Assembly (NCBI RefSeq): GCF_029607905.1 | Contig: NZ_JAPHEH010000001.1 | Span: 463,530 to 527,529 of the forward strand | From: Thiovibrio frasassiensis | GTDB lineage: Bacteria > Desulfobacterota > Desulfobulbia > Desulfobulbales > Desulfurivibrionaceae | DNA length: 64,000 bases | Reading direction: 5' to 3' | Part shown: one piece after another, positions 1 to 64,000 of the stretch | Numbering within the stretch: the first letter of the stretch is position 1 | Layout: each line of letters opens with the position of its first letter | Notes under the pieces: generated by a model | Database searches by the model: none | Seen by the model: only the letters and a program-made list of their open reading frames with translations | What the model was told of the DNA's origin: nothing | Translations under genes and position numbers: made by a program

Positions 1-598
1 CCCTGGCCTTGAGGCTCATGAGTTCGATAACCCGCTTGGGACAGGCGCGGACGCAAGTGCCGCAGGCCACACACTTGTCGGGGTTCACCACCGGAAAGCT
101 GTCCACCATGGTAATGGCATCAAAGGGACAGCTCGCGGCGCATTCACCGAGACCGATACAGGAATAGTTACAGGATGACGGCCCGCCGAAACCGAGATTG
201 GCCGCGGTGCAGGAGGCAAAGCCAATATACTCATGCTTGTGGCTGACCCGCCCTTCCTTGCGGGAACAGCGAACCAGGGCGATCATATCCTCTAGCTCCG
301 CCATCTTCTTGCCGGTGAGGAGGGCCACCCGCTCGGCAACCTTTTCCTTGCCGGGATAACACAGATTGGGCGGGACTTCCGGATTGGTGACCACCGCGAT
401 GGCGTATCCCTCGCAGCCGGGATAACCGCAGCCGCCGCACTGGGCGCCGGCCAAAGACTCCAGGACCTCTTCGATCAGGGGGTTTGCCTCAACCGCGAAT
501 CTATGCGCCGCCAGGGCCAGGCCTATGCCGAAGAAGAGGCCGATGCAGCCCAGAAGAGCGATGCCCCCCAGGGCGAGTTTTACTAATGCTGGATCCAT
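1..598 (-). CDS. rnfB: Electron transport complex subunit RnfB (3' end outside window)
   Basis: RnfB is the iron-sulfur subunit that passes electrons from ferredoxin into the membrane-bound Rnf complex. The N-terminus is a single hydrophobic helix (about residues 5-27). It is followed by a CGGCGYPGC-type cluster motif of the RnfB Fe-S domain, a run of further cysteines, and ferredoxin-like CIGLGECAASCP and CVACGTCVRACP motifs. The reading frame runs off the left edge, so the C-terminus is missing. The ATG at 598 has an AGGTG-like Shine-Dalgarno about 6 bases upstream. It is the last visible gene of the minus-strand rnf operon, separated from rnfA by about 100 bases that hold a repeat. Identification is firm. 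Confidence 0.95.
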   Translation of the reverse strand, partial: MDPALVKLALGGIALLGCIGLFFGIGLALAAHRFAVEANPLIEEVLESLAGAQCGGCGYPGCEGYAIAVVTNPEVPPNLCYPGKEKVAERVALLTGKKMAELEDMIALVRCSRKEGRVSHKHEYIGFASCTAANLGFGGPSSCNYSCIGLGECAASCPFDAITMVDSFPVVNPDKCVACGTCVRACPKRVIELMSLKAR

Positions 599-647
599 TT
601 ACACACCTACCCCACGTAAACCGCAGAAAATTATTCCTAAACCACCA

Positions 648-703
648 AGCCGTTACAGGAGAACATCTTGCAAAAACGAGGTTCTTGCCTAACGGCTCCT
701 AAA
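648..703. repeat. Intercistronic palindromic repeat, copy C (short)
   Basis: An imperfect hairpin with AGCCGTTA at 648-655 and TAACGGCT at 690-697 as outer arms. On the minus strand it begins with TTTAGGAGCCGTTA, the same sequence that begins the copy between rnfE and rnfG. The TAG stop codon of rnfA lies inside this shared end. This copy is shorter and more diverged inside than those near 2.3 kb and 20.1 kb. Confidence 0.5.
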
Positions 704-1646
704 AAAGAGTGAGCCCGGAGAATCCGAGAAACGCCAGGGCAAACTGTCCGGCAACAATAAAGGCAATGGGCACGCCCTTGAAGGTCGTCGGAATATTGGC
801 CAGCTCCATCCTCTCCCGCACCGAACTCATCAGATAGAGGGCCAGAAGAAAGCCGCCACCTGCCCCCAGGGCAAGCATGAAGGACTCGAGAAAATTGTAT
901 TCGTTGTCAGCCAAGATCAGCGGCACCGCGATGATCACGCAGTTGGCGATAACCAGCACCAGATAGACGCCGAAGGCATTGAACAGGGCGGGGTTCACCT
1001 TGCGCAACACCGTGTCCACCGCCTGGACGGTGAGGGAGACCAGGCCGATGAAGACCACGATCTGGAGAAAATTCAGGTCATAGGGCTTGAGGATGAACTG
1101 ATAAAAAAACCAGCTCATGATGGCGCTGACCACGATGACCATGGTGAAGGTGAGCCCCATGCCCTTGGCGGTATCCTTTCGCTTGGAGGTGCCGAAAAAG
1201 ACGCAAAGGCCGAGATACTTGGTGAAAACAAAGTTGTTGATCAAAAGCGCGCTGACCAGAATGGAAAGCAGGTAGCCGAGATAGGGCTTCATCACCTTAA
1301 AGGTCGCCGCCGCCCCGCTTTCGTCGAGACTCTTGATGGTGACCACATGGGGCAGCCTGGCGTTGAGCGGCTCCTTAAAACTCAGGGTGGCGGTTTTCTG
1401 GTCATCGGCAAGAACGACCTTCGCCAGCTCCAGCTTGATGTCCGGATCCTGCTCCTCGTACACCTGGTAGTTTGCCGGATCCTCAACCACCGCCCGATCC
1501 ACGGGTGCAGCAAAGGTGACAACCATCTCGTTCTTCGCCTTGCCGAAGGACTTTCCGGCAATCAATTCCTGGGCCTGCGCCGGAAGCGGCAGGCTCAGGA
1601 GCAGAACGAGAGAAAGCAGTATCCGTTTGATCGTAATTGTCTTCAT
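699..1646 (-). CDS. rnfA: RnfA with an exported N-terminal Ig-like domain
   Basis: Residues 119-315 are a complete six-helix RnfA (motifs LLINNFVFTKYLGLCVFFG, ANCVIIAVPL, FLGFSGL), the membrane subunit that pairs with RnfE. RnfA is normally about 190 residues. Here 118 residues precede it: a signal peptide (about 1-26, cleavage near AQA) and about 90 residues resembling an SbsA/Big_5-type beta sandwich (VTFAAPVDRAVVEDPANYQV, then TATLSFKEPL). The extension is in frame with no stop. The Met at the usual RnfA start has AAGG only two bases upstream, so internal initiation looks poor. RnfA/NqrE proteins are reported to have the N-terminus outside, so an exported leader domain fits the topology. 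The start lies three bases after the rnfE stop. Confidence 0.93.
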   Translation of the reverse strand: MKTITIKRILLSLVLLLSLPLPAQAQELIAGKSFGKAKNEMVVTFAAPVDRAVVEDPANYQVYEEQDPDIKLELAKVVLADDQKTATLSFKEPLNARLPHVVTIKSLDESGAAATFKVMKPYLGYLLSILVSALLINNFVFTKYLGLCVFFGTSKRKDTAKGMGLTFTMVIVVSAIMSWFFYQFILKPYDLNFLQIVVFIGLVSLTVQAVDTVLRKVNPALFNAFGVYLVLVIANCVIIAVPLILADNEYNFLESFMLALGAGGGFLLALYLMSSVRERMELANIPTTFKGVPIAFIVAGQFALAFLGFSGLTLF

Positions 1647-1649
1647 GGT

Positions 1650-2270
1650 TCAGGCCCGTTTGGCTCGCTTGTAGACTATCTCGATATAGTTGAAAAAGGC
1701 CATCATCAGGCCGACACAGAAGAACCCGGCAAAAGGAAGGACGAAGAACAAGAGCGGCTTAAAGCCCAGCACGTCGTAGCCGAGCAGGGTGCCCATGCCC
1801 AACAGCTCGCGGACAAAGCCCAGGGCCATCATCCCGAACATAAAGCCCAGCCCCATGCCGATGCCGTCCCAAAACGAGGCGTTGACGCTCTCCTTACTGG
1901 CGAACATCTCCAAGCGCATGGTGATGATGGCGAAGGCCACGATGAGTTTGATGAAGATGCCCATCTTGGCGTAGGCCTCGGGCAGGTATGCGGCGAGAAC
2001 CATGTCGATGACCGTTACCCAGGTGGCGATGGTCAGGGTGTAGGTTGGGATCCGGATCCGGGGATGGATGACGTTCTTGAACAGGGCAATGGTGCAGCTC
2101 GAACAGACCTGAACAAAGAGCACGGCAATCCCCAGCATGAAGCCGTTCATCACCGTGGTGCTGATTCCCACCGCCGGGCACATGGAAAGCACCAGCCGGA
2201 AGATGGGGTTCTCGTTCAGGATCCCGTTGACCACCAATTGCAGGTTTGTTTTATCAGTCGCCACTGTCAC
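1650..2270 (-). CDS. rnfE: Electron transport complex subunit RnfE
   Basis: RnfE is a six-helix membrane subunit, the inverted-topology partner of RnfA, in the ion-pumping core. The 206-residue protein has the family motifs NPIFRLVLSMCPA near residue 21, VCSSCTIALF near 55 and MMALGFVRELLG near 150. The paired cysteines are those proposed to hold the iron centre shared with RnfA. It starts with GTG at 2270; a second in-frame GTG at 2264 is better spaced from the GGAG. Upstream lies a repeat-bearing gap to rnfG, and rnfA follows almost directly, so coupled translation is likely. Confidence 0.95.
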   Translation of the reverse strand: MTVATDKTNLQLVVNGILNENPIFRLVLSMCPAVGISTTVMNGFMLGIAVLFVQVCSSCTIALFKNVIHPRIRIPTYTLTIATWVTVIDMVLAAYLPEAYAKMGIFIKLIVAFAIITMRLEMFASKESVNASFWDGIGMGLGFMFGMMALGFVRELLGMGTLLGYDVLGFKPLLFFVLPFAGFFCVGLMMAFFNYIEIVYKRAKRA

Positions 2271-2283
2271 ATTCTCCGTCTAC

Positions 2284-2391
2284 TAAGCCGTCGTTCAAAA
2301 ATAACTTGAACAATGGTGACTCCGTGAACGGCATAAAGAGCCGTACCGAAGGGCCTAAGAAACTACAGGTTATTTCGTAACGGCTCCTAAA
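2284..2391. repeat. Intercistronic palindromic repeat, copy A
   Basis: About 108 bases between rnfE and rnfG. The outer arms AGCCGTCG...AAATAAC and GTTATTTCGTAACGGCT are imperfect inverted repeats. An inner hairpin is formed by ACGGC-ATAAAGA-GCCGT. The element closely matches the spacer at 20031-20165 in the glutamate synthase operon (shared TGAACGGCATAA, GCCGTA, GTTATTTCGTAACGGC, CCTAAA). Its right end carries the TAG stop of rnfG. It could be a mobile intercistronic repeat (ERIC- or MITE-like) or an mRNA-stabilising structure. Confidence 0.6.
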
Positions 2392-3283
2392 AAGGGACCG
2401 CGATATGCTGTTCAACCAGAACCCGGTCCAAAATCGCCAGCCGGTAAGCGAATTTCTTCACCATCGCCTTGACCCCGTTGGTCACGGAGCGGCTTGAGAT
2501 GGTGGCGCCGGTGAGGGCGTAGATGTCGTTATCCTTGTACTGCTCCTGGATACGGGCCACCTCTTCCGCGTCGAGACCGTTCTTCTCGGTCTCCAATCCC
2601 TTGCGGTACTCCTCGGGCAGAGGGGTTTTCACGACCTCCAGCTTCTTCACCGTTTCAAGCGGCTTGCCCTTGAACTGGTTCTTGAAATACTCTTGGTCAA
2701 TCTCCGCGCCCAGACCCGGATCTTCTTCATGCTCCATGATATCCAGACCGAGGATGGAAAAATTCGGATCAAGGGCCAGCATGGCGCCGATGAAGGTCTT
2801 GAAGCCGGGGAACCTGCCGGGCAGGAGATAGGCCATGCGCTTGCCGTCGTTGGTGACCACGATGGTCTGGTCGGCGTAACGCAGCGATTTCTCCGCGCCG
2901 ATGGCCGCGGCAATCGCCGGGGTGCGCTCACCCTCCTCGACTGCCTTTTCCGGAGAAATGGCCACTGGCGTCTGGCCGACAAACCCGCCCGTCAGATCGA
3001 TGGTCACAAAGGAAAATGTTCCGTCTTGCAGGGGCAGGAGATAGCCCATGCCCAAAGCCTCGCCTTCGCCGACGAGGTAGCGGTACACCTCATGCATGGC
3101 CACGCTTTCCGGAGCCGGATTCTTTTCCGAATACCCCAACAGGCTGAGCATGACCTTCTGCTCGTTGACATGGATATTGTGTTTCTTCGCCTTGTTGGTG
3201 AGGATGAAGGCAGTACCCATGACCAGCCCGGCCAGCAGACAGGCCACGGTCAACCGGAAGATAATGGTGAGGATGTTCTTCAT
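2387..3283 (-). CDS. rnfG: Electron transport complex subunit RnfG
   Basis: RnfG is a periplasm-facing flavoprotein with FMN bound covalently to a threonine. The protein has one N-terminal membrane helix (about residues 8-28), then a soluble domain with HEEDPGLGAEI (about 185-195) and the flavinylation motif TGATISSRSVTNGV near residue 260, whose second threonine is the expected attachment site. At 298 residues it is longer than the common 190-210, with extra sequence between the helix and the FMN domain. The start has a strong GGGAGG, and its ATGA overlaps the rnfD stop by four bases. Confidence 0.94.
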   Translation of the reverse strand: MKNILTIIFRLTVACLLAGLVMGTAFILTNKAKKHNIHVNEQKVMLSLLGYSEKNPAPESVAMHEVYRYLVGEGEALGMGYLLPLQDGTFSFVTIDLTGGFVGQTPVAISPEKAVEEGERTPAIAAAIGAEKSLRYADQTIVVTNDGKRMAYLLPGRFPGFKTFIGAMLALDPNFSILGLDIMEHEEDPGLGAEIDQEYFKNQFKGKPLETVKKLEVVKTPLPEEYRKGLETEKNGLDAEEVARIQEQYKDNDIYALTGATISSRSVTNGVKAMVKKFAYRLAILDRVLVEQHIAVPF

Positions 3284-4335
3284 TTGCCACCTCCCTGGAG
3301 AGGCGCAAACCGCTTGGGCTTAAAAAATCCGTCCAGCACCGGGCTCACCGGATTCATGAGCAGGATGGCGTAGCAGATCCCCTCGGGATAACCGCCCTTG
3401 AGACGAATCAACACGGTGAGCGCCCCCACCCCAACCCCGTAAATAAGCTGGGAGGTCTTGGTGGTCGGGCAGGTGACGTAGTCGTTGGCCATGAAAAAGG
3501 CCCCGAGCAAGGCGCCGCCGGAAAGCACGGCCAGCAGCGGATCGCCGCTAAACAGGCTCTCGCCGCCGAAGCACCAGGAAAGCAGGGCGATGGTACCGAT
3601 GACCGAAACCGGGATATGCCAGGTGATGTAGCCGCGATAGAGCAGATAGAGCCCGCCCAGAACGATGAGCAACCCCGAGGTTTCGCCGATGGAGCCGGGC
3701 CGCCAGCCGAGGAAAAAATTGGTATAGAGGTTGGCCCCCACGCCGAATTGATCGCTGAAGACAGCAAGCCCCTGGGTCTTGAGCACGGCCAGCGGGGTGG
3801 CGGTGGCAATGGCATCGATGGGGGTGCCGAGATAGGAAAAGATCGCCAGATCGGAGAGCGGCGGCAGCCAGGCCGAGGTCATGGCCACCGGAAAGGTAGC
3901 GAGGAGAAAGGCCCGTGCCAACAGGGCCGGATTAAAGATGTTGTAGCCGATCCCGCCCAGCAGATGCTTGCCGATGGCGATAGCCATGACCGCGCCCAAT
4001 ATGGGCAGCAGTGGCGATACCCCGGGCGGGATGACAAAGGCGATGAGCATGCCGGTGATCACCGCGCTGCCGTCGGTAATGGTGATTTTACGGCCCATGG
4101 CCTTCTGGGTTGCGGCCTCGACCGCCACGCAACTCGCCACGCTGACTGCGGTGATGAGCAGGGTCTGGATGCCGAAGATAAATACGGAAAGTACCAGGGG
4201 CGGCACCAGGCAGGCCACCACGGTCCACATGATTTTTTCAACCGACTCGCCGCTCTTCACATGGGGGGAAATGGAAACCTTCCACAACCCTTGTGGCGTG
4301 TTGGGCAGCTGGGTATCTGAAGCGTGCTCGTTAAT
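3280..4335 (-). CDS. rnfD: Electron transport complex subunit RnfD, apparent ATT start
   Basis: RnfD is the membrane subunit carrying a second covalent FMN. The sequence has about ten hydrophobic segments, the entry motif VSISPHVKSGES, GYNIFNPALLARAF, and TATPLAVL, where the FMN threonine is expected. No ATG, GTG or TTG lies between the rnfC stop and a TTG at 4287, which has no usable Shine-Dalgarno and would remove the N-terminus. Sixteen codons further upstream an ATT at 4333-4335 sits seven bases after AAGGAG. I take that as the start (351 residues); a conventional caller would report 3280-4287. The 3' end overlaps rnfG. Confidence 0.9.
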   Translation of the reverse strand: MNEHASDTQLPNTPQGLWKVSISPHVKSGESVEKIMWTVVACLVPPLVLSVFIFGIQTLLITAVSVASCVAVEAATQKAMGRKITITDGSAVITGMLIAFVIPPGVSPLLPILGAVMAIAIGKHLLGGIGYNIFNPALLARAFLLATFPVAMTSAWLPPLSDLAIFSYLGTPIDAIATATPLAVLKTQGLAVFSDQFGVGANLYTNFFLGWRPGSIGETSGLLIVLGGLYLLYRGYITWHIPVSVIGTIALLSWCFGGESLFSGDPLLAVLSGGALLGAFFMANDYVTCPTTKTSQLIYGVGVGALTVLIRLKGGYPEGICYAILLMNPVSPVLDGFFKPKRFAPLQGGGK

Positions 4336-4366
4336 GGCCGTTCTCCTTCGATTACATTCTAAAAAA

Positions 4367-5686
4367 TCAACGCTTGGCCTTCATCTTGGCCAGCCGGATG
4401 AACTGGACCAAGGGGCGTTTTGCCGGGCAGACATAGGCGCAGCAGCCGCACTCGAAACACTCGAATACCCCGAATTGCCCGGTATCCTGCGGCCGACCCG
4501 CCTCCACATAGAGGGCGATCTCCTTGGGCTCTAACCCCATGGGGCAGGCGTTAAGGCACCAGCCGCAACGGATGCATTGGGAATGGGGGGTGGTGTCGAT
4601 CTCATCCTCGGCGAGAAACAGCACCGAAGAGGTGGTCTTGGTCACCGGGATGTCGAGACTGGATACGGCAAAGCCCATCATCGGGCCGCCCATGACGATC
4701 TTGGCAAGCTCAGGTGTTACCCCGCCCAGGTACTCGACGATGTCGCTGACCTTGGTTCCCACCTTGACCAACAGGTTGGCGGGCCGCTTGATCCCCTTGC
4801 CGGAGATGGTCATCACCTTCTCGTACAGGGGCTTGGACAGCACCACCGCATCGTAAATCGCCCTGGCGGTGCTGACATTGTGGACCACCACCCCCACCGC
4901 GGAAGGCAGGGCAAAACCGGGAACCTTGCGTCCGGTGATGGCCTGAATGAGCTGCTTTTCCGAGCCTTGCGGGTACTTGACCTGCAAGGGCTGGACAACA
5001 ACGGTGTGTTCCGGGGTGGAGGCGGCGGCTGCCGCCTCGGTCATGGTCTTGATGGCGTCGGGCTTGTTGTTCTCGATGCCGATGAAGCATTTCTTGATGC
5101 CGAGGATCTTGAGGATCACCAGAGCGCCCTCGACGATCTCCTGGGCCCGTTCCAACATCTGGCGATGATCCGCGGTGATGTACGGTTCGCATTCCGCGCC
5201 GTTTAAGATCAGGGTATCCACCGGATTGTCCGGCGGAGGGGAGAGCTTGACATGGGAAGGAAAGCCCGCGCCGCCGATACCGATGACCCCGGCCGCATGC
5301 ACCTTGGCCAGCAGCTCTTCCTTGCTGAGCTTCTGCCAGTCGCAACGGCTATACTGCACCGGCAATGCTTCTGTATCGGTCTGGATGGTAATGGAGGGAG
5401 CGGAAACGCGCATGGGGTGACCGGACATGCCGAAACCCTTAATGGTTCCGGTTACCGGGGCGTGGAGAGGAACCCCGAGCCCCTTGGTCACCTCGCCGAT
5501 GAGGCCGCCTTCCAGCACTGCATCTTTGGGGGTCACCGTGGGGGTGCATGGCGCGCCGATATGCTGGCCAAGAATAATCTCTAGCTCGTCGGGCACGGGC
5601 ATTACCTCGATGGCGAGGTTCGCGGTCAGGCCCTTTGATGCAGGCGGATGCACACCACCTTTTGGGAAGGTCAATAAGGATGACAT
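4367..5686 (-). CDS. rnfC: Electron transport complex subunit RnfC
   Basis: RnfC is the peripheral subunit that binds NAD and FMN and carries two 4Fe-4S clusters. It opens with the RnfC signature FPKGGVHPPASKGLT, has the flavin/NAD-binding GIGGAGFPSHVKL (about residue 140), and ends with CIRCGWCLNACP and CFECGCCAYVCP. At 439 residues it is near the usual length of shorter RnfC proteins. The frame is open for 16 more codons upstream, but alignment with the family favours the Met at 5686. It is the first gene of the rnfCDG-EA-B operon; the next start follows 32 bases after its stop. Confidence 0.94.
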   Translation of the reverse strand: MSSLLTFPKGGVHPPASKGLTANLAIEVMPVPDELEIILGQHIGAPCTPTVTPKDAVLEGGLIGEVTKGLGVPLHAPVTGTIKGFGMSGHPMRVSAPSITIQTDTEALPVQYSRCDWQKLSKEELLAKVHAAGVIGIGGAGFPSHVKLSPPPDNPVDTLILNGAECEPYITADHRQMLERAQEIVEGALVILKILGIKKCFIGIENNKPDAIKTMTEAAAAASTPEHTVVVQPLQVKYPQGSEKQLIQAITGRKVPGFALPSAVGVVVHNVSTARAIYDAVVLSKPLYEKVMTISGKGIKRPANLLVKVGTKVSDIVEYLGGVTPELAKIVMGGPMMGFAVSSLDIPVTKTTSSVLFLAEDEIDTTPHSQCIRCGWCLNACPMGLEPKEIALYVEAGRPQDTGQFGVFECFECGCCAYVCPAKRPLVQFIRLAKMKAKR

Positions 5687-6119
5687 GTCACATTCTTCAT
5701 GGGGGTTCTCGGCACGCAGGGTCACGCACAACATACCGAATTTAATCCGATTTCAAACAACAGGGTTTCAACGGAAGCAGACGATGCATGCTGCACCGAG
5801 AGGGATTTGATTATTCCTTTTGTCTTTTTTTGTCAAGGGAAAATGGCCCGATTCGAAGACCTGCCCGAACTGGGCCAGGACCTGAGACCCGACATAAGAT
5901 TCAACGGAAAAACGCATTCTCCGGTAGGCTTCACCCAGGCACTGGCCCACTTTTATCTGCGCAACAAAGTGAATACCGAAAAGACAAACATTTCCGCCTC
6001 TATCGTTTTCATTTCCGCCAGACTGAAATTTAAGAAAAGCAAAAGGCTACAAGAAGATACAAATCCCTTCGGCCCTGTCCTTCATTTCCCCTAAAAAATA
6101 CTTCTTCAACGATTCAATA
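5687..6119. other. Gap between the rnf operon and the kinase-like gene
   Basis: No convincing gene in either strand. The half next to rnfC holds the promoter described separately. The other half follows the abrupt end of the kinase-like gene. I looked there in all minus-strand frames for a remnant of a histidine-kinase ATPase domain and saw none. Confidence 0.5.
5808..5836 (-). promoter_or_regulatory. Candidate sigma70 promoter of the rnf operon
   Basis: Reading the minus strand, TTGACA (5836-5831) is followed after 17 bases by TAATCA (5813-5808). An AATAAT lies two bases closer. This is about 120 bases ahead of the chosen rnfC start. The -35 box is perfect and the -10 box weak, so it is a candidate only. 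Confidence 0.45.
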
Positions 6120-8429
6120 TTATTGATGAATAACTTCCGGCAAACCGACCGAAGGTGAAATATAGGACTCCCTTGTCCCTCTCGAAGCTAAAGGCCCAAA
6201 CAATTTTTGCGCCGTAACAGCAATTTTCTCCCCTTGATGCAGAATTCTTTCAACCAAGGCAATCTGGTCATCCTTCCAACTCCCCTCGTGACCAAAATCA
6301 AGAAGCATCTGGGCATAATTGATAATGCCATTACTTTGATTGTTTATCTCATTACCAACATCGCCAGCGACTTCGACCAGGGCGGCCATCTGCAAGGAAG
6401 AGGTTCCCGCTTCTGCACACGTCCCCGTATCCCTGCCCAGGTCGTGGGCAACAAAAAGCACCCGGTCTTTTTCTTTCGGTAAAACTGCCAGTGGAGCAAG
6501 GGTTATTCGGTATTGCCCTGCGAGATTATCAAATTCCGCATCAAAATTCGTTGCCTCCTGTTTTCTGAGGGAAAACTCCAACAAATGGGCCTTGCTCTTC
6601 GATCTGGACCGATAGAGCAGATCAAGAATGTTCCGGGTATCTCCCCCAATTGTGCTCATGCCAAGGGCACCTCTTCCTGCGCCGTTTATTTCAAGAATTT
6701 CTCCCTTAGGGGAAACAACCGCGACAATATCCGGCAGAGAGTCTAAAACATGGCTGTGTTGCGCTTGGCTGGCGGCAAGGGCCGCGGCAAGCCTTTTCTG
6801 TTCGGTTACATCTGCAAACAGGCAGAGAATGTTGCCCCCTTCCCAGGCTGGATTTTCCTGGTAATGGTACGAGAAATGCAAAATTCGCTCTTTTCCTCCT
6901 TTCCCGCCGACTATGGTTGCAACCCCTTCAACCTCAGGAGTTGCCTGAACATGCTCCAAAAACCGGGCAAATTCCCTTTTCAGGCCTGCACGTTCTTCCG
7001 GGAGGGCAAAATCAAACCAGGTTTTCCCCAGCATCTGCTCGGGCTCCTTCCAGAAAAAACGTTGACTGTCGGCGTGGATGACAAGGACAGCCCCCTCGGG
7101 CGAAAGCGTTACAGCCCCGTATTGAGACTCTTGGAGCAACAGGGTGTTCATCGCCTCCTTCTGCGTCGCCTCCTTTTTTACTTGCAAAAAATGGAGAGCA
7201 AAAGCAACATCGTTGGCCATCTTGTCAAGCAAGGAGATTTCTTCACCCGCAAAACTATCTTGCATTGTGGAATAAAGGGTAATGACTCCCATCATTTTCT
7301 GTCTCCAAATCAAGGGAACGGAAATGCAGTTGGCATACCCCTCCGCTAAAATGGTGCCGTTGAGATGACCCTCGGGGATGTCCGCGAGAATATCGAAATC
7401 CACCACGGGTTTGCCTTGCCTGAAAGCTCGAAGCGATGATTCCAACTTCTCCCCCTCACCTTTTGCCTCACTCAGCAAAAAAGCAAGGCAAAGCTCTCCT
7501 GGCTTTCTGTTCATAATAACAGGGAGTCCTTCCGTCAAAGCAGGCATCAGGGTCTGTCCGTCCTTATCCGGAACGCTGATCGCCACCATGCAGTAGTTTT
7601 TACCGAACAATAAAGCGCTGCAAACCTTCTCAAACAAATCGTCAACGGACTCAGCGGTGGTGCTAGCCAGCCCCGCCCGATGCACGGAGTAAAGAATTTC
7701 GTTGCGTTTACCGAGGTGACTGGATTCCTGCATCTGGTAGACAAGCAAATTCTGGAATGACTGCCCGAGATTGGCGACTTCGCTGGCAAGACCTCGTTCC
7801 GGCAAAGAAATATTCTTACGCACCCCATCACCAACCCCCTTGACCTGTCGGACAAGGTCCACCAGGGGAACGATAACGGTCCGGTGACCCAAGGCCAAGA
7901 TAGTAACTATAAAGAAAACGACAAGAGCCAGAACTCCTGTGACGATATACTGAAAGCCTGATATCTTCCGCTTTGAATGGCTGGCGACAACACGGTCAAA
8001 CAGAGAGAGCCGCTCTTCGGCAGCGCGCATTTTCTCATTAATCTGTCCGGCTGCCTGCACACTGATGCCGTCCCTTGCCGCACGCTGAAGGAGGGCGAGA
8101 GTCTCCTGCATGTCCAAATGGCTGATTACAGTTCTTCGATATTCCTCCGGAATACGGCTGCTTTCTATTGTCTTCGCGAAATCGCCCTGAAAATCGTTCA
8201 GCTCCGCAGTACTGCGAGCCATAAGCTCCGGGTTGCCACTGATAAGGGCATTGATGGTCTGTTCACGAATGGCGCCATATTTTGCCACCATCTTTTGGCT
8301 CTGCTCGAGCAGCGCGTCATATTCCTTCTGCAGCTGATGATGTCGATAGCCAAGCAGCAGGAGACTGCCAAGAATTACGATAAGGGCAATGGAGATTGTG
8401 GAGATGGACTTTCTCAGTTTGATAGCCAT
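6120..8429 (-). CDS. Sensor kinase-like protein lacking phosphoacceptor His and ATPase domain
   Basis: A 769-residue membrane sensor: TM1 (about 10-28), periplasmic helical region, TM2 (about 158-182), HAMP-like linker, GAF-type domain (about 250-410), two PAS-type regions (about 430-560 and 570-680), then a stretch resembling a HisKA helix. Where related kinases have HEINNPLNG this protein reads NEINNQSNG, so the phosphoacceptor histidine is Asn. The protein ends about 60 residues later, with no N, G1 or G2 box. It is probably not a kinase; it may sense and bind a partner. The gene follows the sigma54 activator by 70 bases and likely shares its transcript. Whether this is degeneration or a specialised design cannot be told from sequence alone. 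Confidence 0.8.
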   Translation of the reverse strand: MAIKLRKSISTISIALIVILGSLLLLGYRHHQLQKEYDALLEQSQKMVAKYGAIREQTINALISGNPELMARSTAELNDFQGDFAKTIESSRIPEEYRRTVISHLDMQETLALLQRAARDGISVQAAGQINEKMRAAEERLSLFDRVVASHSKRKISGFQYIVTGVLALVVFFIVTILALGHRTVIVPLVDLVRQVKGVGDGVRKNISLPERGLASEVANLGQSFQNLLVYQMQESSHLGKRNEILYSVHRAGLASTTAESVDDLFEKVCSALLFGKNYCMVAISVPDKDGQTLMPALTEGLPVIMNRKPGELCLAFLLSEAKGEGEKLESSLRAFRQGKPVVDFDILADIPEGHLNGTILAEGYANCISVPLIWRQKMMGVITLYSTMQDSFAGEEISLLDKMANDVAFALHFLQVKKEATQKEAMNTLLLQESQYGAVTLSPEGAVLVIHADSQRFFWKEPEQMLGKTWFDFALPEERAGLKREFARFLEHVQATPEVEGVATIVGGKGGKERILHFSYHYQENPAWEGGNILCLFADVTEQKRLAAALAASQAQHSHVLDSLPDIVAVVSPKGEILEINGAGRGALGMSTIGGDTRNILDLLYRSRSKSKAHLLEFSLRKQEATNFDAEFDNLAGQYRITLAPLAVLPKEKDRVLFVAHDLGRDTGTCAEAGTSSLQMAALVEVAGDVGNEINNQSNGIINYAQMLLDFGHEGSWKDDQIALVERILHQGEKIAVTAQKLFGPLASRGTRESYISPSVGLPEVIHQ

Positions 8430-8499
8430 TGCAACCTCACAGGAAAAAATGTTGGGTGCGAATCCGGGCCGACCCGGCGTTTTGCAACTGCTTCAATCA

Positions 8500-10014
8500 T
8501 TATGCACCCAAAGGATTGTCCGCCATGCCATATGGACGAAAACGGCCGTCTACCTGGGGCAGGGAAATGCCAAGGGCCCGAATCTTGCGAAACAAAGTGC
8601 TTTTATGGATGCCGAGTTCGCGGGCCGCAGCCACCCGGTTAAAATTATTGCGTTTCAGTGCATCAATGATCGCCTTGGCCTCCACGGCATGCACGGCGGA
8701 TTCCATCCCGGAAAATTCGTTGGGATGCGCCGGCCTCTCTTGAGTATTTTGATAAGCCGCTGTCCCGGGGACGGCCAGGTTGTCTTGATCCATAAAAAGG
8801 ATTTCGGCAGGGAAATCATCCGGGGTTATCATTCCCGTTTCCCGGAGGACAAAAGCATGCTCGATGATATTTTCCAATTCGCGGATATTACCGAGAAATT
8901 CATGCCCAAGAAGCAGGGCAAGCGCCTCCATATTCAGCCCTTGAATGGATTTTTTCTGCCTGCGGTTAAAGCGGGAGATAAAATGATGCACCAGCAAGGG
9001 GATATCTTCTTTTCGCTCACGCAGAGGAGGCAGAGTAATCTTTACCACATTGATGCGATAGAAAAGGTCTTGCCGGAACTCCCCGGTGGTAACGAGGTGA
9101 GCCAGGCTCCGATTGGTGGCGGCAATTACCCGCACATCGGTTTTAACCGATTGGGTGCCGCCCAGTGGCTCATACACTTTTTCCTGGAGTACCCGCAAAA
9201 ACCGAACCTGAAGGGCTTGACTTATTTCTCCGATCTCGTCCAGGAAAAAAGTACCCCCTTCAGCAAGGGCAAAACGGCCCACTTTATCCTTGTTGGCTCC
9301 GGTGAACGCCCCGGCCTTGTATCCAAACAACTCCGACTCAAGAAGGCTATCCGGGAGAGCGCCGCAGTTTATGGAAACAAGGGGTTTGTCCGCGCGCGGG
9401 CTAAGATCATGGATGGCGCGCGCCAGCAATTCTTTCCCGGTTCCGGTTTCCCCTTCAATGAGGACAGTGCTGTTGCTTGCGGCAATCTGCGGCAGCATAT
9501 CAACGATTTTCTGCATGGCCGGGCTTCTGGTGATAAGATCCGCGATCTGGATCCGACCTTCCAGTTCTCTCCGCAAATTTTCCATCATGCTGAGATCTCG
9601 AAAACTTTCCGCTCCGCCAATAATTCGGCCGTCGCTGTTGCGTAACAGGGAGGTTGAGATGCTGATGGGAACCTGGTCCCCCATATGATTAATGATGCTG
9701 GCAGACCGGTTAATGATTGGGGAACCAGTTTTCATGGTCTGACGAAGGGCGCAGTCGTTCTTGCACATATTGGAACGAAAAACATCCCAGCAGAATTCCC
9801 CGATAGCCTCCTTGCGTCTCATCCCGGTGATTTCCTCAGCTGCCCTGTTGAAAGAGATGATGCGCCAGTGCTCGTCAACAGTAAAAACGCCATCTGAAAT
9901 GCTTTCCAGGACAGCCTCAGTCAAGGCAGTGTGGAGGCCTCTTCTTTCCGTCAAATCCCCGGGCCGCTGATTTGTGTGCGCTGACGAGATACGTTCTCCA
10001 AATTTCTCTAACAT
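8500..10014 (-). CDS. PAS-domain sigma54-dependent transcriptional activator
   Basis: A 504-residue bacterial enhancer-binding protein. The N-terminal PAS domain (about 28-145) includes a cysteine pair (NMCKNDCALR) typical of a subgroup of PAS activators. The AAA+ core (about 165-400) has Walker A GETGTGKE, the sigma54 contact loop GAFTGA and Walker B FFLDEIGEI. A Fis-type helix-turn-helix ends the protein (NNFNRVAAARELGIHKSTLF). There is no receiver domain, so it is probably controlled by a ligand, by redox state, or through the adjacent kinase-like protein. The Met at 10014 has GGAG eight bases upstream. Likely targets are the sigma54-type promoters at 10433-10448 and 13990-14005. Confidence 0.92.
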   Translation of the reverse strand: MLEKFGERISSAHTNQRPGDLTERRGLHTALTEAVLESISDGVFTVDEHWRIISFNRAAEEITGMRRKEAIGEFCWDVFRSNMCKNDCALRQTMKTGSPIINRSASIINHMGDQVPISISTSLLRNSDGRIIGGAESFRDLSMMENLRRELEGRIQIADLITRSPAMQKIVDMLPQIAASNSTVLIEGETGTGKELLARAIHDLSPRADKPLVSINCGALPDSLLESELFGYKAGAFTGANKDKVGRFALAEGGTFFLDEIGEISQALQVRFLRVLQEKVYEPLGGTQSVKTDVRVIAATNRSLAHLVTTGEFRQDLFYRINVVKITLPPLRERKEDIPLLVHHFISRFNRRQKKSIQGLNMEALALLLGHEFLGNIRELENIIEHAFVLRETGMITPDDFPAEILFMDQDNLAVPGTAAYQNTQERPAHPNEFSGMESAVHAVEAKAIIDALKRNNFNRVAAARELGIHKSTLFRKIRALGISLPQVDGRFRPYGMADNPLGA

Positions 10015-10124
10015 AGTGTATCTCCTTTTCCTGTGTTCTCTAGACGACCCCTCAAGCTTTGCAACTTTTTTCTTTGACCAGACACCTGAATCACCAGACA
10101 CGAAACTGCACCTCACGCAGAGCA

Positions 10125-10364
10125 CTACATCCCTAATACGGCGTTGAACCACTCCAGCCCAAGCTCAGCGACACCACCGCTTTGCAGTATCCCGGAAAAG
10201 AGATTGACCAGACCCCACAAACCGACAATGGCGGCCAGCGCAAGAAGTATCCGGGGTGTATCCAGATGGATTTTTTCCTGCGCAGCTTCTTTTTCAAGCT
10301 CCGCCATGCTAATGGTGAAACCGCGGCCAGGGCGTGCCATCGATCTGTGTATTGATTTATGCAT
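10125..10364 (-). CDS. Small membrane protein of unknown function
   Basis: A 79-residue protein with a charged N-terminal half (AELEKEAAQEKIHLDTP) and one strong hydrophobic segment (about residues 38-60, ILLALAAIVGLWGLVNLFSG). I recognise no family. It is the first gene after the sigma54-type promoter at 10433-10448, with about 60 bases of leader. The activator gene follows 110 bases downstream on the same strand, so the two probably share a transcript. The start is uncertain: Met1, Met9 and Met20 are all in frame. Confidence 0.6.
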   Translation of the reverse strand: MHKSIHRSMARPGRGFTISMAELEKEAAQEKIHLDTPRILLALAAIVGLWGLVNLFSGILQSGGVAELGLEWFNAVLGM

Positions 10365-10432
10365 TTCCGAGCCTCTTGATGTTTAGTTTTGAAACCACCA
10401 TCCTTTTATTGCAACACCCAACTTGACGATAA

Positions 10433-10448
10433 AGCATTTTTCGTGCCG
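10433..10448 (-). promoter_or_regulatory. Candidate sigma54 promoter of the small-protein/activator operon
   Basis: On the minus strand CGGCACGAAAAATGCT matches the consensus TGGCACGNNNNTTGCW at every position but two, with the required GG-to-GC spacing. It lies about 70 bases ahead of the 79-residue protein gene, and about 75 bases downstream of a perfect inverted repeat that could bind the activator. Confidence 0.65.
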
Positions 10449-10522
10449 CCGTATCATATTCTGAATTTATCAATCCATATCGGCATGTTACAATTATTTC
10501 GATACTAAGGAATATGTTGCAC

Positions 10523-10571
10523 AAACGCAAAGATGCAACGATAGCATCACTACCGTTGCATCTTTGCGTTT
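10523..10571. repeat. Perfect 18-bp inverted repeat, possible activator site
   Basis: AAACGCAAAGATGCAACG at 10523-10540 is repeated exactly as its complement at 10554-10571, with 13 bases between. It lies between the end of one membrane-protein gene and the sigma54 promoter of the next operon. There is no T-run on either side, so it is a poor terminator. The arm TTGCATCTTTGCGT resembles words upstream of the neighbouring operons, which suggests a protein-binding site. Confidence 0.65.
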
Positions 10572-10597
10572 ATCTATGCGTCGATAGATTCTCAGCG

Positions 10598-11017
10598 CTA
10601 GAGGGATTTCCGCGACGGAGCAAGACTCCAACCCCTTACCCGCTCTTCCTTGCTCTGCCTCAGATCAATATTGTAACCAAGCGATCCATAAAGTGAACAC
10701 CAGAATAACCCGCTCAAAACATTGACCATGAAAAGCTCAGGAGATGTGAGCACAACCCCTGGCTCTATAATTCCCGCAAAGGTTGCCATGAGGTATCCGA
10801 TGGGGCCATGGATAATGTTCAGCAATACGCCAACTGCACCTATCATCTTGCCGACCCCTGCGACATGGATCCATTGGGCCAGGCCCAGGCTGACCGGAGC
10901 GACGACCATGCCGATGGAGATTCCGGTCAACATCCATTTCAGGCTCAACCGGTTGAGTTTGCCAAGATGACAGCAACAAAGAGGTACTATACCGAGCAGC
11001 AAGCAATATTGACTCAT
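10598..11017 (-). CDS. Tandem paralogous membrane protein 2, unknown family
   Basis: A 139-residue protein with about four hydrophobic helices. It is clearly related to the gene immediately upstream: both contain KWMLTGIS, then AP and GL positions, LNIIHGPIGY, MAT-AG, a PEL motif and GYNIDL. I do not recognise the family. This copy has an unusual CCCHLGK stretch near the N-terminus. It follows its paralog by about 50 bases on the same strand and probably shares its transcript. The perfect inverted repeat and a sigma54-type promoter lie just downstream. Function unknown; a role beside the cytochromes upstream is only a guess. Confidence 0.75.
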   Translation of the reverse strand: MSQYCLLLGIVPLCCCHLGKLNRLSLKWMLTGISIGMVVAPVSLGLAQWIHVAGVGKMIGAVGVLLNIIHGPIGYLMATFAGIIEPGVVLTSPELFMVNVLSGLFWCSLYGSLGYNIDLRQSKEERVRGWSLAPSRKSL

Positions 11018-11066
11018 GACGTTTCCTCCTGTGACTAAAATTACCGGTCAAGCCAAAAACCGAAAA

Positions 11067-11486
11067 TCAGCCTGCTTGCGGCGAGGCTCCGACGGGAACG
11101 GGATGCCCAGCACCTGCCTCACTGGCGACCTTCAAGTCAATATTGTATCCGACCGACCCATAAAAAGAGGCCCACAACAGCGCATTCAGAAGATTGATAA
11201 TAACAAGTTCCGGTCCGGTAAGAGCGACACCCGCCTTGATAAGACCAGCCATTGTCGCCATCATATAACCAATGGGACCGTGGATGATATTCAGGACAAG
11301 CCCTACAACACCAAAGAGCTTAAGAATTCCTGTGGCATAAATCATTTTCACCAACCCGAAACTTATAGGCGCAATGACAGCACCTAATGATATCCCGGTT
11401 AACATCCATTTCTTATCAGACTCTTTTTTTACTATTTGATAACAGGCAACCGGAACCCACCCGAGCAATATAAGTAATTGTTCCAT
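11067..11486 (-). CDS. Tandem paralogous membrane protein 1, unknown family
   Basis: A 139-residue protein with about four hydrophobic helices (near 4-18, 27-48, 52-75, 88-110). It shares the pattern KWMLTGIS-G, AP-S-GL, G-LNIIHGPIGYMMAT, LTGPEL and YGSVGYNIDL with the next gene; roughly half the residues look identical. The C-terminal tail is short and soluble. The start has AAGGAG about seven bases upstream. A TATAAT box at 11559-11564 (minus strand) lies about 75 bases ahead. No known family recognised. Confidence 0.78.
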   Translation of the reverse strand: MEQLLILLGWVPVACYQIVKKESDKKWMLTGISLGAVIAPISFGLVKMIYATGILKLFGVVGLVLNIIHGPIGYMMATMAGLIKAGVALTGPELVIINLLNALLWASFYGSVGYNIDLKVASEAGAGHPVPVGASPQAG

Positions 11487-12128
11487 GACCTTTCTCCTTA
11501 TGTTGAATTTTATTTTTGTTGTAATTATCTATTTTAAATAATCACAACTCTAGTTTTTATTATAACTTTACAAATATATTTTTAAGTATTTACAACATTA
11601 ACCATATACTCTATTGCACTACAGTCGCAAGCTACTCCTGATCACCTATTTAAGCATTAATCATGCCACAAAGTTCATATTTTGTTTTTCTTTGTTATAT
11701 CGGTATATTGCAACGACAACTACTCGCCTTGCGTCTCTACATGGTCGCACCAAAGCCTCACTGCTTCGCTATGATAGTGCTGATATCGCGACCCATACCT
11801 TATCGCCTCCCACAACAAAAGAATGGCACCATCATCATGACAAGATCAAAACAATAAGCCTGCACCCTATCGCCCTGCCTGCCAATACCCCGCACGAACA
11901 CTGGAGGAAAGTTACGAAAATTGTGCGACTGCACCCCCATCTCCAAACAAAAAGAGATATCGCGGCATAATTTTCCAACCAAGCGTACAAAAAGAGATCA
12001 ACCACGCAAAAGAGAGACGACAGAGAATTCAGATGGATGCTGCCTGTTGCCTAAACGAAAAACAGCGGGGCCCGAGAGGACCCCGCTGTTTTTCGTCTGC
12101 GGTCCATACTTATTATCGACATACTACT
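11487..12128. other. 642-base AT-rich intergenic region
   Basis: AT-rich, especially 11510-11720. On the minus strand TATAAT at 11564-11559 is a candidate -10 box for the paralogous membrane genes, without a good -35. Two words of the TTGC-type motif lie here: TTGCGACTGTAGTG (minus, 11630-11617) and TTGCGTCTCTACAT (plus, 11729-11742). The far end holds the cytochrome operon terminator. Open frames here have no coding look. Confidence 0.5.
12056..12095. terminator. Rho-independent terminator of the cytochrome operon
   Basis: Perfect 15-base arms (CGAAAAACAGCGGGG and its complement) around a 10-base loop. The A/T tracts in both arms let it act in either direction. It lies 34 bases past the cytochrome b stop on the minus strand. 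Confidence 0.8.
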
Positions 12129-12758
12129 TCAATGATGATGCTCCTCGTACCCGGTAAACATCGCCTTAAAATGTGCAAACGGCGTGTGCCCCAAGGTGGC
12201 CAGATAAAAATGCACGATCAGAAAGACCGCAAAGAAGAAAAAGAGCAAAACGTGCAGAGTATCCACAACCTTAATCCCACCGAGCAGTCCCAGGTAAGCC
12301 TCATGTTTTTTTACCTGCCACAGGAAAAGTCCGGAAAATATCTGAACGGGAACAAGAAAAAACATAAGCCCCACATAGGCTTGCTGCTGAAGCGGGTTAA
12401 ACTTGTTCTCCGGAGTCATCTGGTGCGGATTTTTCTCCCCCCTAAAGAGTCCGCACCCATAGTATCTGGCCTGCGCGATGGTTTTCGGGATAAAATCCTG
12501 TAATTTTGGGAAATAGATGGTGATCTTTCCTGTCCCCAGATAATACCCCAACCAGAGAAGATAATCCGCCATCACCAGAAACCCGGTATAGTTATGGAGA
12601 ACAATTGCATCCCGAAGAGAGAGAAAGGAAAATACCTCGGCAAATCTGATCTGAAATCCGGTCGCCACCAGAACAATAAATCCTGCGGCGTTGATCCAGT
12701 GCCAGACTCGGATCGGGGCGGGGTGCACATATACCTTTTCTGTGTTTTTCATTGCCAT
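12129..12758 (-). CDS. Membrane cytochrome b (b561 / hydrogenase-type cytochrome b subunit)
   Basis: A 209-residue protein with four predicted helices and haem-ligand histidines typical of the Ni/Fe-hydrogenase or thiosulfate-reductase cytochrome b family: RVWHWINAAGF near the N-terminus, LHNYTGF at about 54, and DTLHVLLFFFFAVFLIVHFY in the last helix. It would exchange electrons between quinones and a periplasmic partner. That partner is most likely the seven-haem cytochrome c encoded six bases upstream. It ends in a histidine-rich tail (EEHHH). The physiological direction is unknown. Confidence 0.88.
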   Translation of the reverse strand: MAMKNTEKVYVHPAPIRVWHWINAAGFIVLVATGFQIRFAEVFSFLSLRDAIVLHNYTGFLVMADYLLWLGYYLGTGKITIYFPKLQDFIPKTIAQARYYGCGLFRGEKNPHQMTPENKFNPLQQQAYVGLMFFLVPVQIFSGLFLWQVKKHEAYLGLLGGIKVVDTLHVLLFFFFAVFLIVHFYLATLGHTPFAHFKAMFTGYEEHHH

Positions 12759-12764
12759 ATCTCC

Positions 12765-13889
12765 TTATTGCTCTTTTTTGCTTTTTTTGCGTCGGGCAGG
12801 AATGGTTACGACCCTTACGCCAAGGTGAATCAAGACAACGGCGATTCCCCCGAAAATAATGGTCAGACCGATCTTGTCGACAAATCGTACCCGGGTGCCG
12901 CCTAAGGCCGAGAAATGGCTGGTGTGATAGCTTTCCAGGACACTTCGATTCACCTTGTAGTGCTCAATGGAGCCGTCATCCTTATTCAAGACAATGGTAA
13001 CCGCATCAAAAATGGGGGCATCCTGAACGTGACATTGCTGACAATCCTTGATCGCCCCTCCCTTCTGAACTTGATGGACAATGGCTTGCATTTCAGAAAC
13101 AAGCTCCGCACGAAAAATGATATGCACGTCTTTCTGCCGGAGGAGGATAAAAAGTTCTTCGATTTCATCGTTGTCGATAACTCCATCGTTGTTTTTATCC
13201 ACTGTCTTGTAAAACTCATCATAGCCAACACCCAGGGTTTTAACGATTTTGTCCCCGGTTAAAAAAGTATTGGTTACCAGATCATAGAACCTGAGATGCA
13301 CATGGCGTGGGGCTGCCGGCGCATGACAAACCGTGCATTCCACAAAGGAAAAATGCGCCTGCTTCTGGGGCAGCCAGTTATGTTCCTGATAGGGGTTGTG
13401 GCATCTCAAACAAAAACCATTTTCTCTCTCGGCAACCGATGCTGATTCAAGATGACTCGTATAGTGATAATCATGGCAAGCGTAACACTGCATAACAATC
13501 CCCTTGCCTCGCGCCTCCATGTGGACGCTATGAACAAAGGCATCGCCCTCTGCCTGATGACAGGTTGAGCACTCAACTTTTTTCAGGTATTTCGGATGAG
13601 GCACCTCCTGATTGCAATTAAGCTCCTTGATATCTGTATGACAGTCCACACAGGTAATGCCGTTGATGTTGTGTATGGAATGATTAAATTTGTTTTCATC
13701 AACATATAGGTTGGCTTTCATACTGCTATCGTTGAAATCTTTTTCTCCTGAACGCACTAGGGTTTCATCCACATGGCAATCCAGGCATTCGCTGTTTTCA
13801 AGGGCATAATTTATTCCCGGGGACATGAGACAAAACCAAAACAGGAAAAGGCCCGTTGCGCTTGAAAACATTCTTTTTTTGTATTTCAC
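12765..13889 (-). CDS. Seven-haem c-type cytochrome with EF-hand and C-terminal membrane anchor
   Basis: Seven CXXCH motifs are visible in order: CLDCH, CVDCH, CSTCH, CYACH, CLRCH, CTVCH and CQQCH. Between the sixth and seventh lies a canonical EF-hand loop, DKNNDGVIDNDE, suggesting bound calcium. A signal peptide (MKYKKR then a hydrophobic core) and a C-terminal helix followed by a basic tail place the haem domain outside the membrane. The start is uncertain: I use the GTG at 13889, nine bases after GGAG (374 residues). ATGs at 13904 and 13907 are in frame, and the frame stays open to 13979. With the cytochrome b it forms a quinone-linked electron-transfer pair. Confidence 0.88.
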   Translation of the reverse strand: MKYKKRMFSSATGLFLFWFCLMSPGINYALENSECLDCHVDETLVRSGEKDFNDSSMKANLYVDENKFNHSIHNINGITCVDCHTDIKELNCNQEVPHPKYLKKVECSTCHQAEGDAFVHSVHMEARGKGIVMQCYACHDYHYTSHLESASVAERENGFCLRCHNPYQEHNWLPQKQAHFSFVECTVCHAPAAPRHVHLRFYDLVTNTFLTGDKIVKTLGVGYDEFYKTVDKNNDGVIDNDEIEELFILLRQKDVHIIFRAELVSEMQAIVHQVQKGGAIKDCQQCHVQDAPIFDAVTIVLNKDDGSIEHYKVNRSVLESYHTSHFSALGGTRVRFVDKIGLTIIFGGIAVVLIHLGVRVVTIPARRKKSKKEQ

Positions 13890-13989
13890 GATTTTTGTCT
13901 CCATCATTGGTATTGAGTGCTTTTTTTGATCTCCTGAGCCTAACGACCAGAGTTTCATGATGTCGCACAATGTGTTCAACAGAAGCTTT

Positions 13990-14005
13990 AGCAGAAACTA
14001 TGCCA
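13990..14005 (-). promoter_or_regulatory. Candidate sigma54 promoter of the cytochrome operon
   Basis: Minus-strand TGGCATAGTTTCTGCT has the invariant GG and GC at the right spacing, plus TGGCA and TGCT cores. It lies 80-100 bases ahead of the cytochrome c start. A TTGCAACTCTACGT word lies at 14124-14137, at a distance similar to that of the inverted repeat upstream of the 10433 promoter. The rest of the 360-base gap to the flavodoxin gene holds a GC-rich hairpin near 14200-14230 and no gene. Confidence 0.5.
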
Positions 14006-14249
14006 TGCTCGGCTTATATTTCTTTGTTCTGTTATATTAAACAGATACATCCATTTCGGTCTTTCTGCATAACCAACCAAGGTCGCGCTGGTGCTTCACT
14101 GCACTGCGACTACCAGCTCGTTTTTGCAACTCTACGTATTGAGATGACGGGCAAAAAAAGAAGAGAATCTCCTCCATAGGCAGGAGAGGCGACCTCAATG
14201 GGAAGGGCGCGCAGAGCTGCACGCCCCTTCATGTTTTTCGATACATAAC

Positions 14250-14723
14250 TCAGGAAAAACTGTCCTGAAGACCCTTGCGCAAAGCCGTAAGATCATTTTC
14301 GTCGGGATGACCTGCTGCGGCTGGCGCATCGTGAAGCCAGGGGGCCTTGGGGTTTTTTTCTGCTACCGCAGCCTGCACCTTGACAGAAACCTCGCCGGGA
14401 CAACTGAAGCTGCCTGTCACTGTTGCCCCCGCCGCCAGCTCCCGTGCCTTGCTCATCCCGTTTTTGACATGACTGGAGTCTACGGCACCGCCATGGGTTG
14501 CAAACAGGAAAACTTTTTTCCCGGACAACTTTGGCAAAAACTCCTGAGTCGCAGGATCCGGACCGCCCCCCTTTAACCAGAAGCCAACAACGATGTGATC
14601 GTAACCACTGATGTCTCCTGCCGCCCCAACCGAAACTATTTCAGCGTTAAGCTCCGCGGCTGCGGCTTCCGCCAGTTTCTTCGTGTTGTTTGTCTGTGAT
14701 GAATAGACGACCAGTGCCTTCAT
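14250..14723 (-). CDS. Flavodoxin-family protein
   Basis: A 157-residue flavodoxin-like protein. The N-terminal beta strand is followed by the phosphate-binding loop SSQTNNTKKLAEA. DHIVVGFWLKGGGPDP and LFATHGGAVDSSH match the two other FMN-contact loops of the minimal flavodoxin fold. It probably acts as an FMN electron carrier. It is the last gene of a minus-strand cluster, 48 bases after the second MinD-ferredoxin ATPase. Partner and substrate are unknown. Confidence 0.85.
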   Translation of the reverse strand: MKALVVYSSQTNNTKKLAEAAAAELNAEIVSVGAAGDISGYDHIVVGFWLKGGGPDPATQEFLPKLSGKKVFLFATHGGAVDSSHVKNGMSKARELAAGATVTGSFSCPGEVSVKVQAAVAEKNPKAPWLHDAPAAAGHPDENDLTALRKGLQDSFS

Positions 14724-14771
14724 GTCCTGCCTCCCTTCTAAAAATTAAAAACCTGTGCCTCACCAATCAGG

Positions 14772-15647
14772 TCAATTACCCTGGGCAAGAGAGATAATTT
14801 TCTCATAAAGCCCATAAACAGCAAGAGCTGCCGGAGAATTTGGTGCATGCTTCGGCAGAGGCATGGCCGCGACTACCGCCCATACAACTGCCCGGTCAAA
14901 GGGGATTTTTGCCAAAACAGGAATACCCTGCTCGCGACACAACCGCTCAATATCAGCACTATACCCGGGATGAAGATCCCATTTGTTGATGCAAACACCA
15001 ACCGATACCTTGAAGTGACGGGCCAAATCCGCCACCCGCTGCAGGTCATGCAGGCCGGCAAGGGTCGGCTCGGTAATCAGCAAGACAAAGTCAGCCCCAG
15101 AGAAAGAAGCGATAACAGGGCACCCAATACCCGGTGGCCCGTCCACCAATAGCCAAGAGGCTTTTTCAACTTCAGCCAGCTCCCTGGCTCTTTTTTTCAC
15201 CAGAGAAACGAGCTTTCCGGAATTCTCCTCTCCAATCCCAAGACGGGCATGCACCATGGGGCCGTATTCGGTATCAGACCTGAACCAGACCCCGCATTGT
15301 TTTTCCTGGAGACGGATTGCATGCTCCGGGCAAAAGCGGGCACAAACACCGCAGCCTTCACAGGAAAAGAGCTTTAATTCCGCCTTTTCTTCCATACGAA
15401 TGGCGTGAAACTCGCAAAGATCGGCGCAAAGACCGCACCCGGCACAGAGAATAGGATCGATAACCGCCTCTACCCCAGACCAGAAGGCATGCTCTTCCCG
15501 AACCTGGGGAGAAAGAAGCAAATGTAGGTCTGCGGCATCCACATCGCAGTCCGCCAGAACCGTTTCCGGCAACAGCATGGCCAGGGCCCCGGCTATTGAG
15601 GTCTTCCCCGTGCCCCCCTTACCGCTCAATATCAGCAGTTCCTTCAT
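14772..15647 (-). CDS. MinD-superfamily ATPase with inserted 2x[4Fe-4S] ferredoxin domain (second copy)
   Basis: A 291-residue P-loop ATPase with the deviant Walker A SGKGGTGKT. After the Walker A' region (DCDVDAADLHLLL) an inserted ferredoxin domain carries CAGCGLCADLC and CEGCGVCARFC. LLVDGPPGIGCP is the MinD Walker B region. Proteins of this kind occur as adjacent pairs in anaerobes and are thought to handle metal or Fe-S cofactors. Its start overlaps the stop of the upstream copy (ATGA). Confidence 0.88.
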   Translation of the reverse strand: MKELLILSGKGGTGKTSIAGALAMLLPETVLADCDVDAADLHLLLSPQVREEHAFWSGVEAVIDPILCAGCGLCADLCEFHAIRMEEKAELKLFSCEGCGVCARFCPEHAIRLQEKQCGVWFRSDTEYGPMVHARLGIGEENSGKLVSLVKKRARELAEVEKASWLLVDGPPGIGCPVIASFSGADFVLLITEPTLAGLHDLQRVADLARHFKVSVGVCINKWDLHPGYSADIERLCREQGIPVLAKIPFDRAVVWAVVAAMPLPKHAPNSPAALAVYGLYEKIISLAQGN

Positions 15648-16474
15648 GAAGTTAACTCCTTGAGCAAAGAGGCAAATACAGGCAGCAATTCGGGACGACA
15701 GTGAATCAAAGGTTTGCCAGCGGCATATCCCTCGGCTATCCCGCGCTCAAAGGGAATTTCAAGATGTACCGGAATATTTTCTCTGCGGCACCATTGCCCG
15801 GTTTTTCCGTCTCCCAGATCGGCCCGATTGATAATGACCCCGAAGTGCTGGTCAAGTTTACGCAATACTCCCACGGCCAGTTGCAGGTCATGGAGGCCGA
15901 AAGGCGTTTCTTCGCTGACCAGCAGGGTATAGTCTGCTCCGATTATGGTGGCGATAAGCGGACAGGAGGTTCCGGGGGGCGCATCAAGAATAATAAGCCC
16001 GCCTTCCTGCTCCGCCGCCTCCCTTACCGCTGCGATCAGCGGCACGGACATGGCTTCGCCCACCCGAAGAATGCCATGACTGAAACGAATCTTGCCTGCC
16101 TGTCCGGTTTCAAGAATGCCAAGCAATCGTTTCCCACGAACGAGGGCTGCTTCCGGACAAACCAGAAAACAACCCCCGCAGGCATGACAGAGTTCGTTGA
16201 AAGCCATAGCCATGACGCCAAAAACCGTGATGGCGTTAAATCGGCAGATATCCCGGCATTCCCCGCAGCCGGTGCATTTCTCTTCAATAATCTCCGGCAC
16301 GGTGAGCGTTATCTCTCTGCACTGATCAAGAACCGGCCGCAAAAAAATATGACCGTTTGGCTCTTCCACATCACAATCGACATACTGAACCGGGATATCC
16401 GCCGCAAGGGCGAGACTTACAGCGATTGTGGTTTTGCCAACACCGCCCTTGCCGCTGGCAACGGCAATTTTCAT
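15644..16474 (-). CDS. MinD-superfamily ATPase with inserted ferredoxin domain (first copy)
   Basis: A 276-residue paralog of the next gene. It has Walker A SGKGGVGKT, DCDVEEPNGHIFL, ferredoxin motifs CTGCGECRDIC and CHACGGCFLVC, and Walker B LIILDAPPGTSCP. The two copies are diverged and likely form a heterodimer, as proposed for such pairs. It overlaps the NifX-like gene upstream and its paralog downstream by four bases each, implying tight translational coupling. Confidence 0.88.
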   Translation of the reverse strand: MKIAVASGKGGVGKTTIAVSLALAADIPVQYVDCDVEEPNGHIFLRPVLDQCREITLTVPEIIEEKCTGCGECRDICRFNAITVFGVMAMAFNELCHACGGCFLVCPEAALVRGKRLLGILETGQAGKIRFSHGILRVGEAMSVPLIAAVREAAEQEGGLIILDAPPGTSCPLIATIIGADYTLLVSEETPFGLHDLQLAVGVLRKLDQHFGVIINRADLGDGKTGQWCRRENIPVHLEIPFERGIAEGYAAGKPLIHCRPELLPVFASLLKELTS

Positions 16475-16935
16475 GCTCCACCCCGCCTGGCTCGGCAGCC
16501 ACAGCCCTTTTTCCCCTGACCTTGGCCCTGCTGTCCCCGGCGTTTACCTGTCGCACATGCCACAGATTTTCCAACTGATCTCTGCCCTGGGCCTTCCTGG
16601 GCCCGGGAAACTGCCCCGGTTGCCGGGAACTTCTCTATTGCTTCGGCCACTGTTCCGCGTATCCCATTGATCATATCTATCCCGGCTTTTTCGCAGACTG
16701 CGGCCGCCTTGGGTCCAACAATACCGGTGAGTATCGCCTTTGCTCCGGCCTCGGCAATACGGCCCGCCGCTTTGATTCCGGCCCCCTGAGCTGCCTCGTT
16801 GGCCTCGCGATTATCGATTGCCTCGATAATCGCTCCGGTATCGGATTCAATGATGAGCAGATAGGGGGCTCGCCCGAATTGTGGATCAACAGCGGAAGAG
16901 AGTTCTTTGCCTGTTGCGCTGACTGCGATTTTCAT
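16471..16935 (-). CDS. NifX/NifB-type dinitrogenase iron-molybdenum cofactor domain protein
   Basis: A 154-residue protein. The first 105 residues are a NifX-like fold (MKIAVSATGKELSSAVDPQFGRAPYLLI, then ILTGIVGPKAAAVCEKAGI), as in MTH1175-type small proteins. A Gly/Gln/Lys-rich tail ends in GCGCRARRGG, possibly metal-binding. Genes of this type habitually sit beside MinD-ferredoxin ATPases. No nif structural genes are present, so the role is probably general metal-cluster handling. It is the first gene of the cluster, with GGAGG ahead of the start. Confidence 0.85.
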   Translation of the reverse strand: MKIAVSATGKELSSAVDPQFGRAPYLLIIESDTGAIIEAIDNREANEAAQGAGIKAAGRIAEAGAKAILTGIVGPKAAAVCEKAGIDMINGIRGTVAEAIEKFPATGAVSRAQEGPGQRSVGKSVACATGKRRGQQGQGQGKKGCGCRARRGGA

Positions 16936-17011
16936 GTCACGTTCCTCCGGTTTGATTTTCTCTAATATGGCAGCCTAGTCATTCTATTTTGTGCATATGC
17001 TCATAATCAGA

Positions 17012-17040
17012 TTATTAAAGATCTTGTCACGGAATGTCAA
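17012..17040 (-). promoter_or_regulatory. Candidate sigma70 promoter of the NifX/MinD/flavodoxin operon
   Basis: Minus-strand TTGACA (17040-17035), 17-base spacer, TAATAA (17017-17012). It lies about 75 bases ahead of the NifX-like start, with no other gene between. Confidence 0.55.
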
Positions 17041-17104
17041 GCGTATTGCCAATCAAACTTTAAAATCAACGTGAATTACCCCCCGAACAGCCCGGTTTCC
17101 CCCC

Positions 17105-17131
17105 TTGACAATCCACTTTTTGTGGTGTAAT
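17105..17131 (+). promoter_or_regulatory. Candidate sigma70 promoter of the glutamate synthase operon
   Basis: TTGACA at 17105-17110 and TGTAAT at 17126-17131, 15 bases apart, with a small CCAC/GTGG hairpin between. A second TATAAT-like box lies just before the gene near 17275. The leader would be about 150 bases. The rest of the 357-base divergent gap shows no gene. Confidence 0.4.
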
Positions 17132-17292
17132 GCAGTGAGTCGCTATCTTCGCCCTGCACGGTTGAAATTTCTGGTTGGAATCACTATATTTACCAGATTG
17201 CAGCCGCATATTTTTTTCAATAGCGCAAGGATGTCGGTTGCCTATTCGCTTTTTCGTAAAGCCTATCATTATATAATGCAAAGGAGTGACAC

Positions 17293-18435
17293 ATGTGCCG
17301 GTTAGCTATGAAAACCGCAAGTGAGCCTTTCTCCCCCTTTTCGGTCCTGCAGGCCATGGAGGCCATGCAGGAAGGGTATGACGGCAGCGGTCTCGGCCTG
17401 CTGCTCCGGGGGCTTAAGTTTGCGGACTACAAATACAATGCCCAGGACCCGATCCTCTCGGGCATCGCCCACACCGAAGAGGCGCTGGCCCGTCTTGATC
17501 ATATTATGGATAAGGCGGGATTCACCCTCAAGTACGACCACGAGTATGATGTAAAAAAGGCGATGATCGAGGCCCAAGACCGGCACAAATACATCCTCCG
17601 GGTGTACAAAAAACCGGCCGCCTGGAGCAAGCTCTCCACCGACCAGGTGGAACACGAGCTGATGCTGACCCGCCTGGCCCTGCGCGCCGACGGCGAGGCA
17701 CATGGCAACGACCTCACCGCCTTTTCCCTGTGGCCCGACGTGGTCATGGCCAAGGAAGTGGGCTGGCCCCTGGACATCGGTCTTGCGCTGGGCCTGGACT
17801 CCGGTCGGATCACCAGCCGGATCTGCATGGCCCAGGGCCGCCAGAACACCAACTACGGCATCAACCTCTATGCCTGCCACCCCTTCTTCATCCAGGGCGT
17901 GGCCACCATGACCAACGGCGAGAACACCGCCTTTATCCCCATCAAAGATTGGCTCACCGGCCGGGCCTACCCCGGCTACATCGGCTATCAGTCCGATTCC
18001 GAAGTCTTCGCCCATATTCTGCACTATGTGACCAAGCAGCTCAAGCTGCCCCTGGCAACCTACAAGCACGTGATCACCCCGCTCAAAAACGAAGAGCTGA
18101 CCAAGCACCCCCAGGGCGATTTCCTTCGCGGCCTGCGGGATGCCTGCCGCCGCTTGATCATCGACGGCCCCAACGCGGTGATCGGCACCCTGCCCGATGA
18201 AACCTCCATGCTGGTCATGGATGCCAAGAAGATGCGCCCCGCCACCGTGGGCGGCAAGCCCGGCGAATGGGCCATTGCCTCGGAGATGTGCGGCGTTGAC
18301 GCGATGATCCCCGACCGGGATCGCTCCAAGGATTTCCAGCCCATGCGGGAACACACCGTTATTATTCCTCCAGACAGACAGGAGTTGCAGATATGGTCTC
18401 AGTTCGATCAATTGCCAATACACCAAGCAGCCTGA
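17293..18435 (+). CDS. Glutamate synthase, glutamine amidotransferase subunit
   Basis: A stand-alone class II glutamine amidotransferase domain of glutamate synthase, 380 residues. Met-Cys at the N-terminus supplies the catalytic Cys2 after Met removal. The body carries family features such as ICMAQGRQNTNYGINLYACHPFF and MLVMDAKKMRPATVGG. It releases ammonia from glutamine for the FMN subunit encoded next. A good AAGGAG precedes the ATG. Its 3' end overlaps the next gene by 43 bases. The split layout (amidotransferase, FMN domain, GXGXG domain) resembles archaeal and anaerobe-type enzymes. Confidence 0.9.
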   Translation: MCRLAMKTASEPFSPFSVLQAMEAMQEGYDGSGLGLLLRGLKFADYKYNAQDPILSGIAHTEEALARLDHIMDKAGFTLKYDHEYDVKKAMIEAQDRHKYILRVYKKPAAWSKLSTDQVEHELMLTRLALRADGEAHGNDLTAFSLWPDVVMAKEVGWPLDIGLALGLDSGRITSRICMAQGRQNTNYGINLYACHPFFIQGVATMTNGENTAFIPIKDWLTGRAYPGYIGYQSDSEVFAHILHYVTKQLKLPLATYKHVITPLKNEELTKHPQGDFLRGLRDACRRLIIDGPNAVIGTLPDETSMLVMDAKKMRPATVGGKPGEWAIASEMCGVDAMIPDRDRSKDFQPMREHTVIIPPDRQELQIWSQFDQLPIHQAA

Positions 18436-20033
18436 CCCCCAACGATCTGCCTTGGATCATTGAGCACCGCGAAGACCGCTGCACCCTGTGCGGCAAGTGC
18501 GCCGCCGTCTGTCCGGTGGGCACCCTGAAGCTGGCCTACATGCGCAAGCGCATGCCCCAGCTGGTGCTTTCTTCCTCGGAACGGGGCAGCTCGTACAAAA
18601 CCTTTGTCGGCATCCGCCAATCCACCGAGGTGAACAAGCGCTGCATCGGCTGCGGCACCTGCGCCATGGTCTGTCCCAACGAGGCGATCCATCCGGTGCA
18701 AAATGCAGAACGCGACCGCTTCCGTTTCCTCAACAGCCAGCAGGGTGAACCGGCCAAACGCGGCGGCCGCCGCAACGATCCGGGCGCAAGCCTGCTTGAC
18801 CGCATCATCTTCGACCGGATCTCCATGCTCACCGATCCGGCTCTCGATGCTGGGCGCCACGAGTTTTCCTGCAATACCTTGCTCGGCCGGGTACTGCCGC
18901 CGGAGGAATATGTCCGCCGCAAACTGGCCGGCGAGTGGATTCCGCCGGTACGGGAGATCTTCCCCTTTGTCATCGGCTCCATGTCCTTTGGCGCGCTCTC
19001 GCCCAATATGTGGCTGGGCTTACTGCAAGGCGTGGCCTATTGCAACGAGGTTCTGGGCATTCCCGTGGTCATGGCCACCGGCGAGGGCGGCTGCCCCCCC
19101 TGGGTTCTGCGCAGCCCGTTTCTCAAATACATCATTCTCCAGATCGCGTCCGGCTATTTCGGCTGGGACGAGATCATCCGGGCCATCCCCGAGATGCAGT
19201 GCGATCCGGCGGCCATCGAGATCAAGTACGGCCAGGGCGCCAAGCCCGGCGACGGCGGCCTGCTGATGTGGTTCAAGGTATCGAAGCTCATCGCCCGTCT
19301 GCGCGGGGTGCCCGAGGGTGTGGATCTGCCCTCGCCGCCCGTGCACCAGACCTTGTACTCCATTGAGGAGTCGGTGATGAAGATGATCCAGACCATGTCC
19401 ATGGCCTGGAACTTCCGGGTCCCGGTGTATCCGAAGATCTCCGGCTCCACCTCGGCCAAATCGGTCTTAAACAACCTGGTGCGTAACCCCTATGCCGGCG
19501 CTTTGATGATCGACGGCATCGACGGTGGCACGGGTGCGGCCTACAATATCAGCATGGACGCCACCGGCCACCCCATCGCCGCCAATGTCCGCGAGTGCTA
19601 CCTCGACCTCTGCGCCCAGGGCAAGCAGAACGAAATCCCCATCTTCGCCGCGGGCGGCGTTGGCAAGAACGGCAACGTCACCCAGAACGGCATGGCCCTG
19701 ATCATGCTGGGCGCCTCCGGCGTTCACATGGGCAAGTTCATCATGCAATCGGCGGCCGGTTGCCTCGGCACCGAATCGAACCGCTGCAACGTCTGCAACA
19801 TCGGCCTGTGCCCCAAGGGCATCACCAGCCAGAACCCCAAGCTCTATCGCCGCCTCGACCCGGATCAGGTCGCCCAACGCGTGGTGGAGACCTTCATGTC
19901 CATCCGCACGGAGATGAAGAAGGTCATGGCACCCCTGGGTCGCTCGCAAAGCCTGCCCATCGGCATGTCCGATGCCCTGGGTATCAATGACAAGGATGTG
20001 GCCGAACGTTTAAATATCAGATACGTCTGTTAG
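18393..20033 (+). CDS. Glutamate synthase, FMN/ferredoxin central subunit
   Basis: A 546-residue protein. An N-terminal 2x[4Fe-4S] ferredoxin domain (CTLCGKCAAVC and CIGCGTCAMVC, residues about 25-105) is fused to the glutamate synthase TIM barrel. The barrel has SMSFGALSP, EGGCPPW, IKYGQGAKPGDGG and DGIDGGTGAAYN, which bind FMN and 2-oxoglutarate, and CNVCNIGLCPKGIT supplies the cysteines of its own cluster. It makes glutamate from 2-oxoglutarate and ammonia. The start is within the previous gene, with GGAG eight bases upstream. Its TAG stop lies in the left end of a repeat. Confidence 0.93.
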   Translation: MVSVRSIANTPSSLTPNDLPWIIEHREDRCTLCGKCAAVCPVGTLKLAYMRKRMPQLVLSSSERGSSYKTFVGIRQSTEVNKRCIGCGTCAMVCPNEAIHPVQNAERDRFRFLNSQQGEPAKRGGRRNDPGASLLDRIIFDRISMLTDPALDAGRHEFSCNTLLGRVLPPEEYVRRKLAGEWIPPVREIFPFVIGSMSFGALSPNMWLGLLQGVAYCNEVLGIPVVMATGEGGCPPWVLRSPFLKYIILQIASGYFGWDEIIRAIPEMQCDPAAIEIKYGQGAKPGDGGLLMWFKVSKLIARLRGVPEGVDLPSPPVHQTLYSIEESVMKMIQTMSMAWNFRVPVYPKISGSTSAKSVLNNLVRNPYAGALMIDGIDGGTGAAYNISMDATGHPIAANVRECYLDLCAQGKQNEIPIFAAGGVGKNGNVTQNGMALIMLGASGVHMGKFIMQSAAGCLGTESNRCNVCNIGLCPKGITSQNPKLYRRLDPDQVAQRVVETFMSIRTEMKKVMAPLGRSQSLPIGMSDALGINDKDVAERLNIRYVC

Positions 20034-20165
20034 CCGTCGCTTAGAGATAACTATAAAATATTGAGATGCCATGAACGGCATAAGGCGCCGTAACAAAATA
20101 ACCACTGTAGCATCGCCGCTTACGCGGCTGTTAACAACGATAGTTATTTCGTAACGGCCCCTAAA
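20031..20165. repeat. Intercistronic palindromic repeat, copy B
   Basis: About 135 bases between the two glutamate synthase genes, and the longest copy of the family. It opens with TAGCCGTCG (containing the upstream stop), has GAACGGCATAAGGCGCCGT inside, and closes with AGTTATTTCGTAACGGCCCCTAAA. It carries an extra inner palindrome (GCCGCTTACGCGGC) absent from the rnfE-rnfG copy. The right edge runs into the AAGGAG of the next gene. Confidence 0.6.
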
Positions 20166-20178
20166 GAAGGAGTACGCT

Positions 20179-22515
20179 GTGAGTAAAGCAATTGTCGTAA
20201 AAGGGCTTGATGCCAATGGCCAGCGGATCAGCTCCAAGAACTTCGAAGAACTGGTCCAGAAGGCCTTTGCCAAATCCAACCGTTTGAAACTGGAAACCTA
20301 CGGCCAGCACAATGTGGGCGGGCGCTTGAAAAACGGCGGCAAGAAGGTGGAGATCGAGGTCAGCGGCCCCTGCGGCCAGCGCCTCGGCTGCATGGGCATG
20401 CCCGGCACCACCATTCTCTGCGACGGACCCGCCTCCGATGACGTTGGCTACCTCAATATCGGCGCCGAAATCACCGTCAAGGGCGACGCCACCAACGGGG
20501 TCTGCAACGCCATGGCCGAAGGCAAGGTCTATATCGGCGGCTCCATCGGGGCGCGCGGTCTGACCATGACCAAATGGAACCCCGAACACCAGCGCCCGGA
20601 GCTCTGGGTGCTGGGCTCGGTGGGCGACACCTTTGCCGAGTTCAACTGCGGCGGCATCGGGGTGATCTGCGGCATCGAAGCCAAGAACCCGAAAAACATC
20701 CTGGGCTACCGCCCCTGCGTCGGCATGGTCGGCGGCTGGCTCTTCTACCGGGGCAAAAACGACGGTTCCTATGACAAGAAGAGTGTCATGGCGATACTTC
20801 CGGATGACGCCCAATGGCAATGGCTCATGGAGCGGATGCCTCAGTATCTGAAAAAGATCGGCCGACCCAGATTGCTCAAGAAGCTCTCCGTCCGCAAGGA
20901 ATGGATGATGCTGATCTCCATCCCGCCCCAGACTCGGGCCCTGATGTTCTCCGGCCCCATGCCCATGGCCGAGTTCAAGCAAAAGATCTGGAACCCGGGT
21001 TTCGGCGGCGGCGACCCCATCCGCGATCTCGCCCCAGGGCTGGACCGCAGCCCCATCGGCATGATCGAGACCGGGGATCTCAGGCGACGGCAGCCCTTCT
21101 GGGCCAACCGCGACAAAGCCGCGCCCTGCGCCTATTACTGTCCGGTGCATATCCCCACCATCGACCGTCTGCGCTTGTTCCGCGAGGGTAAAGCAGATGA
21201 GGCCTACAAGATGCTCCTTGACTATACCCCTCTGCCTGCCTCGGTTTGCGGCCATGTCTGCCCGAATCTTTGCATGCAGAACTGCTCTCGGCAGGTGGTT
21301 GACGAAAAAATCGACGTACAGATGCTGGGCCGTGCTTCCCGCGATGCCAAACCGCCCAAGCCGGCAAAATCACTGGGCAAGAAGGTCGCCATCATCGGCG
21401 GCGGCCCGGCTGGGATGAATGCGGCCTGGCAGCTGGCCAAGGCTGGGGTAGAAGCGCATATCTTTGAACGCGACCAGCAACTCGGCGGCAAGCTGGCCCA
21501 GGTTATCCCCTGGGAGCGGTTGCCTCGAGCCATCTGGGACGCGGAGATCCAGCGCTTCCTCTCCATGCCCAACATCAAGGTCAACTTCGGTGTGGCCATG
21601 ACCAAGGAGAAGTTCGCCGAGCTGAAGAAAAAATACGACCATGTCATCGTGGCCGTGGGCACCCATCAGCCGCGCACCATTCCCTTTCCCGGCCATGAGC
21701 GGGTTATCCCGGCCTTGGACTTCCTGAAGGGGGCCAAGAGTGCCAAGCCCCCCAAGGTCGGCAAGCAGGTGGTGATCATCGGCGCAGGCAACGTGGGCTG
21801 CGATGTGGCTTGCGAAGCGTACCGGCTGGGCGCCCAGGAAGTATGCCTGGTGGATATTCAAAAGCCCCTGGCATTCGGCAAGGAAAAGGCGGCGGCCGAG
21901 GCATTGGGCGCCACCTTTAAATGGCCGGTTCAGACCAAGGAGGTCACCGCCGAAGGACTCATCGACGCGGCAGGCCAGCTCATCCCGGCCCAGACCGTGA
22001 TCATCTCCATCGGCGATGTCCCGGCCCTGAAGTTCCTTCCCGACACCGTCGAGGTTATCACCGTGGGCGGTGCCGGTTGGATCAAGTGCGACGCAGCCGG
22101 ACGGACCAGTGACCCCAAAATCTCGGCCATCGGCGATGTGGAGCGGCCAGGCCTTGCCACCAACGCCCTAGGCGCAGGCAAGAAGACTGCGGAAGCCCTG
22201 CTGGCAGCCTTTAAGGGGGAGGAATGGCATGATTTCGGCCAACAGCTTATTCCCCAGGCCACTCTGACTGCGGCCCATTACACCCCGGAGCCCTGCCCTG
22301 GGTCTTCCGAGGCTGCGGAGGCGGAACGCTGCATGAGCTGCGGCACCTGCCGTGACTGTCATCTCTGCGAGACCATCTGCCCGACCCAGGCGATCTCCCG
22401 GCAGAAGCTGGACGGCAAAAACTACCAGTATGTCTCGGACCCGGACAAGTGCATCGCCTGCGGCTTCTGCAGCGACACCTGCCCCTGCGGCATCTGGGTG
22501 ATGCGGCCCTTCTGA
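20179..22515 (+). CDS. Glutamate synthase GXGXG domain fused to GltD-like FAD reductase and ferredoxin
   Basis: A 778-residue fusion. Residues about 1-240 are the glutamate synthase GXGXG beta-helix (DDVGYLNIGAEITVKGDATN). About 300-400 is the cysteine-rich GltD head (CAYYCPVHIPT, CGHVCPNLCMQNC). About 400-690 are two Rossmann units (VAIIGGGPAGMNAA for FAD, VVIIGAGNVGCDVA for NAD(P)H). The C-terminus is a 2x[4Fe-4S] ferredoxin (CRDCHLCETICP, CIACGFCSDTC). It completes the three-gene enzyme, uniting structural and electron-input parts that are separate in bacterial GltBD. It starts at GTG with AAGGAG eight bases upstream. Confidence 0.92.
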   Translation: MSKAIVVKGLDANGQRISSKNFEELVQKAFAKSNRLKLETYGQHNVGGRLKNGGKKVEIEVSGPCGQRLGCMGMPGTTILCDGPASDDVGYLNIGAEITVKGDATNGVCNAMAEGKVYIGGSIGARGLTMTKWNPEHQRPELWVLGSVGDTFAEFNCGGIGVICGIEAKNPKNILGYRPCVGMVGGWLFYRGKNDGSYDKKSVMAILPDDAQWQWLMERMPQYLKKIGRPRLLKKLSVRKEWMMLISIPPQTRALMFSGPMPMAEFKQKIWNPGFGGGDPIRDLAPGLDRSPIGMIETGDLRRRQPFWANRDKAAPCAYYCPVHIPTIDRLRLFREGKADEAYKMLLDYTPLPASVCGHVCPNLCMQNCSRQVVDEKIDVQMLGRASRDAKPPKPAKSLGKKVAIIGGGPAGMNAAWQLAKAGVEAHIFERDQQLGGKLAQVIPWERLPRAIWDAEIQRFLSMPNIKVNFGVAMTKEKFAELKKKYDHVIVAVGTHQPRTIPFPGHERVIPALDFLKGAKSAKPPKVGKQVVIIGAGNVGCDVACEAYRLGAQEVCLVDIQKPLAFGKEKAAAEALGATFKWPVQTKEVTAEGLIDAAGQLIPAQTVIISIGDVPALKFLPDTVEVITVGGAGWIKCDAAGRTSDPKISAIGDVERPGLATNALGAGKKTAEALLAAFKGEEWHDFGQQLIPQATLTAAHYTPEPCPGSSEAAEAERCMSCGTCRDCHLCETICPTQAISRQKLDGKNYQYVSDPDKCIACGFCSDTCPCGIWVMRPF

Positions 22516-22550
22516 TTCTCGCTGTATTTGTTTCTGTTTGCGCCAATCCG

Positions 22551-22586
22551 GCGGGGCAGCCTTTCCTGGCTGCCCCGCTTTTTTTT
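22551..22586 (+). terminator. Strong terminator of the glutamate synthase operon
   Basis: GCGGGGCAGCC, six-base loop, exact complement, then eight T. It lies 36 bases past the stop. Confidence 0.92.
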
Positions 22587-22640
22587 GCCGATGCCGTACG
22601 CAAAAAAAGCTCCCGGATTTTTCACCCATGGGGGTTGGAC

Positions 22641-22677
22641 AAAAAAAAGAGAGCGCGGCCCCGGGCCACTCCCTCTT
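22641..22677 (-). terminator. Terminator of the 58-residue protein gene
   Basis: Minus-strand hairpin (AGAGGGAGTGGCCC paired with GGGCCGCGCTCTCT, two mismatches) followed by eight T. It lies 39 bases past the small gene, which supports that gene being transcribed. Confidence 0.7.
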
Positions 22678-22715
22678 TAAAAAACATCTCGGTATGAAAC
22701 CTCAGATCCCCTGGG

Positions 22716-22892
22716 CTAGACCTCTTCGTACACCTCGGTAACGGTCATTTTTCCGCTGACCTGTGCGTGTTTTCGATGAAACTCAACCATGGCCATGGCC
22801 ACATTCTGCGCCTTAACCGTTGTTTTTTCGATGGCGGCAGTCCGCCAAAGCTCAGCTCCCCCGACCTTAAATTTCACCACAAACCTGCGCAT
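22716..22892 (-). CDS. Small 58-residue protein of unknown function
   Basis: A short frame with coding character: start preceded by AAGGAG, stop TAG, and its own terminator downstream. The peptide begins MRRFVVKFKVGGAELWRTAA and ends MTVTEVYEEV. The pattern (beta-like start, then a helix AQNVAMAMVEFHRKH) suggests a small alpha/beta protein; no family recognised. It lies between the glutamate synthase terminator and the amt control region, pointing the opposite way. A nitrogen-related role is only suggested by position. Confidence 0.6.
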   Translation of the reverse strand: MRRFVVKFKVGGAELWRTAAIEKTTVKAQNVAMAMVEFHRKHAQVSGKMTVTEVYEEV

Positions 22893-23088
22893 CCCCCTCT
22901 CCTTTTCCCGGTAAAATCATGGGCAGTCCCCCCAGGACACCCGCCGCTTGCTCCATAACTCAGCAATGTATGGGTATCTCATTTTTTCGCCCTCAGGGTC
23001 AATACTGAAAAAATACCAGTACCAGGTCCATGATTTTCCAAACCTCCATTTCTCCCCCTTTCCGTACGGCTCTCAACAAAAATCCGCT

Positions 23089-23128
23089 ACATATATGTAC
23101 AAAACAAAGATGAATTTTACATATATGT
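23089..23128. promoter_or_regulatory. Tandem palindromes, candidate enhancer for amt
   Basis: Two exact copies of the palindrome ACATATATGT (23089-23098 and 23119-23128), 30 bases centre to centre, so on the same helix face. They lie 80-120 bases upstream of the sigma54 promoter, as expected of activator sites. They do not resemble the classical NtrC site (GCACC-N5-GGTGC). Confidence 0.55.
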
Positions 23129-23207
23129 CTGCATATTATGACCGGGCAAAAAAATACTGGAAGTGCAAAATGATGTATCTTCAGCCATATAACAAGAAAC
23201 TTAAACG

Positions 23208-23223
23208 TGGCACGATTCTCGCA
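23208..23223 (+). promoter_or_regulatory. Sigma54 promoter of the ammonium transporter
   Basis: TGGCACGATTCTCGCA matches TGGCACGNNNNTTGCA at all but one position. Expected transcription start near 23234, giving a leader of about 43 bases. Sigma54 control of amt genes is common. Confidence 0.75.
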
Positions 23224-23276
23224 GACCGTTAATGGGTCCACCAAACCAGATCAATCCGGAACACCAAGGAGATACC

Positions 23277-24602
23277 ATGCGGCATCGTTTTATCTTCACA
23301 CCCTGCACCACCCTTGGCCTTGTGCTCTTCCCCACCCTTGCGTTGGCTGCTGACAGCCAATGTGTAGACAGCGGCACCACCGCCTGGATGTTGATTTCCA
23401 CAGCCTTGGTCTTGCTGATGGTCCCCGGCCTGGCCATGTTTTACGGCGGCCTGGTCCGCTCCAAAAACGTCCTGGGCACCATGATGCACAGCTATGTTTC
23501 CATGGCGGTCATCGGCGTGCTCTGGGTGGTCTGCGGCTTCAGCCTCACCTTCGGTAAAAGCATTCTTGGCGGGGTCATCGGCTGGAACCCGGATTATTTC
23601 ATGCTCAAGGGCATTGACGAGACAATCACCAACGGCGTGCCCGAGTATGTCCTGGCCATGTTCCAGGGCAAATTCGCCATCATCACCCCGGCCCTGATCA
23701 GCGGTGCCCTGGCCGAACGGATCTATTTTCGGGGCTACGTCCTCTTCATCGTCCTCTGGTTTCTCGTGGTCTACAGCCCCCTGTGCCACTGGATCTGGGC
23801 TCCGGACGGCTGGTTGTTCAACGCAGGGGCCAATGGGGTCATCGATCTGGCCGGCGGCTTGGTCATCCACGTTTCCGCCGGCGTCAGCGCCCTGGTTGCC
23901 GCCCTGTTCCTCGGACCGCGGCAGGGGTATCCAAAGACCGCCATGCACCCGAACAACCTGGTCATGACCATGATGGGCGCCGGCCTTCTCTGGGTTGGCT
24001 GGTTCGGCTTCAATGCCGGCTCCACCATGCAGAGCGGCCTGGAAACAGCTCGGGCCCTGACAATGACCCAGATCTCTGCGGCAAGCGGGGCGCTGACCTG
24101 GCTGCTCATCGAAGCCATCGTCTTCCGCAAGGCCACCTCTCTGGGCTTTGTTTCCGGAATCCTGGCCGGGTTGGTGGTGATCACCCCGGCCGCCGGGGTG
24201 GTTCAGCCCATGGGGGCTCTTGCCCTGGGCGCGGCCTCTTCCATCGTCTGCTACTTCGCCCTGATCATGAAAATGCGCCTCGGCTACGACGACTCCCTGG
24301 ACTGCTTCGGCATCCACGGGGTAGGCAGCGGCCTCGGGGTCTTGCTGCTTTCCTTTTTCATCCGCGACTCCTGGATGGCAAAGGCCTCGGAGGCTGCCGG
24401 ACGGACCTGGACCGCTTTTGATCAGTTGCAGGTCCAACTACTGGGGATGGGCGTCACCATTGCCCTGGCCGCTTCGGCCACCCTGCTGATCTGTGTGATT
24501 GTGGAAAAGACCGTGGGCTTCAGACTCGACCAGCAGAGTGAGTTCGACGGCCTGGACAAATCCCTCCATGGCGAATCCGGCTACGGGATAGCAGAGCACT
24601 GA
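23277..24602 (+). CDS. Ammonium transporter, Amt family
   Basis: A 441-residue Amt channel. A signal peptide ending near LALAA precedes about eleven helices. MFYGGLVRSKNVLG, the pore histidines in VIHVSAGVSALVAALF and CFGIHGVGSGLG, and WFGFNAGS are diagnostic. It conducts ammonium across the inner membrane. The start at 23277 has GGAG six bases upstream, after the sigma54 promoter. No glnK (PII) gene adjoins it, which is unusual for amt. Confidence 0.95.
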   Translation: MRHRFIFTPCTTLGLVLFPTLALAADSQCVDSGTTAWMLISTALVLLMVPGLAMFYGGLVRSKNVLGTMMHSYVSMAVIGVLWVVCGFSLTFGKSILGGVIGWNPDYFMLKGIDETITNGVPEYVLAMFQGKFAIITPALISGALAERIYFRGYVLFIVLWFLVVYSPLCHWIWAPDGWLFNAGANGVIDLAGGLVIHVSAGVSALVAALFLGPRQGYPKTAMHPNNLVMTMMGAGLLWVGWFGFNAGSTMQSGLETARALTMTQISAASGALTWLLIEAIVFRKATSLGFVSGILAGLVVITPAAGVVQPMGALALGAASSIVCYFALIMKMRLGYDDSLDCFGIHGVGSGLGVLLLSFFIRDSWMAKASEAAGRTWTAFDQLQVQLLGMGVTIALAASATLLICVIVEKTVGFRLDQQSEFDGLDKSLHGESGYGIAEH

Positions 24603-24630
24603 GTAGCACCTTTCACCTTAAATGTAAAAA

Positions 24631-24666
24631 AGGCCGGACGCCCCACAGGGGCTCCGGCCTTTTTTT
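24631..24666 (+). terminator. Terminator of the ammonium transporter gene
   Basis: AGGCCGGAcGCCCC, loop ACAG, GGGGC-TCCGGCCT, followed by seven or eight T. One bulged base. It lies 28 bases after the stop. Confidence 0.9.
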
Positions 24667-24706
24667 ATGTTTTATCCGGGAATGCGTCATGTAATCAGTA
24701 TGTTCA

Positions 24707-25096
24707 TTTCTTTGTTTGCCCAAAGAAACGAACCAAAGAAAAGGCACCCTGTGTCTCTTGTCCCGCCGAAGGCGGGATGCCCTGTGCTCCTCAATGCTGC
24801 CGGGGCTTTGCAAACTCGCTGCGCTCAAACAGTGCAAATCCCCTTTTCGGCAGCCTCTCCGGTGCTCGGCTGCGTGCCAATGGGATTTTCCTTTCCCCCA
24901 TTTGTCCTGCCGCGCCTCGCAGACGAGGGCGGAAAAAGACGCGGGAGGTAAGCGAAGACTCCGACTGTTTGAGGGCTAAGCCCGAGTTTTTCCGCGTCCC
25001 GCCCTCGGCGAGAAGTAAGGGAAGCCCGCAGGGCCAGGACTGGTTGGGGTGCCTTTTTCTTGTTTCTTCTTTTGGGCACGCAAAAGAAGAAAGAGA
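24707..25096. repeat. About 390-bp element with long imperfect terminal inverted repeats
   Basis: The left end (24707-24749, TTTCTTTG...GCCCAAAGAAAC...AAAGAAAAGGCACCC) and the complement of the right end (25046-25096, CTTTC...GCCCAAAAGAAGAAAC...AAAAAGGCACCCC) are alike over about 40 bases. The interior carries another inverted pair, GAGGGCGG near 24925 and CCGCCCTC near 25000. It has short open frames in several phases but no transposase. Similar extragenic repeats that spawn spurious frames are common in proteobacteria; this is most likely a non-autonomous repeat. Confidence 0.55.
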
Positions 25097-25236
25097 GAAC
25101 ATAAGAAAGGTTTTCCCCATCTCATTCCCAGAACTTCCCAGATAAACCTTTTTACCCAGGACAGCCGCAGCCCACTAATGATACAATGCCCCAGCATCAC
25201 TCCATATCCATCTCTATCCCAGGGGGCATTTTCTCC

Positions 25237-27705
25237 ATGCTGTTGACGCAGACACCTTTTCCCCGCGCACCCAAAAAGCTTCACGCCTTTTTCTTGGTAG
25301 CCGCATTACTCATCTTTTGCCTTACGCCATGCACGGCTACAGCTGGCCTGACCATCCGCCAGGGCTATTTCTGGGATACAGAGCGCCAGGAGCCCTTCAT
25401 CCCCCACGGCTTCGCCTACCAGGTGTGGAACCCGCCGGTTTTCGCCACCCAGACCCTGGCGGAGGTGGACTATGACCTGGAGGGTATGCAGCAGGCCCAT
25501 GCCAATTCCCTGCGGGTGGAACTGGTCTGGGAAAGCGTGGAACCGGCAGAAGGGGTCTTCCGCTGGGATCAGGCCGACCATCTGATCAAGAAAGCCGAAC
25601 AGCTCGGACTCAAACTCTTTATCCTTATCGGCTACCAGTACCCGCCCTCCTGGTTTGTTGCCCATTACCCGGAGGCTATGGCCCGCACCGTGACCGGCCC
25701 CAGCCCTCTGCTGAACTACAGCCACCCTCAGGCCAAGGAATCCTTTGCCCGCTTCATCGCTGCGGTCTGCGCCCGCTATAAGGCTAGCCCGGCCATCGGT
25801 GGCTGGATAATCGGCAACGAATTCGCCTTCTACGATCTCTGGGAGAACAAGCCGCTCAAAAACCAGGTCGGCTACGACGAACAGGCCAGTCTTCCCTCCT
25901 ACCGGACTTTTCTCGCGCAAACCTATGGGGGGAGCATCGAGCGGCTCAACACTGCCTGGGGCACCACCTTCCGCGACTTCAGCGAAGTACCCATGGCCCG
26001 GAGCTACCCCGAAGACCGGACCGATCATCAGGCCATCCGCAACTCGGGCTACCACGACCTTATCCAGTGGCGCAAACAAACCATCGCTGACTTTCTCGCC
26101 GCAGGCGCCAAGGCGGCGAAGAGCGGTGCCCCGAACCAGCTGATCTCCTATTCCATGGTGGGCGGTATCTTCAACGGTCTGGACCCCAACTACACCGGTG
26201 AGGATCCGCAGACCATCACCGAACGCTGCCGGAACGCGGGCGCGCCCCTGGATTTCATCTCCCTCAACCTCTACGCCTGGGCCCTGGCAGGGCACGAACT
26301 CCGCTCCCTGGACTTCGGCATCGCCAAGTATCGCGACCTGCTCGACATCCCGGTGCTGATCACGGAGACCGGGCACAGCTCCACGGAAACCCTCTTCCCC
26401 GGCGCTGCGGCCCGCCAGACCGAAGCCATCGTCAGCTCCACCTGGGAAGCCCTGCTCTCCGGGGCCATGGGCGTGCAGCTCTTCCACTGGAGCGATCGCA
26501 ACAACTTCCTCAATACGCCATATCCCCGGGAAGCAGGGTTCGGGGTGGTGGATCAGGAGCGGCGCCCCAAGCCCAAGGTGTACGAGGCGGTACGCAATAT
26601 GTTTCAGCGGATGGATGCGCTGCCCCTGGCCCGCTTTCTTGTTGGCTCGCAGCCGATGGAGCCGGACATCCTCGTCTACTGGCCAAAAGACCTTGATCTG
26701 AGCTGGAACAAGACCAAAGAGGAGAGTGCCTCCCTCTGGGGTGGATTGCGCCGCCTTGGCTTCCGGCCAAAACTCATCAACCACCCTCTTGCCGATTTGG
26801 GCACCGCCGGGATGAAGAGCGGTGCCAAGGGCCTGCTCCTGCCGAGAAACTATCAGATGCGACCGGAGGATCTGGCCGCCCTGCCCAACCTGCTGAATCA
26901 GGGCATGAACATCCACGCCAATCTTGACCTGCCCGGCCAATTCGACGCCAACCACCGGAACAATCCCCGTTGGGCCACGACCATAGCCAAGGTCTTCGGG
27001 GTGGATGTGAGTCAGGCGCGGCCAGCCTGGGAGAGCGGCACCAGACCTGGAGCGGACTGGAGCGCCGGCTATGCCCCCCTGCTCCTCAAGCCTGAACCAA
27101 CCGGAATCCTCGGCCAGACCCAAGCGAAAACGGTGCGGGTCTGGAAATACTGGCTTGGGGTACGTCCGGCCTCCGGAGGCACCGCCCAGGTGTGGAGCGA
27201 AACAGAGTCCGGCCTGCGGTTGAGTGCGGCGCTGGTCACCAAGGAACATCCCATGGCGCGCACCGCCATCAACACCTTTGGCCTCGGCGATTTCATCGCC
27301 CCCGCTCTCCTAATGAACAGCCCGGGCGGGGTCCCCACCTTTGCCTGGGACACCCGCACCACCTGGCTCGGCGCGATCTATAAGAATTTTTTCGCCATGT
27401 CGCCCCGGATCGAGCTCAAAGGCCCTGGAGCCAACTACGTTCTCTGCGACCTGCGCCAGACCACGGACGGCTATCTTCTGGCATTGATGAACGAACACAC
27501 CGAACCTGCCCTGGTAAGCGTGCATGCGGACTGGCTTCTTGGCGACGGGACGGTGGTGAAGGATCTGCTTTCGGATAGTAACGGAGCCGGCCAGGGACTG
27601 AACCGGCTGATTCTGGAAGGGGACGGCTACCTCCTCTTCCATATCACCCCACCAACTCAAGGGCTGAAAGAAGAACGGCCGCAGGGAAAAAAAGAAACAC
27701 CCTAG
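25237..27705 (+). CDS. Secreted GH42-like glycoside hydrolase
   Basis: An 822-residue exported protein. After a signal peptide (hydrophobic core FFLVAALLIFCL, cleavage near TATA-G) comes a TIM barrel of the GH42/beta-galactosidase type. GWIIGNEFAFYD (near residue 190) gives the acid/base Glu, and VLITETGHSST (near 390) the nucleophile Glu. The second half fits the amidotransferase-like and beta-sandwich domains of that family. The substrate is not evident. A frame start at 25186 is possible, but 25237 gives a normal signal peptide. It is monocistronic, overlaps the convergent polyamine gene by four bases, and lies just after the palindromic element, so transfer is possible. Confidence 0.82.
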   Translation: MLLTQTPFPRAPKKLHAFFLVAALLIFCLTPCTATAGLTIRQGYFWDTERQEPFIPHGFAYQVWNPPVFATQTLAEVDYDLEGMQQAHANSLRVELVWESVEPAEGVFRWDQADHLIKKAEQLGLKLFILIGYQYPPSWFVAHYPEAMARTVTGPSPLLNYSHPQAKESFARFIAAVCARYKASPAIGGWIIGNEFAFYDLWENKPLKNQVGYDEQASLPSYRTFLAQTYGGSIERLNTAWGTTFRDFSEVPMARSYPEDRTDHQAIRNSGYHDLIQWRKQTIADFLAAGAKAAKSGAPNQLISYSMVGGIFNGLDPNYTGEDPQTITERCRNAGAPLDFISLNLYAWALAGHELRSLDFGIAKYRDLLDIPVLITETGHSSTETLFPGAAARQTEAIVSSTWEALLSGAMGVQLFHWSDRNNFLNTPYPREAGFGVVDQERRPKPKVYEAVRNMFQRMDALPLARFLVGSQPMEPDILVYWPKDLDLSWNKTKEESASLWGGLRRLGFRPKLINHPLADLGTAGMKSGAKGLLLPRNYQMRPEDLAALPNLLNQGMNIHANLDLPGQFDANHRNNPRWATTIAKVFGVDVSQARPAWESGTRPGADWSAGYAPLLLKPEPTGILGQTQAKTVRVWKYWLGVRPASGGTAQVWSETESGLRLSAALVTKEHPMARTAINTFGLGDFIAPALLMNSPGGVPTFAWDTRTTWLGAIYKNFFAMSPRIELKGPGANYVLCDLRQTTDGYLLALMNEHTEPALVSVHADWLLGDGTVVKDLLSDSNGAGQGLNRLILEGDGYLLFHITPPTQGLKEERPQGKKETP

Positions 27706-28862
27706 GAAAGCCGGGACTTATAATCCTCATAGCCGAAGGAACGCACCACCTCGCTTTCGCCGGTGCGCGAGTCACAGACCACGATGCTGGGCAACCGCAC
27801 CCCGTTGAAGGTGGTGGTCTTGACCATGGTGTAATGGGCCATGTCGCCGAAGACCAGCCGCTGCCCGATCTGCAGCGGCTCGGGGAAGGAATAGTCACCC
27901 ACCACATCACCGGCCAGGCAGGACAACCCGCCCAAGCGATAGGTGTGGGCAAACTCGCCGGGCTCGCCTGCGCCGAAAAGCACCGGCCGATAGGGCATCT
28001 CCAAAACATCGGGCATGTGGGCCGTGGCCGAGGTGTCGAGGATGGCGGTATGCATCTCGTTTTCCACGATATCCATCACCCGGGTCACCAGCACCCCGAT
28101 GTTGAGGCCGATGGCCTCGCCCGGCTCCAGATAGACCTGGACTCCGTATTGTTCTTGAATCCGGCTGATGGTACCACAGAGACGGTCGAGGTCATACCCC
28201 TCCCGGGTGATATGGTGCCCGCCCCCGAAATTGACCCACTGCATCTTGCTCAGAAATTCGCCGAATTTTTCCTCAAAGGCCGCAACCGTGTGCTCCAGGG
28301 CATCGGCCCCCTGCTCGCAGAGGGCATGAAAATGCAGCCCCTCGATCCCCCCCAGCAACTCGGGGCGGAACTGGTCGCGGACCACACCCAGACGGGAGAA
28401 GCGGCCGCAGGGGTTGTAGAGATCCACATCCACCTCGGAATACTGCGGGTTGACCCGAATACCGCAAGAAACCTTCTTGCCCGCTCCTCCCACCCGCTCC
28501 CGGAAATGACTCCACTGGCGGAAGGAATTAAAAACCAGATGATCGGCGCAACCGAGGATCTCGGCAAACTCCTCATCCCCGTACGCCGGGGCATAGACAT
28601 GCACCTCCTTGCCGAACTCCTCACGGGCCAAACGCGCTTCCGACAGAGAGCTGGCCGAAGCGCCGTGCAGCACCTCGCGGATCTGGCCGAAGAGGCTGAA
28701 CATGGCAAAACCCTTGAGAGCCAGGAGGATGCGGCAGCCGGTGCGCTGCTGCACCCGGTCGAGGATGGTCAGGTTGCGGGCCAGACTGGCCCGGTCGCAG
28801 ACATAGCTCGGGGTGGGAACCCCGCTTACGTCACAGCCGATATTGATTACCTTGTGGCTCAT
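27702..28862 (-). CDS. nspC: Carboxynorspermidine decarboxylase
   Basis: A PLP-dependent fold III decarboxylase of 386 residues that makes norspermidine or spermidine from the carboxy precursor. ALKGF near residue 48 holds the PLP lysine. FHALCEQGAD, FGGGHHIT and LEPGEAI bind phosphate and substrate. LSCLAGD near 320 carries the catalytic cysteine. Its start overlaps the stop of the cupin gene (ATGA). With the synthase two genes upstream it forms the alternative polyamine route. Confidence 0.92.
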   Translation of the reverse strand: MSHKVINIGCDVSGVPTPSYVCDRASLARNLTILDRVQQRTGCRILLALKGFAMFSLFGQIREVLHGASASSLSEARLAREEFGKEVHVYAPAYGDEEFAEILGCADHLVFNSFRQWSHFRERVGGAGKKVSCGIRVNPQYSEVDVDLYNPCGRFSRLGVVRDQFRPELLGGIEGLHFHALCEQGADALEHTVAAFEEKFGEFLSKMQWVNFGGGHHITREGYDLDRLCGTISRIQEQYGVQVYLEPGEAIGLNIGVLVTRVMDIVENEMHTAILDTSATAHMPDVLEMPYRPVLFGAGEPGEFAHTYRLGGLSCLAGDVVGDYSFPEPLQIGQRLVFGDMAHYTMVKTTTFNGVRLPSIVVCDSRTGESEVVRSFGYEDYKSRLS

Positions 28863-29362
28863 TGATTTCGTCCAATATTAGAAAGCACCGCCTTACCCAC
28901 GGGCAACACCTGCAGGGCCGCCTCGAATCCTGCCGCTCCGGGCTCGCCCTCCGCCGGAGCCCAGGGAGCGAAATCCTCCTCGGGCAGCACCGCATATGGG
29001 CCGGGCTTGATCTCCACCAGCAAGGTGCCCCGCTCTTCGATGATCAGGGTGTGCCAGATCCCGGCCGGAATCTCCACCCCATAACACGGCCCGGTTGCGG
29101 CAAGTGCGAGTTTTTCCGTGAGAAGACCCGCATCATCAAACAACAACACCGCAGCACGACCAACCAGACAGAAAAACAGTTCCCATTTCGGTGACTGCCC
29201 GTGGCGGTGGGGCCGGATATAGGTTCCGGGTTCCATGTCAACGACAAGCCGCTGGACCGGATCATCCTGGCTCTCATGCAGACAGTGGTGCACCCTCCGC
29301 CGGGGGGCTCTTTGGGCCTCTGCCCGCAGCCCTTCATACAGGGCGGCATCAATGCGCTTCAT
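28859..29362 (-). CDS. WbuC-like cupin-fold protein
   Basis: A 167-residue protein resembling the WbuC cupin family. RRRVHHCLHES and YIRPHRHGQSPKWELFFCLVG give cupin-type histidines and a glutamate, then GVEIPAGIWHTLII. WbuC proteins are usually in O-antigen clusters; here the gene lies between the carboxynorspermidine synthase and decarboxylase genes and overlaps the latter. I start it at the Met at 29362; the frame is open to 29425. A role in polyamine metabolism is inferred from position only. Confidence 0.8.
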   Translation of the reverse strand: MKRIDAALYEGLRAEAQRAPRRRVHHCLHESQDDPVQRLVVDMEPGTYIRPHRHGQSPKWELFFCLVGRAAVLLFDDAGLLTEKLALAATGPCYGVEIPAGIWHTLIIEERGTLLVEIKPGPYAVLPEEDFAPWAPAEGEPGAAGFEAALQVLPVGKAVLSNIGRNQ

Positions 29363-29400
29363 GGGAGATCCCCCGGATCGTCGGCAGTCGGCAGAAGCGC

Positions 29401-30591
29401 CTAAACCAGAATCTTTTCCAGCCACGGCAGACCGTGGATATTGAGTTTCTCCATGAACGGATCCGGGTCCAGATCCTCCATATTAAAAACCCCGGTCCCC
29501 CGCCACTTGCCGGTGAGCATCATCATCGCCCCGATCATCGCCGGCACCCCGGTGGTGTAGGAGATGGCCTGGGATCCCACCTCGCGGTAACATTCCTCAT
29601 GGTCGCAGACATTATAGATGAACATCTTCCTGGGCTTGCCGTTCTTGATCCCTTCCACCTCGCAGCCGATACAGGTTTTCCCCTTGGTCCGCGACCCCAG
29701 GGAGGCGGGATCGGGCAGCAGCGCCTTGAGGAACTGCAAGGGCACGATCTCGCGCCCCTCGAACATGATCGGCTCGATCCCGGTCATGCCCACATTCTGC
29801 AAGACCTCAAGATGCTTGAGATAGTTGTCGGAAAAGGTCATCCAAAAACGGATGCGCTTGAGCCCCTTGATATTCTTCGCCAGGGATTCCAGCTCCTCGT
29901 GGTACATGAGATAGGCGTTCTTGGGGCCGAGCACCGGAAAATCGTAGCTCTGCTTGATGGAAAGCGGCGCGGTCTCGACCCACTCTCCGTTCTCCCAATA
30001 TTTGCCCTTGGCCGTGACCTCCCGGATATTGATCTCGGGGTTGAAATTGGTGGCAAAGGGGTGGCCGTGGTCGCCGGCATTGGCATCAAGGATGTCCACA
30101 TAATGGATCTCGTCGAAATGGTGCTTGGCCGCATGGGCGCAGTAGACATTGGTGACCCCTGGGTCAAAGCCGCTGCCCAACAGGGCCATGAGCCCCTTTT
30201 CCTTGAAGCGGGCCTGATAATCCCACTGCCATTTATAACAGAACTTCGCCTCATCCGGCGGCTCGTAGTTGGCGGTATCCAGATAATCAACCCCGGTTTC
30301 CAGACAGGCATCCATGATGTGCAGATCCTGGTAAGGCAGGGCCACGTTGACCACCAGCTTCGGCTTAACCCGCCGGATCAGAGCCACGGTCTCGGGGACA
30401 TTGTCGGCATCGACCTGGGCGATCTCGATGTCACGACCGGTCCGTTCCTTGACGGATTTCCGGATGTTTTCGCACCGGGCCAGGGTCCGGCTGGCAAGAC
30501 AGATCTCCGTAAAAACCTCCGGAACCTGCGCGCATTTATGGACCACAACACTGCCGACCCCTCCGGCCCCGATTATCAATACCTTGCTCAT
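29401..30591 (-). CDS. Carboxynorspermidine (carboxyspermidine) synthase, saccharopine-dehydrogenase family
   Basis: A 396-residue NADPH-dependent enzyme that condenses aspartate semialdehyde with a diamine. The N-terminal Rossmann motif is VLIIGAGGVGSVV. DTANYEPP, GFDPGVTNVY and DANAGDHGHPFATNFNPE are typical of the Lys9-like synthase. It is the first gene of the operon, with AAAGGAG eight bases before the ATG. Whether the product is norspermidine or spermidine depends on the diamine supplied. Confidence 0.92.
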   Translation of the reverse strand: MSKVLIIGAGGVGSVVVHKCAQVPEVFTEICLASRTLARCENIRKSVKERTGRDIEIAQVDADNVPETVALIRRVKPKLVVNVALPYQDLHIMDACLETGVDYLDTANYEPPDEAKFCYKWQWDYQARFKEKGLMALLGSGFDPGVTNVYCAHAAKHHFDEIHYVDILDANAGDHGHPFATNFNPEINIREVTAKGKYWENGEWVETAPLSIKQSYDFPVLGPKNAYLMYHEELESLAKNIKGLKRIRFWMTFSDNYLKHLEVLQNVGMTGIEPIMFEGREIVPLQFLKALLPDPASLGSRTKGKTCIGCEVEGIKNGKPRKMFIYNVCDHEECYREVGSQAISYTTGVPAMIGAMMMLTGKWRGTGVFNMEDLDPDPFMEKLNIHGLPWLEKILV

Positions 30592-30791
30592 GAATTATCT
30601 CCTTTACCCTTGACCCTGTCGCACTTCCGGCCCCCAGGCGAGGACATGCCGCACCGGAAAATAAAATCGCATCTCACTCCTGCCACTATACCTGAACCCC
30701 ACCTCTTTTGCACCTGCCGGACTGAATAAGAGGTGAAAAAATCAGCCAATCCCGGAGCCAAAATAATAGGGGATAAGTTGACGCAACATGG

Positions 30792-30820
30792 TTGACAAGG
30801 CAAGGCGGAAGGTGTATATC
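30792..30820 (+). promoter_or_regulatory. Promoter of tRNA-Lys
   Basis: TTGACA at 30792-30797, 17 bases, TATATC at 30815-30820. It ends 20 bases before the tRNA. Confidence 0.65.
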
Positions 30821-30840
30821 TTGCCACGACATAAAGAGAA

Positions 30841-30916
30841 GGGCCGTTAGCTCAACTGGTAGAGCAACTGACTCTTAATCAGTAGGTTTGGGGTTCGAGC
30901 CCCCGACGGCCCACCA
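30841..30916 (+). tRNA. tRNA-Lys (CTT anticodon)
   Basis: 76 bases with encoded CCA. Acceptor arms GGGCCGT/ACGGCCC pair fully. The anticodon stem ACTGA/TCAGT encloses CTCTTAA, giving anticodon CTT. The T arm GGGGGTTCGAGCCCCC-like stem-loop is intact. No integrase or direct repeat of the 3' end is seen nearby. Confidence 0.97.
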
Positions 30917-31282
30917 TCTTTTCTCATGTAACCCCGGCGAACCGCTCAGTCAGCGAGTTCGCCTGCCCCGCCTTTTCCATGACCGTTCTTCTTGCTCCTG
31001 CCCGAAAAAAATTCTTAAACGGTCTGGCCCCGGCATATTTCCTTGATGGTTCCTGCGGAAAAAACCTTTTGCCTTCCCTCCAAACAGACTATGGTTCTTT
31101 AACATCCCTCCGCAACTCCGTCATAATTGTTGAAATCGCACAAAGCCGCGATTACAGCAGGAAGCGAACGCGACCGGCGAGGGTTATTGCTTTATAACTG
31201 GCTGATTACATATTGCAGACCCGTGACTTTTCTGGGTTAACACTAGTCCGTCATAATTCATCATCTCCATTGAGAGGATATT
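30917..31282. other. Gap between tRNA-Lys and DEAD helicase
   Basis: No gene supported. TCCGTCATAATT occurs twice (31117-31128 and 31247-31258), a 12-base direct repeat of unknown meaning. A short open frame at 30979-31197 has no coding features. Confidence 0.4.
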
Positions 31283-32857
31283 TTGGTAAGAAAAATCATC
31301 AACCGCTTCCGTGACAAACTCAAAAAAATCATCACCGGCCGGGAAAAAGGCAGCGAACTCGCCCCCGCCCCGCAGGCACAGCTCCTGACCGAGGAAAGCC
31401 AACGGACCTCCCGGCCACGTCGTGGCAAAAAAAAGGAACCCAAGCCGCCCCATATCCCGGAGAATATTCGCCCGCAAGCCTCGCTCCCCGAGGGCGACCC
31501 GACCCCGCCCTGGGATGCTTCGCAGTTCCTGGTTCCCAAGATTGAGGGTAAAACGCGTTTCCACGACCTTGACCTGCCCAGCGAGATCATGCATGCCATC
31601 TCCGACCTGGGCTTTTCCTATTGCACCCCCATCCAGGCCCAAACCCTGCCCCACACCCTGACCGGCAAGGATGCCAGCGGCAAGGCCCAGACCGGCACCG
31701 GCAAGACGGCCGCCTTCCTGACCACCATCTTCACCCGATTGCTGCGGACCACTCCCCCCGGAAAGAGGCGCAACGGCTCGCCCCGCGCCCTGATCCTGGC
31801 CCCGACCCGCGAACTGGTCCTCCAGATTGTCGAGGATGCCCGGGAACTGACCCAGTACTGTAACGTCGTCACCGTTGCGGTACTCGGCGGCATGGATTAC
31901 CAGAAACAGCAGCGCCAGATCACCGGCCAGCAGGTGGACATCGTCGTGGCCACCCCGGGCCGACTGCTTGATTTTAAGCGCCAGCAGTACGTCCACCTGG
32001 ATCAGGTGGAGATCCTGGTCATCGACGAGGCGGACCGCATGCTGGACATGGGCTTTATCCCCGATGTCCGCCAGATCGTCCACTCCACCCCCAACAAAGA
32101 CAAGCGCCAGACCCTGCTCTTTTCCGCCACCCTAACCCCCCAGGTCATCAGTCTCGCCTCGCAGTGGACCAAGGACCCGGTCACGGTGGAGATCGAACCC
32201 GAACAGGTGGTGACCGATACCGTGGAACAGCTGGTTTACCTGGTCAGCAGCCGGGAAAAATTCCCCCTGCTCTACAACATCATCATCCGCCAGAACCTTG
32301 AGCGGGTGATGATCTTCTGCAACCGTAAGGACGAAACCCGCCATCTCGCCGAAAAGCTGGGCCGCTACGACATCCAGTGCGCCATCCTCTCAGGCGACAT
32401 CCCCCAGCACACCCGGACCAAAACCCTGGAAAACTTTCGCGCCGGCAAGATCCGGGTGCTGGTGGCCACCGATGTGGCCGGGCGGGGCATCCATGTGGAT
32501 GGGGTGAGCCATGTCATCAACTACACCCTGCCCCATGACCCCGAAGATTATGTGCATCGCATCGGGAGAACGGGCCGGGCCGGTGCCTTGGGCACCTCGG
32601 TGAGCTTTGCCGACGAGTCCGATTCCTTCCAGCTCCCCGACATCGAAGAATTCATCGGGGCCAAGCTGCCCTGTATCCAACCCGATCCGGATTGGCTCTC
32701 AACCCCGCCCCCTTCCAGACCCGCGCCCAAAAGAGAGTCCTCCTCCGCGCCCCGCAGTCGGCCCGGCGGCAGTCGCCCCAGTGCCGGCAGGCCCAGTTCT
32801 GCGGGAAGGAGGGTCTCTTCGAGCCGACAGAGCCCGCCGAGAGCAAAGAGTTCTTAA
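31283..32857 (+). CDS. DEAD-box ATP-dependent RNA helicase (RhlB/RhlE-like)
   Basis: A 524-residue DEAD-box helicase. A basic leader (about 1-80) precedes the Q motif ([13 protein letters not shown]), [39 protein letters not shown] and [10 protein letters not shown]. The C-terminal 60 residues are a Pro/Ser/Arg-rich tail typical of RNA-binding extensions. It starts at TTG just after GAGAGGA; no ATG fits. The closest match by layout is RhlB-like. It is followed by a hairpin and the Uup gene, and is probably constitutive. Confidence 0.92.
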
Positions 32858-32901
32858 TCCGTTTCCCTGGCACCCAAAAACGCAGCTCAATTCTAAAATT
32901 T

Positions 32902-32938
32902 AAATGTCCAGCAGCGCCACTTGCGTTGCTGGACATTT
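32902..32938. terminator. Hairpin between helicase and uup genes
   Basis: AAATGTCCAGCA at 32902-32913 pairs exactly with TGCTGGACATTT at 32927-32938. It has only a short T tract, so termination may be partial. Confidence 0.5.
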
Positions 32939-32957
32939 ATAAGACCTCAAGCAAATC

Positions 32958-34853
32958 ATGGCCACTATTACCCTGAAAGATATCGGCTTAAGCTTTGGCG
33001 GCTTGCCTCTGCTCAACGGCATCGACCTGCAGATCGAACCCGGCGAGCGCCTCTGCCTGGTGGGCCGCAACGGCGAAGGCAAATCCTCGCTCATGAAGAT
33101 CCTGGCTGGAGAGATCGAGCCGGACCGGGGGGAGATCACCCGTCAGAAAGGGCTGCGCGTGGCGCGGCTCACCCAGGAAGTTCCAGCCACCCTGACCGGC
33201 ACCGTCTACGAGGTGGTGGCTGCGGGCTTGGGCGAGATTTTCGCCTTGCTCGCCCGCTACCACGCAGTGAGCCATCTCCTCCAGACCGATCACTCCGAGG
33301 CGGTCCTTGCCGAACTGGAACAGGCCCAGCATGCCCTGGATGCCGCAAACGGTTGGCAGGCGCAGCAGCAAGTGGACACGGTCCTTTCCCGCCTCCAGCT
33401 CCCGCCGGACCAGGAGTTCACCTCCCTTTCCGGCGGGCTTAAACGGAGGGTCCTGCTGGCCCGCGCCCTGGTCAGCGAACCGGACCTGCTCCTTCTGGAC
33501 GAGCCCACCAACCATCTGGACATCGAGGCCATCAACTGGCTGGAAGAGTTCCTCCTTGGTTTTTCCTCCACCCTGCTCTTTGTCACCCATGACCGGATGC
33601 TGCTCCAGAAGATCGCCACCCGCATCGTGGAACTGGACCGGGGACGGCTGACCAGCTGGCCCGGCAACTTTGCCACCTATCTCCAGCGCAAGCAGGACGC
33701 CCTGGATGCCGAAGCGAGCCAGAGCCATAAGTTCGACAAGAAACTGGCCCAGGAAGAAGCCTGGATCCGCCAGGGGATCAAGGCGCGCCGCACCCGCAAC
33801 GAAGGGAGGGTCCGGGCCCTGATCGACCTGCGCAATGAACGCTCCGCCCGGAGAACCCAGTCCGGCAAGGCCCGCATCCAGATGCAGGATGCCGAACGCT
33901 CCGGCAAGCTGGTGGCCTCGCTCAAGGATGTCTCGTTTTATTACAACACCACCCCGATCATCAAGGGATTGACCGCCACCATCATGCGCGGCGACAAGGT
34001 GGGGATCATCGGCCCCAACGGGGCGGGCAAGTCCACCCTGCTCAAGCTCCTGCTCGGCCAGCTCACCCCGGCGGAAGGAACCATTACCCTGGGAACCCGC
34101 ATCGAATCGTGCTATTTCGACCAGAATCGGGAACAGCTCGACCCGGATAAAACCGTGGCCGACAACGTGACCGACGGCGGAGACACCGTGCTGGTCAACG
34201 GACAGCCCCGCCACATCATCAGCTATCTCCAGGATTTCCTCTTTGCCCCGGACCGGACCCGGTCGCCGGTGCACGTTCTTTCCGGCGGAGAAAAAAACCG
34301 CCTTCTATTGGCAAAGTTGTTCACCCAGCCTTTCAATGTTCTGGTGATGGACGAACCCACCAACGACCTGGACGTGGAAACCCTGGAACTCCTCGAAGAG
34401 CTGCTTCTGGACTACAAGGGAACCCTGCTGCTGGTCAGCCATGACCGGGCCTTTCTAAACAATGTGGTCACCTCCACCCTGGTTTTTGAGGGCGAAGGCA
34501 GGGTGGAAGAATACGCCGGAGGCTACGACGACTGGCTTTTGCAGCGGCCCCAACCCCCCTCACCGGCCGCCAAAGCAGAAAAAAGCAGCAAAAAAGAACC
34601 ACCCCAAAAGGGTCCTGCCCGAAAACTCTCTTACAAGGAAGAGCGGGAACTTGAAGGGCTGCCCCAACAGCTTGAGGCCATGGAAGCGGAACTGGAAGAG
34701 CTGCACCGTCAGTTGGCTGATCCGGCCCTCTACCAGAAAGATTCCGGTGCTATTGCCAAGATACAAAAACGGTTGGGAGAAATTGAGCAGAAGCTGAAAG
34801 AGGCCTATGCCAGATGGGAAGCGCTTGAGGCGGTCAAGACCGGCGCGGCGTAA
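32958..34853 (+). CDS. uup: ABC-F ATPase, Uup type
   Basis: A 631-residue soluble protein with two ABC cassettes. Walker A sites are GRNGEGKSS (near 38) and GPNGAGKST (near 355), signatures LSGGLKRR and LSGGEKNR, and Walker B LLLDEPTNHLD and LVMDEPTNDLD. The linker between them is charged and helical. A C-terminal coiled coil of about 85 residues (LSYKEERELEGLPQQLEAME) identifies Uup rather than EttA. It acts on ribosomes or branched DNA. The folA gene follows by 21 bases. Confidence 0.93.
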   Translation: MATITLKDIGLSFGGLPLLNGIDLQIEPGERLCLVGRNGEGKSSLMKILAGEIEPDRGEITRQKGLRVARLTQEVPATLTGTVYEVVAAGLGEIFALLARYHAVSHLLQTDHSEAVLAELEQAQHALDAANGWQAQQQVDTVLSRLQLPPDQEFTSLSGGLKRRVLLARALVSEPDLLLLDEPTNHLDIEAINWLEEFLLGFSSTLLFVTHDRMLLQKIATRIVELDRGRLTSWPGNFATYLQRKQDALDAEASQSHKFDKKLAQEEAWIRQGIKARRTRNEGRVRALIDLRNERSARRTQSGKARIQMQDAERSGKLVASLKDVSFYYNTTPIIKGLTATIMRGDKVGIIGPNGAGKSTLLKLLLGQLTPAEGTITLGTRIESCYFDQNREQLDPDKTVADNVTDGGDTVLVNGQPRHIISYLQDFLFAPDRTRSPVHVLSGGEKNRLLLAKLFTQPFNVLVMDEPTNDLDVETLELLEELLLDYKGTLLLVSHDRAFLNNVVTSTLVFEGEGRVEEYAGGYDDWLLQRPQPPSPAAKAEKSSKKEPPQKGPARKLSYKEERELEGLPQQLEAMEAELEELHRQLADPALYQKDSGAIAKIQKRLGEIEQKLKEAYARWEALEAVKTGAA

Positions 34854-34874
34854 CACTGTGAGCGAGGCAAACCG

Positions 34875-35348
34875 ATGAAGATCATCCTCATCGCCGCCAT
34901 GGCCAAGAACCGGGTGATCGGCCGGGGCAACACCATCCCCTGGCACATCCCCGGCGAACAGCAACGCTTCAAGTCCATGACCATGGGACACACCCTGATC
35001 ATGGGACGCAAAACCTTCGATTCCATCGGCCGCCCCCTGCCCGGCCGGAAAACCATCATCATCACCCGCAATCGAGACTACCAGGCCGCAGGCTGTCTGG
35101 TGGCGGAAAGCCTGAGGGCGGCCACTCAGCTCTGCGCCGACGAGGAAACGCTCTTCATTGCCGGAGGCGGCCAGATCTACCGAGAGGCCTTGGACCTGGC
35201 CGACGAAATCTACCTCACCGTGCTCGATCGGGAGGTGGAGGGCGAGATCCTCTTTCCCGAGTTTGACCCCACGCAGTTCCGCAAGATCTCGGAAGAACGG
35301 GTGGCCGATACGGAGCCATACACCTTCGCTATTTTTTCCCGGTGCTGA
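34875..35348 (+). CDS. folA: Dihydrofolate reductase
   Basis: A 157-residue DHFR that reduces dihydrofolate with NADPH. It has GRGNTIPWHIPGEQQRFK, where the Glu sits at the catalytic acid position, MGRKTFDSIGRPLPGR and FIAGGGQIYREAL. Length matches the family. GAGG precedes the ATG by eight bases. It probably shares a transcript with uup. Its stop meets the convergent sensor gene directly. Confidence 0.95.
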   Translation: MKIILIAAMAKNRVIGRGNTIPWHIPGEQQRFKSMTMGHTLIMGRKTFDSIGRPLPGRKTIIITRNRDYQAAGCLVAESLRAATQLCADEETLFIAGGGQIYREALDLADEIYLTVLDREVEGEILFPEFDPTQFRKISEERVADTEPYTFAIFSRC

Positions 35349-36761
35349 TCACTCCTTCTTCAGCGCCTCATCCACATCGATAAAATCGCCGTAGAGCTTT
35401 TTGGCGCAATCCGGACAGATGCCATGGCTGAAGGTCACATCGGCATGCTCACTGAGATATCCCTCTATCTGCTTCCAGTATCCGGAATCGTCCCGGATCT
35501 TCTTGCAGGAAGCGCAGATGGGCAGAAAACCGCTCAGGGTTTTCACTTCCGCCAAGGCCTGTTGCAACTGGACAATCAACCCTTCCCGCTCCAGTTCCAG
35601 CTCTTTTCGCTCGGCGATCTCCTGGGCCAGTTGGGTGTTTTTCCCAGCCAGCAGCTGATTCGCAAACGCCAGCCTCTCCAACATGGTGTTGATTGAAGCC
35701 GCCAACCGCCGAATCTCTGCAGGACCTTTACTCCCAACCCTGCCTTCGGGGTCAGCCTCTTCGCCTATCCGGGCGACCGAATCGCTCAGCAGCACCACCG
35801 GCCTGACCACCAGCCTGTCGAGCAGGAGCATCACCACCAGACAGACCACCGCACTGATCCCGAAAAAAAGCCAGCGCAGTACGGAGATTGCCTTTTGCCC
35901 ATTTTCATAAACGCTCCGATGCAGGCTTGCCTCCACAAGCAGGGCTGGTTTGCCGAAGAGATCGTTGACCAGCATGGCCCCGGTTATACTCTTCCCCCCT
36001 TCGGCGGAAATGACCATCTTTTCCCCGGTGGCCCGCATCTTCTCGACAACCTCTTTTTGCCCCGGGCTCTCCTTGGCCTTAGCCAGGATGGTTACGGCAA
36101 GAAAAGCATCTATGCCCTCGCCGAGCCGCGCTATTTCCTCGGCGCCAAGAAAGCGGCCAAAAACCACCGCGCCCCGCACCGGCCCCTCCTGATTGCTGGT
36201 CAGAATGGGCCGCGAGGCAAAAAGCATGGGGCCCTGGGGAAAAACCACAACCCCCAGGCGCACCCCTTGCAAGTCGGTATGCCTGACCAGGCTCTGGTTT
36301 TCTTGCAAAACCTCCACCATCGTCGCGGGGACCTCAATCTGCCTACCCTGACTGGAATCATAGAGATGCAGGGAGACAGCCTTTCCATCCGGGGCAAAGA
36401 ACCCGATCATATCCACCTTCATCCCGACAAAGGTTTCATCGCCCAGGTTCGTGGCAATGAATTGCGGAGTCGGGCTGGACACAAAATCGCCGGCATCGTC
36501 CCACCAGGCCCAGTCACGGGTGAGGGTGTCCAGCACCTCAAGGCTTGCCGCCAATTCCTTGGAGATCTGGTTCAGCCCATGTTTGGCCGTTTGGATCTCC
36601 TGCTCCTTGAAACTTTGCAGAAGGATATATTGGGAAACGGTATGGAGCAGCAGGAAGGAAGAGAGAAAGGTAAGACCGAGAATGACCAGGGTCTTTCTTC
36701 TGATGGAACGGAACACCAGAAAACGACGGAGAAAGGTCTTTGCTGAATCATTTGCAGGCAT
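35349..36761 (-). CDS. CHASE4-HAMP sensor with C-terminal four-cysteine domain, no kinase
   Basis: A 470-residue membrane sensor. TM1 (about 25-47), a CHASE4-like extracellular domain with LDTLTRDWAWWDDAGDFV, TM2 (about 295-317) and HAMP (about 318-370) are followed by a short coiled coil. The end is LPICASCKKIRDDSGYWKQI...SHGICPDCAKKLYGD, a domain often found at the ends of signalling proteins that may bind zinc through its two CXXC pairs. No histidine kinase, GGDEF or methyl-accepting region exists, so the output is unknown. GGAG precedes the start. It stands alone, convergent with folA. Confidence 0.8.
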   Translation of the reverse strand: MPANDSAKTFLRRFLVFRSIRRKTLVILGLTFLSSFLLLHTVSQYILLQSFKEQEIQTAKHGLNQISKELAASLEVLDTLTRDWAWWDDAGDFVSSPTPQFIATNLGDETFVGMKVDMIGFFAPDGKAVSLHLYDSSQGRQIEVPATMVEVLQENQSLVRHTDLQGVRLGVVVFPQGPMLFASRPILTSNQEGPVRGAVVFGRFLGAEEIARLGEGIDAFLAVTILAKAKESPGQKEVVEKMRATGEKMVISAEGGKSITGAMLVNDLFGKPALLVEASLHRSVYENGQKAISVLRWLFFGISAVVCLVVMLLLDRLVVRPVVLLSDSVARIGEEADPEGRVGSKGPAEIRRLAASINTMLERLAFANQLLAGKNTQLAQEIAERKELELEREGLIVQLQQALAEVKTLSGFLPICASCKKIRDDSGYWKQIEGYLSEHADVTFSHGICPDCAKKLYGDFIDVDEALKKE

Positions 36762-36946
36762 CGGTTCTCTCCCAAGAGGAGGACGCTACGTAGTACTACC
36801 TATTTTCAATATACGTAAAAAACACGGGGAAGCCTTCTTTTTTTCAATGTTTTCTTAAATAATTCAGCCAGATATACCTATCACACAGAAGGCGCAATAC
36901 CATTATTCCCCCCCTGCCGTGACTGCGCCACCCCTAAAATTTGCAC

Positions 36947-36986
36947 AAAAAAGCCTGGCGGCCGATACACTGGCAGCCAGGCTTTT
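36947..36986 (-). terminator. Terminator of ettA
   Basis: Minus-strand AAAAGCCTGGC and GCCAGGCTTTT arms around an inner GC pairing, ending in six T. It lies 25 bases past the ettA stop. Confidence 0.85.
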
Positions 36987-37010
36987 CAACTCTTGGAGAC
37001 AATCGGGACC

Positions 37011-38696
37011 TCAAGCGCGGGTGAGGTGACGGTATTTGATCCGGTGGGGCTGGTCGGCGGCATCGCCCAATCTCGCCTTGCGGTCCGCCTCGTATTCGGA
37101 GTAGTTGCCGTCGAACCAGACCACCTGGGAATCCCCCTCAAAGGCGAGGATGTGGGTGGCGATCCGGTCGAGGAACCAACGGTCATGACTGATGACCACG
37201 GCGCAGCCGCCGAAGTTCTCCAGCGCCTCTTCGAGCGCCCGCAGGGCACTGACGTCCAGATCGTTGGTGGGCTCGTCCAGCAGGATGACGTTGGCCCCTT
37301 CTTTCAGCATCCGAGCCAGATGCACCCGGTTGCGCTGGCCACCGGAGAGAAGCCCCACCTTTTTCTGCTGGTCGGTGCCGGAGAAATTAAATCTGCCCAC
37401 ATAGGCGCGGGAATTCACCTCGCGGTCGCCCATGGTAATGGTTTCCTGCCCTTCGGAGATGGCCTGCCAGATCGTCTGTTCCGGGTCCAGCACGTCGCGG
37501 GACTGATCCACATAGGCGAGCTTCACCGCCTCGCCCAGACGGATGGTGCCCGAATCGGGCTTATCCTGCCCGCTGATCATCTTAAACAAGGTGGTCTTGC
37601 CCGCGCCGTTGGGACCGATCACCCCGACGATGCCGCCGGGCGGCAGGGAGAAGGTCAGGTTCTCAAAGAGCAGCCGGTCGCCGAAGGATTTACTGATCCC
37701 CTCTGCTTCGATAACGATCTTGCCCAAACGCGGTCCGGGCGGGATGTAGATCTCCAGATCCTGAGTGCGCTTTTCCGCATCCTTACTCAGCAGATCTTCA
37801 TAGGCACTGATTCTGGCCTTGGACTTGGCATGCCTGCCCTTGGGGCTCATGCGGATCCACTCCAACTCATGCTGCAGAGTCTTACGCCGCTTGGACTCTT
37901 CCTTTTCCTCTTTGGCCAGCCGCTTCTCCTTCTGCTCCAGCCAGGAGGAGTAATTGCCCTTCCAGGGAATGCCCTGGCCCCGGTCCAGCTCCAGAATCCA
38001 GCCCGCCACATTGTCGAGGAAGTACCGGTCATGGGTCACGGCGATGACCGTGCCTTCATAGCGTTGCAGATGCTGCTCCAGCCAGGAGACGGTTTCGGCG
38101 TCCAGATGGTTGGTGGGCTCATCGAGCAACAGGATGTCGGGTTTTTTGAGTAACAGCCGGCACAGGGCCACCCGCCGTTTCTCGCCGCCGGAAAGCACCG
38201 AAACCAGAGCCTCCCCAGGCGGGCAGCGCAGGGCGTCCATGGCCATCTCAAGCCTGGCGTCCAGATCCCAGGCGTCCAGGGTGTCGAGTTTCTCCTGTAC
38301 CACCGCCTGCCGGGCAATGAGCTTGTCCATGGCCTCGTCATCCATGGGCTCGGCGAACTTATTATTGATTTCCTCGAACTCGGCCAGCAGATCCACCGCC
38401 TCCTGCGCCCCTTCGCGGACAATCTCGATCACACTCCGGCCCTCATCAAGCAGGGGTTCCTGCTCAAGATAGCCCACGGTCAAGCCTGGGGAGATGTGGG
38501 TCTCGCCGTTAAATTCCTTATCCACCCCGGCCAGGATCCGCAACAGCGACGACTTACCCGAGCCGTTCATGCCCAAGACCCCGATCTTGGCCCCGTAGAA
38601 ATAAGAGAGGCTGATGTCTTTCAGGATCGGTTTCTTGTCGTAAAACTTGGCGACACGGATCATGGAATAGATGATTTTATTGGGCTCGACACTCAT
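37011..38696 (-). CDS. ettA: Energy-dependent translational throttle protein EttA (ABC-F)
   Basis: A 561-residue ABC-F protein. The start region YSMIRVAKFYDKKPILKDIS is EttA-like. Walker A sites are GMNGSGKSS and GPNGAGKTT, signatures LSGGEKRRVAL and LSGGQRNRVHL, Walker B LLLDEPTNHLD and ILLDEPTNDLD. The first cassette has the EttA arm (about 85-135), and SPKGRHAKSKARI is in the linker. It ends near FDGNYSEYEADRKARLG. It gates the first peptide bond on ATP level. It is the second ABC-F protein within 4 kb. Confidence 0.95.
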   Translation of the reverse strand: MSVEPNKIIYSMIRVAKFYDKKPILKDISLSYFYGAKIGVLGMNGSGKSSLLRILAGVDKEFNGETHISPGLTVGYLEQEPLLDEGRSVIEIVREGAQEAVDLLAEFEEINNKFAEPMDDEAMDKLIARQAVVQEKLDTLDAWDLDARLEMAMDALRCPPGEALVSVLSGGEKRRVALCRLLLKKPDILLLDEPTNHLDAETVSWLEQHLQRYEGTVIAVTHDRYFLDNVAGWILELDRGQGIPWKGNYSSWLEQKEKRLAKEEKEESKRRKTLQHELEWIRMSPKGRHAKSKARISAYEDLLSKDAEKRTQDLEIYIPPGPRLGKIVIEAEGISKSFGDRLLFENLTFSLPPGGIVGVIGPNGAGKTTLFKMISGQDKPDSGTIRLGEAVKLAYVDQSRDVLDPEQTIWQAISEGQETITMGDREVNSRAYVGRFNFSGTDQQKKVGLLSGGQRNRVHLARMLKEGANVILLDEPTNDLDVSALRALEEALENFGGCAVVISHDRWFLDRIATHILAFEGDSQVVWFDGNYSEYEADRKARLGDAADQPHRIKYRHLTRA

Positions 38697-38810
38697 TACG
38701 GCAACTCCTTTGTTGGCAAGAGAATTTCAGGGAACGATATCAGGGGCAAGGATAGCACAGAGTGGGGAAATCTTCACTTTGAAAAAGCGGCGGTGGGGAC
38801 CTGGGAATCC

Positions 38811-40838
38811 CTACCGTTGATCGAGGATTTCCCGGATAGCAGTGGCAAGCTGAGAGATATTGAGCGGCTTCATGATAAAACGGCGAATTCCTGCCCGAAG
38901 TGCATCCTCTTCCGAAGCCTGGGAGCTGTACCCGGTGGAAAGAATGATGGGCAGATCCGGGCGGATCTGCAAAAATGCCTTGGCCAGCTCCATGCCGGAA
39001 AGATGGGGCATGGTCTGATCGGTCACCACCAGGTCACAACCCTGGGGGTCGGCCCGGAAAGCGGCCAGCGCCTCCTCGCTATCGGCAAAGAGTCGCACAC
39101 GGTAGCCGAGACGCTCCAGGGCAATTTTCTCCATGGCCACAATGGCCTGTTCATCATCGATGACAAAAATACACTCGCTGCCCTTCGGCGAGGGGCTGCA
39201 GATTTCCGGATGAGCCTCCTCGGCAACCTTGTCCGAAACCTGCGGGAAAAAAATTCTGAAGGTCGTGCCCTGGCCGAGGGTACTCGCCACGATAATTTTG
39301 CCCCCACCCCCCACGACAAGGCCATGCACGATCGCTAGCCCCATGCCCGCGCCTTTCCCTTGCTCCTTGGTGGTAAAATAGGGCTCAAAGATGTGATCCA
39401 GCACCTCTTTTCCCATACCGTGCCCGGTATCGCTCACCACCAGGAGCACATATCCCCCTGCCGGCAAACCGTGGGCTTGCGCCTCTTCCTCCCCCAAGGC
39501 CGTATTCTCGAGGAGTACGCTCAGGGTGCCCCCTTGTGCTTCCATGGCATGGGAGGCATTGGTGCAGAGATTCATGATAATCTGGTGAATCCGGGTTGGA
39601 TCGGCCAGGATGGGCAGGCAATCCGGGGCTATCCGCTGTTGGATCTCGATGCTTGACGGAATGGAGGCGCGCAATAACTTGAGCGCCTCCTTAACCACAC
39701 ACTGGATGCGCATGGGCTTCATTTCCTGCTCGCCCTTGCGGCTGAAGGCCAGGATCTGCTGCACCAACCCCTTAGCCCGGGAGGTTGCCTTGAGCACCTC
39801 ACCAAGACAGTGGTCCGGCTCGCTTTCCGGAATCATTTTTTGCTTGGCCAACTCGGTATAGCCAAGAATTGCCGCAAGAATATTGTTAAAATCATGGGCG
39901 ATCCCCCCGGCCAGGGTACCGATGGCTTCCATTTTCTGGGCCTGGCGCAGCTGCGCCTCGAGCACGCTTCTTTCTTCCTCTTCCCGCAGACGCTCGATCT
40001 CGGCCGCAGCCTTGACCGCGACAATTCCCATGATCTCCGCAAGCCTTGTTGTGGGCAACAGCTCCCGACTCGAAAAGATGTTGAGCACCCCCAACACATT
40101 CTGCTGGCCATCCCGCAACGAGATGCCCACGCAGCTTTCCGCCCCCATCTCCGCGAGAGCCTTGTCCCCGGGGAACAGGCGGCGGAGATCCTTGGGATAG
40201 CTCTTGTAGACCTCTTGCACAATCACCTCGCAGGGCGTTCCGGCCAGCGGGTAACTAAAATTCTCCCGTTTCTCTCCCTGGCGGTAAAAGGAAAGCGTCC
40301 GCACCTCTCCATCGATCAGGGCGCCGATAAGGCCATACTCCGCGCCAAGCCACTCGCACAACCCCTCGATGATCCGATCAAAACAGTCCGCCCCGGTAAC
40401 GCCGACCATCCCCCGGACCAGAGCATCGATGGCCCTGTCCGCCTCCTGCGCCGCCTTCCGGCTTTCCGCCTCCCGCAACCCACGGATAACAGCGGGGGCC
40501 AACCGGGCCAACTTGTCCTTCATCACATAATCGCAGGCACCGGCCCGCATGATTTCCACGGCGGTTTCCTCGCCCACCGCACCGGAAACCAAGATAAAGG
40601 GCAGATCAAGCCCCTTTTCCTGCAAGAGTTGCAGCGCGGCCAAGCCATTGAACTGCGGCATGGAATAGTCGGAGAGAACCAGGTCCCACTCTTGGCTGGC
40701 AAGACATGCCGCCATCCCGGCGGCGGCATCTACCCGCTCGTAGCTCGGCGCAAAACCTCCCTTACTCAGCGCCCGCACCACCAAGGCCGCATCATCTTCG
40801 GAATCTTCCACCAGCAAAACGCGCAACCTATCGGCCAT
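38811..40838 (-). CDS. Hybrid histidine kinase (REC-GAF-HisKA-HATPase-REC)
   Basis: A 675-residue soluble protein. It has a receiver (about 5-120, phosphoacceptor in VLSDYSMPQ), GAF (about 140-285), HisKA with [20 protein letters not shown] (phosphoacceptor His near 325), an ATPase domain with [19 protein letters not shown] and GAGMGLAI, and a second receiver (about 550-672, [12 protein letters not shown]). With receivers at both ends and no membrane helix it is an intermediate phosphorelay kinase. It begins one base after the response regulator stop codon, so translation is coupled. Confidence 0.9.
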
Positions 40839-40841
40839 GGC

Positions 40842-41288
40842 TCAACCCCGCACCACGGGAGGCGCCTGATTCAGCACCAGCCAATACACACCCAGCTGCC
40901 GGATCGCCTCGCTGAACTGGAGGAAATCAACGGGTTTGCGAATAAAACTGTTTGCCCCCAGCGTATAGCTTTTGATCTTGTCCTGCTCCTCGTTGGAGGT
41001 GGTGAGAATAACCACCGGCAGCAGCCGGGTTCTCTCGTTGGCCCGGATTTTTGCCAAGACCTCCAGCCCGTTTATCTTGGGCAGATTGATATCGAGCAGA
41101 GTGACCTCGGGCATGATGGTCAGATCACGGTCCGCATGCGGACCCGTACCAAAAAGAAAATCCAGGGCCTCCACCCCGTCCCTGGCCACCACCACCTCGT
41201 TGAGGATGTTGTTTTTCTGCAGGGCCCGAAGGGTCAGGGCCTCGTCGTCCGGATTGTCCTCAACCAATAGAATCATATTCTTCCTCAT
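40842..41288 (-). CDS. Single-domain response regulator (Rcp1-like)
   Basis: A 148-residue receiver without output domain. LLVEDNPDDEALT holds the acidic pocket, LLDINLPKINGLE the phosphoacceptor Asp, then ILTTSNEE and the conserved Lys in SFIRKPVDF. The layout is that of Rcp1-type regulators, which usually pair with a kinase encoded just upstream, here the haem-sensor kinase. The start at 41288 has GGAG eight bases upstream. It probably shuttles phosphate to the hybrid kinase that follows. Confidence 0.9.
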   Translation of the reverse strand: MRKNMILLVEDNPDDEALTLRALQKNNILNEVVVARDGVEALDFLFGTGPHADRDLTIMPEVTLLDINLPKINGLEVLAKIRANERTRLLPVVILTTSNEEQDKIKSYTLGANSFIRKPVDFLQFSEAIRQLGVYWLVLNQAPPVVRG

Positions 41289-41316
41289 AACTGTTACTCC
41301 CTTAGCAGCCAGCTTT

Positions 41317-42864
41317 TTACAGGGAGAAATAAAAGGTTGCCCCTTGTCCCACCGCACCCTCCGCCCGGACTGTGCCGCCGTGCCGATGGATAATCCTCTG
41401 CACCGTGGCCAGGCCAATGCCCGTCCCTTCAAATTCCTGAGAAGAGTGCAGCCGCTGGAAGGCGCCGAACAGTTTGTCACCATAGGCCATGTCAAAACCC
41501 GCGCCATTATCCTTCACAAAGAGGAACTCCTTGCCGCCTTCTTCCCGCCGGCCGAAGGCAATCCGTGCCTCCGGGGTTTTCGCGGTGAATTTCCAGGCAT
41601 TGCCCAGCAGATTATCGAGCACTGCCCGCAGCAAGACAGCATCCCCGAAAACCGTTATCCCCTTGGCAATTTCAAAGACAACCTTCCGCTGCGGCGCCGT
41701 GTGTTGGAGGTCTTCAACAATCTCGCCGGCCAGAACGCTGAGATCGACCTCCTGCCGATTGATCTCGCCCCTGGAAAGCCGGGAAAGCTGCAGCATATCG
41801 TCGATCAAGTGGCCCATCCGCACACATCCGGCCCGGATACGACCGAGATAATCCTTGGCCGCGCCATCCAGGGTCTCGCCGTAATCCTCCAGCAGGGCCA
41901 TACTGAAGCCATCGATGCCGCGCAGCGGCGCCCGCAGATCGTGGGAAACCGAATAGGCAAAGGAGTCGAGTTCTTTATTCGCCGCGGCAATCTGGGCGGT
42001 GCGCTCCTCCACCCTCGCTTCGAGCTCTTCGTTGGCTTGGCGCACCTCTTCCTCCGCTCTGCGGCGCTCGAGCACCTCCTGCTGCAAGTCCTCGGTCCTG
42101 GCCCGCACCATATCGCGAAGCCGGGTGTTGAAAAGCAGCAAGCCGGCCAGCACCAACAGCCCGGTAAAGGAAGAGGCACAAACAATATAGAGAAGATAGT
42201 ACTGGTGTTCCATGGGAGCCCGGATCGACTCGATCGCCCGGATATCGCCGACCTTCTCGCCAAAACCACCCAGCCCCGGATAGAGGCTTTGAAGACCGAG
42301 GGGCGCATCCTGCCGGTCTCCATGGCAGACCATGCACCTCTGCTGGTTCACCAGAAAAGGCAGGGCGACATAGAGGTAGTCCTTGCCATCGATCCGGACA
42401 ACCTCCCGGTACTTCTTAACCTCCTTGTTCGCATTGAACATCCGGATCAGCTTTTCTTCCAAGGCGTCCGCCTTGTTCACCGGATTGCGCGGATTGATGG
42501 CGGCCATCTTGTAGTAAACTTCCTCGAGACCAGCGGCCTTACGCTCCTCATTGTATGCCCGGTGCTGGTTTCTGACCATGAACGAAGAGGAGAGGATCTC
42601 CGGGGCGTAAAACTTTTCCGCAACCATGCCTTCCGCTTTCAATTTGTAGAAAGCGGGATGCATGATTTCCTGGATATAACGATGCACCCCTTTGTGGGAG
42701 AGGAGTACGGCTTGGATGTTTCTTTCCGCCTCGTTGAGCACATAGAGATGGGCAAGTTGGTACAGCCCGACGGCAACAACGCAGGCAACCCCCAGCGCCA
42801 ACACGGTTATTTTCCAATAGTGGTGCCTTGGTTGTGGAACAAAACGGTGTGATTCTGACCCCAT
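41317..42864 (-). CDS. Haem-sensor histidine kinase (Tll0287/DUF3365-like domain)
   Basis: A 515-residue membrane kinase. TM1 (about 18-38), a periplasmic region with a c-type haem motif CMVCH near residue 178 in a DUF3365/Tll0287-like domain, and TM2 (about 220-243) lead into a coiled coil. HisKA is FAYSVSHDLRAPLRGIDGF (phosphoacceptor His in SHDLRAPL), followed by DNLLGNAWKFT, DNGAGFDM and GTGIGLATV. It may sense redox state or a small ligand through haem. GGGAGG precedes the ATG. It leads the three-gene two-component operon. Confidence 0.88.
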   Translation of the reverse strand: MGSESHRFVPQPRHHYWKITVLALGVACVVAVGLYQLAHLYVLNEAERNIQAVLLSHKGVHRYIQEIMHPAFYKLKAEGMVAEKFYAPEILSSSFMVRNQHRAYNEERKAAGLEEVYYKMAAINPRNPVNKADALEEKLIRMFNANKEVKKYREVVRIDGKDYLYVALPFLVNQQRCMVCHGDRQDAPLGLQSLYPGLGGFGEKVGDIRAIESIRAPMEHQYYLLYIVCASSFTGLLVLAGLLLFNTRLRDMVRARTEDLQQEVLERRRAEEEVRQANEELEARVEERTAQIAAANKELDSFAYSVSHDLRAPLRGIDGFSMALLEDYGETLDGAAKDYLGRIRAGCVRMGHLIDDMLQLSRLSRGEINRQEVDLSVLAGEIVEDLQHTAPQRKVVFEIAKGITVFGDAVLLRAVLDNLLGNAWKFTAKTPEARIAFGRREEGGKEFLFVKDNGAGFDMAYGDKLFGAFQRLHSSQEFEGTGIGLATVQRIIHRHGGTVRAEGAVGQGATFYFSL

Positions 42865-42964
42865 GACTTCCTCCCTGAACAGGTACGTCCATTATAGGGA
42901 CGGGTTGTCTATGAAGTCAAACAAAGAAGCAAGGCGAGAGAAATGCGTTCCCCCACAGAATTCT

Positions 42965-44182
42965 TCAACAGGAAACCCGGTTGCGCCCGCCTTCCTTGGC
43001 CCGATACAACGCCTTATCCGCCGCCTTGATCACGGATTGGGAGATGGTTTTTCTGGCTGTATCGCCCTGGGCCAGACCGATACTGATGGTGAGCGAGACC
43101 TTTTTCCCGGAGTCCCCACCCTGCTTCCTATTGCTCTGGCTCTTGCCGGCTCGCCCCGCGCTCCGGACCTTAAACCCTGCCTCCGCAACCGCCTGGCGCA
43201 ATGCTTCCAGATGGGGCTGGGCTTCTTTCGTGTTTTTTCCCGGAAAAAGGATGGTGAACTCCTCGCCGCCATACCGGAAGGGTTTCCCTCCCCCCCCAAC
43301 CTTGGTGAGCATGGTGGCCACCATGGCCAAGACCTGATCCCCCACATCGTGGCCGTAGCGGTCATTGAATTTCTTGAAAAAATCGATATCCACCATGGCC
43401 ACGGTATAGGTGCGGCCCAGTTTGAGCATCGCCTCGTTCAGGGCCCTCCGGGCGGGCAGGCCGGTCAACTCATCCCGAAAAGCCATCCGGTGGGCAGCCT
43501 CAATGGCAGCGACAATAAGGATCAACACGGCCACGCTGAAAAGAAAAGTCTGTTTCGAGGAATTACCGATCAACAAGGCAAAAAACGAACAGACCATGGC
43601 CCAGAGAAAGCCATGATCCAGCAGGTCACCATACCGCCAAAAACGAAAAGAAAGTCCGACAACAACCAAAACGCTCACGACCAGAGCCGGGAAGAACACC
43701 CCCCCGACCAGGGGCAGAGAAACGGTCATCCCCTCCAGTTGTCGCACAATGAGGGGGCCGCGCACCCCATAGAGCCCAAGCAACAGGAGCGGCTGCACAA
43801 GAATACCGACAAAACGGCGCAGACCCTGGCCGGTGACAATGCCCCGCTCCCGCCAGAAGGAGAAAAGAAGCAGGTTGAGGGGCAGCAGCAACAGGGCCAT
43901 ATGGAAGACATACCTGGCCAGAAGCTGATCGATCTGGGCAGAGCCGCCATAACGGCGGAGCAGCAAATCGGCTACCATGATCACCAGCACCCCGAAGAGC
44001 AAACGGCTGCGATTAAAGCGCCAACCAAAAAAAACGGCGACAAGCCCCAAAGCCGGAGGCAAAAGCCAGTTGATCCCAAACAACCACCGGGCCAGACCCT
44101 CGTGCTGGAAGGAAGTCAGCGCCGCCGCCAAAAGAAGGCCGCCCGGCGCCAGATACAGGAAAAACCCTTGCCAGAAATACAT
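42965..44182 (-). CDS. Membrane diguanylate cyclase (GGDEF domain)
   Basis: A 405-residue protein. About seven hydrophobic helices fill residues 1-235. A GGDEF domain follows (FRDELTGLPARRALNEA, then FRYGGEEFTILFPG) with an intact GGEEF active site, so it should make cyclic di-GMP. The domain ends ADKALYRAKEGGRNRV. Spacing between DxLT and GGEEF is normal, with an insertion of about 20 residues after it (AGRAGKSQSNRKQGG). The start at 44182 has GGAGG. What the membrane part senses is unknown. Confidence 0.9.
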   Translation of the reverse strand: MYFWQGFFLYLAPGGLLLAAALTSFQHEGLARWLFGINWLLPPALGLVAVFFGWRFNRSRLLFGVLVIMVADLLLRRYGGSAQIDQLLARYVFHMALLLLPLNLLLFSFWRERGIVTGQGLRRFVGILVQPLLLLGLYGVRGPLIVRQLEGMTVSLPLVGGVFFPALVVSVLVVVGLSFRFWRYGDLLDHGFLWAMVCSFFALLIGNSSKQTFLFSVAVLILIVAAIEAAHRMAFRDELTGLPARRALNEAMLKLGRTYTVAMVDIDFFKKFNDRYGHDVGDQVLAMVATMLTKVGGGGKPFRYGGEEFTILFPGKNTKEAQPHLEALRQAVAEAGFKVRSAGRAGKSQSNRKQGGDSGKKVSLTISIGLAQGDTARKTISQSVIKAADKALYRAKEGGRNRVSC

Positions 44183-44335
44183 GCTTCCTCCGCTTGTTGT
44201 CGCTGCTCTGCAGAAGCCCATTGTCCCGCGGCAAACAGCGCCGCCTTATGCTGAAACTATGCTCCCCCGGACTTTTCGTCAACTACATATGCAACCCCTT
44301 CCATTTTTTCCCAAAGCAGGGCATGATAGACAAAC

Positions 44336-45259
44336 ATGACAACCCAGCACCCACATTCCAGGCGGCCCGGCCCCATTATCGACCCAGAAAAATGCAGCGG
44401 CTGCGGTCTCTGCCTTCCGGTCTGCCCGGACCAAACCCTCTCGCTGCTGCACGGCAAGGTGATAGTCAGCGGGGAGCGCTGCCTGGCCTGCGGACATTGC
44501 CTCGCCGTCTGCCCCACCCAAGCGATCAGCGTCCCAAGCCTTGAGCACAACCTCCTTTTTCAGACCTTCGGCGCGGACAACCAATATCTGCCACCCGGCC
44601 AGGGCGACACCGCCCAGCTGGTCCGGCTCATGCTCTCCCGGCGCTCCTGCCGCAACTACAAAAACCGCGCCCTGGACCCGCAACTGCTGGAAGACCTGGC
44701 CCGCATCGGCACCACCGCCCCCTCCGGCACCAACAGCCAAGGCTGGACCTTTACCATCCTGCCGTCCCGTCCAGCGGTGGAAGCCCTGGGAACCCTGGTT
44801 GGGGCCTACTTTGCCCGGCTCAATCGGTTGGCGGCCAACCCCTTGCTGCGGAACCTTCTCCGCTTGCTTGGCAAACCGGCCCTGGCCAATTATTATCACC
44901 GCTACCAGCAAACCATTGCCCAGGGGCTGCGGGAATGGGAGGAACAAGGGCACGACCGACTGTTCCACGGAGCGCCCGGGGTCATCATCGTCGGCTCACA
45001 CCCCGGCGCAAGCTGTCCGAAGGAAGACGCCCTGCTGGCCACCCAGAATATCCTTCTGGCCGCCCATACCATGGGACTCGGCTCCTGCCTGATCGGTTTT
45101 GCCGTGGCGGCCATGGCCAGAAACACGAAAATCCAACAGGCCCTCGGTATTCCCGCCGCGGAGGAAATCCATGCGGTCATCGCTCTGGGCTATCCGGCCG
45201 AACCCTACCAGCGGCTCACCGGCAGAAAACCGCTAACGCCGCGATATTTTTCCGCATAA
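44336..45259 (+). CDS. Ferredoxin-nitroreductase fusion protein
   Basis: A 307-residue protein. Two [4Fe-4S] motifs (CSGCGLCLPVC and CLACGHCLAVC) fill residues 15-65. A nitroreductase FMN domain follows, with SRRSCRNYKNRALDP, APSGTNSQGWTF and the C-terminal GYPAEPYQRL. It probably passes electrons from ferredoxin-type clusters to FMN to reduce an unknown organic substrate. It is transcribed away from the diguanylate cyclase and followed 17 bases later by slyX. Confidence 0.9.
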   Translation: MTTQHPHSRRPGPIIDPEKCSGCGLCLPVCPDQTLSLLHGKVIVSGERCLACGHCLAVCPTQAISVPSLEHNLLFQTFGADNQYLPPGQGDTAQLVRLMLSRRSCRNYKNRALDPQLLEDLARIGTTAPSGTNSQGWTFTILPSRPAVEALGTLVGAYFARLNRLAANPLLRNLLRLLGKPALANYYHRYQQTIAQGLREWEEQGHDRLFHGAPGVIIVGSHPGASCPKEDALLATQNILLAAHTMGLGSCLIGFAVAAMARNTKIQQALGIPAAEEIHAVIALGYPAEPYQRLTGRKPLTPRYFSA

Positions 45260-45276
45260 TCTGTCAAGGATACCCC

Positions 45277-45450
45277 ATGGAAGACCGGATCATCGAACTG
45301 GAAACCCGCCTGGCCTTCCAGGAAATCGCCCTCGAAGAACTCAATGGTGCCTTGATCGATCAGCAGGCCCAGCTTGACCGAGTGGAAAAAGAATGCGCCC
45401 GACTGGCCAATCTCCTGGCCGAAATTATTTCTCCCCGGGACACCGTCTGA
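45277..45450 (+). CDS. slyX: SlyX-like coiled-coil protein
   Basis: A 57-residue protein, MEDRIIELETRLAFQEIALE and on, a single coiled coil matching the SlyX family start (ETRLAFQE, ELN). AAGGA lies seven bases upstream of the ATG. The stop is immediately followed by the helicase ATG, so the two are probably coupled. The family has no settled function. Confidence 0.85.
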   Translation: MEDRIIELETRLAFQEIALEELNGALIDQQAQLDRVEKECARLANLLAEIISPRDTV

Positions 45451-46800
45451 ATGAGCCCGCCCTTCACCCTCACCGTCGGCACGCACGCCTGTCTGCGCGG
45501 TGCCTCAGCCACCCTGGCCGAGGCGCTCAAACAGCAGCTGACCATCGACAATCCCGAGTATCTCGAAGCCAAGAAATACAGCCGCTGGATGGGGAAAAAA
45601 CTCAAGCCCCACCTCTATTTCTACACCGAGCACAACGACGAACTCATCTTTCCGCGGGGCTACGCCAACCACGCCATCCTCCTGGCCCGCAAATTCATGC
45701 GCCAGGACCCGCGGATCATCGACCAGCGCCGGAGCGCCGCCCCGGTGGATTTCCACTTCCAGGGCGAGCTGCGGCCCTACCAGGAAGCGGCGATCACCGC
45801 CATCATGCGCCATGACTTCGGGGTGCTCGAGGCCGGCACCGGCTCGGGCAAGACGGTGATCGCCCTGGCGGTGATCGCCAGACGACGCCAACCCACCCTG
45901 GTGCTGGTCCACACCAAGGAGCTCCTCTACCAATGGGTGGAACGGACCCGCACCTTTTTGGCTGTGGAAGCCGGGATGATCGGCGACGGCCATTTCTCCC
46001 TGGCCCCCATCACCATCGCCATTGTCAACTCGGCCCGCAACCGGCTGGAGGAACTGCCCGCCCATTTCGGCCAGCTTTGCGTGGACGAATGCCACCGGGT
46101 TCCGGCCTCGCTCTTCACCGAGGTGGTCTCCGCTTTCGACTGCCGCTACCTGTTGGGCCTTTCCGCCACCGCCTTCCGCCGGGACGGCCTGACCAAACTG
46201 ATCTACATGCATCTCGGCGATCGGGCCTTCAAGGTGGAAACCCTCGATCTGCACGAAAGCGGCGCCATCCTCAAGCCGGAATACCTCCAACGGCCCACGG
46301 AATTCCGCTATGTCTACCGGGGCAATTATCAGGCCCTGATGAAAGCGCTCTGCGGCAACGCCGCGAGAAACCAGCTCATTGTCGCCGATATCCTTAAAGA
46401 ACGGACCTGTTCCCCTGGCACCATCCTGGTGGTCAGCGACCGGGTCAAGCATTGCGAGGAACTGGCCGCGCTCCTGAAAAAACAGGGGTGCCCGAGCGCG
46501 GTGCTCACCGGCAAGCTCCCGGCGGACCAACGCACCGCCCTGGTCGACTCCATCCGCCAGGGCGAGGTCAAGGTGCTGATCTCCACCGTCCAGCTCATCG
46601 GTGAGGGGTTCGACTGTCCGGACCTTGCCACCCTCTTTCTCACCACGCCGATCAAATTCACCGGCCGCCTCCTCCAGGTGGTGGGCAGGGTCCTGCGCCC
46701 GGCCCACGCCAAACAGGCACGGGTCTACGATTACGTCGACCCGGTGGGGGTGCTTGCCTCCTCGGCCCAGAGCCGCTGGCTCACCTTCCAACAGGGGTAG
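45451..46800 (+). CDS. Superfamily 2 DNA/RNA helicase, XPB/SSL2-like
   Basis: A 449-residue helicase. Walker A is GVLEAGTGSGKTVIAL (near 130), the motif II variant DECHRV (near 210), LSATAFRR motif III, and LIGEGFDCPDL with QVVGRVLRP as motifs V and VI. The first 100 residues are a short accessory domain. It is shorter than XPB and lacks nuclease or restriction partners. Its role is unclear; repair or RNA handling are both possible. It lies directly after slyX. Confidence 0.88.
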   Translation: MSPPFTLTVGTHACLRGASATLAEALKQQLTIDNPEYLEAKKYSRWMGKKLKPHLYFYTEHNDELIFPRGYANHAILLARKFMRQDPRIIDQRRSAAPVDFHFQGELRPYQEAAITAIMRHDFGVLEAGTGSGKTVIALAVIARRRQPTLVLVHTKELLYQWVERTRTFLAVEAGMIGDGHFSLAPITIAIVNSARNRLEELPAHFGQLCVDECHRVPASLFTEVVSAFDCRYLLGLSATAFRRDGLTKLIYMHLGDRAFKVETLDLHESGAILKPEYLQRPTEFRYVYRGNYQALMKALCGNAARNQLIVADILKERTCSPGTILVVSDRVKHCEELAALLKKQGCPSAVLTGKLPADQRTALVDSIRQGEVKVLISTVQLIGEGFDCPDLATLFLTTPIKFTGRLLQVVGRVLRPAHAKQARVYDYVDPVGVLASSAQSRWLTFQQG

Positions 46801-46954
46801 GCTCTCTTTTTTTAGCCTTTACAACTTCTTTTTCCCCATGGTAGAAAACCTCTTTTCAAAAGAAGATGCCTCCCCGGATATCCATTTTAAGCCGAGGACA
46901 GGCACGAGCAAACGTCCCATCGCCATTCGTAACATCCGACAAGAGGGGCACCCC

Positions 46955-47386
46955 ATGAAGGTAAAACAGCTGGAGATCTTCCTGAAGAACAATCCAGGCC
47001 GCCTGGCCGATATCAGCCATACCTTGGCGGAAAACGCCATCAACATCCGGGCGCTCTCGGTCGCGGACACCGCCGATTCCGGCATCCTCCGCCTGGTGGT
47101 AAACGATACCACCAAGGCGCAGCAGGTCTTGCAGGAAAACGGCTTCACAGTTGCGCTCACCGATGTCCTGGCTGTGGAAGTGCCGGACAAGCCCGGCACC
47201 CTGGACTGCATCCTCCAGGTGGCGCGCAAGGGTGGGCTGAACGTGGAGTACATGTACGCCTTTTCCAAAAAGAGCGGCGAATCCGGCATGCTCCTCTTCC
47301 GCTTCGACGACCAGGATGCGGCGGTGGCGCTGTTCCAGAAGGCGGGCTGCCGGTTATTGAGCGACGACGAGATCCACTCCCTGTAA
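46955..47386 (+). CDS. Tandem ACT-domain protein
   Basis: A 143-residue protein made of two ACT domains (residues 1-68 and 70-140), each opening with a beta strand and the KNNPGRLADI or DKPGTLDCI turn that binds amino acids. Such small ACT proteins often accompany phenylacetate-CoA ligase genes; here the next gene is an aminotransferase 33 bases on. Likely an amino-acid-responsive regulator. AGAGGGG lies six bases before the ATG. Confidence 0.88.
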   Translation: MKVKQLEIFLKNNPGRLADISHTLAENAINIRALSVADTADSGILRLVVNDTTKAQQVLQENGFTVALTDVLAVEVPDKPGTLDCILQVARKGGLNVEYMYAFSKKSGESGMLLFRFDDQDAAVALFQKAGCRLLSDDEIHSL

Positions 47387-47419
47387 GCCAAAAATCACGG
47401 CGCAGAAAAGGAACCCCCC

Positions 47420-48598
47420 ATGGCTGTCTCACAAAAAATGCTCGCCTTTGCAGAACGCTCCTCCTGGATCCGCAAGATGTTCGAGGAAGGCGGTCGGCTC
47501 AAGGCCCAATACGGAGCCGAGCAGGTCTGCGATTTCAGTCTCGGCAACCCGGACCTGCCGCCGCCCGCCCAATATCAGGAAGCGGTGCGCGCGATTACCG
47601 CCGCGGAAACCCCGGGCAGCCACGGCTACATGGCCAACAACGGCTATCCCTTTGTCCGGGCGGCGGTGGCACAGCAGATCGCAGCCGAACAGGGCATGGA
47701 GCTGAGTCAGGACGAGATCCTCATGACCGTAGGTGCCGCCGGCGGCCTCAACGTGGTGATGAAGTCCCTGCTCGATCCGGGCGACGAGGTGATCATCCTC
47801 GCCCCCTTCTTTGTCGAGTACAATTTCTATGTGGACAACCACAACGGGGTCACCAAAATCGTCAACACCGCGCCCGATTTCAGCCTGGATCTCGCGGCCA
47901 TTGCCGCCGCCATCACCCCGAAGAGCAAGGCAATCATCATCAACAGCCCCAACAACCCTACCGGCCAGATCTATGCGGCTGAGGAGCTGGCCGGGTTGGC
48001 CGAGGTGCTCGCCAAGGCGGGGCACACCATCTACCTGATCAGTGACGAGCCCTACCGCAAGATCGTCTACGACGGCCACACCGTGCCGAGCATCTTCGCC
48101 GCCTACCCCAACAGCCTCATCGTTTCCTCCTACTCCAAGGATCTTTCCCTGCCGGGCGAACGCATCGGCTACATCGCGGTGCACCCGGAGATCGAGGGCA
48201 AATCCCAGCTCCTCGGGGCCATGACCCTGGCCAACCGGATCCTGGGCTTTGTCAACGCCCCGGCCCTGATGCAGCGGGTGGTGGCGCAACTGCAAGGGGT
48301 CACGGTTGATTGCTCCGTCTACGCCCGGCGGCGCGAGCTGTTCTGTAAGGTGCTCAGCGAGGCGGGCTACGAGTTTATCCCGCCCAAGGGCGCCTTCTAC
48401 CTGTTCCCGAAATCGCCCATTGCCGATGACGCCCGCTTTGTCGGGCTGCTGGCCGAAGAGAAGATCCTGGGCGTACCGGGGCGGGGCTTTGGGATGGAGG
48501 GCTATTTCCGTCTCGCCTTCTGCGTGGAAGACGCAGTGATCAACCGTTCCGCCGAGGGGTTCAAAAAGGCCCTGGCCGCTGCCAAGGCTCTGGCATAA
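47420..48598 (+). CDS. PLP-dependent aminotransferase, class I/II
   Basis: A 392-residue aminotransferase. SLGNPDLPPP and GYMANNGYP lie at the start, NSPNNPTGQIY gives the PLP-pyridine Asn, and DEPYRKIVYDG the Asp/Tyr pair. SSYSKDLSLPGERIGY holds the PLP-lysine. It resembles aspartate or aromatic aminotransferases, but the acceptor cannot be set from sequence. Adjacent to the ACT-domain gene, which may report its product. Confidence 0.9.
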   Translation: MAVSQKMLAFAERSSWIRKMFEEGGRLKAQYGAEQVCDFSLGNPDLPPPAQYQEAVRAITAAETPGSHGYMANNGYPFVRAAVAQQIAAEQGMELSQDEILMTVGAAGGLNVVMKSLLDPGDEVIILAPFFVEYNFYVDNHNGVTKIVNTAPDFSLDLAAIAAAITPKSKAIIINSPNNPTGQIYAAEELAGLAEVLAKAGHTIYLISDEPYRKIVYDGHTVPSIFAAYPNSLIVSSYSKDLSLPGERIGYIAVHPEIEGKSQLLGAMTLANRILGFVNAPALMQRVVAQLQGVTVDCSVYARRRELFCKVLSEAGYEFIPPKGAFYLFPKSPIADDARFVGLLAEEKILGVPGRGFGMEGYFRLAFCVEDAVINRSAEGFKKALAAAKALA

Positions 48599-48628
48599 GC
48601 CACAACACATTACTTCGAGGTTGTCTGG

Positions 48629-49339
48629 ATGGGAGACGCACTGGCACTACTCGCCCTGCTAATTGGCCTGGAACTGGTTCTGGGAGTCGACAATATCCTG
48701 GTCATCGCGATCTTTGTCGGCCGTCTGCCCGCGGAAAAGCGCGACAGCGCCCGCCTGGCCGGGCTCGCCTTCGCCCTGGTCGCGCGGATCGGCATGCTGG
48801 TCGCCCTCCTCGGCCTGGCCAACCTTACCAACCCCGTGTTCCTGGATTTTTCCGTCCGGGACCTGATCCTGATCTCCGGCGGCCTCTTTCTGCTCTTCAA
48901 GGCGGTGCGGGAGATCCACCACACGGTGGAGGCCAAGGAGGAGGGAGGCGGTCCCGGCATGGTCATGGGCGGCTTTGCTGCAATCATCGGCCAGATCGTC
49001 CTGCTGGACATCGTCTTTTCCATCGACTCGGTGATCACCGCCATCGGCCTGACCAGCCAGGTCTGGATCATCATCAGCTCGGTTATTGTCTCCTTCGTGG
49101 CCATCCTCTTTTTCGCCCGGCCCATCGGCGAATTCATCCTCCAGCACCCGGCGATCAAGATCCTCGCCCTCTCCTTTTTGATCACCATCGGGGTGACCAT
49201 CTTCATGGAGGGGCTGCACAAGCATGTGCCCAAGGGCTATATCTACCTGCCCATGGGCTTCGCCCTTCTGGTCGAAATCCTGCAGATGCGCTACGAGCAT
49301 AACCGTAAAAAAATCCTGGCCGCCGAACAGGCGCCATAA
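48629..49339 (+). CDS. TerC-family integral membrane protein
   Basis: A 236-residue protein with seven hydrophobic segments. LGVDNILVIAIF near residue 18 and LLDIVFSIDSVITAIG near 125 are the paired acidic motifs of TerC, thought to move metal ions such as manganese. No tellurite genes adjoin it. GAGG precedes the start by eight bases; 30 bases separate it from the aminotransferase gene. Confidence 0.9.
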   Translation: MGDALALLALLIGLELVLGVDNILVIAIFVGRLPAEKRDSARLAGLAFALVARIGMLVALLGLANLTNPVFLDFSVRDLILISGGLFLLFKAVREIHHTVEAKEEGGGPGMVMGGFAAIIGQIVLLDIVFSIDSVITAIGLTSQVWIIISSVIVSFVAILFFARPIGEFILQHPAIKILALSFLITIGVTIFMEGLHKHVPKGYIYLPMGFALLVEILQMRYEHNRKKILAAEQAP

Positions 49340-49487
49340 AATCCAGGCCGTCCCATCTTCGCCCGCTCCCCCTTTTTTACACCGCAATGGCCAGCGGCAA
49401 TGGCCGCCCAATACGCAGCAAGACTTGTCTTTTTCCTTGTCTCCTGCGTATGATGGGAAATCCTCTCCCCGCCAAAAGGTGAACACA

Positions 49488-51425
49488 ATGCGGACAATCA
49501 AATATCCCCTCTGGACCATTCTGACGGTCTACGGCACGATCGCCACTCTGTGGCTGCTCATGGGTGATTGGTTTCTTCACGGCATGGAAAGCGACCAGAC
49601 GGTGATGTTGTGGGATACGACCAAAGATATTGCCTTTCTCCTTTGTTCCATGGGGCTCGTTGCTTTGTTATTGCTGCGGCACACAACAAGTGCCCGCGAA
49701 TTCTCCATCAACTACAAGGCGATATTCGATTCCGCCAACGACGCCTTTCTCGTCTTCGACAAGAACGGCACCATCGTCGACGCCAATCGCAAAGCGTGCG
49801 AAATTTATGGCTACCCCCTTGATCGCTTGAAGGGCCTTACCGGTCAGGATCTTGTCCGTCCCGACTATTTCCAGCTGTTTACAAGATTTGCCCAGGCAAG
49901 CCACCTTGACCTGGCAAAGACCATTGAATCGATTGATGTCCGGGCCGACGGCAGCACTTTCCCGGTGGAGATCCGAGGCTCCATCATTTCCTATCAGGGC
50001 GAGGAGCATAGGCTGGCGATTATCCGGGATGTCTCCTCCCAGCAGGAAATGGCACGCCATAAAGCCTCCAGCGAGCACCGGTTACAGGAACAACTCACCC
50101 TCCTGGCACTCAGCGCGGACTTGGGGGTGGTGTTGACCAGAAGCAAGAATGTCGCGGAGATGCTGCAAGATTGTACGGAACTGCTGGCCAAGCATCTTGA
50201 TGCGGCCTTTGCCCGCATCTGGACCCTGGAATCCGGCGAAGAGATGCTGAAGCTTGTGGCCAGCGCCGGCATGTATACCCACCTGGACGGCCCCCATGCC
50301 CGAATTCCCATGATCGAAGAGTATAAAATCGGCGCCATCGCTCTGCACAAAAAACCCCATCTCACCAACACTGTTATCGGCGATCCGCAGATTCGCGATC
50401 AGGAATGGGCGCGCCGGGAAGGCATGATCGCCTTTGCCGGCCAGCCGCTCCTGATCGGCAACCGAACCATCGGGGTCATGGGGCTTTTTGCCAAACACCC
50501 GCTCTCGGAGGTTGTGCTACAGACCCTCGGGGCGGTGGCCGACGAGGTGGCGCTTGGCATCGACCGGATATGGACCGAAGCCGAACTGGTGCAGAAAAAC
50601 CGGGCCCTGAAAACCATGAGCGGTTGCAATGAAGTTTTGGTGCGGGCCGAGGAAGAGGCGAAATTTCTGGCAGAAATCTGCGCAACCATCGTCCAGCACG
50701 GCGAGTATGCAATGGCGTGGATCGGACTCAAGGAAACCGATCCGGCTTGTGGGGTGCGGGTGGCGGCGAGCGCGGGCGATGCGCCGGGATATCTCGCCGG
50801 AATCAAGGTTTCCTGGGCTGACAACGAATGGGGTCAAGGCCCGACCGGCAAAGCAATCCGCACCGGGATGGTCAACTACTGTGAGGATGTGGAAAATTCC
50901 AAGAGCTTCCTCCCGTGGTTGGAAGCAGCACGCGAACATCGACTTGGCAGTTCCGTGGCCATTCCGCTCATTCATGGTGGGGAAACCATGGGCGCCCTGA
51001 ACATCTACGCCGCGGAAAAACAAGGCTTCGGCATTTCCGAGGTGGCCTTGCTGCAAGATTTGGCGATTGATGTGGCCTACGGTCTCCGGGTTTTGCGGGA
51101 GCGAACCCTGGCAAAGAAGGGGGCAGAAGAAAAAGCTCGGCTTGAACAACAGGTGCGACAGGGACAAAAGATGGAAGCCATCGGAACCCTGGCCGGCGGC
51201 ATTGCCCATGACTTCAACAATATTCTTGCCGCCATCCTGGGATTTACCGATCTGGCGAAGTACAAGTTGCCCGAGGGAAGCGAGCTGCACCACGACTTGG
51301 ACAGTGTGCTCCAGGCGGGGACCCGTGCCAAGGAACTGGTCAAACAGATTCTCACCTTCAGCCCCGGCAGGTGGAGCAGGAACGGCGCCCCATCGAGGTC
51401 TATCTCGTGGTCAAGGAGGCCCTGA
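49488..51425 (+). CDS. Hybrid sensor kinase, N-terminal part (interrupted by frameshift)
   Basis: A 645-residue first part. Two membrane helices (about 7-27 and 45-64), a PAS domain (NYKAIFDSANDAFLVFDKNG), two GAF domains (about 205-365 and 390-550), then HisKA with [20 protein letters not shown]. The frame then passes into about 20 nonsense residues and stops, while the ATPase domain continues in another frame. The last good residues are ILTFS, at about 51350-51362. The start at 49488 has AAGGTG seven bases upstream. Either a frameshifted gene or a sequencing error; see the next entry. Confidence 0.82.
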   Translation: MRTIKYPLWTILTVYGTIATLWLLMGDWFLHGMESDQTVMLWDTTKDIAFLLCSMGLVALLLLRHTTSAREFSINYKAIFDSANDAFLVFDKNGTIVDANRKACEIYGYPLDRLKGLTGQDLVRPDYFQLFTRFAQASHLDLAKTIESIDVRADGSTFPVEIRGSIISYQGEEHRLAIIRDVSSQQEMARHKASSEHRLQEQLTLLALSADLGVVLTRSKNVAEMLQDCTELLAKHLDAAFARIWTLESGEEMLKLVASAGMYTHLDGPHARIPMIEEYKIGAIALHKKPHLTNTVIGDPQIRDQEWARREGMIAFAGQPLLIGNRTIGVMGLFAKHPLSEVVLQTLGAVADEVALGIDRIWTEAELVQKNRALKTMSGCNEVLVRAEEEAKFLAEICATIVQHGEYAMAWIGLKETDPACGVRVAASAGDAPGYLAGIKVSWADNEWGQGPTGKAIRTGMVNYCEDVENSKSFLPWLEAAREHRLGSSVAIPLIHGGETMGALNIYAAEKQGFGISEVALLQDLAIDVAYGLRVLRERTLAKKGAEEKARLEQQVRQGQKMEAIGTLAGGIAHDFNNILAAILGFTDLAKYKLPEGSELHHDLDSVLQAGTRAKELVKQILTFSPGRWSRNGAPSRSISWSRRP

Positions 51426-52288
51426 AATTACTGCGCGCCTCCATCCCGACAAACATCGAATTCAAGAGCACCATCGATGAAAAAAGCGGCGCAGTGCTCG
51501 CCGACCCCACCCAGATCCATCAGCTCATCATGAACCTCTGCACCAATGCCTATCACGCCATGCGTGGCGACGATGCCGGAACCCTGGGGGTTTCCCTGCG
51601 GGCGGCGGAAATCAACAAGCAGGACGCCCATGGCCTGCTCCACCCCGGGAATTATCTCGAATTCACAGTCAGCGACACCGGCTGCGGCATGAGTCCGGAA
51701 ATCATGGAAAGAATTTTCGACCCCTATTTTACCACCAAGCCGCGCGGCGAGGGCACCGGCATGGGGCTGGCGATGGTCCATGGCATTGTCACGCAATACG
51801 AAGGCGATATCCGGGTGGAGAGCGCGCTTGGGCAAGGAACGACGATCCGGGTCTACCTGCCCCAGGCGGAAAATAAGGCCCCTGAAGCCGAGCGGATCAT
51901 TAGCCAGCAGCTCCCAGGGGGCAACGAGCGGGTGCTGGTGGTGGATGACGAGCATATGGTCCTGGCCATGCATACAAACATGCTTGAACGGTTGGGGTAC
52001 AAGGTGACGGCCATGCCAAGCAGCAAGGAAGCACTGGCGGAGTTTAGCGCCCGGCCGCAGGATTTTGATCTGGTGCTCACCGACATGGCCATGCCGGGTA
52101 TGCAGGGTGATATTTTGGCCCAAAAAATTCGGCAGGTGCGGGCGGATATCCCGATTCTCATGTGCACCGGCTTCAGCGAAAAACTGACCCCGGAAAGGGC
52201 GCAGGGTTTCGGGATCGGCAAAATCATCATGAAGCCGCTTCTCTTTCGGGAACTGGCGACTTCTATCCGGGAGTTTCTCGATTCCTGA
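51371..52288 (+). CDS. Hybrid sensor kinase, C-terminal part (ATPase and receiver)
   Basis: A 305-residue continuation in a shifted frame. It begins EQERRPIEVYLVVKEALK and contains NLCTNAYHAM, DTGCGMSPE and GTGMGLAMV of the kinase ATPase domain, then a receiver with LVVDDEHMVLAM, LVLTDMAMPGM (phosphoacceptor) and IIMKPLLFREL. The GTG at its start has no Shine-Dalgarno, so independent translation is unlikely. Removing two of the four C's at 51362-51365 would join both halves into one intact protein of about 930 residues. Confidence 0.82.
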   Translation: MEQERRPIEVYLVVKEALKLLRASIPTNIEFKSTIDEKSGAVLADPTQIHQLIMNLCTNAYHAMRGDDAGTLGVSLRAAEINKQDAHGLLHPGNYLEFTVSDTGCGMSPEIMERIFDPYFTTKPRGEGTGMGLAMVHGIVTQYEGDIRVESALGQGTTIRVYLPQAENKAPEAERIISQQLPGGNERVLVVDDEHMVLAMHTNMLERLGYKVTAMPSSKEALAEFSARPQDFDLVLTDMAMPGMQGDILAQKIRQVRADIPILMCTGFSEKLTPERAQGFGIGKIIMKPLLFRELATSIREFLDS

Positions 52289-52405
52289 CCCCAAGCCGGG
52301 GAAAACCCCGCGGAACATTACAATTACCAGAGAATAACCGTGGCAGGCGATGTCCGCTTGCACGGAGAACGACCAACCAACAACTTCTCAACAAGGGAGG
52401 GCAAC

Positions 52406-52927
52406 ATGAAAAAGAAACTCTTTGTGGCTACGGCATTGGCATGTATGTTGGCGGCAGGTACGGTTTCCGCCCAGACTGGGCCTGAGATGATGCATGGCGC
52501 AGGCCCTGGAGCCATGCCGCCGATGGGGACGGACATGGAAATGGGCCCCAACATGATGGGCGGCGGCATGGGTATGAGGCCCTGCATGATGGGCGGCGGC
52601 ATGGGCATGGGACCCGGCATGATGGGCGGGGGCATGGGCATGGGGCCCGGCATGATGGGCGGGGGCATGGGCATGGGGCCCTGCATGATGGGCGGGGGCA
52701 TGGGCATGGGACCCGGCATGATGGGCGCCATCGATCCCGAGGATCAGCAAAAGTATCTCGATGCGACCAGGGATCTGCGCAAGAAAATGAACGACAAACA
52801 GTTCGAATATGCCGAAGCAGCCCGCAATCCCAAGACGAGCAGGGCTGATCTCCTCAAAAAAAGAAAAGAACTGTGGGATATCCAGCAAAAAATCCATGAA
52901 AAAGCGTGGAATTTCATAAAAGAATAG
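52406..52927 (+). CDS. Periplasmic Met/Gly-rich protein, CpxP/ZraP-like
   Basis: A 173-residue exported protein. Signal peptide MKKKLFVATALACMLAAGTV with cleavage near VSA-Q. A central block of five 11-residue repeats of the form MMGGGMGMGPG follows, with Cys replacing Gly at the end of two units. The C-terminal 60 residues are a charged helical segment (DPEDQQKYLDATRDLRKKMND, then ADLLKKRKELWDIQQKIHEKA) like the CpxP/ZraP/Spy fold. The Met/Cys block could bind copper or silver. AGGGAGG precedes the ATG. A convergent haem kinase and sigma54 regulator lie downstream. Confidence 0.82.
   Translation: MKKKLFVATALACMLAAGTVSAQTGPEMMHGAGPGAMPPMGTDMEMGPNMMGGGMGMRPCMMGGGMGMGPGMMGGGMGMGPGMMGGGMGMGPCMMGGGMGMGPGMMGAIDPEDQQKYLDATRDLRKKMNDKQFEYAEAARNPKTSRADLLKKRKELWDIQQKIHEKAWNFIKE
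52553..52717 (+). repeat. Five tandem 33-bp repeats coding the Met/Gly-rich block
   Basis: Units start at 52553, 52586, 52619, 52652 and 52685, each ATGATGGGCGG-GGCATGGG-like with a few third-base changes, then a partial sixth. Likely to vary in copy number by slippage. Confidence 0.9.
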
Positions 52928-52946
52928 CAGCGCAACCATGAGACGA

Positions 52947-52981
52947 GACGGCGGGAGCAAAAATCCCGCCGTCCTTGTTTT
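52947..52981 (+). terminator. Terminator of the Met-rich protein gene
   Basis: GACGGCGGGA, seven-base loop, exact complement, then CTTGTTTT. It lies 19 bases after the stop. Confidence 0.8.
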
Positions 52982-53124
52982 ACAAGGTACAGCCCGCCCA
53001 ATTCCGCGGCTGCTCCGGGGGGAGGATCTAGGTCTGCACAAGGCCCCCCTGCCGACACTCTTTCTTTCCCAATCCGCACCCCAGCCGATATCTCCTTATC
53101 GTGAGGGGCCAATACGGCGGGGTC

Positions 53125-54480
53125 CTACTCCTCTATCCGATGGGTCTTCATTTTCTCCCAGAGATTTTTGCGGCTGATGCCAAGCAGCTGCGCCGCCTCG
53201 CTCTTTTTCCCCCCGGTCTGCCGGAGTGCCCGCAGGATGCAGCTCCGTTCGGCCATGGCAATGGCCTCGGCCAGTTTCATCGAAGAGGATGCGGCAATCT
53301 CGCAGGGCGGCGACTCCCTTACCAGATCCGCCGGCAGGAGCCAGGGCTCCACCACGCTGGTGGGGTTGAGCACCGTGACCCGCTCGATGATATTGCGCAG
53401 TTCCCGGATATTGCCGGGGTAATTGTATGCCATGAGGATCTCAAGGGCTGCGGGGGAAAGGGTCTGGCTTCCGGCGCGGGATTTGTCGAATTCCCGAAAA
53501 AAGAAACCGCAGAGTTCGGGGATATCCTCCTTGCGCTCCCGCAGCGGCGGCACCGCGATGGGGATAACCTGCAGCCGGTAATACAGGTCTTCCCGAAAAC
53601 GGCTGGCCTGCACTTCGCTCAGAAGATTTCTCGCCGTGGCGCAGAGCACCCGGACATCGATCTTGATCGGGGCACCGCCACCCACCCGCTCAATCTCCCG
53701 CTCCTGCAGAACCCGGAGCAGTTTCGCCTGAAGATTGAGGGGCAGCTCCCCAATTTCATCCAAAAGGATGGTGCCGTTGTTGGCCATTTCGAAGCGGCCG
53801 ATCTTTCTGGCGTCCGCGCCGGTAAAGGCCCCCTTTTCATGGCCGAAGAGTTCGGATTCCATGAGCCCTTCGGGGATCGCGGCACAGTTCACCTTGATAA
53901 AGGGGCCTTTCGCCCGGGGGCTGCTGTAATGGATGGCCGAGGCAACCAGTTCCTTGCCGGTCCCGGATTCGCCGGTAATCAGGACGGTGGCATCCGAGGG
54001 AGCCACCTGGGCAATCAGGTGCAGCAAGGCGCGCATCGGGGGGCTGCTGCCGATAATAGGCTTTTGCGCCTGCTGACAACATTGCTCCAGAGAGGCACAG
54101 CGCACCTTGATCGCTTGATTTTCGATGAGCCTTTTAACCCGAATCACCAGATCGTCCATATCAAATGGCTTCAGGAGATAATCGGCCGCGCCTTGCTTCA
54201 GGCATTGCACCGCGTCTTCCACGCTGCCGTAGGCGGTCATGAATATCACATCCGTGGCAGGCGTATGCAGGAGCACCTCGCGCAACAATGCCTCTCCGCC
54301 CAAATGCGGCATGCGGATATCGGAAATCAGCAGGTTGTAGGCCTTTTTCCGAAGAAGCGCCTGGGCCTCGCGTCCGTCACAGGCCTCATCCACCAGCCAG
54401 CCCTCCTTGCGCAGCCGATCCGAAAGGGTGATGCGCATGATCTCGTCGTCTTCGGCAAGAAGAATCTTACTGTTATGCAT
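53125..54480 (-). CDS. Sigma54-dependent response regulator (NtrC/ZraR type)
   Basis: A 451-residue regulator. The receiver domain (1-120) has phosphoacceptor LISDIRMPHLGG and switch Lys in LLKPFD. The AAA+ domain (about 140-375) has GESGTGKE, GAFTGA and ILLDEIGEL. A Fis-type helix-turn-helix ends it (GGKKSEAAQLLGISRKNLW). It is encoded with the haem-sensor kinase that overlaps its start by eight bases. Its likely targets are the two palindromes and the sigma54 promoter ahead of nrfHA, and through the first palindrome its own promoter. The start at 54480 follows GAGGGGG. Confidence 0.93.
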   Translation of the reverse strand: MHNSKILLAEDDEIMRITLSDRLRKEGWLVDEACDGREAQALLRKKAYNLLISDIRMPHLGGEALLREVLLHTPATDVIFMTAYGSVEDAVQCLKQGAADYLLKPFDMDDLVIRVKRLIENQAIKVRCASLEQCCQQAQKPIIGSSPPMRALLHLIAQVAPSDATVLITGESGTGKELVASAIHYSSPRAKGPFIKVNCAAIPEGLMESELFGHEKGAFTGADARKIGRFEMANNGTILLDEIGELPLNLQAKLLRVLQEREIERVGGGAPIKIDVRVLCATARNLLSEVQASRFREDLYYRLQVIPIAVPPLRERKEDIPELCGFFFREFDKSRAGSQTLSPAALEILMAYNYPGNIRELRNIIERVTVLNPTSVVEPWLLPADLVRESPPCEIAASSSMKLAEAIAMAERSCILRALRQTGGKKSEAAQLLGISRKNLWEKMKTHRIEE

Positions 54481-56044
54481 TCTTTTCCCCCTCTTGGGTC
54501 TGGCTCGCGGGCTCAACGGGCAATTCTACAATGAAGCAGGCCCCCTCGCCCTGTGTGCTGGTTACGGAAATCCTTCCCTGCATCCGCTGCACCAGGGAGT
54601 AGGTGACCGCAAGGCCAAGCCCGCTTCCCTCCCCCACATCCTTGGTGGTGAAGAAGGGATCGAAGATCTTGGCGAGTTCCACTTCGGCTATCCCGGTGCC
54701 GGTATCGGCAAAGCTGAGACGGAGCCAGCCGTCTTCCTCCCTACTGCTTACGGTCAAAGTGCCGCCCTGGGGCATGGCCTGCACGGCATTGAGCACAATA
54801 TTCACCACAACCTGCTGCAGCGCCCCGGAGTCAATGGGGTATTTTTTTTCTCCCAAGGCAAGCTCGGGGCGCAAGGTGATTTTTTTGAGGGCATACTCCA
54901 GCAGGAGAAAACACTCTTTGAGCAGGGGGTCCACACCAATACGACTGTAATGGAGAGGCTCCCGCCGGCCGAAATTGAGCAGCTGCTGCACGGTGTTGCC
55001 GATGCGCTTCAACCCTTTCTCAATCAACCCAAGATACCGCTGCCGCAACACCGCATCCTCCGGCGCGTCCTGCATGCTTTTGATGCAGTTGAGCATGCCG
55101 CCCAAGGGATTGTTTACCTCATGGGCCACCCCGGCGGCCAGCTGGCCCAAGGCCGCCAGTTTTTCGCTCTGGAATATCTGCTTTCTGGTCCGATCCAATT
55201 CCTGCTGGGATCTTTCCAGCCTGCCGCACAGATCCCGAAATTTTCCGCTCAGATGACCGACCTCGTCGTTGCCCGAAGGCAACAGGGCCGGAAGGGGCGA
55301 CTGCTGGGGATATTGGTCCATGGCCAGGGAAAGCCGGCTCAGCCGCCGCACCACCAGGAGATCGACCATCAGGTAGAGGGTGAGCCCCACCGCCAGAATG
55401 GTGGCCACAAAAATCAGAAAGAGCATATGGTTGTTCTTGTGGATATCGGCCAGGGCCCGGTCCAGGGGGATGATCAGGCTCAGACCGCCGCGGATGTCTC
55501 CCACCTTGTTTTCTTGCTCAACATGGCATTCGAGGCAGGAGGCCTCCATGTAGAGCGGGCTGATGTAACGAAGCACCCGGCGACCATTCCGGCTGCCGAG
55601 CGAGAGCCGCTCGAACACCTCCTTGGTGGCAAAGGCCAACAGGCTTTCTCGTTCCCAGGGGTCCGGTTCGTTGACCGGGTTGATCACCTTCAGCGCCGTA
55701 ACCCGATAATGGGCAACGCCCTCCGAGGCTGCATACTGGGAAATTTCCCGGGTGACCATGGCCGGATTACGCTTCACATAGTGGCGGCCGCTGGTATCGG
55801 TAATCTCCGGTTCCGCAAGGAAAGGGTTGGCCTCGACCCCGGGGCTTTTCAAAAGAAAGAGACCGTTGTGGTCAGCCACCCATTTCCGGGTGAGCAGAAC
55901 CTGCTTGGAAAGCATGCGCGCCTGATCCGCCGCCTGGGAAAGCACCAGTTCGTGCTGGAACTGCGAGGTACGATAGAAGGTGATGCCGTAGGAAACCATA
56001 ACGACACTGCTGATGAGCAGGATGAATTTATTGCGCAGACTCAT
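54473..56044 (-). CDS. Haem-sensor histidine kinase, partner of the sigma54 regulator
   Basis: A 523-residue membrane kinase. TM1 (about 7-26), a periplasmic Tll0287/DUF3365-like domain with a c-type haem motif CLECH near residue 170, TM2 (about 205-228) and HAMP precede HisKA. The phosphoacceptor region is AAGVAHEVNNPLGGMLN; then VVNIVLNAVQAM, DTGTGIAEVE and GSGLGLAV complete the ATPase domain. It probably senses redox conditions or nitrite/NO via haem. AAGGAG is six bases before the ATG. Divergent from nrfHA, with which it shares the control region. Confidence 0.92.
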   Translation of the reverse strand: MSLRNKFILLISSVVMVSYGITFYRTSQFQHELVLSQAADQARMLSKQVLLTRKWVADHNGLFLLKSPGVEANPFLAEPEITDTSGRHYVKRNPAMVTREISQYAASEGVAHYRVTALKVINPVNEPDPWERESLLAFATKEVFERLSLGSRNGRRVLRYISPLYMEASCLECHVEQENKVGDIRGGLSLIIPLDRALADIHKNNHMLFLIFVATILAVGLTLYLMVDLLVVRRLSRLSLAMDQYPQQSPLPALLPSGNDEVGHLSGKFRDLCGRLERSQQELDRTRKQIFQSEKLAALGQLAAGVAHEVNNPLGGMLNCIKSMQDAPEDAVLRQRYLGLIEKGLKRIGNTVQQLLNFGRREPLHYSRIGVDPLLKECFLLLEYALKKITLRPELALGEKKYPIDSGALQQVVVNIVLNAVQAMPQGGTLTVSSREEDGWLRLSFADTGTGIAEVELAKIFDPFFTTKDVGEGSGLGLAVTYSLVQRMQGRISVTSTQGEGACFIVELPVEPASQTQEGEKNA

Positions 56045-56193
56045 TGGTTCTCCTTTTCGTGGGGTTCCGACCGTGACAGCCTGCAACAATGCATAATCCG
56101 TTCCTTGCTTTTCAAACGTTCGCAGCACCGATCAGCTCTGCCCCGAGAGAGGAACGCAGAGGGTGCCCCACAAGGTGCTTACCCCACAAACCC

Positions 56194-56222
56194 ATTGTAT
56201 GTTACCGTTTGGTAGCAGTCAA
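56194..56222 (-). promoter_or_regulatory. Sigma70 promoter of the kinase/regulator operon
   Basis: Minus-strand TTGACT (56222-56217), 17-base spacer, TACAAT (56199-56194), each one mismatch from consensus. The leader is about 140 bases. The spacer is almost exactly the first palindromic site, so a bound regulator would block it. Confidence 0.7.
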
Positions 56223-56251
56223 TTGTCTTTTGCTGTTTCAGCCTGGTAACA
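56200..56251. promoter_or_regulatory. Two palindromic sites, candidate nrf regulator enhancer
   Basis: Site 1 at 56200-56217 reads TGTTACC-GTTT-GGTAGCA. Site 2 at 56234-56251 reads TGTTTCA-GCCT-GGTAACA. They share the half-site pattern and spacing, and the centres are 34 bases apart. They lie about 40-90 bases upstream of the sigma54 promoter, as expected for an NtrC-type activator. Confidence 0.65.
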
Positions 56252-56290
56252 TTTCTGATTGTTTCTCTTGATTTTACAACAAAAAAACGA

Positions 56291-56306
56291 TGGCACCCCT
56301 TTTGCA
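56291..56306 (+). promoter_or_regulatory. Consensus sigma54 promoter of nrfHA
   Basis: TGGCACCCCTTTTGCA matches TGGCAC-N5-TTGCA without a mismatch. Expected start near 56317, giving a leader of about 240 bases to nrfH. The leader holds short open frames (for instance 12 codons from 56319) without clear ribosome sites. Confidence 0.85.
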
Positions 56307-56555
56307 AAAAAACTTAATGAATGACGGCCTGGAGCTTTTCCGGAGCCTGAACTGAAAACAATGAGGAATGCTCGAGAAGGAAGGGTCCTCGTAATTCAGG
56401 AGGTGCCCATCTGGTGAAGATACCGATCATCCCTGGGTCGCATCAGGTTAATAAAAAAAAGTTTTTGGATACTCCTTTTTTTTGATAGCCTGAGAGAAGA
56501 ACAAAGAAGAAACGCCTGCAGGATTCGCGCAGCAAAAAAACAAGGAGGTACGCCT

Positions 56556-57020
56556 ATGGGTAACAAAAAGGGAAGGAGGGGCTGGCTGATCGCTCTCACC
56601 GTCCTTGGCGTCGGCATTCTGGTTGCGATTTTCTTGGCATTGGGACCTCCCCAGCTCCTGGCAAAATCGGAAACCCCCAACTTTTGTGCCAGTTGCCATG
56701 TGATGGAGGAGGAATATGATGCTTGGGCCCATGCCGGCGCCCATCGGCGGAAAGCGTGCGTGGACTGCCATCTGCCGAATGACAACCTGGCTCTGCACTA
56801 TGTCTGGAAGAGTATCGACGGCATGAAGGATGTCCTGTTCTTTTATTCCAATCAGGTGCCAGAACGGATTGAAATCAGTGGACACGGCAAGGCGGTGGTC
56901 CAAGCCAATTGCATCCGCTGTCACGAGACCACCGTTGACCACATTGACCAAAAACGGCTTTGCTGGGAATGCCATCGCCGGGTTCCGCACAGGGGCGTTG
57001 GTTCAATGCAAACACTGTAA
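56556..57020 (+). CDS. nrfH: Cytochrome c nitrite reductase small subunit NrfH
   Basis: A 154-residue tetrahaem quinol dehydrogenase of the NapC/NrfH family. One N-terminal membrane anchor (about 10-30) is followed by CASCHVMEEEY, CVDCHLPND, CIRCHETTV and CWECHRRVPH. It oxidises menaquinol and passes electrons to NrfA. AAGGAGG lies seven bases before the ATG. First gene after the sigma54 promoter; nrfA follows 33 bases on. Confidence 0.95.
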   Translation: MGNKKGRRGWLIALTVLGVGILVAIFLALGPPQLLAKSETPNFCASCHVMEEEYDAWAHAGAHRRKACVDCHLPNDNLALHYVWKSIDGMKDVLFFYSNQVPERIEISGHGKAVVQANCIRCHETTVDHIDQKRLCWECHRRVPHRGVGSMQTL

Positions 57021-57053
57021 CGCACGCAACAAAGACAACATAAGGAGGAGAAT

Positions 57054-58541
57054 ATGCAAAAGAAATTACTGTTGCCCCTGGTCCTGCTGGTAACCGGTGG
57101 CGTGCTGCTGACCGGCTGCAAAGGTCCCGAGAAGGTAGAGGCTGTCCGGGCAGTGAAGATTGCCGATGGTGAAATGGATCCGGCGGAATGGGGGAAGGCC
57201 TACCCGGTCCACTACGACCTGTGGAAAAAAACCGCCGAACCGACTCCCGCCGGCAAGAGCAAATACAAGAGAGGCTTCAATGCCGACGGCATCACCTACG
57301 ACAAGCTCTCGGAGTTTCCATACATGGCCCTGCTTTTTAACGGCTGGGGCTTCGGCGTCGAGTACAACGAACCCCGCGGCCACGCCTTTATGCTTAAAGA
57401 TCAGGTTACCATCGACCCAGCCCGCGTCGGAGCCGGGGGCGTCTGCCTGACCTGCAAAACTCCCTACGCACCTCAACTTGAGAAAGAAAAGGGGTTCGAT
57501 TACTACAGCAAGCCCTGGGCCGAGGTCCGCGATATGATCCCGGAAAAATTCCGCGATCTCGGTGTTGCCTGCGTCGACTGCCACGACAACAACGGGATGG
57601 GGCTCAAGCTCTCCCGCGAGTTCACCCTGGGCAAGGCGCTCGAGGAAATGAAGGTTGACCGCAGCAAGCTCACCCATCAGGATATGCGCACCCTGGTCTG
57701 TGCCCAATGCCACGTAACTTACAATATCAAGAAGGATGAAAACAAGAAGTCGGTGGGCGTCTACTTCCCATGGCAGGGCAGCACCTATGGCGACATCTCG
57801 GTTGAGAACATCATCAAGCAGATCCGCTCCGACAATACCGTAGGGGAATGGACCCAGAAGGTTACCGGCTACAAGATGCCCTTCATGCGGCACCCTGAGT
57901 TTGAACTCTATTCCCGGAACAGTGTCCACTGGATGGCGGGCGCTGCCTGTGCCGACTGCCATATGCCCTATACCAAGGTGGGCAGCAACAAGCTCTCCGA
58001 CCACCGGGTGACCAGCCCGCTTAAGGCCGACATGAAGGCCTGCCAACAATGCCATACCGAAACCCCGGAGTGGCTGCGCCAACAGGTGATCACGATCCAG
58101 GACCGTACCGCCTCCATGATGGTCCGTTCCGGTTACGCCACCGCCACCGTGGCCAAGCTGATTGAGCGGGTGCACACCCTGCAGGCGGAAGGCAAGGAGA
58201 TCGACCAGAAACTTTACGAGAAGGCCAAGGATTTTTATATGGAAGCCTTCTTCCGCAGTCTGTTCATCGGGGCCGAGAACTCGATTGGCTTCCACAACCC
58301 CACCGAAGCGATGCGGATCCTCGGAGATTCCACCGCCTTTGCCACCAAGGCAGAAGGGCTCCTGCGCCAAGCACTTACCAAGGCTGGCGAGGATGTGCCG
58401 ATGAACGTTAATCTCGAGCTTGACAAGTACCTCAATGAACGGGGCAAGAAAAAGCTCATGCAGCAGAAGGACGTGGAATTCAAGGACCCCTTCGGCGTTG
58501 AGGAAAAACTGAACACCGTGACACCCGTCACCACGAAGTAA
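57054..58541 (+). CDS. nrfA: Cytochrome c nitrite reductase catalytic subunit NrfA
   Basis: A 495-residue pentahaem enzyme that reduces nitrite to ammonium in the periplasm. The catalytic haem motif with lysine is CLTCK near 138. Four CXXCH motifs follow (CVDCH, CAQCH, CADCH, CQQCH). The N-terminus has a lipoprotein-type signal (VLLTGC, cysteine at about 22), so it may be membrane-tethered. It forms a complex with NrfH and supports nitrite ammonification. Confidence 0.96.
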   Translation: MQKKLLLPLVLLVTGGVLLTGCKGPEKVEAVRAVKIADGEMDPAEWGKAYPVHYDLWKKTAEPTPAGKSKYKRGFNADGITYDKLSEFPYMALLFNGWGFGVEYNEPRGHAFMLKDQVTIDPARVGAGGVCLTCKTPYAPQLEKEKGFDYYSKPWAEVRDMIPEKFRDLGVACVDCHDNNGMGLKLSREFTLGKALEEMKVDRSKLTHQDMRTLVCAQCHVTYNIKKDENKKSVGVYFPWQGSTYGDISVENIIKQIRSDNTVGEWTQKVTGYKMPFMRHPEFELYSRNSVHWMAGAACADCHMPYTKVGSNKLSDHRVTSPLKADMKACQQCHTETPEWLRQQVITIQDRTASMMVRSGYATATVAKLIERVHTLQAEGKEIDQKLYEKAKDFYMEAFFRSLFIGAENSIGFHNPTEAMRILGDSTAFATKAEGLLRQALTKAGEDVPMNVNLELDKYLNERGKKKLMQQKDVEFKDPFGVEEKLNTVTPVTTK

Positions 58542-58563
58542 CGAGAAATAATCTCTCTCGCCA

Positions 58564-58602
58564 AAGCCCCCTGCCCATTCATTCCGGGCAGGGGGCTTTT
58601 TT
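58564..58602 (+). terminator. Terminator of nrfHA
   Basis: AAGCCCCCTGCCC, nine-base loop, exact complement, then six T. It lies 23 bases after the nrfA stop. Confidence 0.92.
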
Positions 58603-58727
58603 GGGTCCGCAAAACATCAGGGCGACCACCGCAACACAACTTATCCTTTACTGCCCCCCCATTCTTTGCCAGAATGACTCTATAAACTCCAAAGACCATC
58701 GCTTCAATACCTCAGGACTCTCCTCCC

Positions 58728-59144
58728 ATGAAAAGCTTTCGCAAAGAACTTGTCTTCAACGTCCCAAGCCGTCGCGCTTTTATCAATATCACCCCACAGG
58801 TGGCGGAATGCCTGCAAGAATCCGGAATCCAGGAAGGCTTGGCCCTGATCAACGCCATGCACATCACCGCCTCGGTCTTCATCAACGACGATGAATCGGG
58901 GTTGCACCACGATTACGAGGTCTGGCTGGAGCATCTTGCTCCGCACGAGCCGGTTTCCCAGTACCGACATAATGGTTATGAAGACAATGCGGATGCCCAT
59001 CTGAAGCGGCAGGTCATGGGCCGTGAAGTTGTAGTGGCCATCACCGAGGGGAAATTCGACTTCGGCCCCTGGGAGCAGATTTTTTACGGCGAGTTTGACG
59101 GCGGCCGCAAAAAAAGGGTGTTGGTAAAAATCATCGGAGCATAG
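58728..59144 (+). CDS. YjbQ family protein (UPF0047)
   Basis: A 138-residue protein of the YjbQ family: [56 protein letters not shown] and [21 protein letters not shown] are its conserved blocks. Some members have weak thiamine-phosphate synthase activity in vitro; the true role is unsettled. It ends ten bases before the next gene. Confidence 0.92.
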
Positions 59145-59153
59145 GCTGGTACC

Positions 59154-59723
59154 GTGACGAAAAGAGCCCTGACCATCCCCGATCTGCTGAGCATCCTGCG
59201 CATCCTCATTGCGCCCCTGCTTCTGGTGGCCGGGCTAACGGGCCAAACCGAGCTCTTTCTTTTCCTCTTTCTCCTTTCCCTGGTCAGCGATGGCCTGGAC
59301 GGCTTTCTGGCCAGGCGGTTCCATCAGGTCTCCCAATGGGGCGCCCAGCTCGACAGCTGGGGCGATCTTGCCACCTATCTTGCCGCCCCGGTCGGAGTCT
59401 GGCTGCTCTGGCCGACCATTGTCCACCAGGAGCTGATCTTTATCCTCTTGGGCCTCGGTTCCTTTCTTCTTCCGATCCTGCTCGGCTTTTGCAAGTTCGG
59501 CCGCCTGACCAGTTATCATACTTGGGCGGCAAAAACCGCCGCAATCCTTCTGGGGGTTAGCGCCCCGTTGCTCCTCCTCGGCGGTCCACCCTACCCGTTC
59601 CGCGCCGCCATCATCGTCTTCCTGCTGGCCGAAGTGGAAGAGGTGGCCATCACCCTGCGTCTGAAACGTTGGCGGACAAACATCCCGAGCTTCTGGCATT
59701 GCTGCCGGTTGCCGCCGGAGTAA
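59154..59723 (+). CDS. CDP-alcohol phosphatidyltransferase family protein
   Basis: A 189-residue membrane enzyme with about five helices. SDGLDGFLARRFHQVSQWGA, then LDSWGD, is the CDP-alcohol phosphatidyltransferase motif D-G-x2-D/A-R-x8-G-x3-D-x3-D. It may make phosphatidylglycerophosphate or a similar phospholipid head group, but a Trp sits inside the last motif and the precise alcohol is unknown. It starts at GTG and ends 18 bases before the permease gene. Confidence 0.88.
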   Translation: MTKRALTIPDLLSILRILIAPLLLVAGLTGQTELFLFLFLLSLVSDGLDGFLARRFHQVSQWGAQLDSWGDLATYLAAPVGVWLLWPTIVHQELIFILLGLGSFLLPILLGFCKFGRLTSYHTWAAKTAAILLGVSAPLLLLGGPPYPFRAAIIVFLLAEVEEVAITLRLKRWRTNIPSFWHCCRLPPE

Positions 59724-59741
59724 AAACCGGAGAGAATTGTC

Positions 59742-61028
59742 ATGTCGCTTCCCCAAAAACCGACCCCGGAAAACCGACGGATCTTTACCTGGTGCCTCTA
59801 TGACTGGGCAAACTCCTCCTTCACCACCCTGGTGGTCACCTTTGTCTATGCCACCTACTTCACTCAGAAAATAGCCGCAGACCCCACCACCGGCACCGCC
59901 CTCTGGTCGCGGGGGATCGCGATCAGCGCCCTGGTCATTGCCCTGCTCTCTCCCTTTCTCGGTGCGGCGGCCGACCGGCAGGGCAAGCTCCGCGCCTATC
60001 TGGTCCGTTCCTCCCTTTGGTGCATCGCGGCCACCGCCCTGCTCACCTTTGTCGCCCCCGGCATGGAGCACGCAACCACCCTCGCCCTGACCCTCTTCAT
60101 TCTCGCCAACGTCGCCTTTGAACTGGGGATCGTCTTCTACAATGCCATGCTGCCCGCCATTGCTCCGCCGGAAAAACTGGGGTGCATCTCCGGCTACGGC
60201 TGGGGCTTCGGCTATCTCGGCGGCCTCTGCTGTCTGGCTCTCGCCGGCCTTACCCTGGTCAGCGAGACTCCGTTCCTGCCCATTTCCACCGAGGCCGGCT
60301 TTCAATACCGGGCCAGCAACCTGCTGGTGGCGGCCTGGTTTCTCCTCTTCAGCCTGCCGCTCTTCCGCTCTGCCCCGACACAATCTCCTCGCCCCCCAGA
60401 GCCTGCCCCACTCTCCCTAAAGTCCCGATTTCTGCAAACCCTCAAGGATCTAGGGGACTATCCCGAGGTGGGGAAATTTCTCCTCGCGCATCTCCTTTAC
60501 AACGACGGGCTCGTCACCATTATCGCCTTTGGCGGCATCTATGCGGCCGGCACCTTCGGGATGCGCTTCGATGAGGTCCTTGTTTTTGGCATCGCGTTGA
60601 ACATTGCCGCCGGAATCGGCTCCCTGGTGATGGGTAGGGTGGATGACCGGCTGGGCGGCAAGGTCACCGTCCTCCTCAGTCTGGCTGCGCTCAGCGCGGG
60701 CAGCCTCCTTGCCGTGCTCAGTTACAGCCGCCCCACCTTCTGGCTGGCCGGTTGCATCATCGGCTTTTTTACCGGCCCCAATCAGGCGGCCAGCCGCTCT
60801 TTGATGGCCCGCCTGACCCCGGAACAGCACCGGGCGGAATTTTTCGGCTTCTTCACCCTCTCAGGCAAGATCACCTCCTTCCTCGGCCCCCTGCTCCTGG
60901 GCTGGGCCACCTCCCATTGGCAGAGCCAGCGGGTCGGCATGGCCACGGTGCTGCTTTTTTTTACCGCCGGCGGCCTGCTGCTCCTCCGCGTTCATGGAAA
61001 ATGCCCGGAACGCGTCCGGCCCGTCTAA
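59742..61028 (+). CDS. MFS permease, UMF1/Atg22-like
   Basis: A 428-residue transporter with about twelve helices. TWCLYDWANSSFTTLV at the N-terminus and GPNQAASRSLMARLTPE near 350 are UMF1-family features shared with yeast Atg22. These are thought to export amino acids or similar solutes. It has no adjacent sensor. GGAGAG lies eight bases before the ATG. Confidence 0.9.
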   Translation: MSLPQKPTPENRRIFTWCLYDWANSSFTTLVVTFVYATYFTQKIAADPTTGTALWSRGIAISALVIALLSPFLGAAADRQGKLRAYLVRSSLWCIAATALLTFVAPGMEHATTLALTLFILANVAFELGIVFYNAMLPAIAPPEKLGCISGYGWGFGYLGGLCCLALAGLTLVSETPFLPISTEAGFQYRASNLLVAAWFLLFSLPLFRSAPTQSPRPPEPAPLSLKSRFLQTLKDLGDYPEVGKFLLAHLLYNDGLVTIIAFGGIYAAGTFGMRFDEVLVFGIALNIAAGIGSLVMGRVDDRLGGKVTVLLSLAALSAGSLLAVLSYSRPTFWLAGCIIGFFTGPNQAASRSLMARLTPEQHRAEFFGFFTLSGKITSFLGPLLLGWATSHWQSQRVGMATVLLFFTAGGLLLLRVHGKCPERVRPV

Positions 61029-61122
61029 AAAACCTTTGCAGCATGCGCGCTTCCCGTTACAGTTCGTTTTCTGAGAATCAATCTCCAGATGCAACACCAT
61101 TATTTTTCCAAAAGGAACATCC

Positions 61123-63690
61123 ATTATTAAACTCCCCATCCACAAGATCCTGCCGGAACTTCGAGCGCAGTTCGCCAACCACGCGGCGGTGGTGCTCAGC
61201 GCCCCGCCCGGCTCGGGCAAGACCACGGTGGTGCCGCCAGCCCTCCTTGCAGAACCCTGGCTGGCGGGCTCCACCATCCTGATGCTGGAGCCGCGCCGCC
61301 TTGCGGCCCGGATGGCCGCCACTTTCATGGCCAAACAACTGGGCGAAGAGGTCGGCCAGACCGTGGGCTACCGGGTCCGTTTTGAAGCGAAGGTCTCGAA
61401 AGCAACCAGGGTGGAGGTGGTGACCGAGGGGGTACTCACCCGGAGGATGCAGGACGATCCCGAGCTGACCGGAGTGGGATTGGTGATCTTTGACGAATTC
61501 CACGAGCGCAGCCTGCAAGCGGATCTGGCCCTGGCCCTCTGCCTGGATGTAATGAGCGGACTCCGGGAGGATCTCAAGCTGCTGATCATGTCCGCCACCC
61601 TGGATACCGGCGCGGTCAGCACATTGCTAAACAACGCCCCGGTGGTGATGGGCGCGGGACAGAGCTACCCCGTGGGGGTGGAATACTGCCGGGCAGGACA
61701 ACTGCCCCAGCCCCAGCCCCAGCCCCGGGAAATCGCCAAGCAGGTGAGCGCCACCATCCACAGGGCGCTGGCCGAACAACCGGGCGACATCCTGGCCTTT
61801 CTCCCCGGCGGGGCGGAGATCCGCCATACCCAAGCCTTGCTCAATGCTGCCCTTCCTTCCGCCGAAATTGCCATCCATCCCCTCTTCGGCGACCTGAGCC
61901 TCGCGGCCCAGACCGCCGCAGTGCAGCCTGACCGCCAGGGAAAGCGGCGCATCATCCTGGCCACCCCCATCGCCGAAACCAGTATCACCATTGAGGGCAT
62001 CCATACCGTGGTGGACAGCGGCTGGAAACGATCCCCGCAATTCGACCCCAACAGCGGCTTGAGCCGTCTCACCACCCAACGCATCTCGCGCGCCTCCGCC
62101 ACCCAGCGCACCGGCCGGGCCGGGCGCCTTGGCCCAGGGTACTGCTACCGATTGTGGAGCCTCGGGGAGGAGCACGGCCTCAAACCCTTCGACCCGCCGG
62201 AAATCCTGAGCGCCGACCTGAGCCAGCTGGTTCTGGATCTGGCCCGCTGGGGAATACATGCCCCGAGTGGCTTGCGCTGGCTCGATCCTCCGCCACCCGG
62301 ACATTTCGCCCAGGCCCAGGAGGTTTTGCATGCCCTCGGAGCCTTGGACCAACAGAACCGCATCACCCCCCTTGGCAGAAAAATGGCAGAACTCCCGACC
62401 CATCCGCGCCTTGGTCTCATGCTGCTCGGCGCTGCAAAACAGGGGGCAAGCTCTCTGGCCTGCGATCTCGCGGCCCTGCTCGGGGAGCGGGATATCATCA
62501 AGGGGCGTGACCGTTCGGCGGATATCGAAGATCGGCTCCATGCCCTGGCCGCCTTCCGCAGCGATGGCCCGGCCGCGGCCAAAGCTCTTGGGGCGGACAC
62601 CGATGGCTGCCGCAGGGTGATCCAAACCAGCAGACAGCTTTGGGAGCATCTCCCCAAACCAGCCAGAACCAAAGGAGATGCCCCCGCAAAAACAGCGGCA
62701 GCAGCGACAGCGGCGGCAGCGACAGCGGGCGAACTCCTGGCCTTGGCCTTCCCGGACCGGATCGGCCAGCGGAGAGCTCTGGGCCAGGGCCAATACAAGC
62801 TGACCTCCGGGCGCGGGGCGGTGCTCCCTGCCCATGACCGCCTCGCGGCCCACGAATATCTTACGGTGGCCGAACTGGACGCGGGCCGGATCGAAGGAAG
62901 GATCTTTCTCGCCGCCCCTTTGAGCAAGGAAGCACTGATGATCCTCTTCGCCCCCCGGCTGCAACGGGAGGAAAAGGTTTTCTGGGAAGAGCAGAGCGGT
63001 TCGGTAAAAGGTCAGCGGGTTGTGCGGCTGGAGGAGCTGGTCCTTGCGACCGCCCCCCTGGCAAAACCCTCAGCCGAGGCGGTACTCACCGCCCTGCTTT
63101 CCGGCATCCGCACTCTTGGCCTGAGTGTCCTGCCCTGGAGCGAGAAGGCCACGGAGTTACGGGCCCGACTGCAATGTCTGCACCTCTGGCAGCCGGACGG
63201 GGGCTGGCCGGATCTCTCGGAGGCCTGGTTGCTCGAAAATCTTGAGCAGTGGCTCGCCCCCTATCTCTCCGGGATACGCAACGCGGAACAGCTCAAGAAA
63301 CTCGACCTGGCCGCCATCCTCACTGCCCTGCTCGACTGGAAGTACCAAAGCCAGCTGGACCGCGAGGCGCCCACCCACCTCACGGTGCCCAGCGGCTCAA
63401 AGGTCCGGCTGCACTACACCCCGGGCGAGCCGCCGGTCCTGGCGGTACGCCTCCAAGAGATGTTCGGGTTGGCCGACACCCCGAGGATCTGCAACAACGC
63501 AGTGACGGTGCTGCTCCATCTCCTCTCCCCGGCCCAGCGGCCCATGCAGATCACCCAGGATCTGCGCGGCTTCTGGGAAGGAGCCTACCATGAGGTAAAA
63601 AAAGAGCTCCGCGGCCGCTACCCCAAACACCACTGGCCGGACGACCCCTGGCAGGCCCAGCCCACCCGCCGGATCAAGCCCAGAAAATAG
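61123..63690 (+). CDS. hrpB: ATP-dependent helicase HrpB, apparent ATT start
   Basis: An 855-residue DEAH-box helicase. Walker A is LSAPPGSGKTTVVPPALL, motif II DEFHERSL, then MSATL and QRTGRAGRLGPG; the C-terminal HrpB domain ends near 850. No ATG, GTG or TTG lies between an upstream stop at 61072 and the GTG at 61189, which is only five codons before Walker A. The intervening 22 codons encode IIKLPIHKILPELRAQF, a normal HrpB N-terminus, and an AAAGGA lies six bases before ATT at 61123. I use that ATT (61126 is the alternative). Function unknown in most species. Confidence 0.9.
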   Translation: MIKLPIHKILPELRAQFANHAAVVLSAPPGSGKTTVVPPALLAEPWLAGSTILMLEPRRLAARMAATFMAKQLGEEVGQTVGYRVRFEAKVSKATRVEVVTEGVLTRRMQDDPELTGVGLVIFDEFHERSLQADLALALCLDVMSGLREDLKLLIMSATLDTGAVSTLLNNAPVVMGAGQSYPVGVEYCRAGQLPQPQPQPREIAKQVSATIHRALAEQPGDILAFLPGGAEIRHTQALLNAALPSAEIAIHPLFGDLSLAAQTAAVQPDRQGKRRIILATPIAETSITIEGIHTVVDSGWKRSPQFDPNSGLSRLTTQRISRASATQRTGRAGRLGPGYCYRLWSLGEEHGLKPFDPPEILSADLSQLVLDLARWGIHAPSGLRWLDPPPPGHFAQAQEVLHALGALDQQNRITPLGRKMAELPTHPRLGLMLLGAAKQGASSLACDLAALLGERDIIKGRDRSADIEDRLHALAAFRSDGPAAAKALGADTDGCRRVIQTSRQLWEHLPKPARTKGDAPAKTAAAATAAAATAGELLALAFPDRIGQRRALGQGQYKLTSGRGAVLPAHDRLAAHEYLTVAELDAGRIEGRIFLAAPLSKEALMILFAPRLQREEKVFWEEQSGSVKGQRVVRLEELVLATAPLAKPSAEAVLTALLSGIRTLGLSVLPWSEKATELRARLQCLHLWQPDGGWPDLSEAWLLENLEQWLAPYLSGIRNAEQLKKLDLAAILTALLDWKYQSQLDREAPTHLTVPSGSKVRLHYTPGEPPVLAVRLQEMFGLADTPRICNNAVTVLLHLLSPAQRPMQITQDLRGFWEGAYHEVKKELRGRYPKHHWPDDPWQAQPTRRIKPRK

Positions 63691-63776
63691 GCGGGTTGAG
63701 TGCGGCAAATCCTGCGTGCGCGTCATGTCCTTCGTGGTACAATAAATATTGATGAAAATATGAACAGGAGCGAGCC

Positions 63777-64000
63777 ATGGAGCTTGATGTTTCAGTAATC
63801 GGTATACTGCGGGGAGTGGCGGGTGATTTTTTCGGCGAGGCCATGCAGATCTCTTTTGCCGGTGGACTTACGGCCATGGAAGTCACCATGAACACCCCAG
63901 ACGCCGAAAAAATCGTTAGAGAATACAGGTCCGCCGTGCCCGCAGGCAAGCTGCTGGGCATGGGCACCATCCGTAACCTCGAAGAAGCCATCCGGGCCGT
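63777..64000 (+). CDS. KDPG/KHG aldolase, N-terminal part (continues past window)
   Basis: The frame begins MELDVSVIGILRGVAGDFFG with GGLTAMEVTMNTP and LLGMGTIRNLEEA, the start of a 2-keto-3-deoxy-6-phosphogluconate aldolase. The enzyme cleaves the sugar acid phosphate to pyruvate and glyceraldehyde-3-phosphate. AGGAG lies seven bases before the ATG. TACAAT at 63738-63743 may be the -10 box. The catalytic lysine region is beyond the right edge. Confidence 0.88.
   Translation, partial: MELDVSVIGILRGVAGDFFGEAMQISFAGGLTAMEVTMNTPDAEKIVREYRSAVPAGKLLGMGTIRNLEEAIRA

Follow-up and report, generated by a model that had tools for sequence, protein, structure and literature searches.

The window analysed here, a stretch of 64,000 nucleotides from Thiovibrio frasassiensis, contains a divergent arrangement in which an operon for a sensor histidine kinase and a response regulator (minus strand) faces away from nrfHA (plus strand, 56556-58541), with the region 56045-56555 lying between them. 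The genes and the features of this region are listed in Table 1. The kinase input domain matches PF11845 with an E-value of 6.4e-21 and carries a single CxxCH motif, placing the protein among the heme-Cache sensors, and CxxCH is present in 33 of 33 kinases checked, that of the window included. The response regulator comprises a receiver, an AAA+ domain with GAFTGA and a Fis-type HTH, the composition of the NtrC class, and its start is probably the ATG at 54480. GAFTGA is exact in 29 of the 32 response regulators compared. The recognition-helix signature of the regulator, GISRKNLW, is almost constant among its orthologs and occurs once in the genome (searched at the DNA level, with at most one mismatch).

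Table 1. Genes and predicted control elements of the divergent locus (positions within the window).
Feature	Position	Strand	Description
Response regulator, NtrC type	53125..54516	-	Pfam Response_reg, Sigma54_activat, HTH_8
Sensor histidine kinase	54473..56044	-	Pfam PF11845 (Tll0287/heme-Cache input), PF00512 HisKA, PF02518 HATPase_c
sigma54-type element facing kinase, AGGAACGGATTATGCA	56089..56104	-	8/11 consensus letters; predicted start near 56078, leader ~34 nt
-10-like hexamer TACAAT	56194..56199	-	sigma70-like promoter toward kinase; layout kept in 5/69 regions
Palindrome 1, TGTTACCGTTTGGTAGCA	56200..56217		18 bp; predicted regulator site, fills sigma70 spacer
-35-like hexamer TTGACT	56217..56222	-	sigma70-like promoter toward kinase
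Palindrome 2, TGTTTCAGCCTGGTAACA	56234..56251		18 bp; predicted regulator site
sigma54 promoter of nrfHA, TGGCACCCCTTTTGCA	56291..56306	+	-24/-12, 11/11 consensus letters; predicted start near 56317
nrfH, NapC/NirT-type tetraheme quinol dehydrogenase	56556..57020	+	Pfam PF03264
nrfA, cytochrome c nitrite reductase	57054..58541	+	Pfam PF02335, E 1.7e-154; CxxCK motif present

Other features of the window lie away from this region. A further Tll0287-domain protein is encoded at about 42214-42738 (minus strand; G000:C1:505743-506267), and the genome has seven PF11845 matches altogether. Two overlapping plus-strand frames (49224-51425 and 51371-52288) were read as one sensor kinase with an apparent frameshift near 51400, which may be a sequencing error or real. 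At 52522-52728, a 33-bp tandem repeat of 6.3 copies lies within a small Met/Gly-rich protein that has no Pfam match.

The preliminary description had placed two TGTTNCN-N4-GGTANCA palindromes 34 bases apart in the intergenic region, while presenting the region as built around one of them. Both palindromes are present, their start positions 34 bp apart, so that the control region is really built around a pair. Palindrome 2 is a weak copy, with 2 mismatches in 14 letters. A search of the 64-kb window with TGTTACC-N4-GGTAACA, allowing up to 2 mismatches, returned palindromes 1 and 2 only, and two matches were reached in none of 100 dinucleotide shuffles of the window. Scored together, the pair matches 21 of 24 letters and is the sole pair with sites 32-35 bp apart to score at least 18 in the window; across 200 Markov windows, pairs scoring at least 18 averaged 0.025 per window and no pair scored 21 or more. 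The exact pattern TGTTNCN5GGTANCA has three matches in the whole genome (2.84 Mb), namely the two palindromes and one within a coding gene. The third lies inside a long coding frame, which we read as a receiver/PAS/GGDEF-like protein, and we set it aside as chance.

The consensus sigma54 promoter claimed for nrfHA was borne out at the sequence level, every consensus letter being present. A short conserved block (56270-56278, GATTTTACA), common to the window and the close relatives L038 and L045 (in L045 with one letter changed), lies between palindrome 2 and this promoter and is unexplained. The predicted nrfHA leader is long (~239 nt, 56317-56555). We rejected a riboswitch or other known RNA in this leader, as an Rfam scan of 55900-56700 at E-values up to 1, leader included, found no family.

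We assessed the conservation of the pair in a class sample of 257 genomes, all of one order according to their listing. Two GTTACC-N4-GGTAAC sites 34 bp apart (at most 3 mismatches in 24 letters) occur in 29 of these genomes, whereas a reversed control pattern occurs in none of the 257. A kinase match with an E-value of 1e-100 or better was found in 109 of the 257, and 26 of the 29 genomes with the 34-bp pair have the kinase ortholog (Fisher p 3e-8). The upstream DNA of the 109 kinase loci was then scanned for the pair within 600 bp, nine loci having less than 600 bp available. Two duplicate loci (L064 and L183, no pair) were dropped, giving 107 loci from 106 genomes; the kinase genomes G161, G114 and G182, with upstream DNA or kinase start missing, were left out, and some kinase starts, as well as the nrfH starts in L044, L047 and L048, were extrapolated. 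A pair with sites 32-35 bp apart stands upstream of 69 of the 107 kinase loci, with spacings of 33 bp (n = 29), 32 bp (n = 27), 34 bp (n = 12) and 35 bp (n = 1), against seven matches in 2180 shuffles of the 109 loci. In the other 38 loci the pair was not detected within 600 bp. It often lies within the promoter region of the kinase-regulator operon itself, and loci that lack an adjacent nrfHA (L011/L182) have it upstream of the kinase as well. Since the pair precedes 69 of 107 kinase loci and is so rare in shuffles, it belongs to the kinase's regulator, and the conservation in related genomes that the preliminary description had proposed as a check was found. Judged from sequence, the regulator encoded alongside very probably binds at this pair.

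To place this lineage more widely, we drew 394 genomes from the phylum, of which 19 are members of the class and 375 lie outside it. A kinase search at E 1e-90 gave four matches, all in the class, and none in the 375 sampled genomes outside it. This search is a better test than the 33-bp pair pattern, which is absent from all 394 genomes, the 19 class members included; that null result is weak evidence, because the kinase occurs in only 4 of those 19 and none of the four has a 33-bp pair at its kinase. NrfA matches outside the class were found in 35 genomes, from which 20 loci, some of them short stretches, were taken. None of the 20 has the site pair (at least 20 of 24 letters), tblastn for the kinase gave at most weak kinase-domain matches there, and the three kinase frames picked up by a crude motif scan of the same loci all lack CxxCH. 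One locus, L244, was considered as a Desulfovibrio-type arrangement and rejected, having no kinase gene beside its regulator.

On the side of the pair away from the kinase, we searched for sigma54 elements, defined as GG-N10-GC with at least 8 of 11 consensus letters. There are 52 matches, of which 41 lie 48-53 bp from the edge of the pair, four at 40-41 bp, one at 62 bp and six at 104-107 bp, with none at any other distance within ~200 bp of the pair. The distances of 40-41, 48-53 and 62 bp are separated by steps of about one helical turn. In the window the nrfHA promoter is 40 bp from the edge of the pair, as it is in L038 and L045. With a sigma54 matrix, 53 of the 69 regions have a target-side element; the matrix was derived from this very side, which makes the count circular, and the kinase side alone serves as a test. 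The comparison shows that the paired palindromes are tied to the kinase/regulator lineage and stand at fixed distances from predicted sigma54 promoters of respiratory genes, nrf and nap among them.

The genome of the window has the module a second time, upstream of napDA (L248 5900-6016; G000:C1 about 1185899-1186015), where the small gene before napA was read as napD. Its two sites are 33 bp apart and score 11 and only 9 of 12 letters, the lower score being that of the second site, and a sigma54 element (TGGCACACCTGTTGCT) follows 52 bp away. The NapA of this genome is 87% identical to a partial NapA behind a pair in L093 (G014). We scanned the genes behind pairs in a chosen subset of loci. 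NrfA (PF02335) was found in L087, L090, L112 and L118, NapC/NrfH-type tetraheme proteins (PF03264) in L056 and L070, and octaheme cytochromes (PF13447) in L066 and L174, along with other tetraheme c3-like proteins; NapA is the best NCBIfam match in six loci, all of them partial frames scoring below the curated cut-off. In one family, loci L066-L069 have an octaheme cytochrome (8 CxxCH) instead of nrfHA as the divergent gene beside the kinase, with the same site pair; PF13447 was found in L066, the one scanned. Genes that fit poorly with respiration also occur behind pairs: a helicase (L099), SelA (L100), a sugar-phosphatase (L011), a PEP-utilizer domain (L107), a radical-SAM protein (L160), TatA and 4Fe-4S proteins (L083 and L080) and several frames without a family. 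The helicase of L099 is nonetheless faced by a sigma54 element. These genes may reflect chance sites, wrong-side neighbours or wrong frames, or they may be real targets.

Absence of the sites upstream of nrfH had been named in advance as evidence against the proposal, and here the outcome was mixed. We compared the nrfHA loci of the window and 12 relatives, scanning the stretch upstream of nrfA in L049, which has no NrfH match. The pair is upstream of nrfH in five of the 12 relatives, and all five genomes have the kinase ortholog; counted with the window, 6 of 13 loci have the pair, all in genomes with the kinase, and 7 of 13 are without it. Among the seven, three are from genomes with no kinase match at E 1e-60 and one from a genome with only a relative at 33% identity. 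The remaining three (L042, L048 and L049) have no pair at nrfHA although a kinase ortholog (51-55% identical) is present, so that the link is not universal and some nrfHA operons lie outside the regulon. The record of L048, with NrfA 75% and kinase 51% identical, is titled ‘Nitrospirae bacterium’, which may be wrong. By comparison of genomes the predicted regulon is real, and the data are best read as the neighbouring regulator activating nrfHA and nap. In the relatives, the recurring pair seems to switch on genes for breathing nitrate or nitrite and, in some, the regulator itself.

How the pair acts on its own operon is less straightforward. The preliminary description had a strong sigma70 promoter with palindrome 1 as its 17-base spacer, and a single binding event that activates nrfHA and represses the regulator. 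The letters are there: TTGACT-17 bp-TACAAT on the minus strand has 10 of 12 consensus letters, and palindrome 1 occupies the spacer and also covers the final base of the -35 hexamer. By itself this match is within chance (1 found against 0.6 expected, sd 0.8, in a 701-bp region), and it is conservation that supports it. The layout TTGAC-17/18-TAnnnT around palindrome 1 recurs in five of the 69 regions (the window, L038, L045, L182 (G001) and L070; L144, at 9/12 in another register, was excluded), and a score of 10/12 is reached in 0.1% of shuffled flanks against 4 of 69 regions observed. Of the 27 genomes in the family, only G000, G014, G025 and G001 carry the kinase at an identity of 66% or higher; all four have the layout, so it is constant in the family. 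With one further genome sharing it, repression of this sigma70 promoter by the bound regulator is plausible in these genomes. Simple negative autoregulation, in which binding activates nrfHA through sigma54 and only represses the kinase-regulator operon through the promoter holding palindrome 1, would also follow precedents: NtrC of E. coli is described as repressing glnAp1 while activating glnAp2 (PMC3870243), and negative autoregulation has been suggested for NorR2 (PMC1274295). We nevertheless consider it unlikely. The other 64 of the 69 regions lack the sigma70 layout over palindrome 1 and yet retain the pair upstream of the kinase, and in the same genomes that have the layout a conserved sigma54-type element faces the kinase.

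This element, AGGAACGGATTATGCA, scores 12.5 bits with the matrix built from the target-side sigma54 promoters and departs from the sigma54 consensus at -26, -23 and -15. Kinase-facing elements of at least 6 bits are enriched, occurring in 28 of the 69 regions against a shuffle mean of 2.35 (maximum 5 in 20 rounds); 41 regions have none at this threshold. When the window is aligned with the two relatives nearest to it, the element is an invariant 16-bp block in a diverged leader, 43-46 bp from the kinase ATG in the three species. The block might instead be another conserved element, such as part of a leader RNA or the site of another protein, in which case the pair would activate only nrfHA. 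Its distance to the pair is indeed not fixed even among close relatives (95 bp in the window, 122 bp in L038 and 121 bp in L045), and helical phasing of 24 kinase-facing elements is weak, with R of 0.12, 0.42 and 0.61 at 10.0, 10.7 and 11.3 bp. The p-value, computed for 10.7 bp only and with uniform positions as the null, is 0.013, or 0.005 once the set had been thinned manually; as the distances were typed by hand, it is no more than suggestive. Against such a non-promoter element, the invariant stretch coincides exactly with the 16 letters of the GG-N10-GC element, its distance to the ATG is steady, similar elements are enriched over shuffles, and the Rfam scan returned no match; we put its chances about as low as those of simple repression. 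We take 56104-56089, with less certainty than the nrfHA promoter, as the sigma54 promoter of the kinase-regulator operon. Because a conserved element of this type faces the kinase, the model of one event with opposite effects was changed. What stands of it is the association of the sites with the kinase/regulator and, at a fixed distance, with sigma54 promoters, both upheld by conservation, and repression is plausible at the sigma70 promoter only. Switching nrfHA on and the regulator off is probably an incomplete account, having missed both the element at 56104-56089 and the napDA target; it appears likelier that both sides are activated and the basal sigma70 promoter alone is shut than that the regulator is plainly repressed.

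It could also be asked whether the palindromes bind a different protein altogether, such as a CRP/FNR-type HcpR or another sigma54 activator. The pair is a predicted site, and in Desulfuromonas and Geobacter nrfHA has been predicted to be an HcpR target (PMC1274295). The HcpR motif reported in the same source is TTGAC-N4-GTCAA, from which the palindrome of the window differs, and we rejected HcpR/FNR-type sites on this ground. The pair moreover goes with the kinase lineage (in 26 of the 29 genomes that have it at 34 bp), stands upstream of the kinase in L011/L182 with nrfHA not adjacent, and is accompanied by a regulator whose recognition-helix signature is found once in the genome, all of which make a different binding protein very improbable.

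The closest known system is NrfS-NrfR of Desulfovibrio vulgaris and D. desulfuricans (regulator DVU0621), described as a two-component sigma54 activator adjoining nrfHA, with its sites upstream of nrfHA and a gene arrangement called divergent in D. desulfuricans (PMC6456213, PMC5701242, PMC3333781, PMC12285233). NrfSR is reported to activate nrfHA, a sigma54-dependent target, and predicted sites are given also at nap (PMC6456213, PMC5701242, PMC4641369, PMC12285233). The window resembles this system in having a kinase and an NtrC-class response regulator adjoining nrfHA and, at the sequence level, a sigma54 promoter upstream of nrfHA with predicted regulator sites upstream of it, and a predicted regulon that takes in nap through the napDA pair (33 bp apart, sigma54 at 52 bp). 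The 16-bp NrfR motif is reported to resemble the LurR motif very closely, GTCCGCTTTTTCAGAC being one LurR site (PMC6456213), whereas the motif here is the 18-bp TGTTACC-N4-GGTAACA, the two systems being compared by layout and motif description. From the LurR sites in that source we derived the pattern GTCYRC-N6-RGAC; the region 56045-56555 has no match to it with fewer than 2 mismatches, and loose matches in the window number 243 against 267 expected. The system would work like NrfSR with a differing DNA motif. A class- or order-wide regulon with this motif was not seen in the text of the literature searched.

In E. coli, glnAp1 and glnAp2 both serve glnA in one direction. The window resembles them at the sequence level, with an enhancer site overlapping a sigma70 promoter and a sigma54-type promoter for the regulator operon, but its arrangement is divergent and has other targets and another signal. 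NorR, a one-component activator, is linked to NO and is described with three tandem GT-N7-AC enhancer sites and a sigma54 promoter beside the divergent regulator gene (PMC1274295), as well as a GAF input domain (PMC2941729). The tandem sites and sigma54 promoter beside a divergent regulator gene are shared here, but the window has a receiver domain, a membrane kinase and a different palindrome, and Pfam gave no GAF match. The input domain of the kinase, PF11845 with CxxCH, is that of the Tll0287/DUF3365 heme-Cache (sCache_heme) sensors, a domain reported to be common in Desulfobacterota and of which a signalling-type member is described as binding NO tightly (PMC12889525). Unlike the account in that source, which in its cited part gives no regulon, we propose one here.

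We propose the following mechanism. With its c-type heme the kinase would sense NO or nitrite, and it would then phosphorylate the regulator; NO or nitrite as the signal is our inference from a single other member of this sensor family. Two regulator dimers would bind the pair and form an ATPase ring, which would activate nrfHA from its sigma54 promoter and, less certainly, the divergent kinase-regulator operon from its sigma54-type promoter. Occupancy of palindrome 1 would at the same time block the sigma70-like promoter, the source of basal kinase and regulator, and in this way a signal-driven promoter would take over the operon from a constitutive one, a hand-over resembling glnAp1/glnAp2. 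The same regulator would activate napDA elsewhere in the genome. Two-way activation with an exchange of sigma70 for sigma54 is likely, judged from the sequence. Taken as a shared nitrite/nitrate control region, in which the pair activates sigma54 promoters both ways and shuts the basal sigma70 promoter while the regulator also drives napDA, this reading has in our estimate a probability of roughly 0.7. More tentatively, and with odds somewhat below even, we suggest an order- or class-wide regulon of a heme-Cache (probably NO-sensing) kinase with its NtrC-type partner and an enhancer pair of fixed geometry, which in this family would turn both sigma54 promoters on and the sigma70 promoter off.

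The distances of 40-41, 48-53, 62 and 104-107 bp between pair and sigma54 promoter offer natural material on the rigidity of close enhancer-promoter spacing. If the proposal is true, the heme-Cache (Tll0287) sensors would gain a concrete regulon, that of nitrate and nitrite respiration, in an anaerobe group with Desulfurivibrio and Desulfobulbaceae as its named records. The motif itself can be tested and has so far been located at 69 kinase loci and at further genes.
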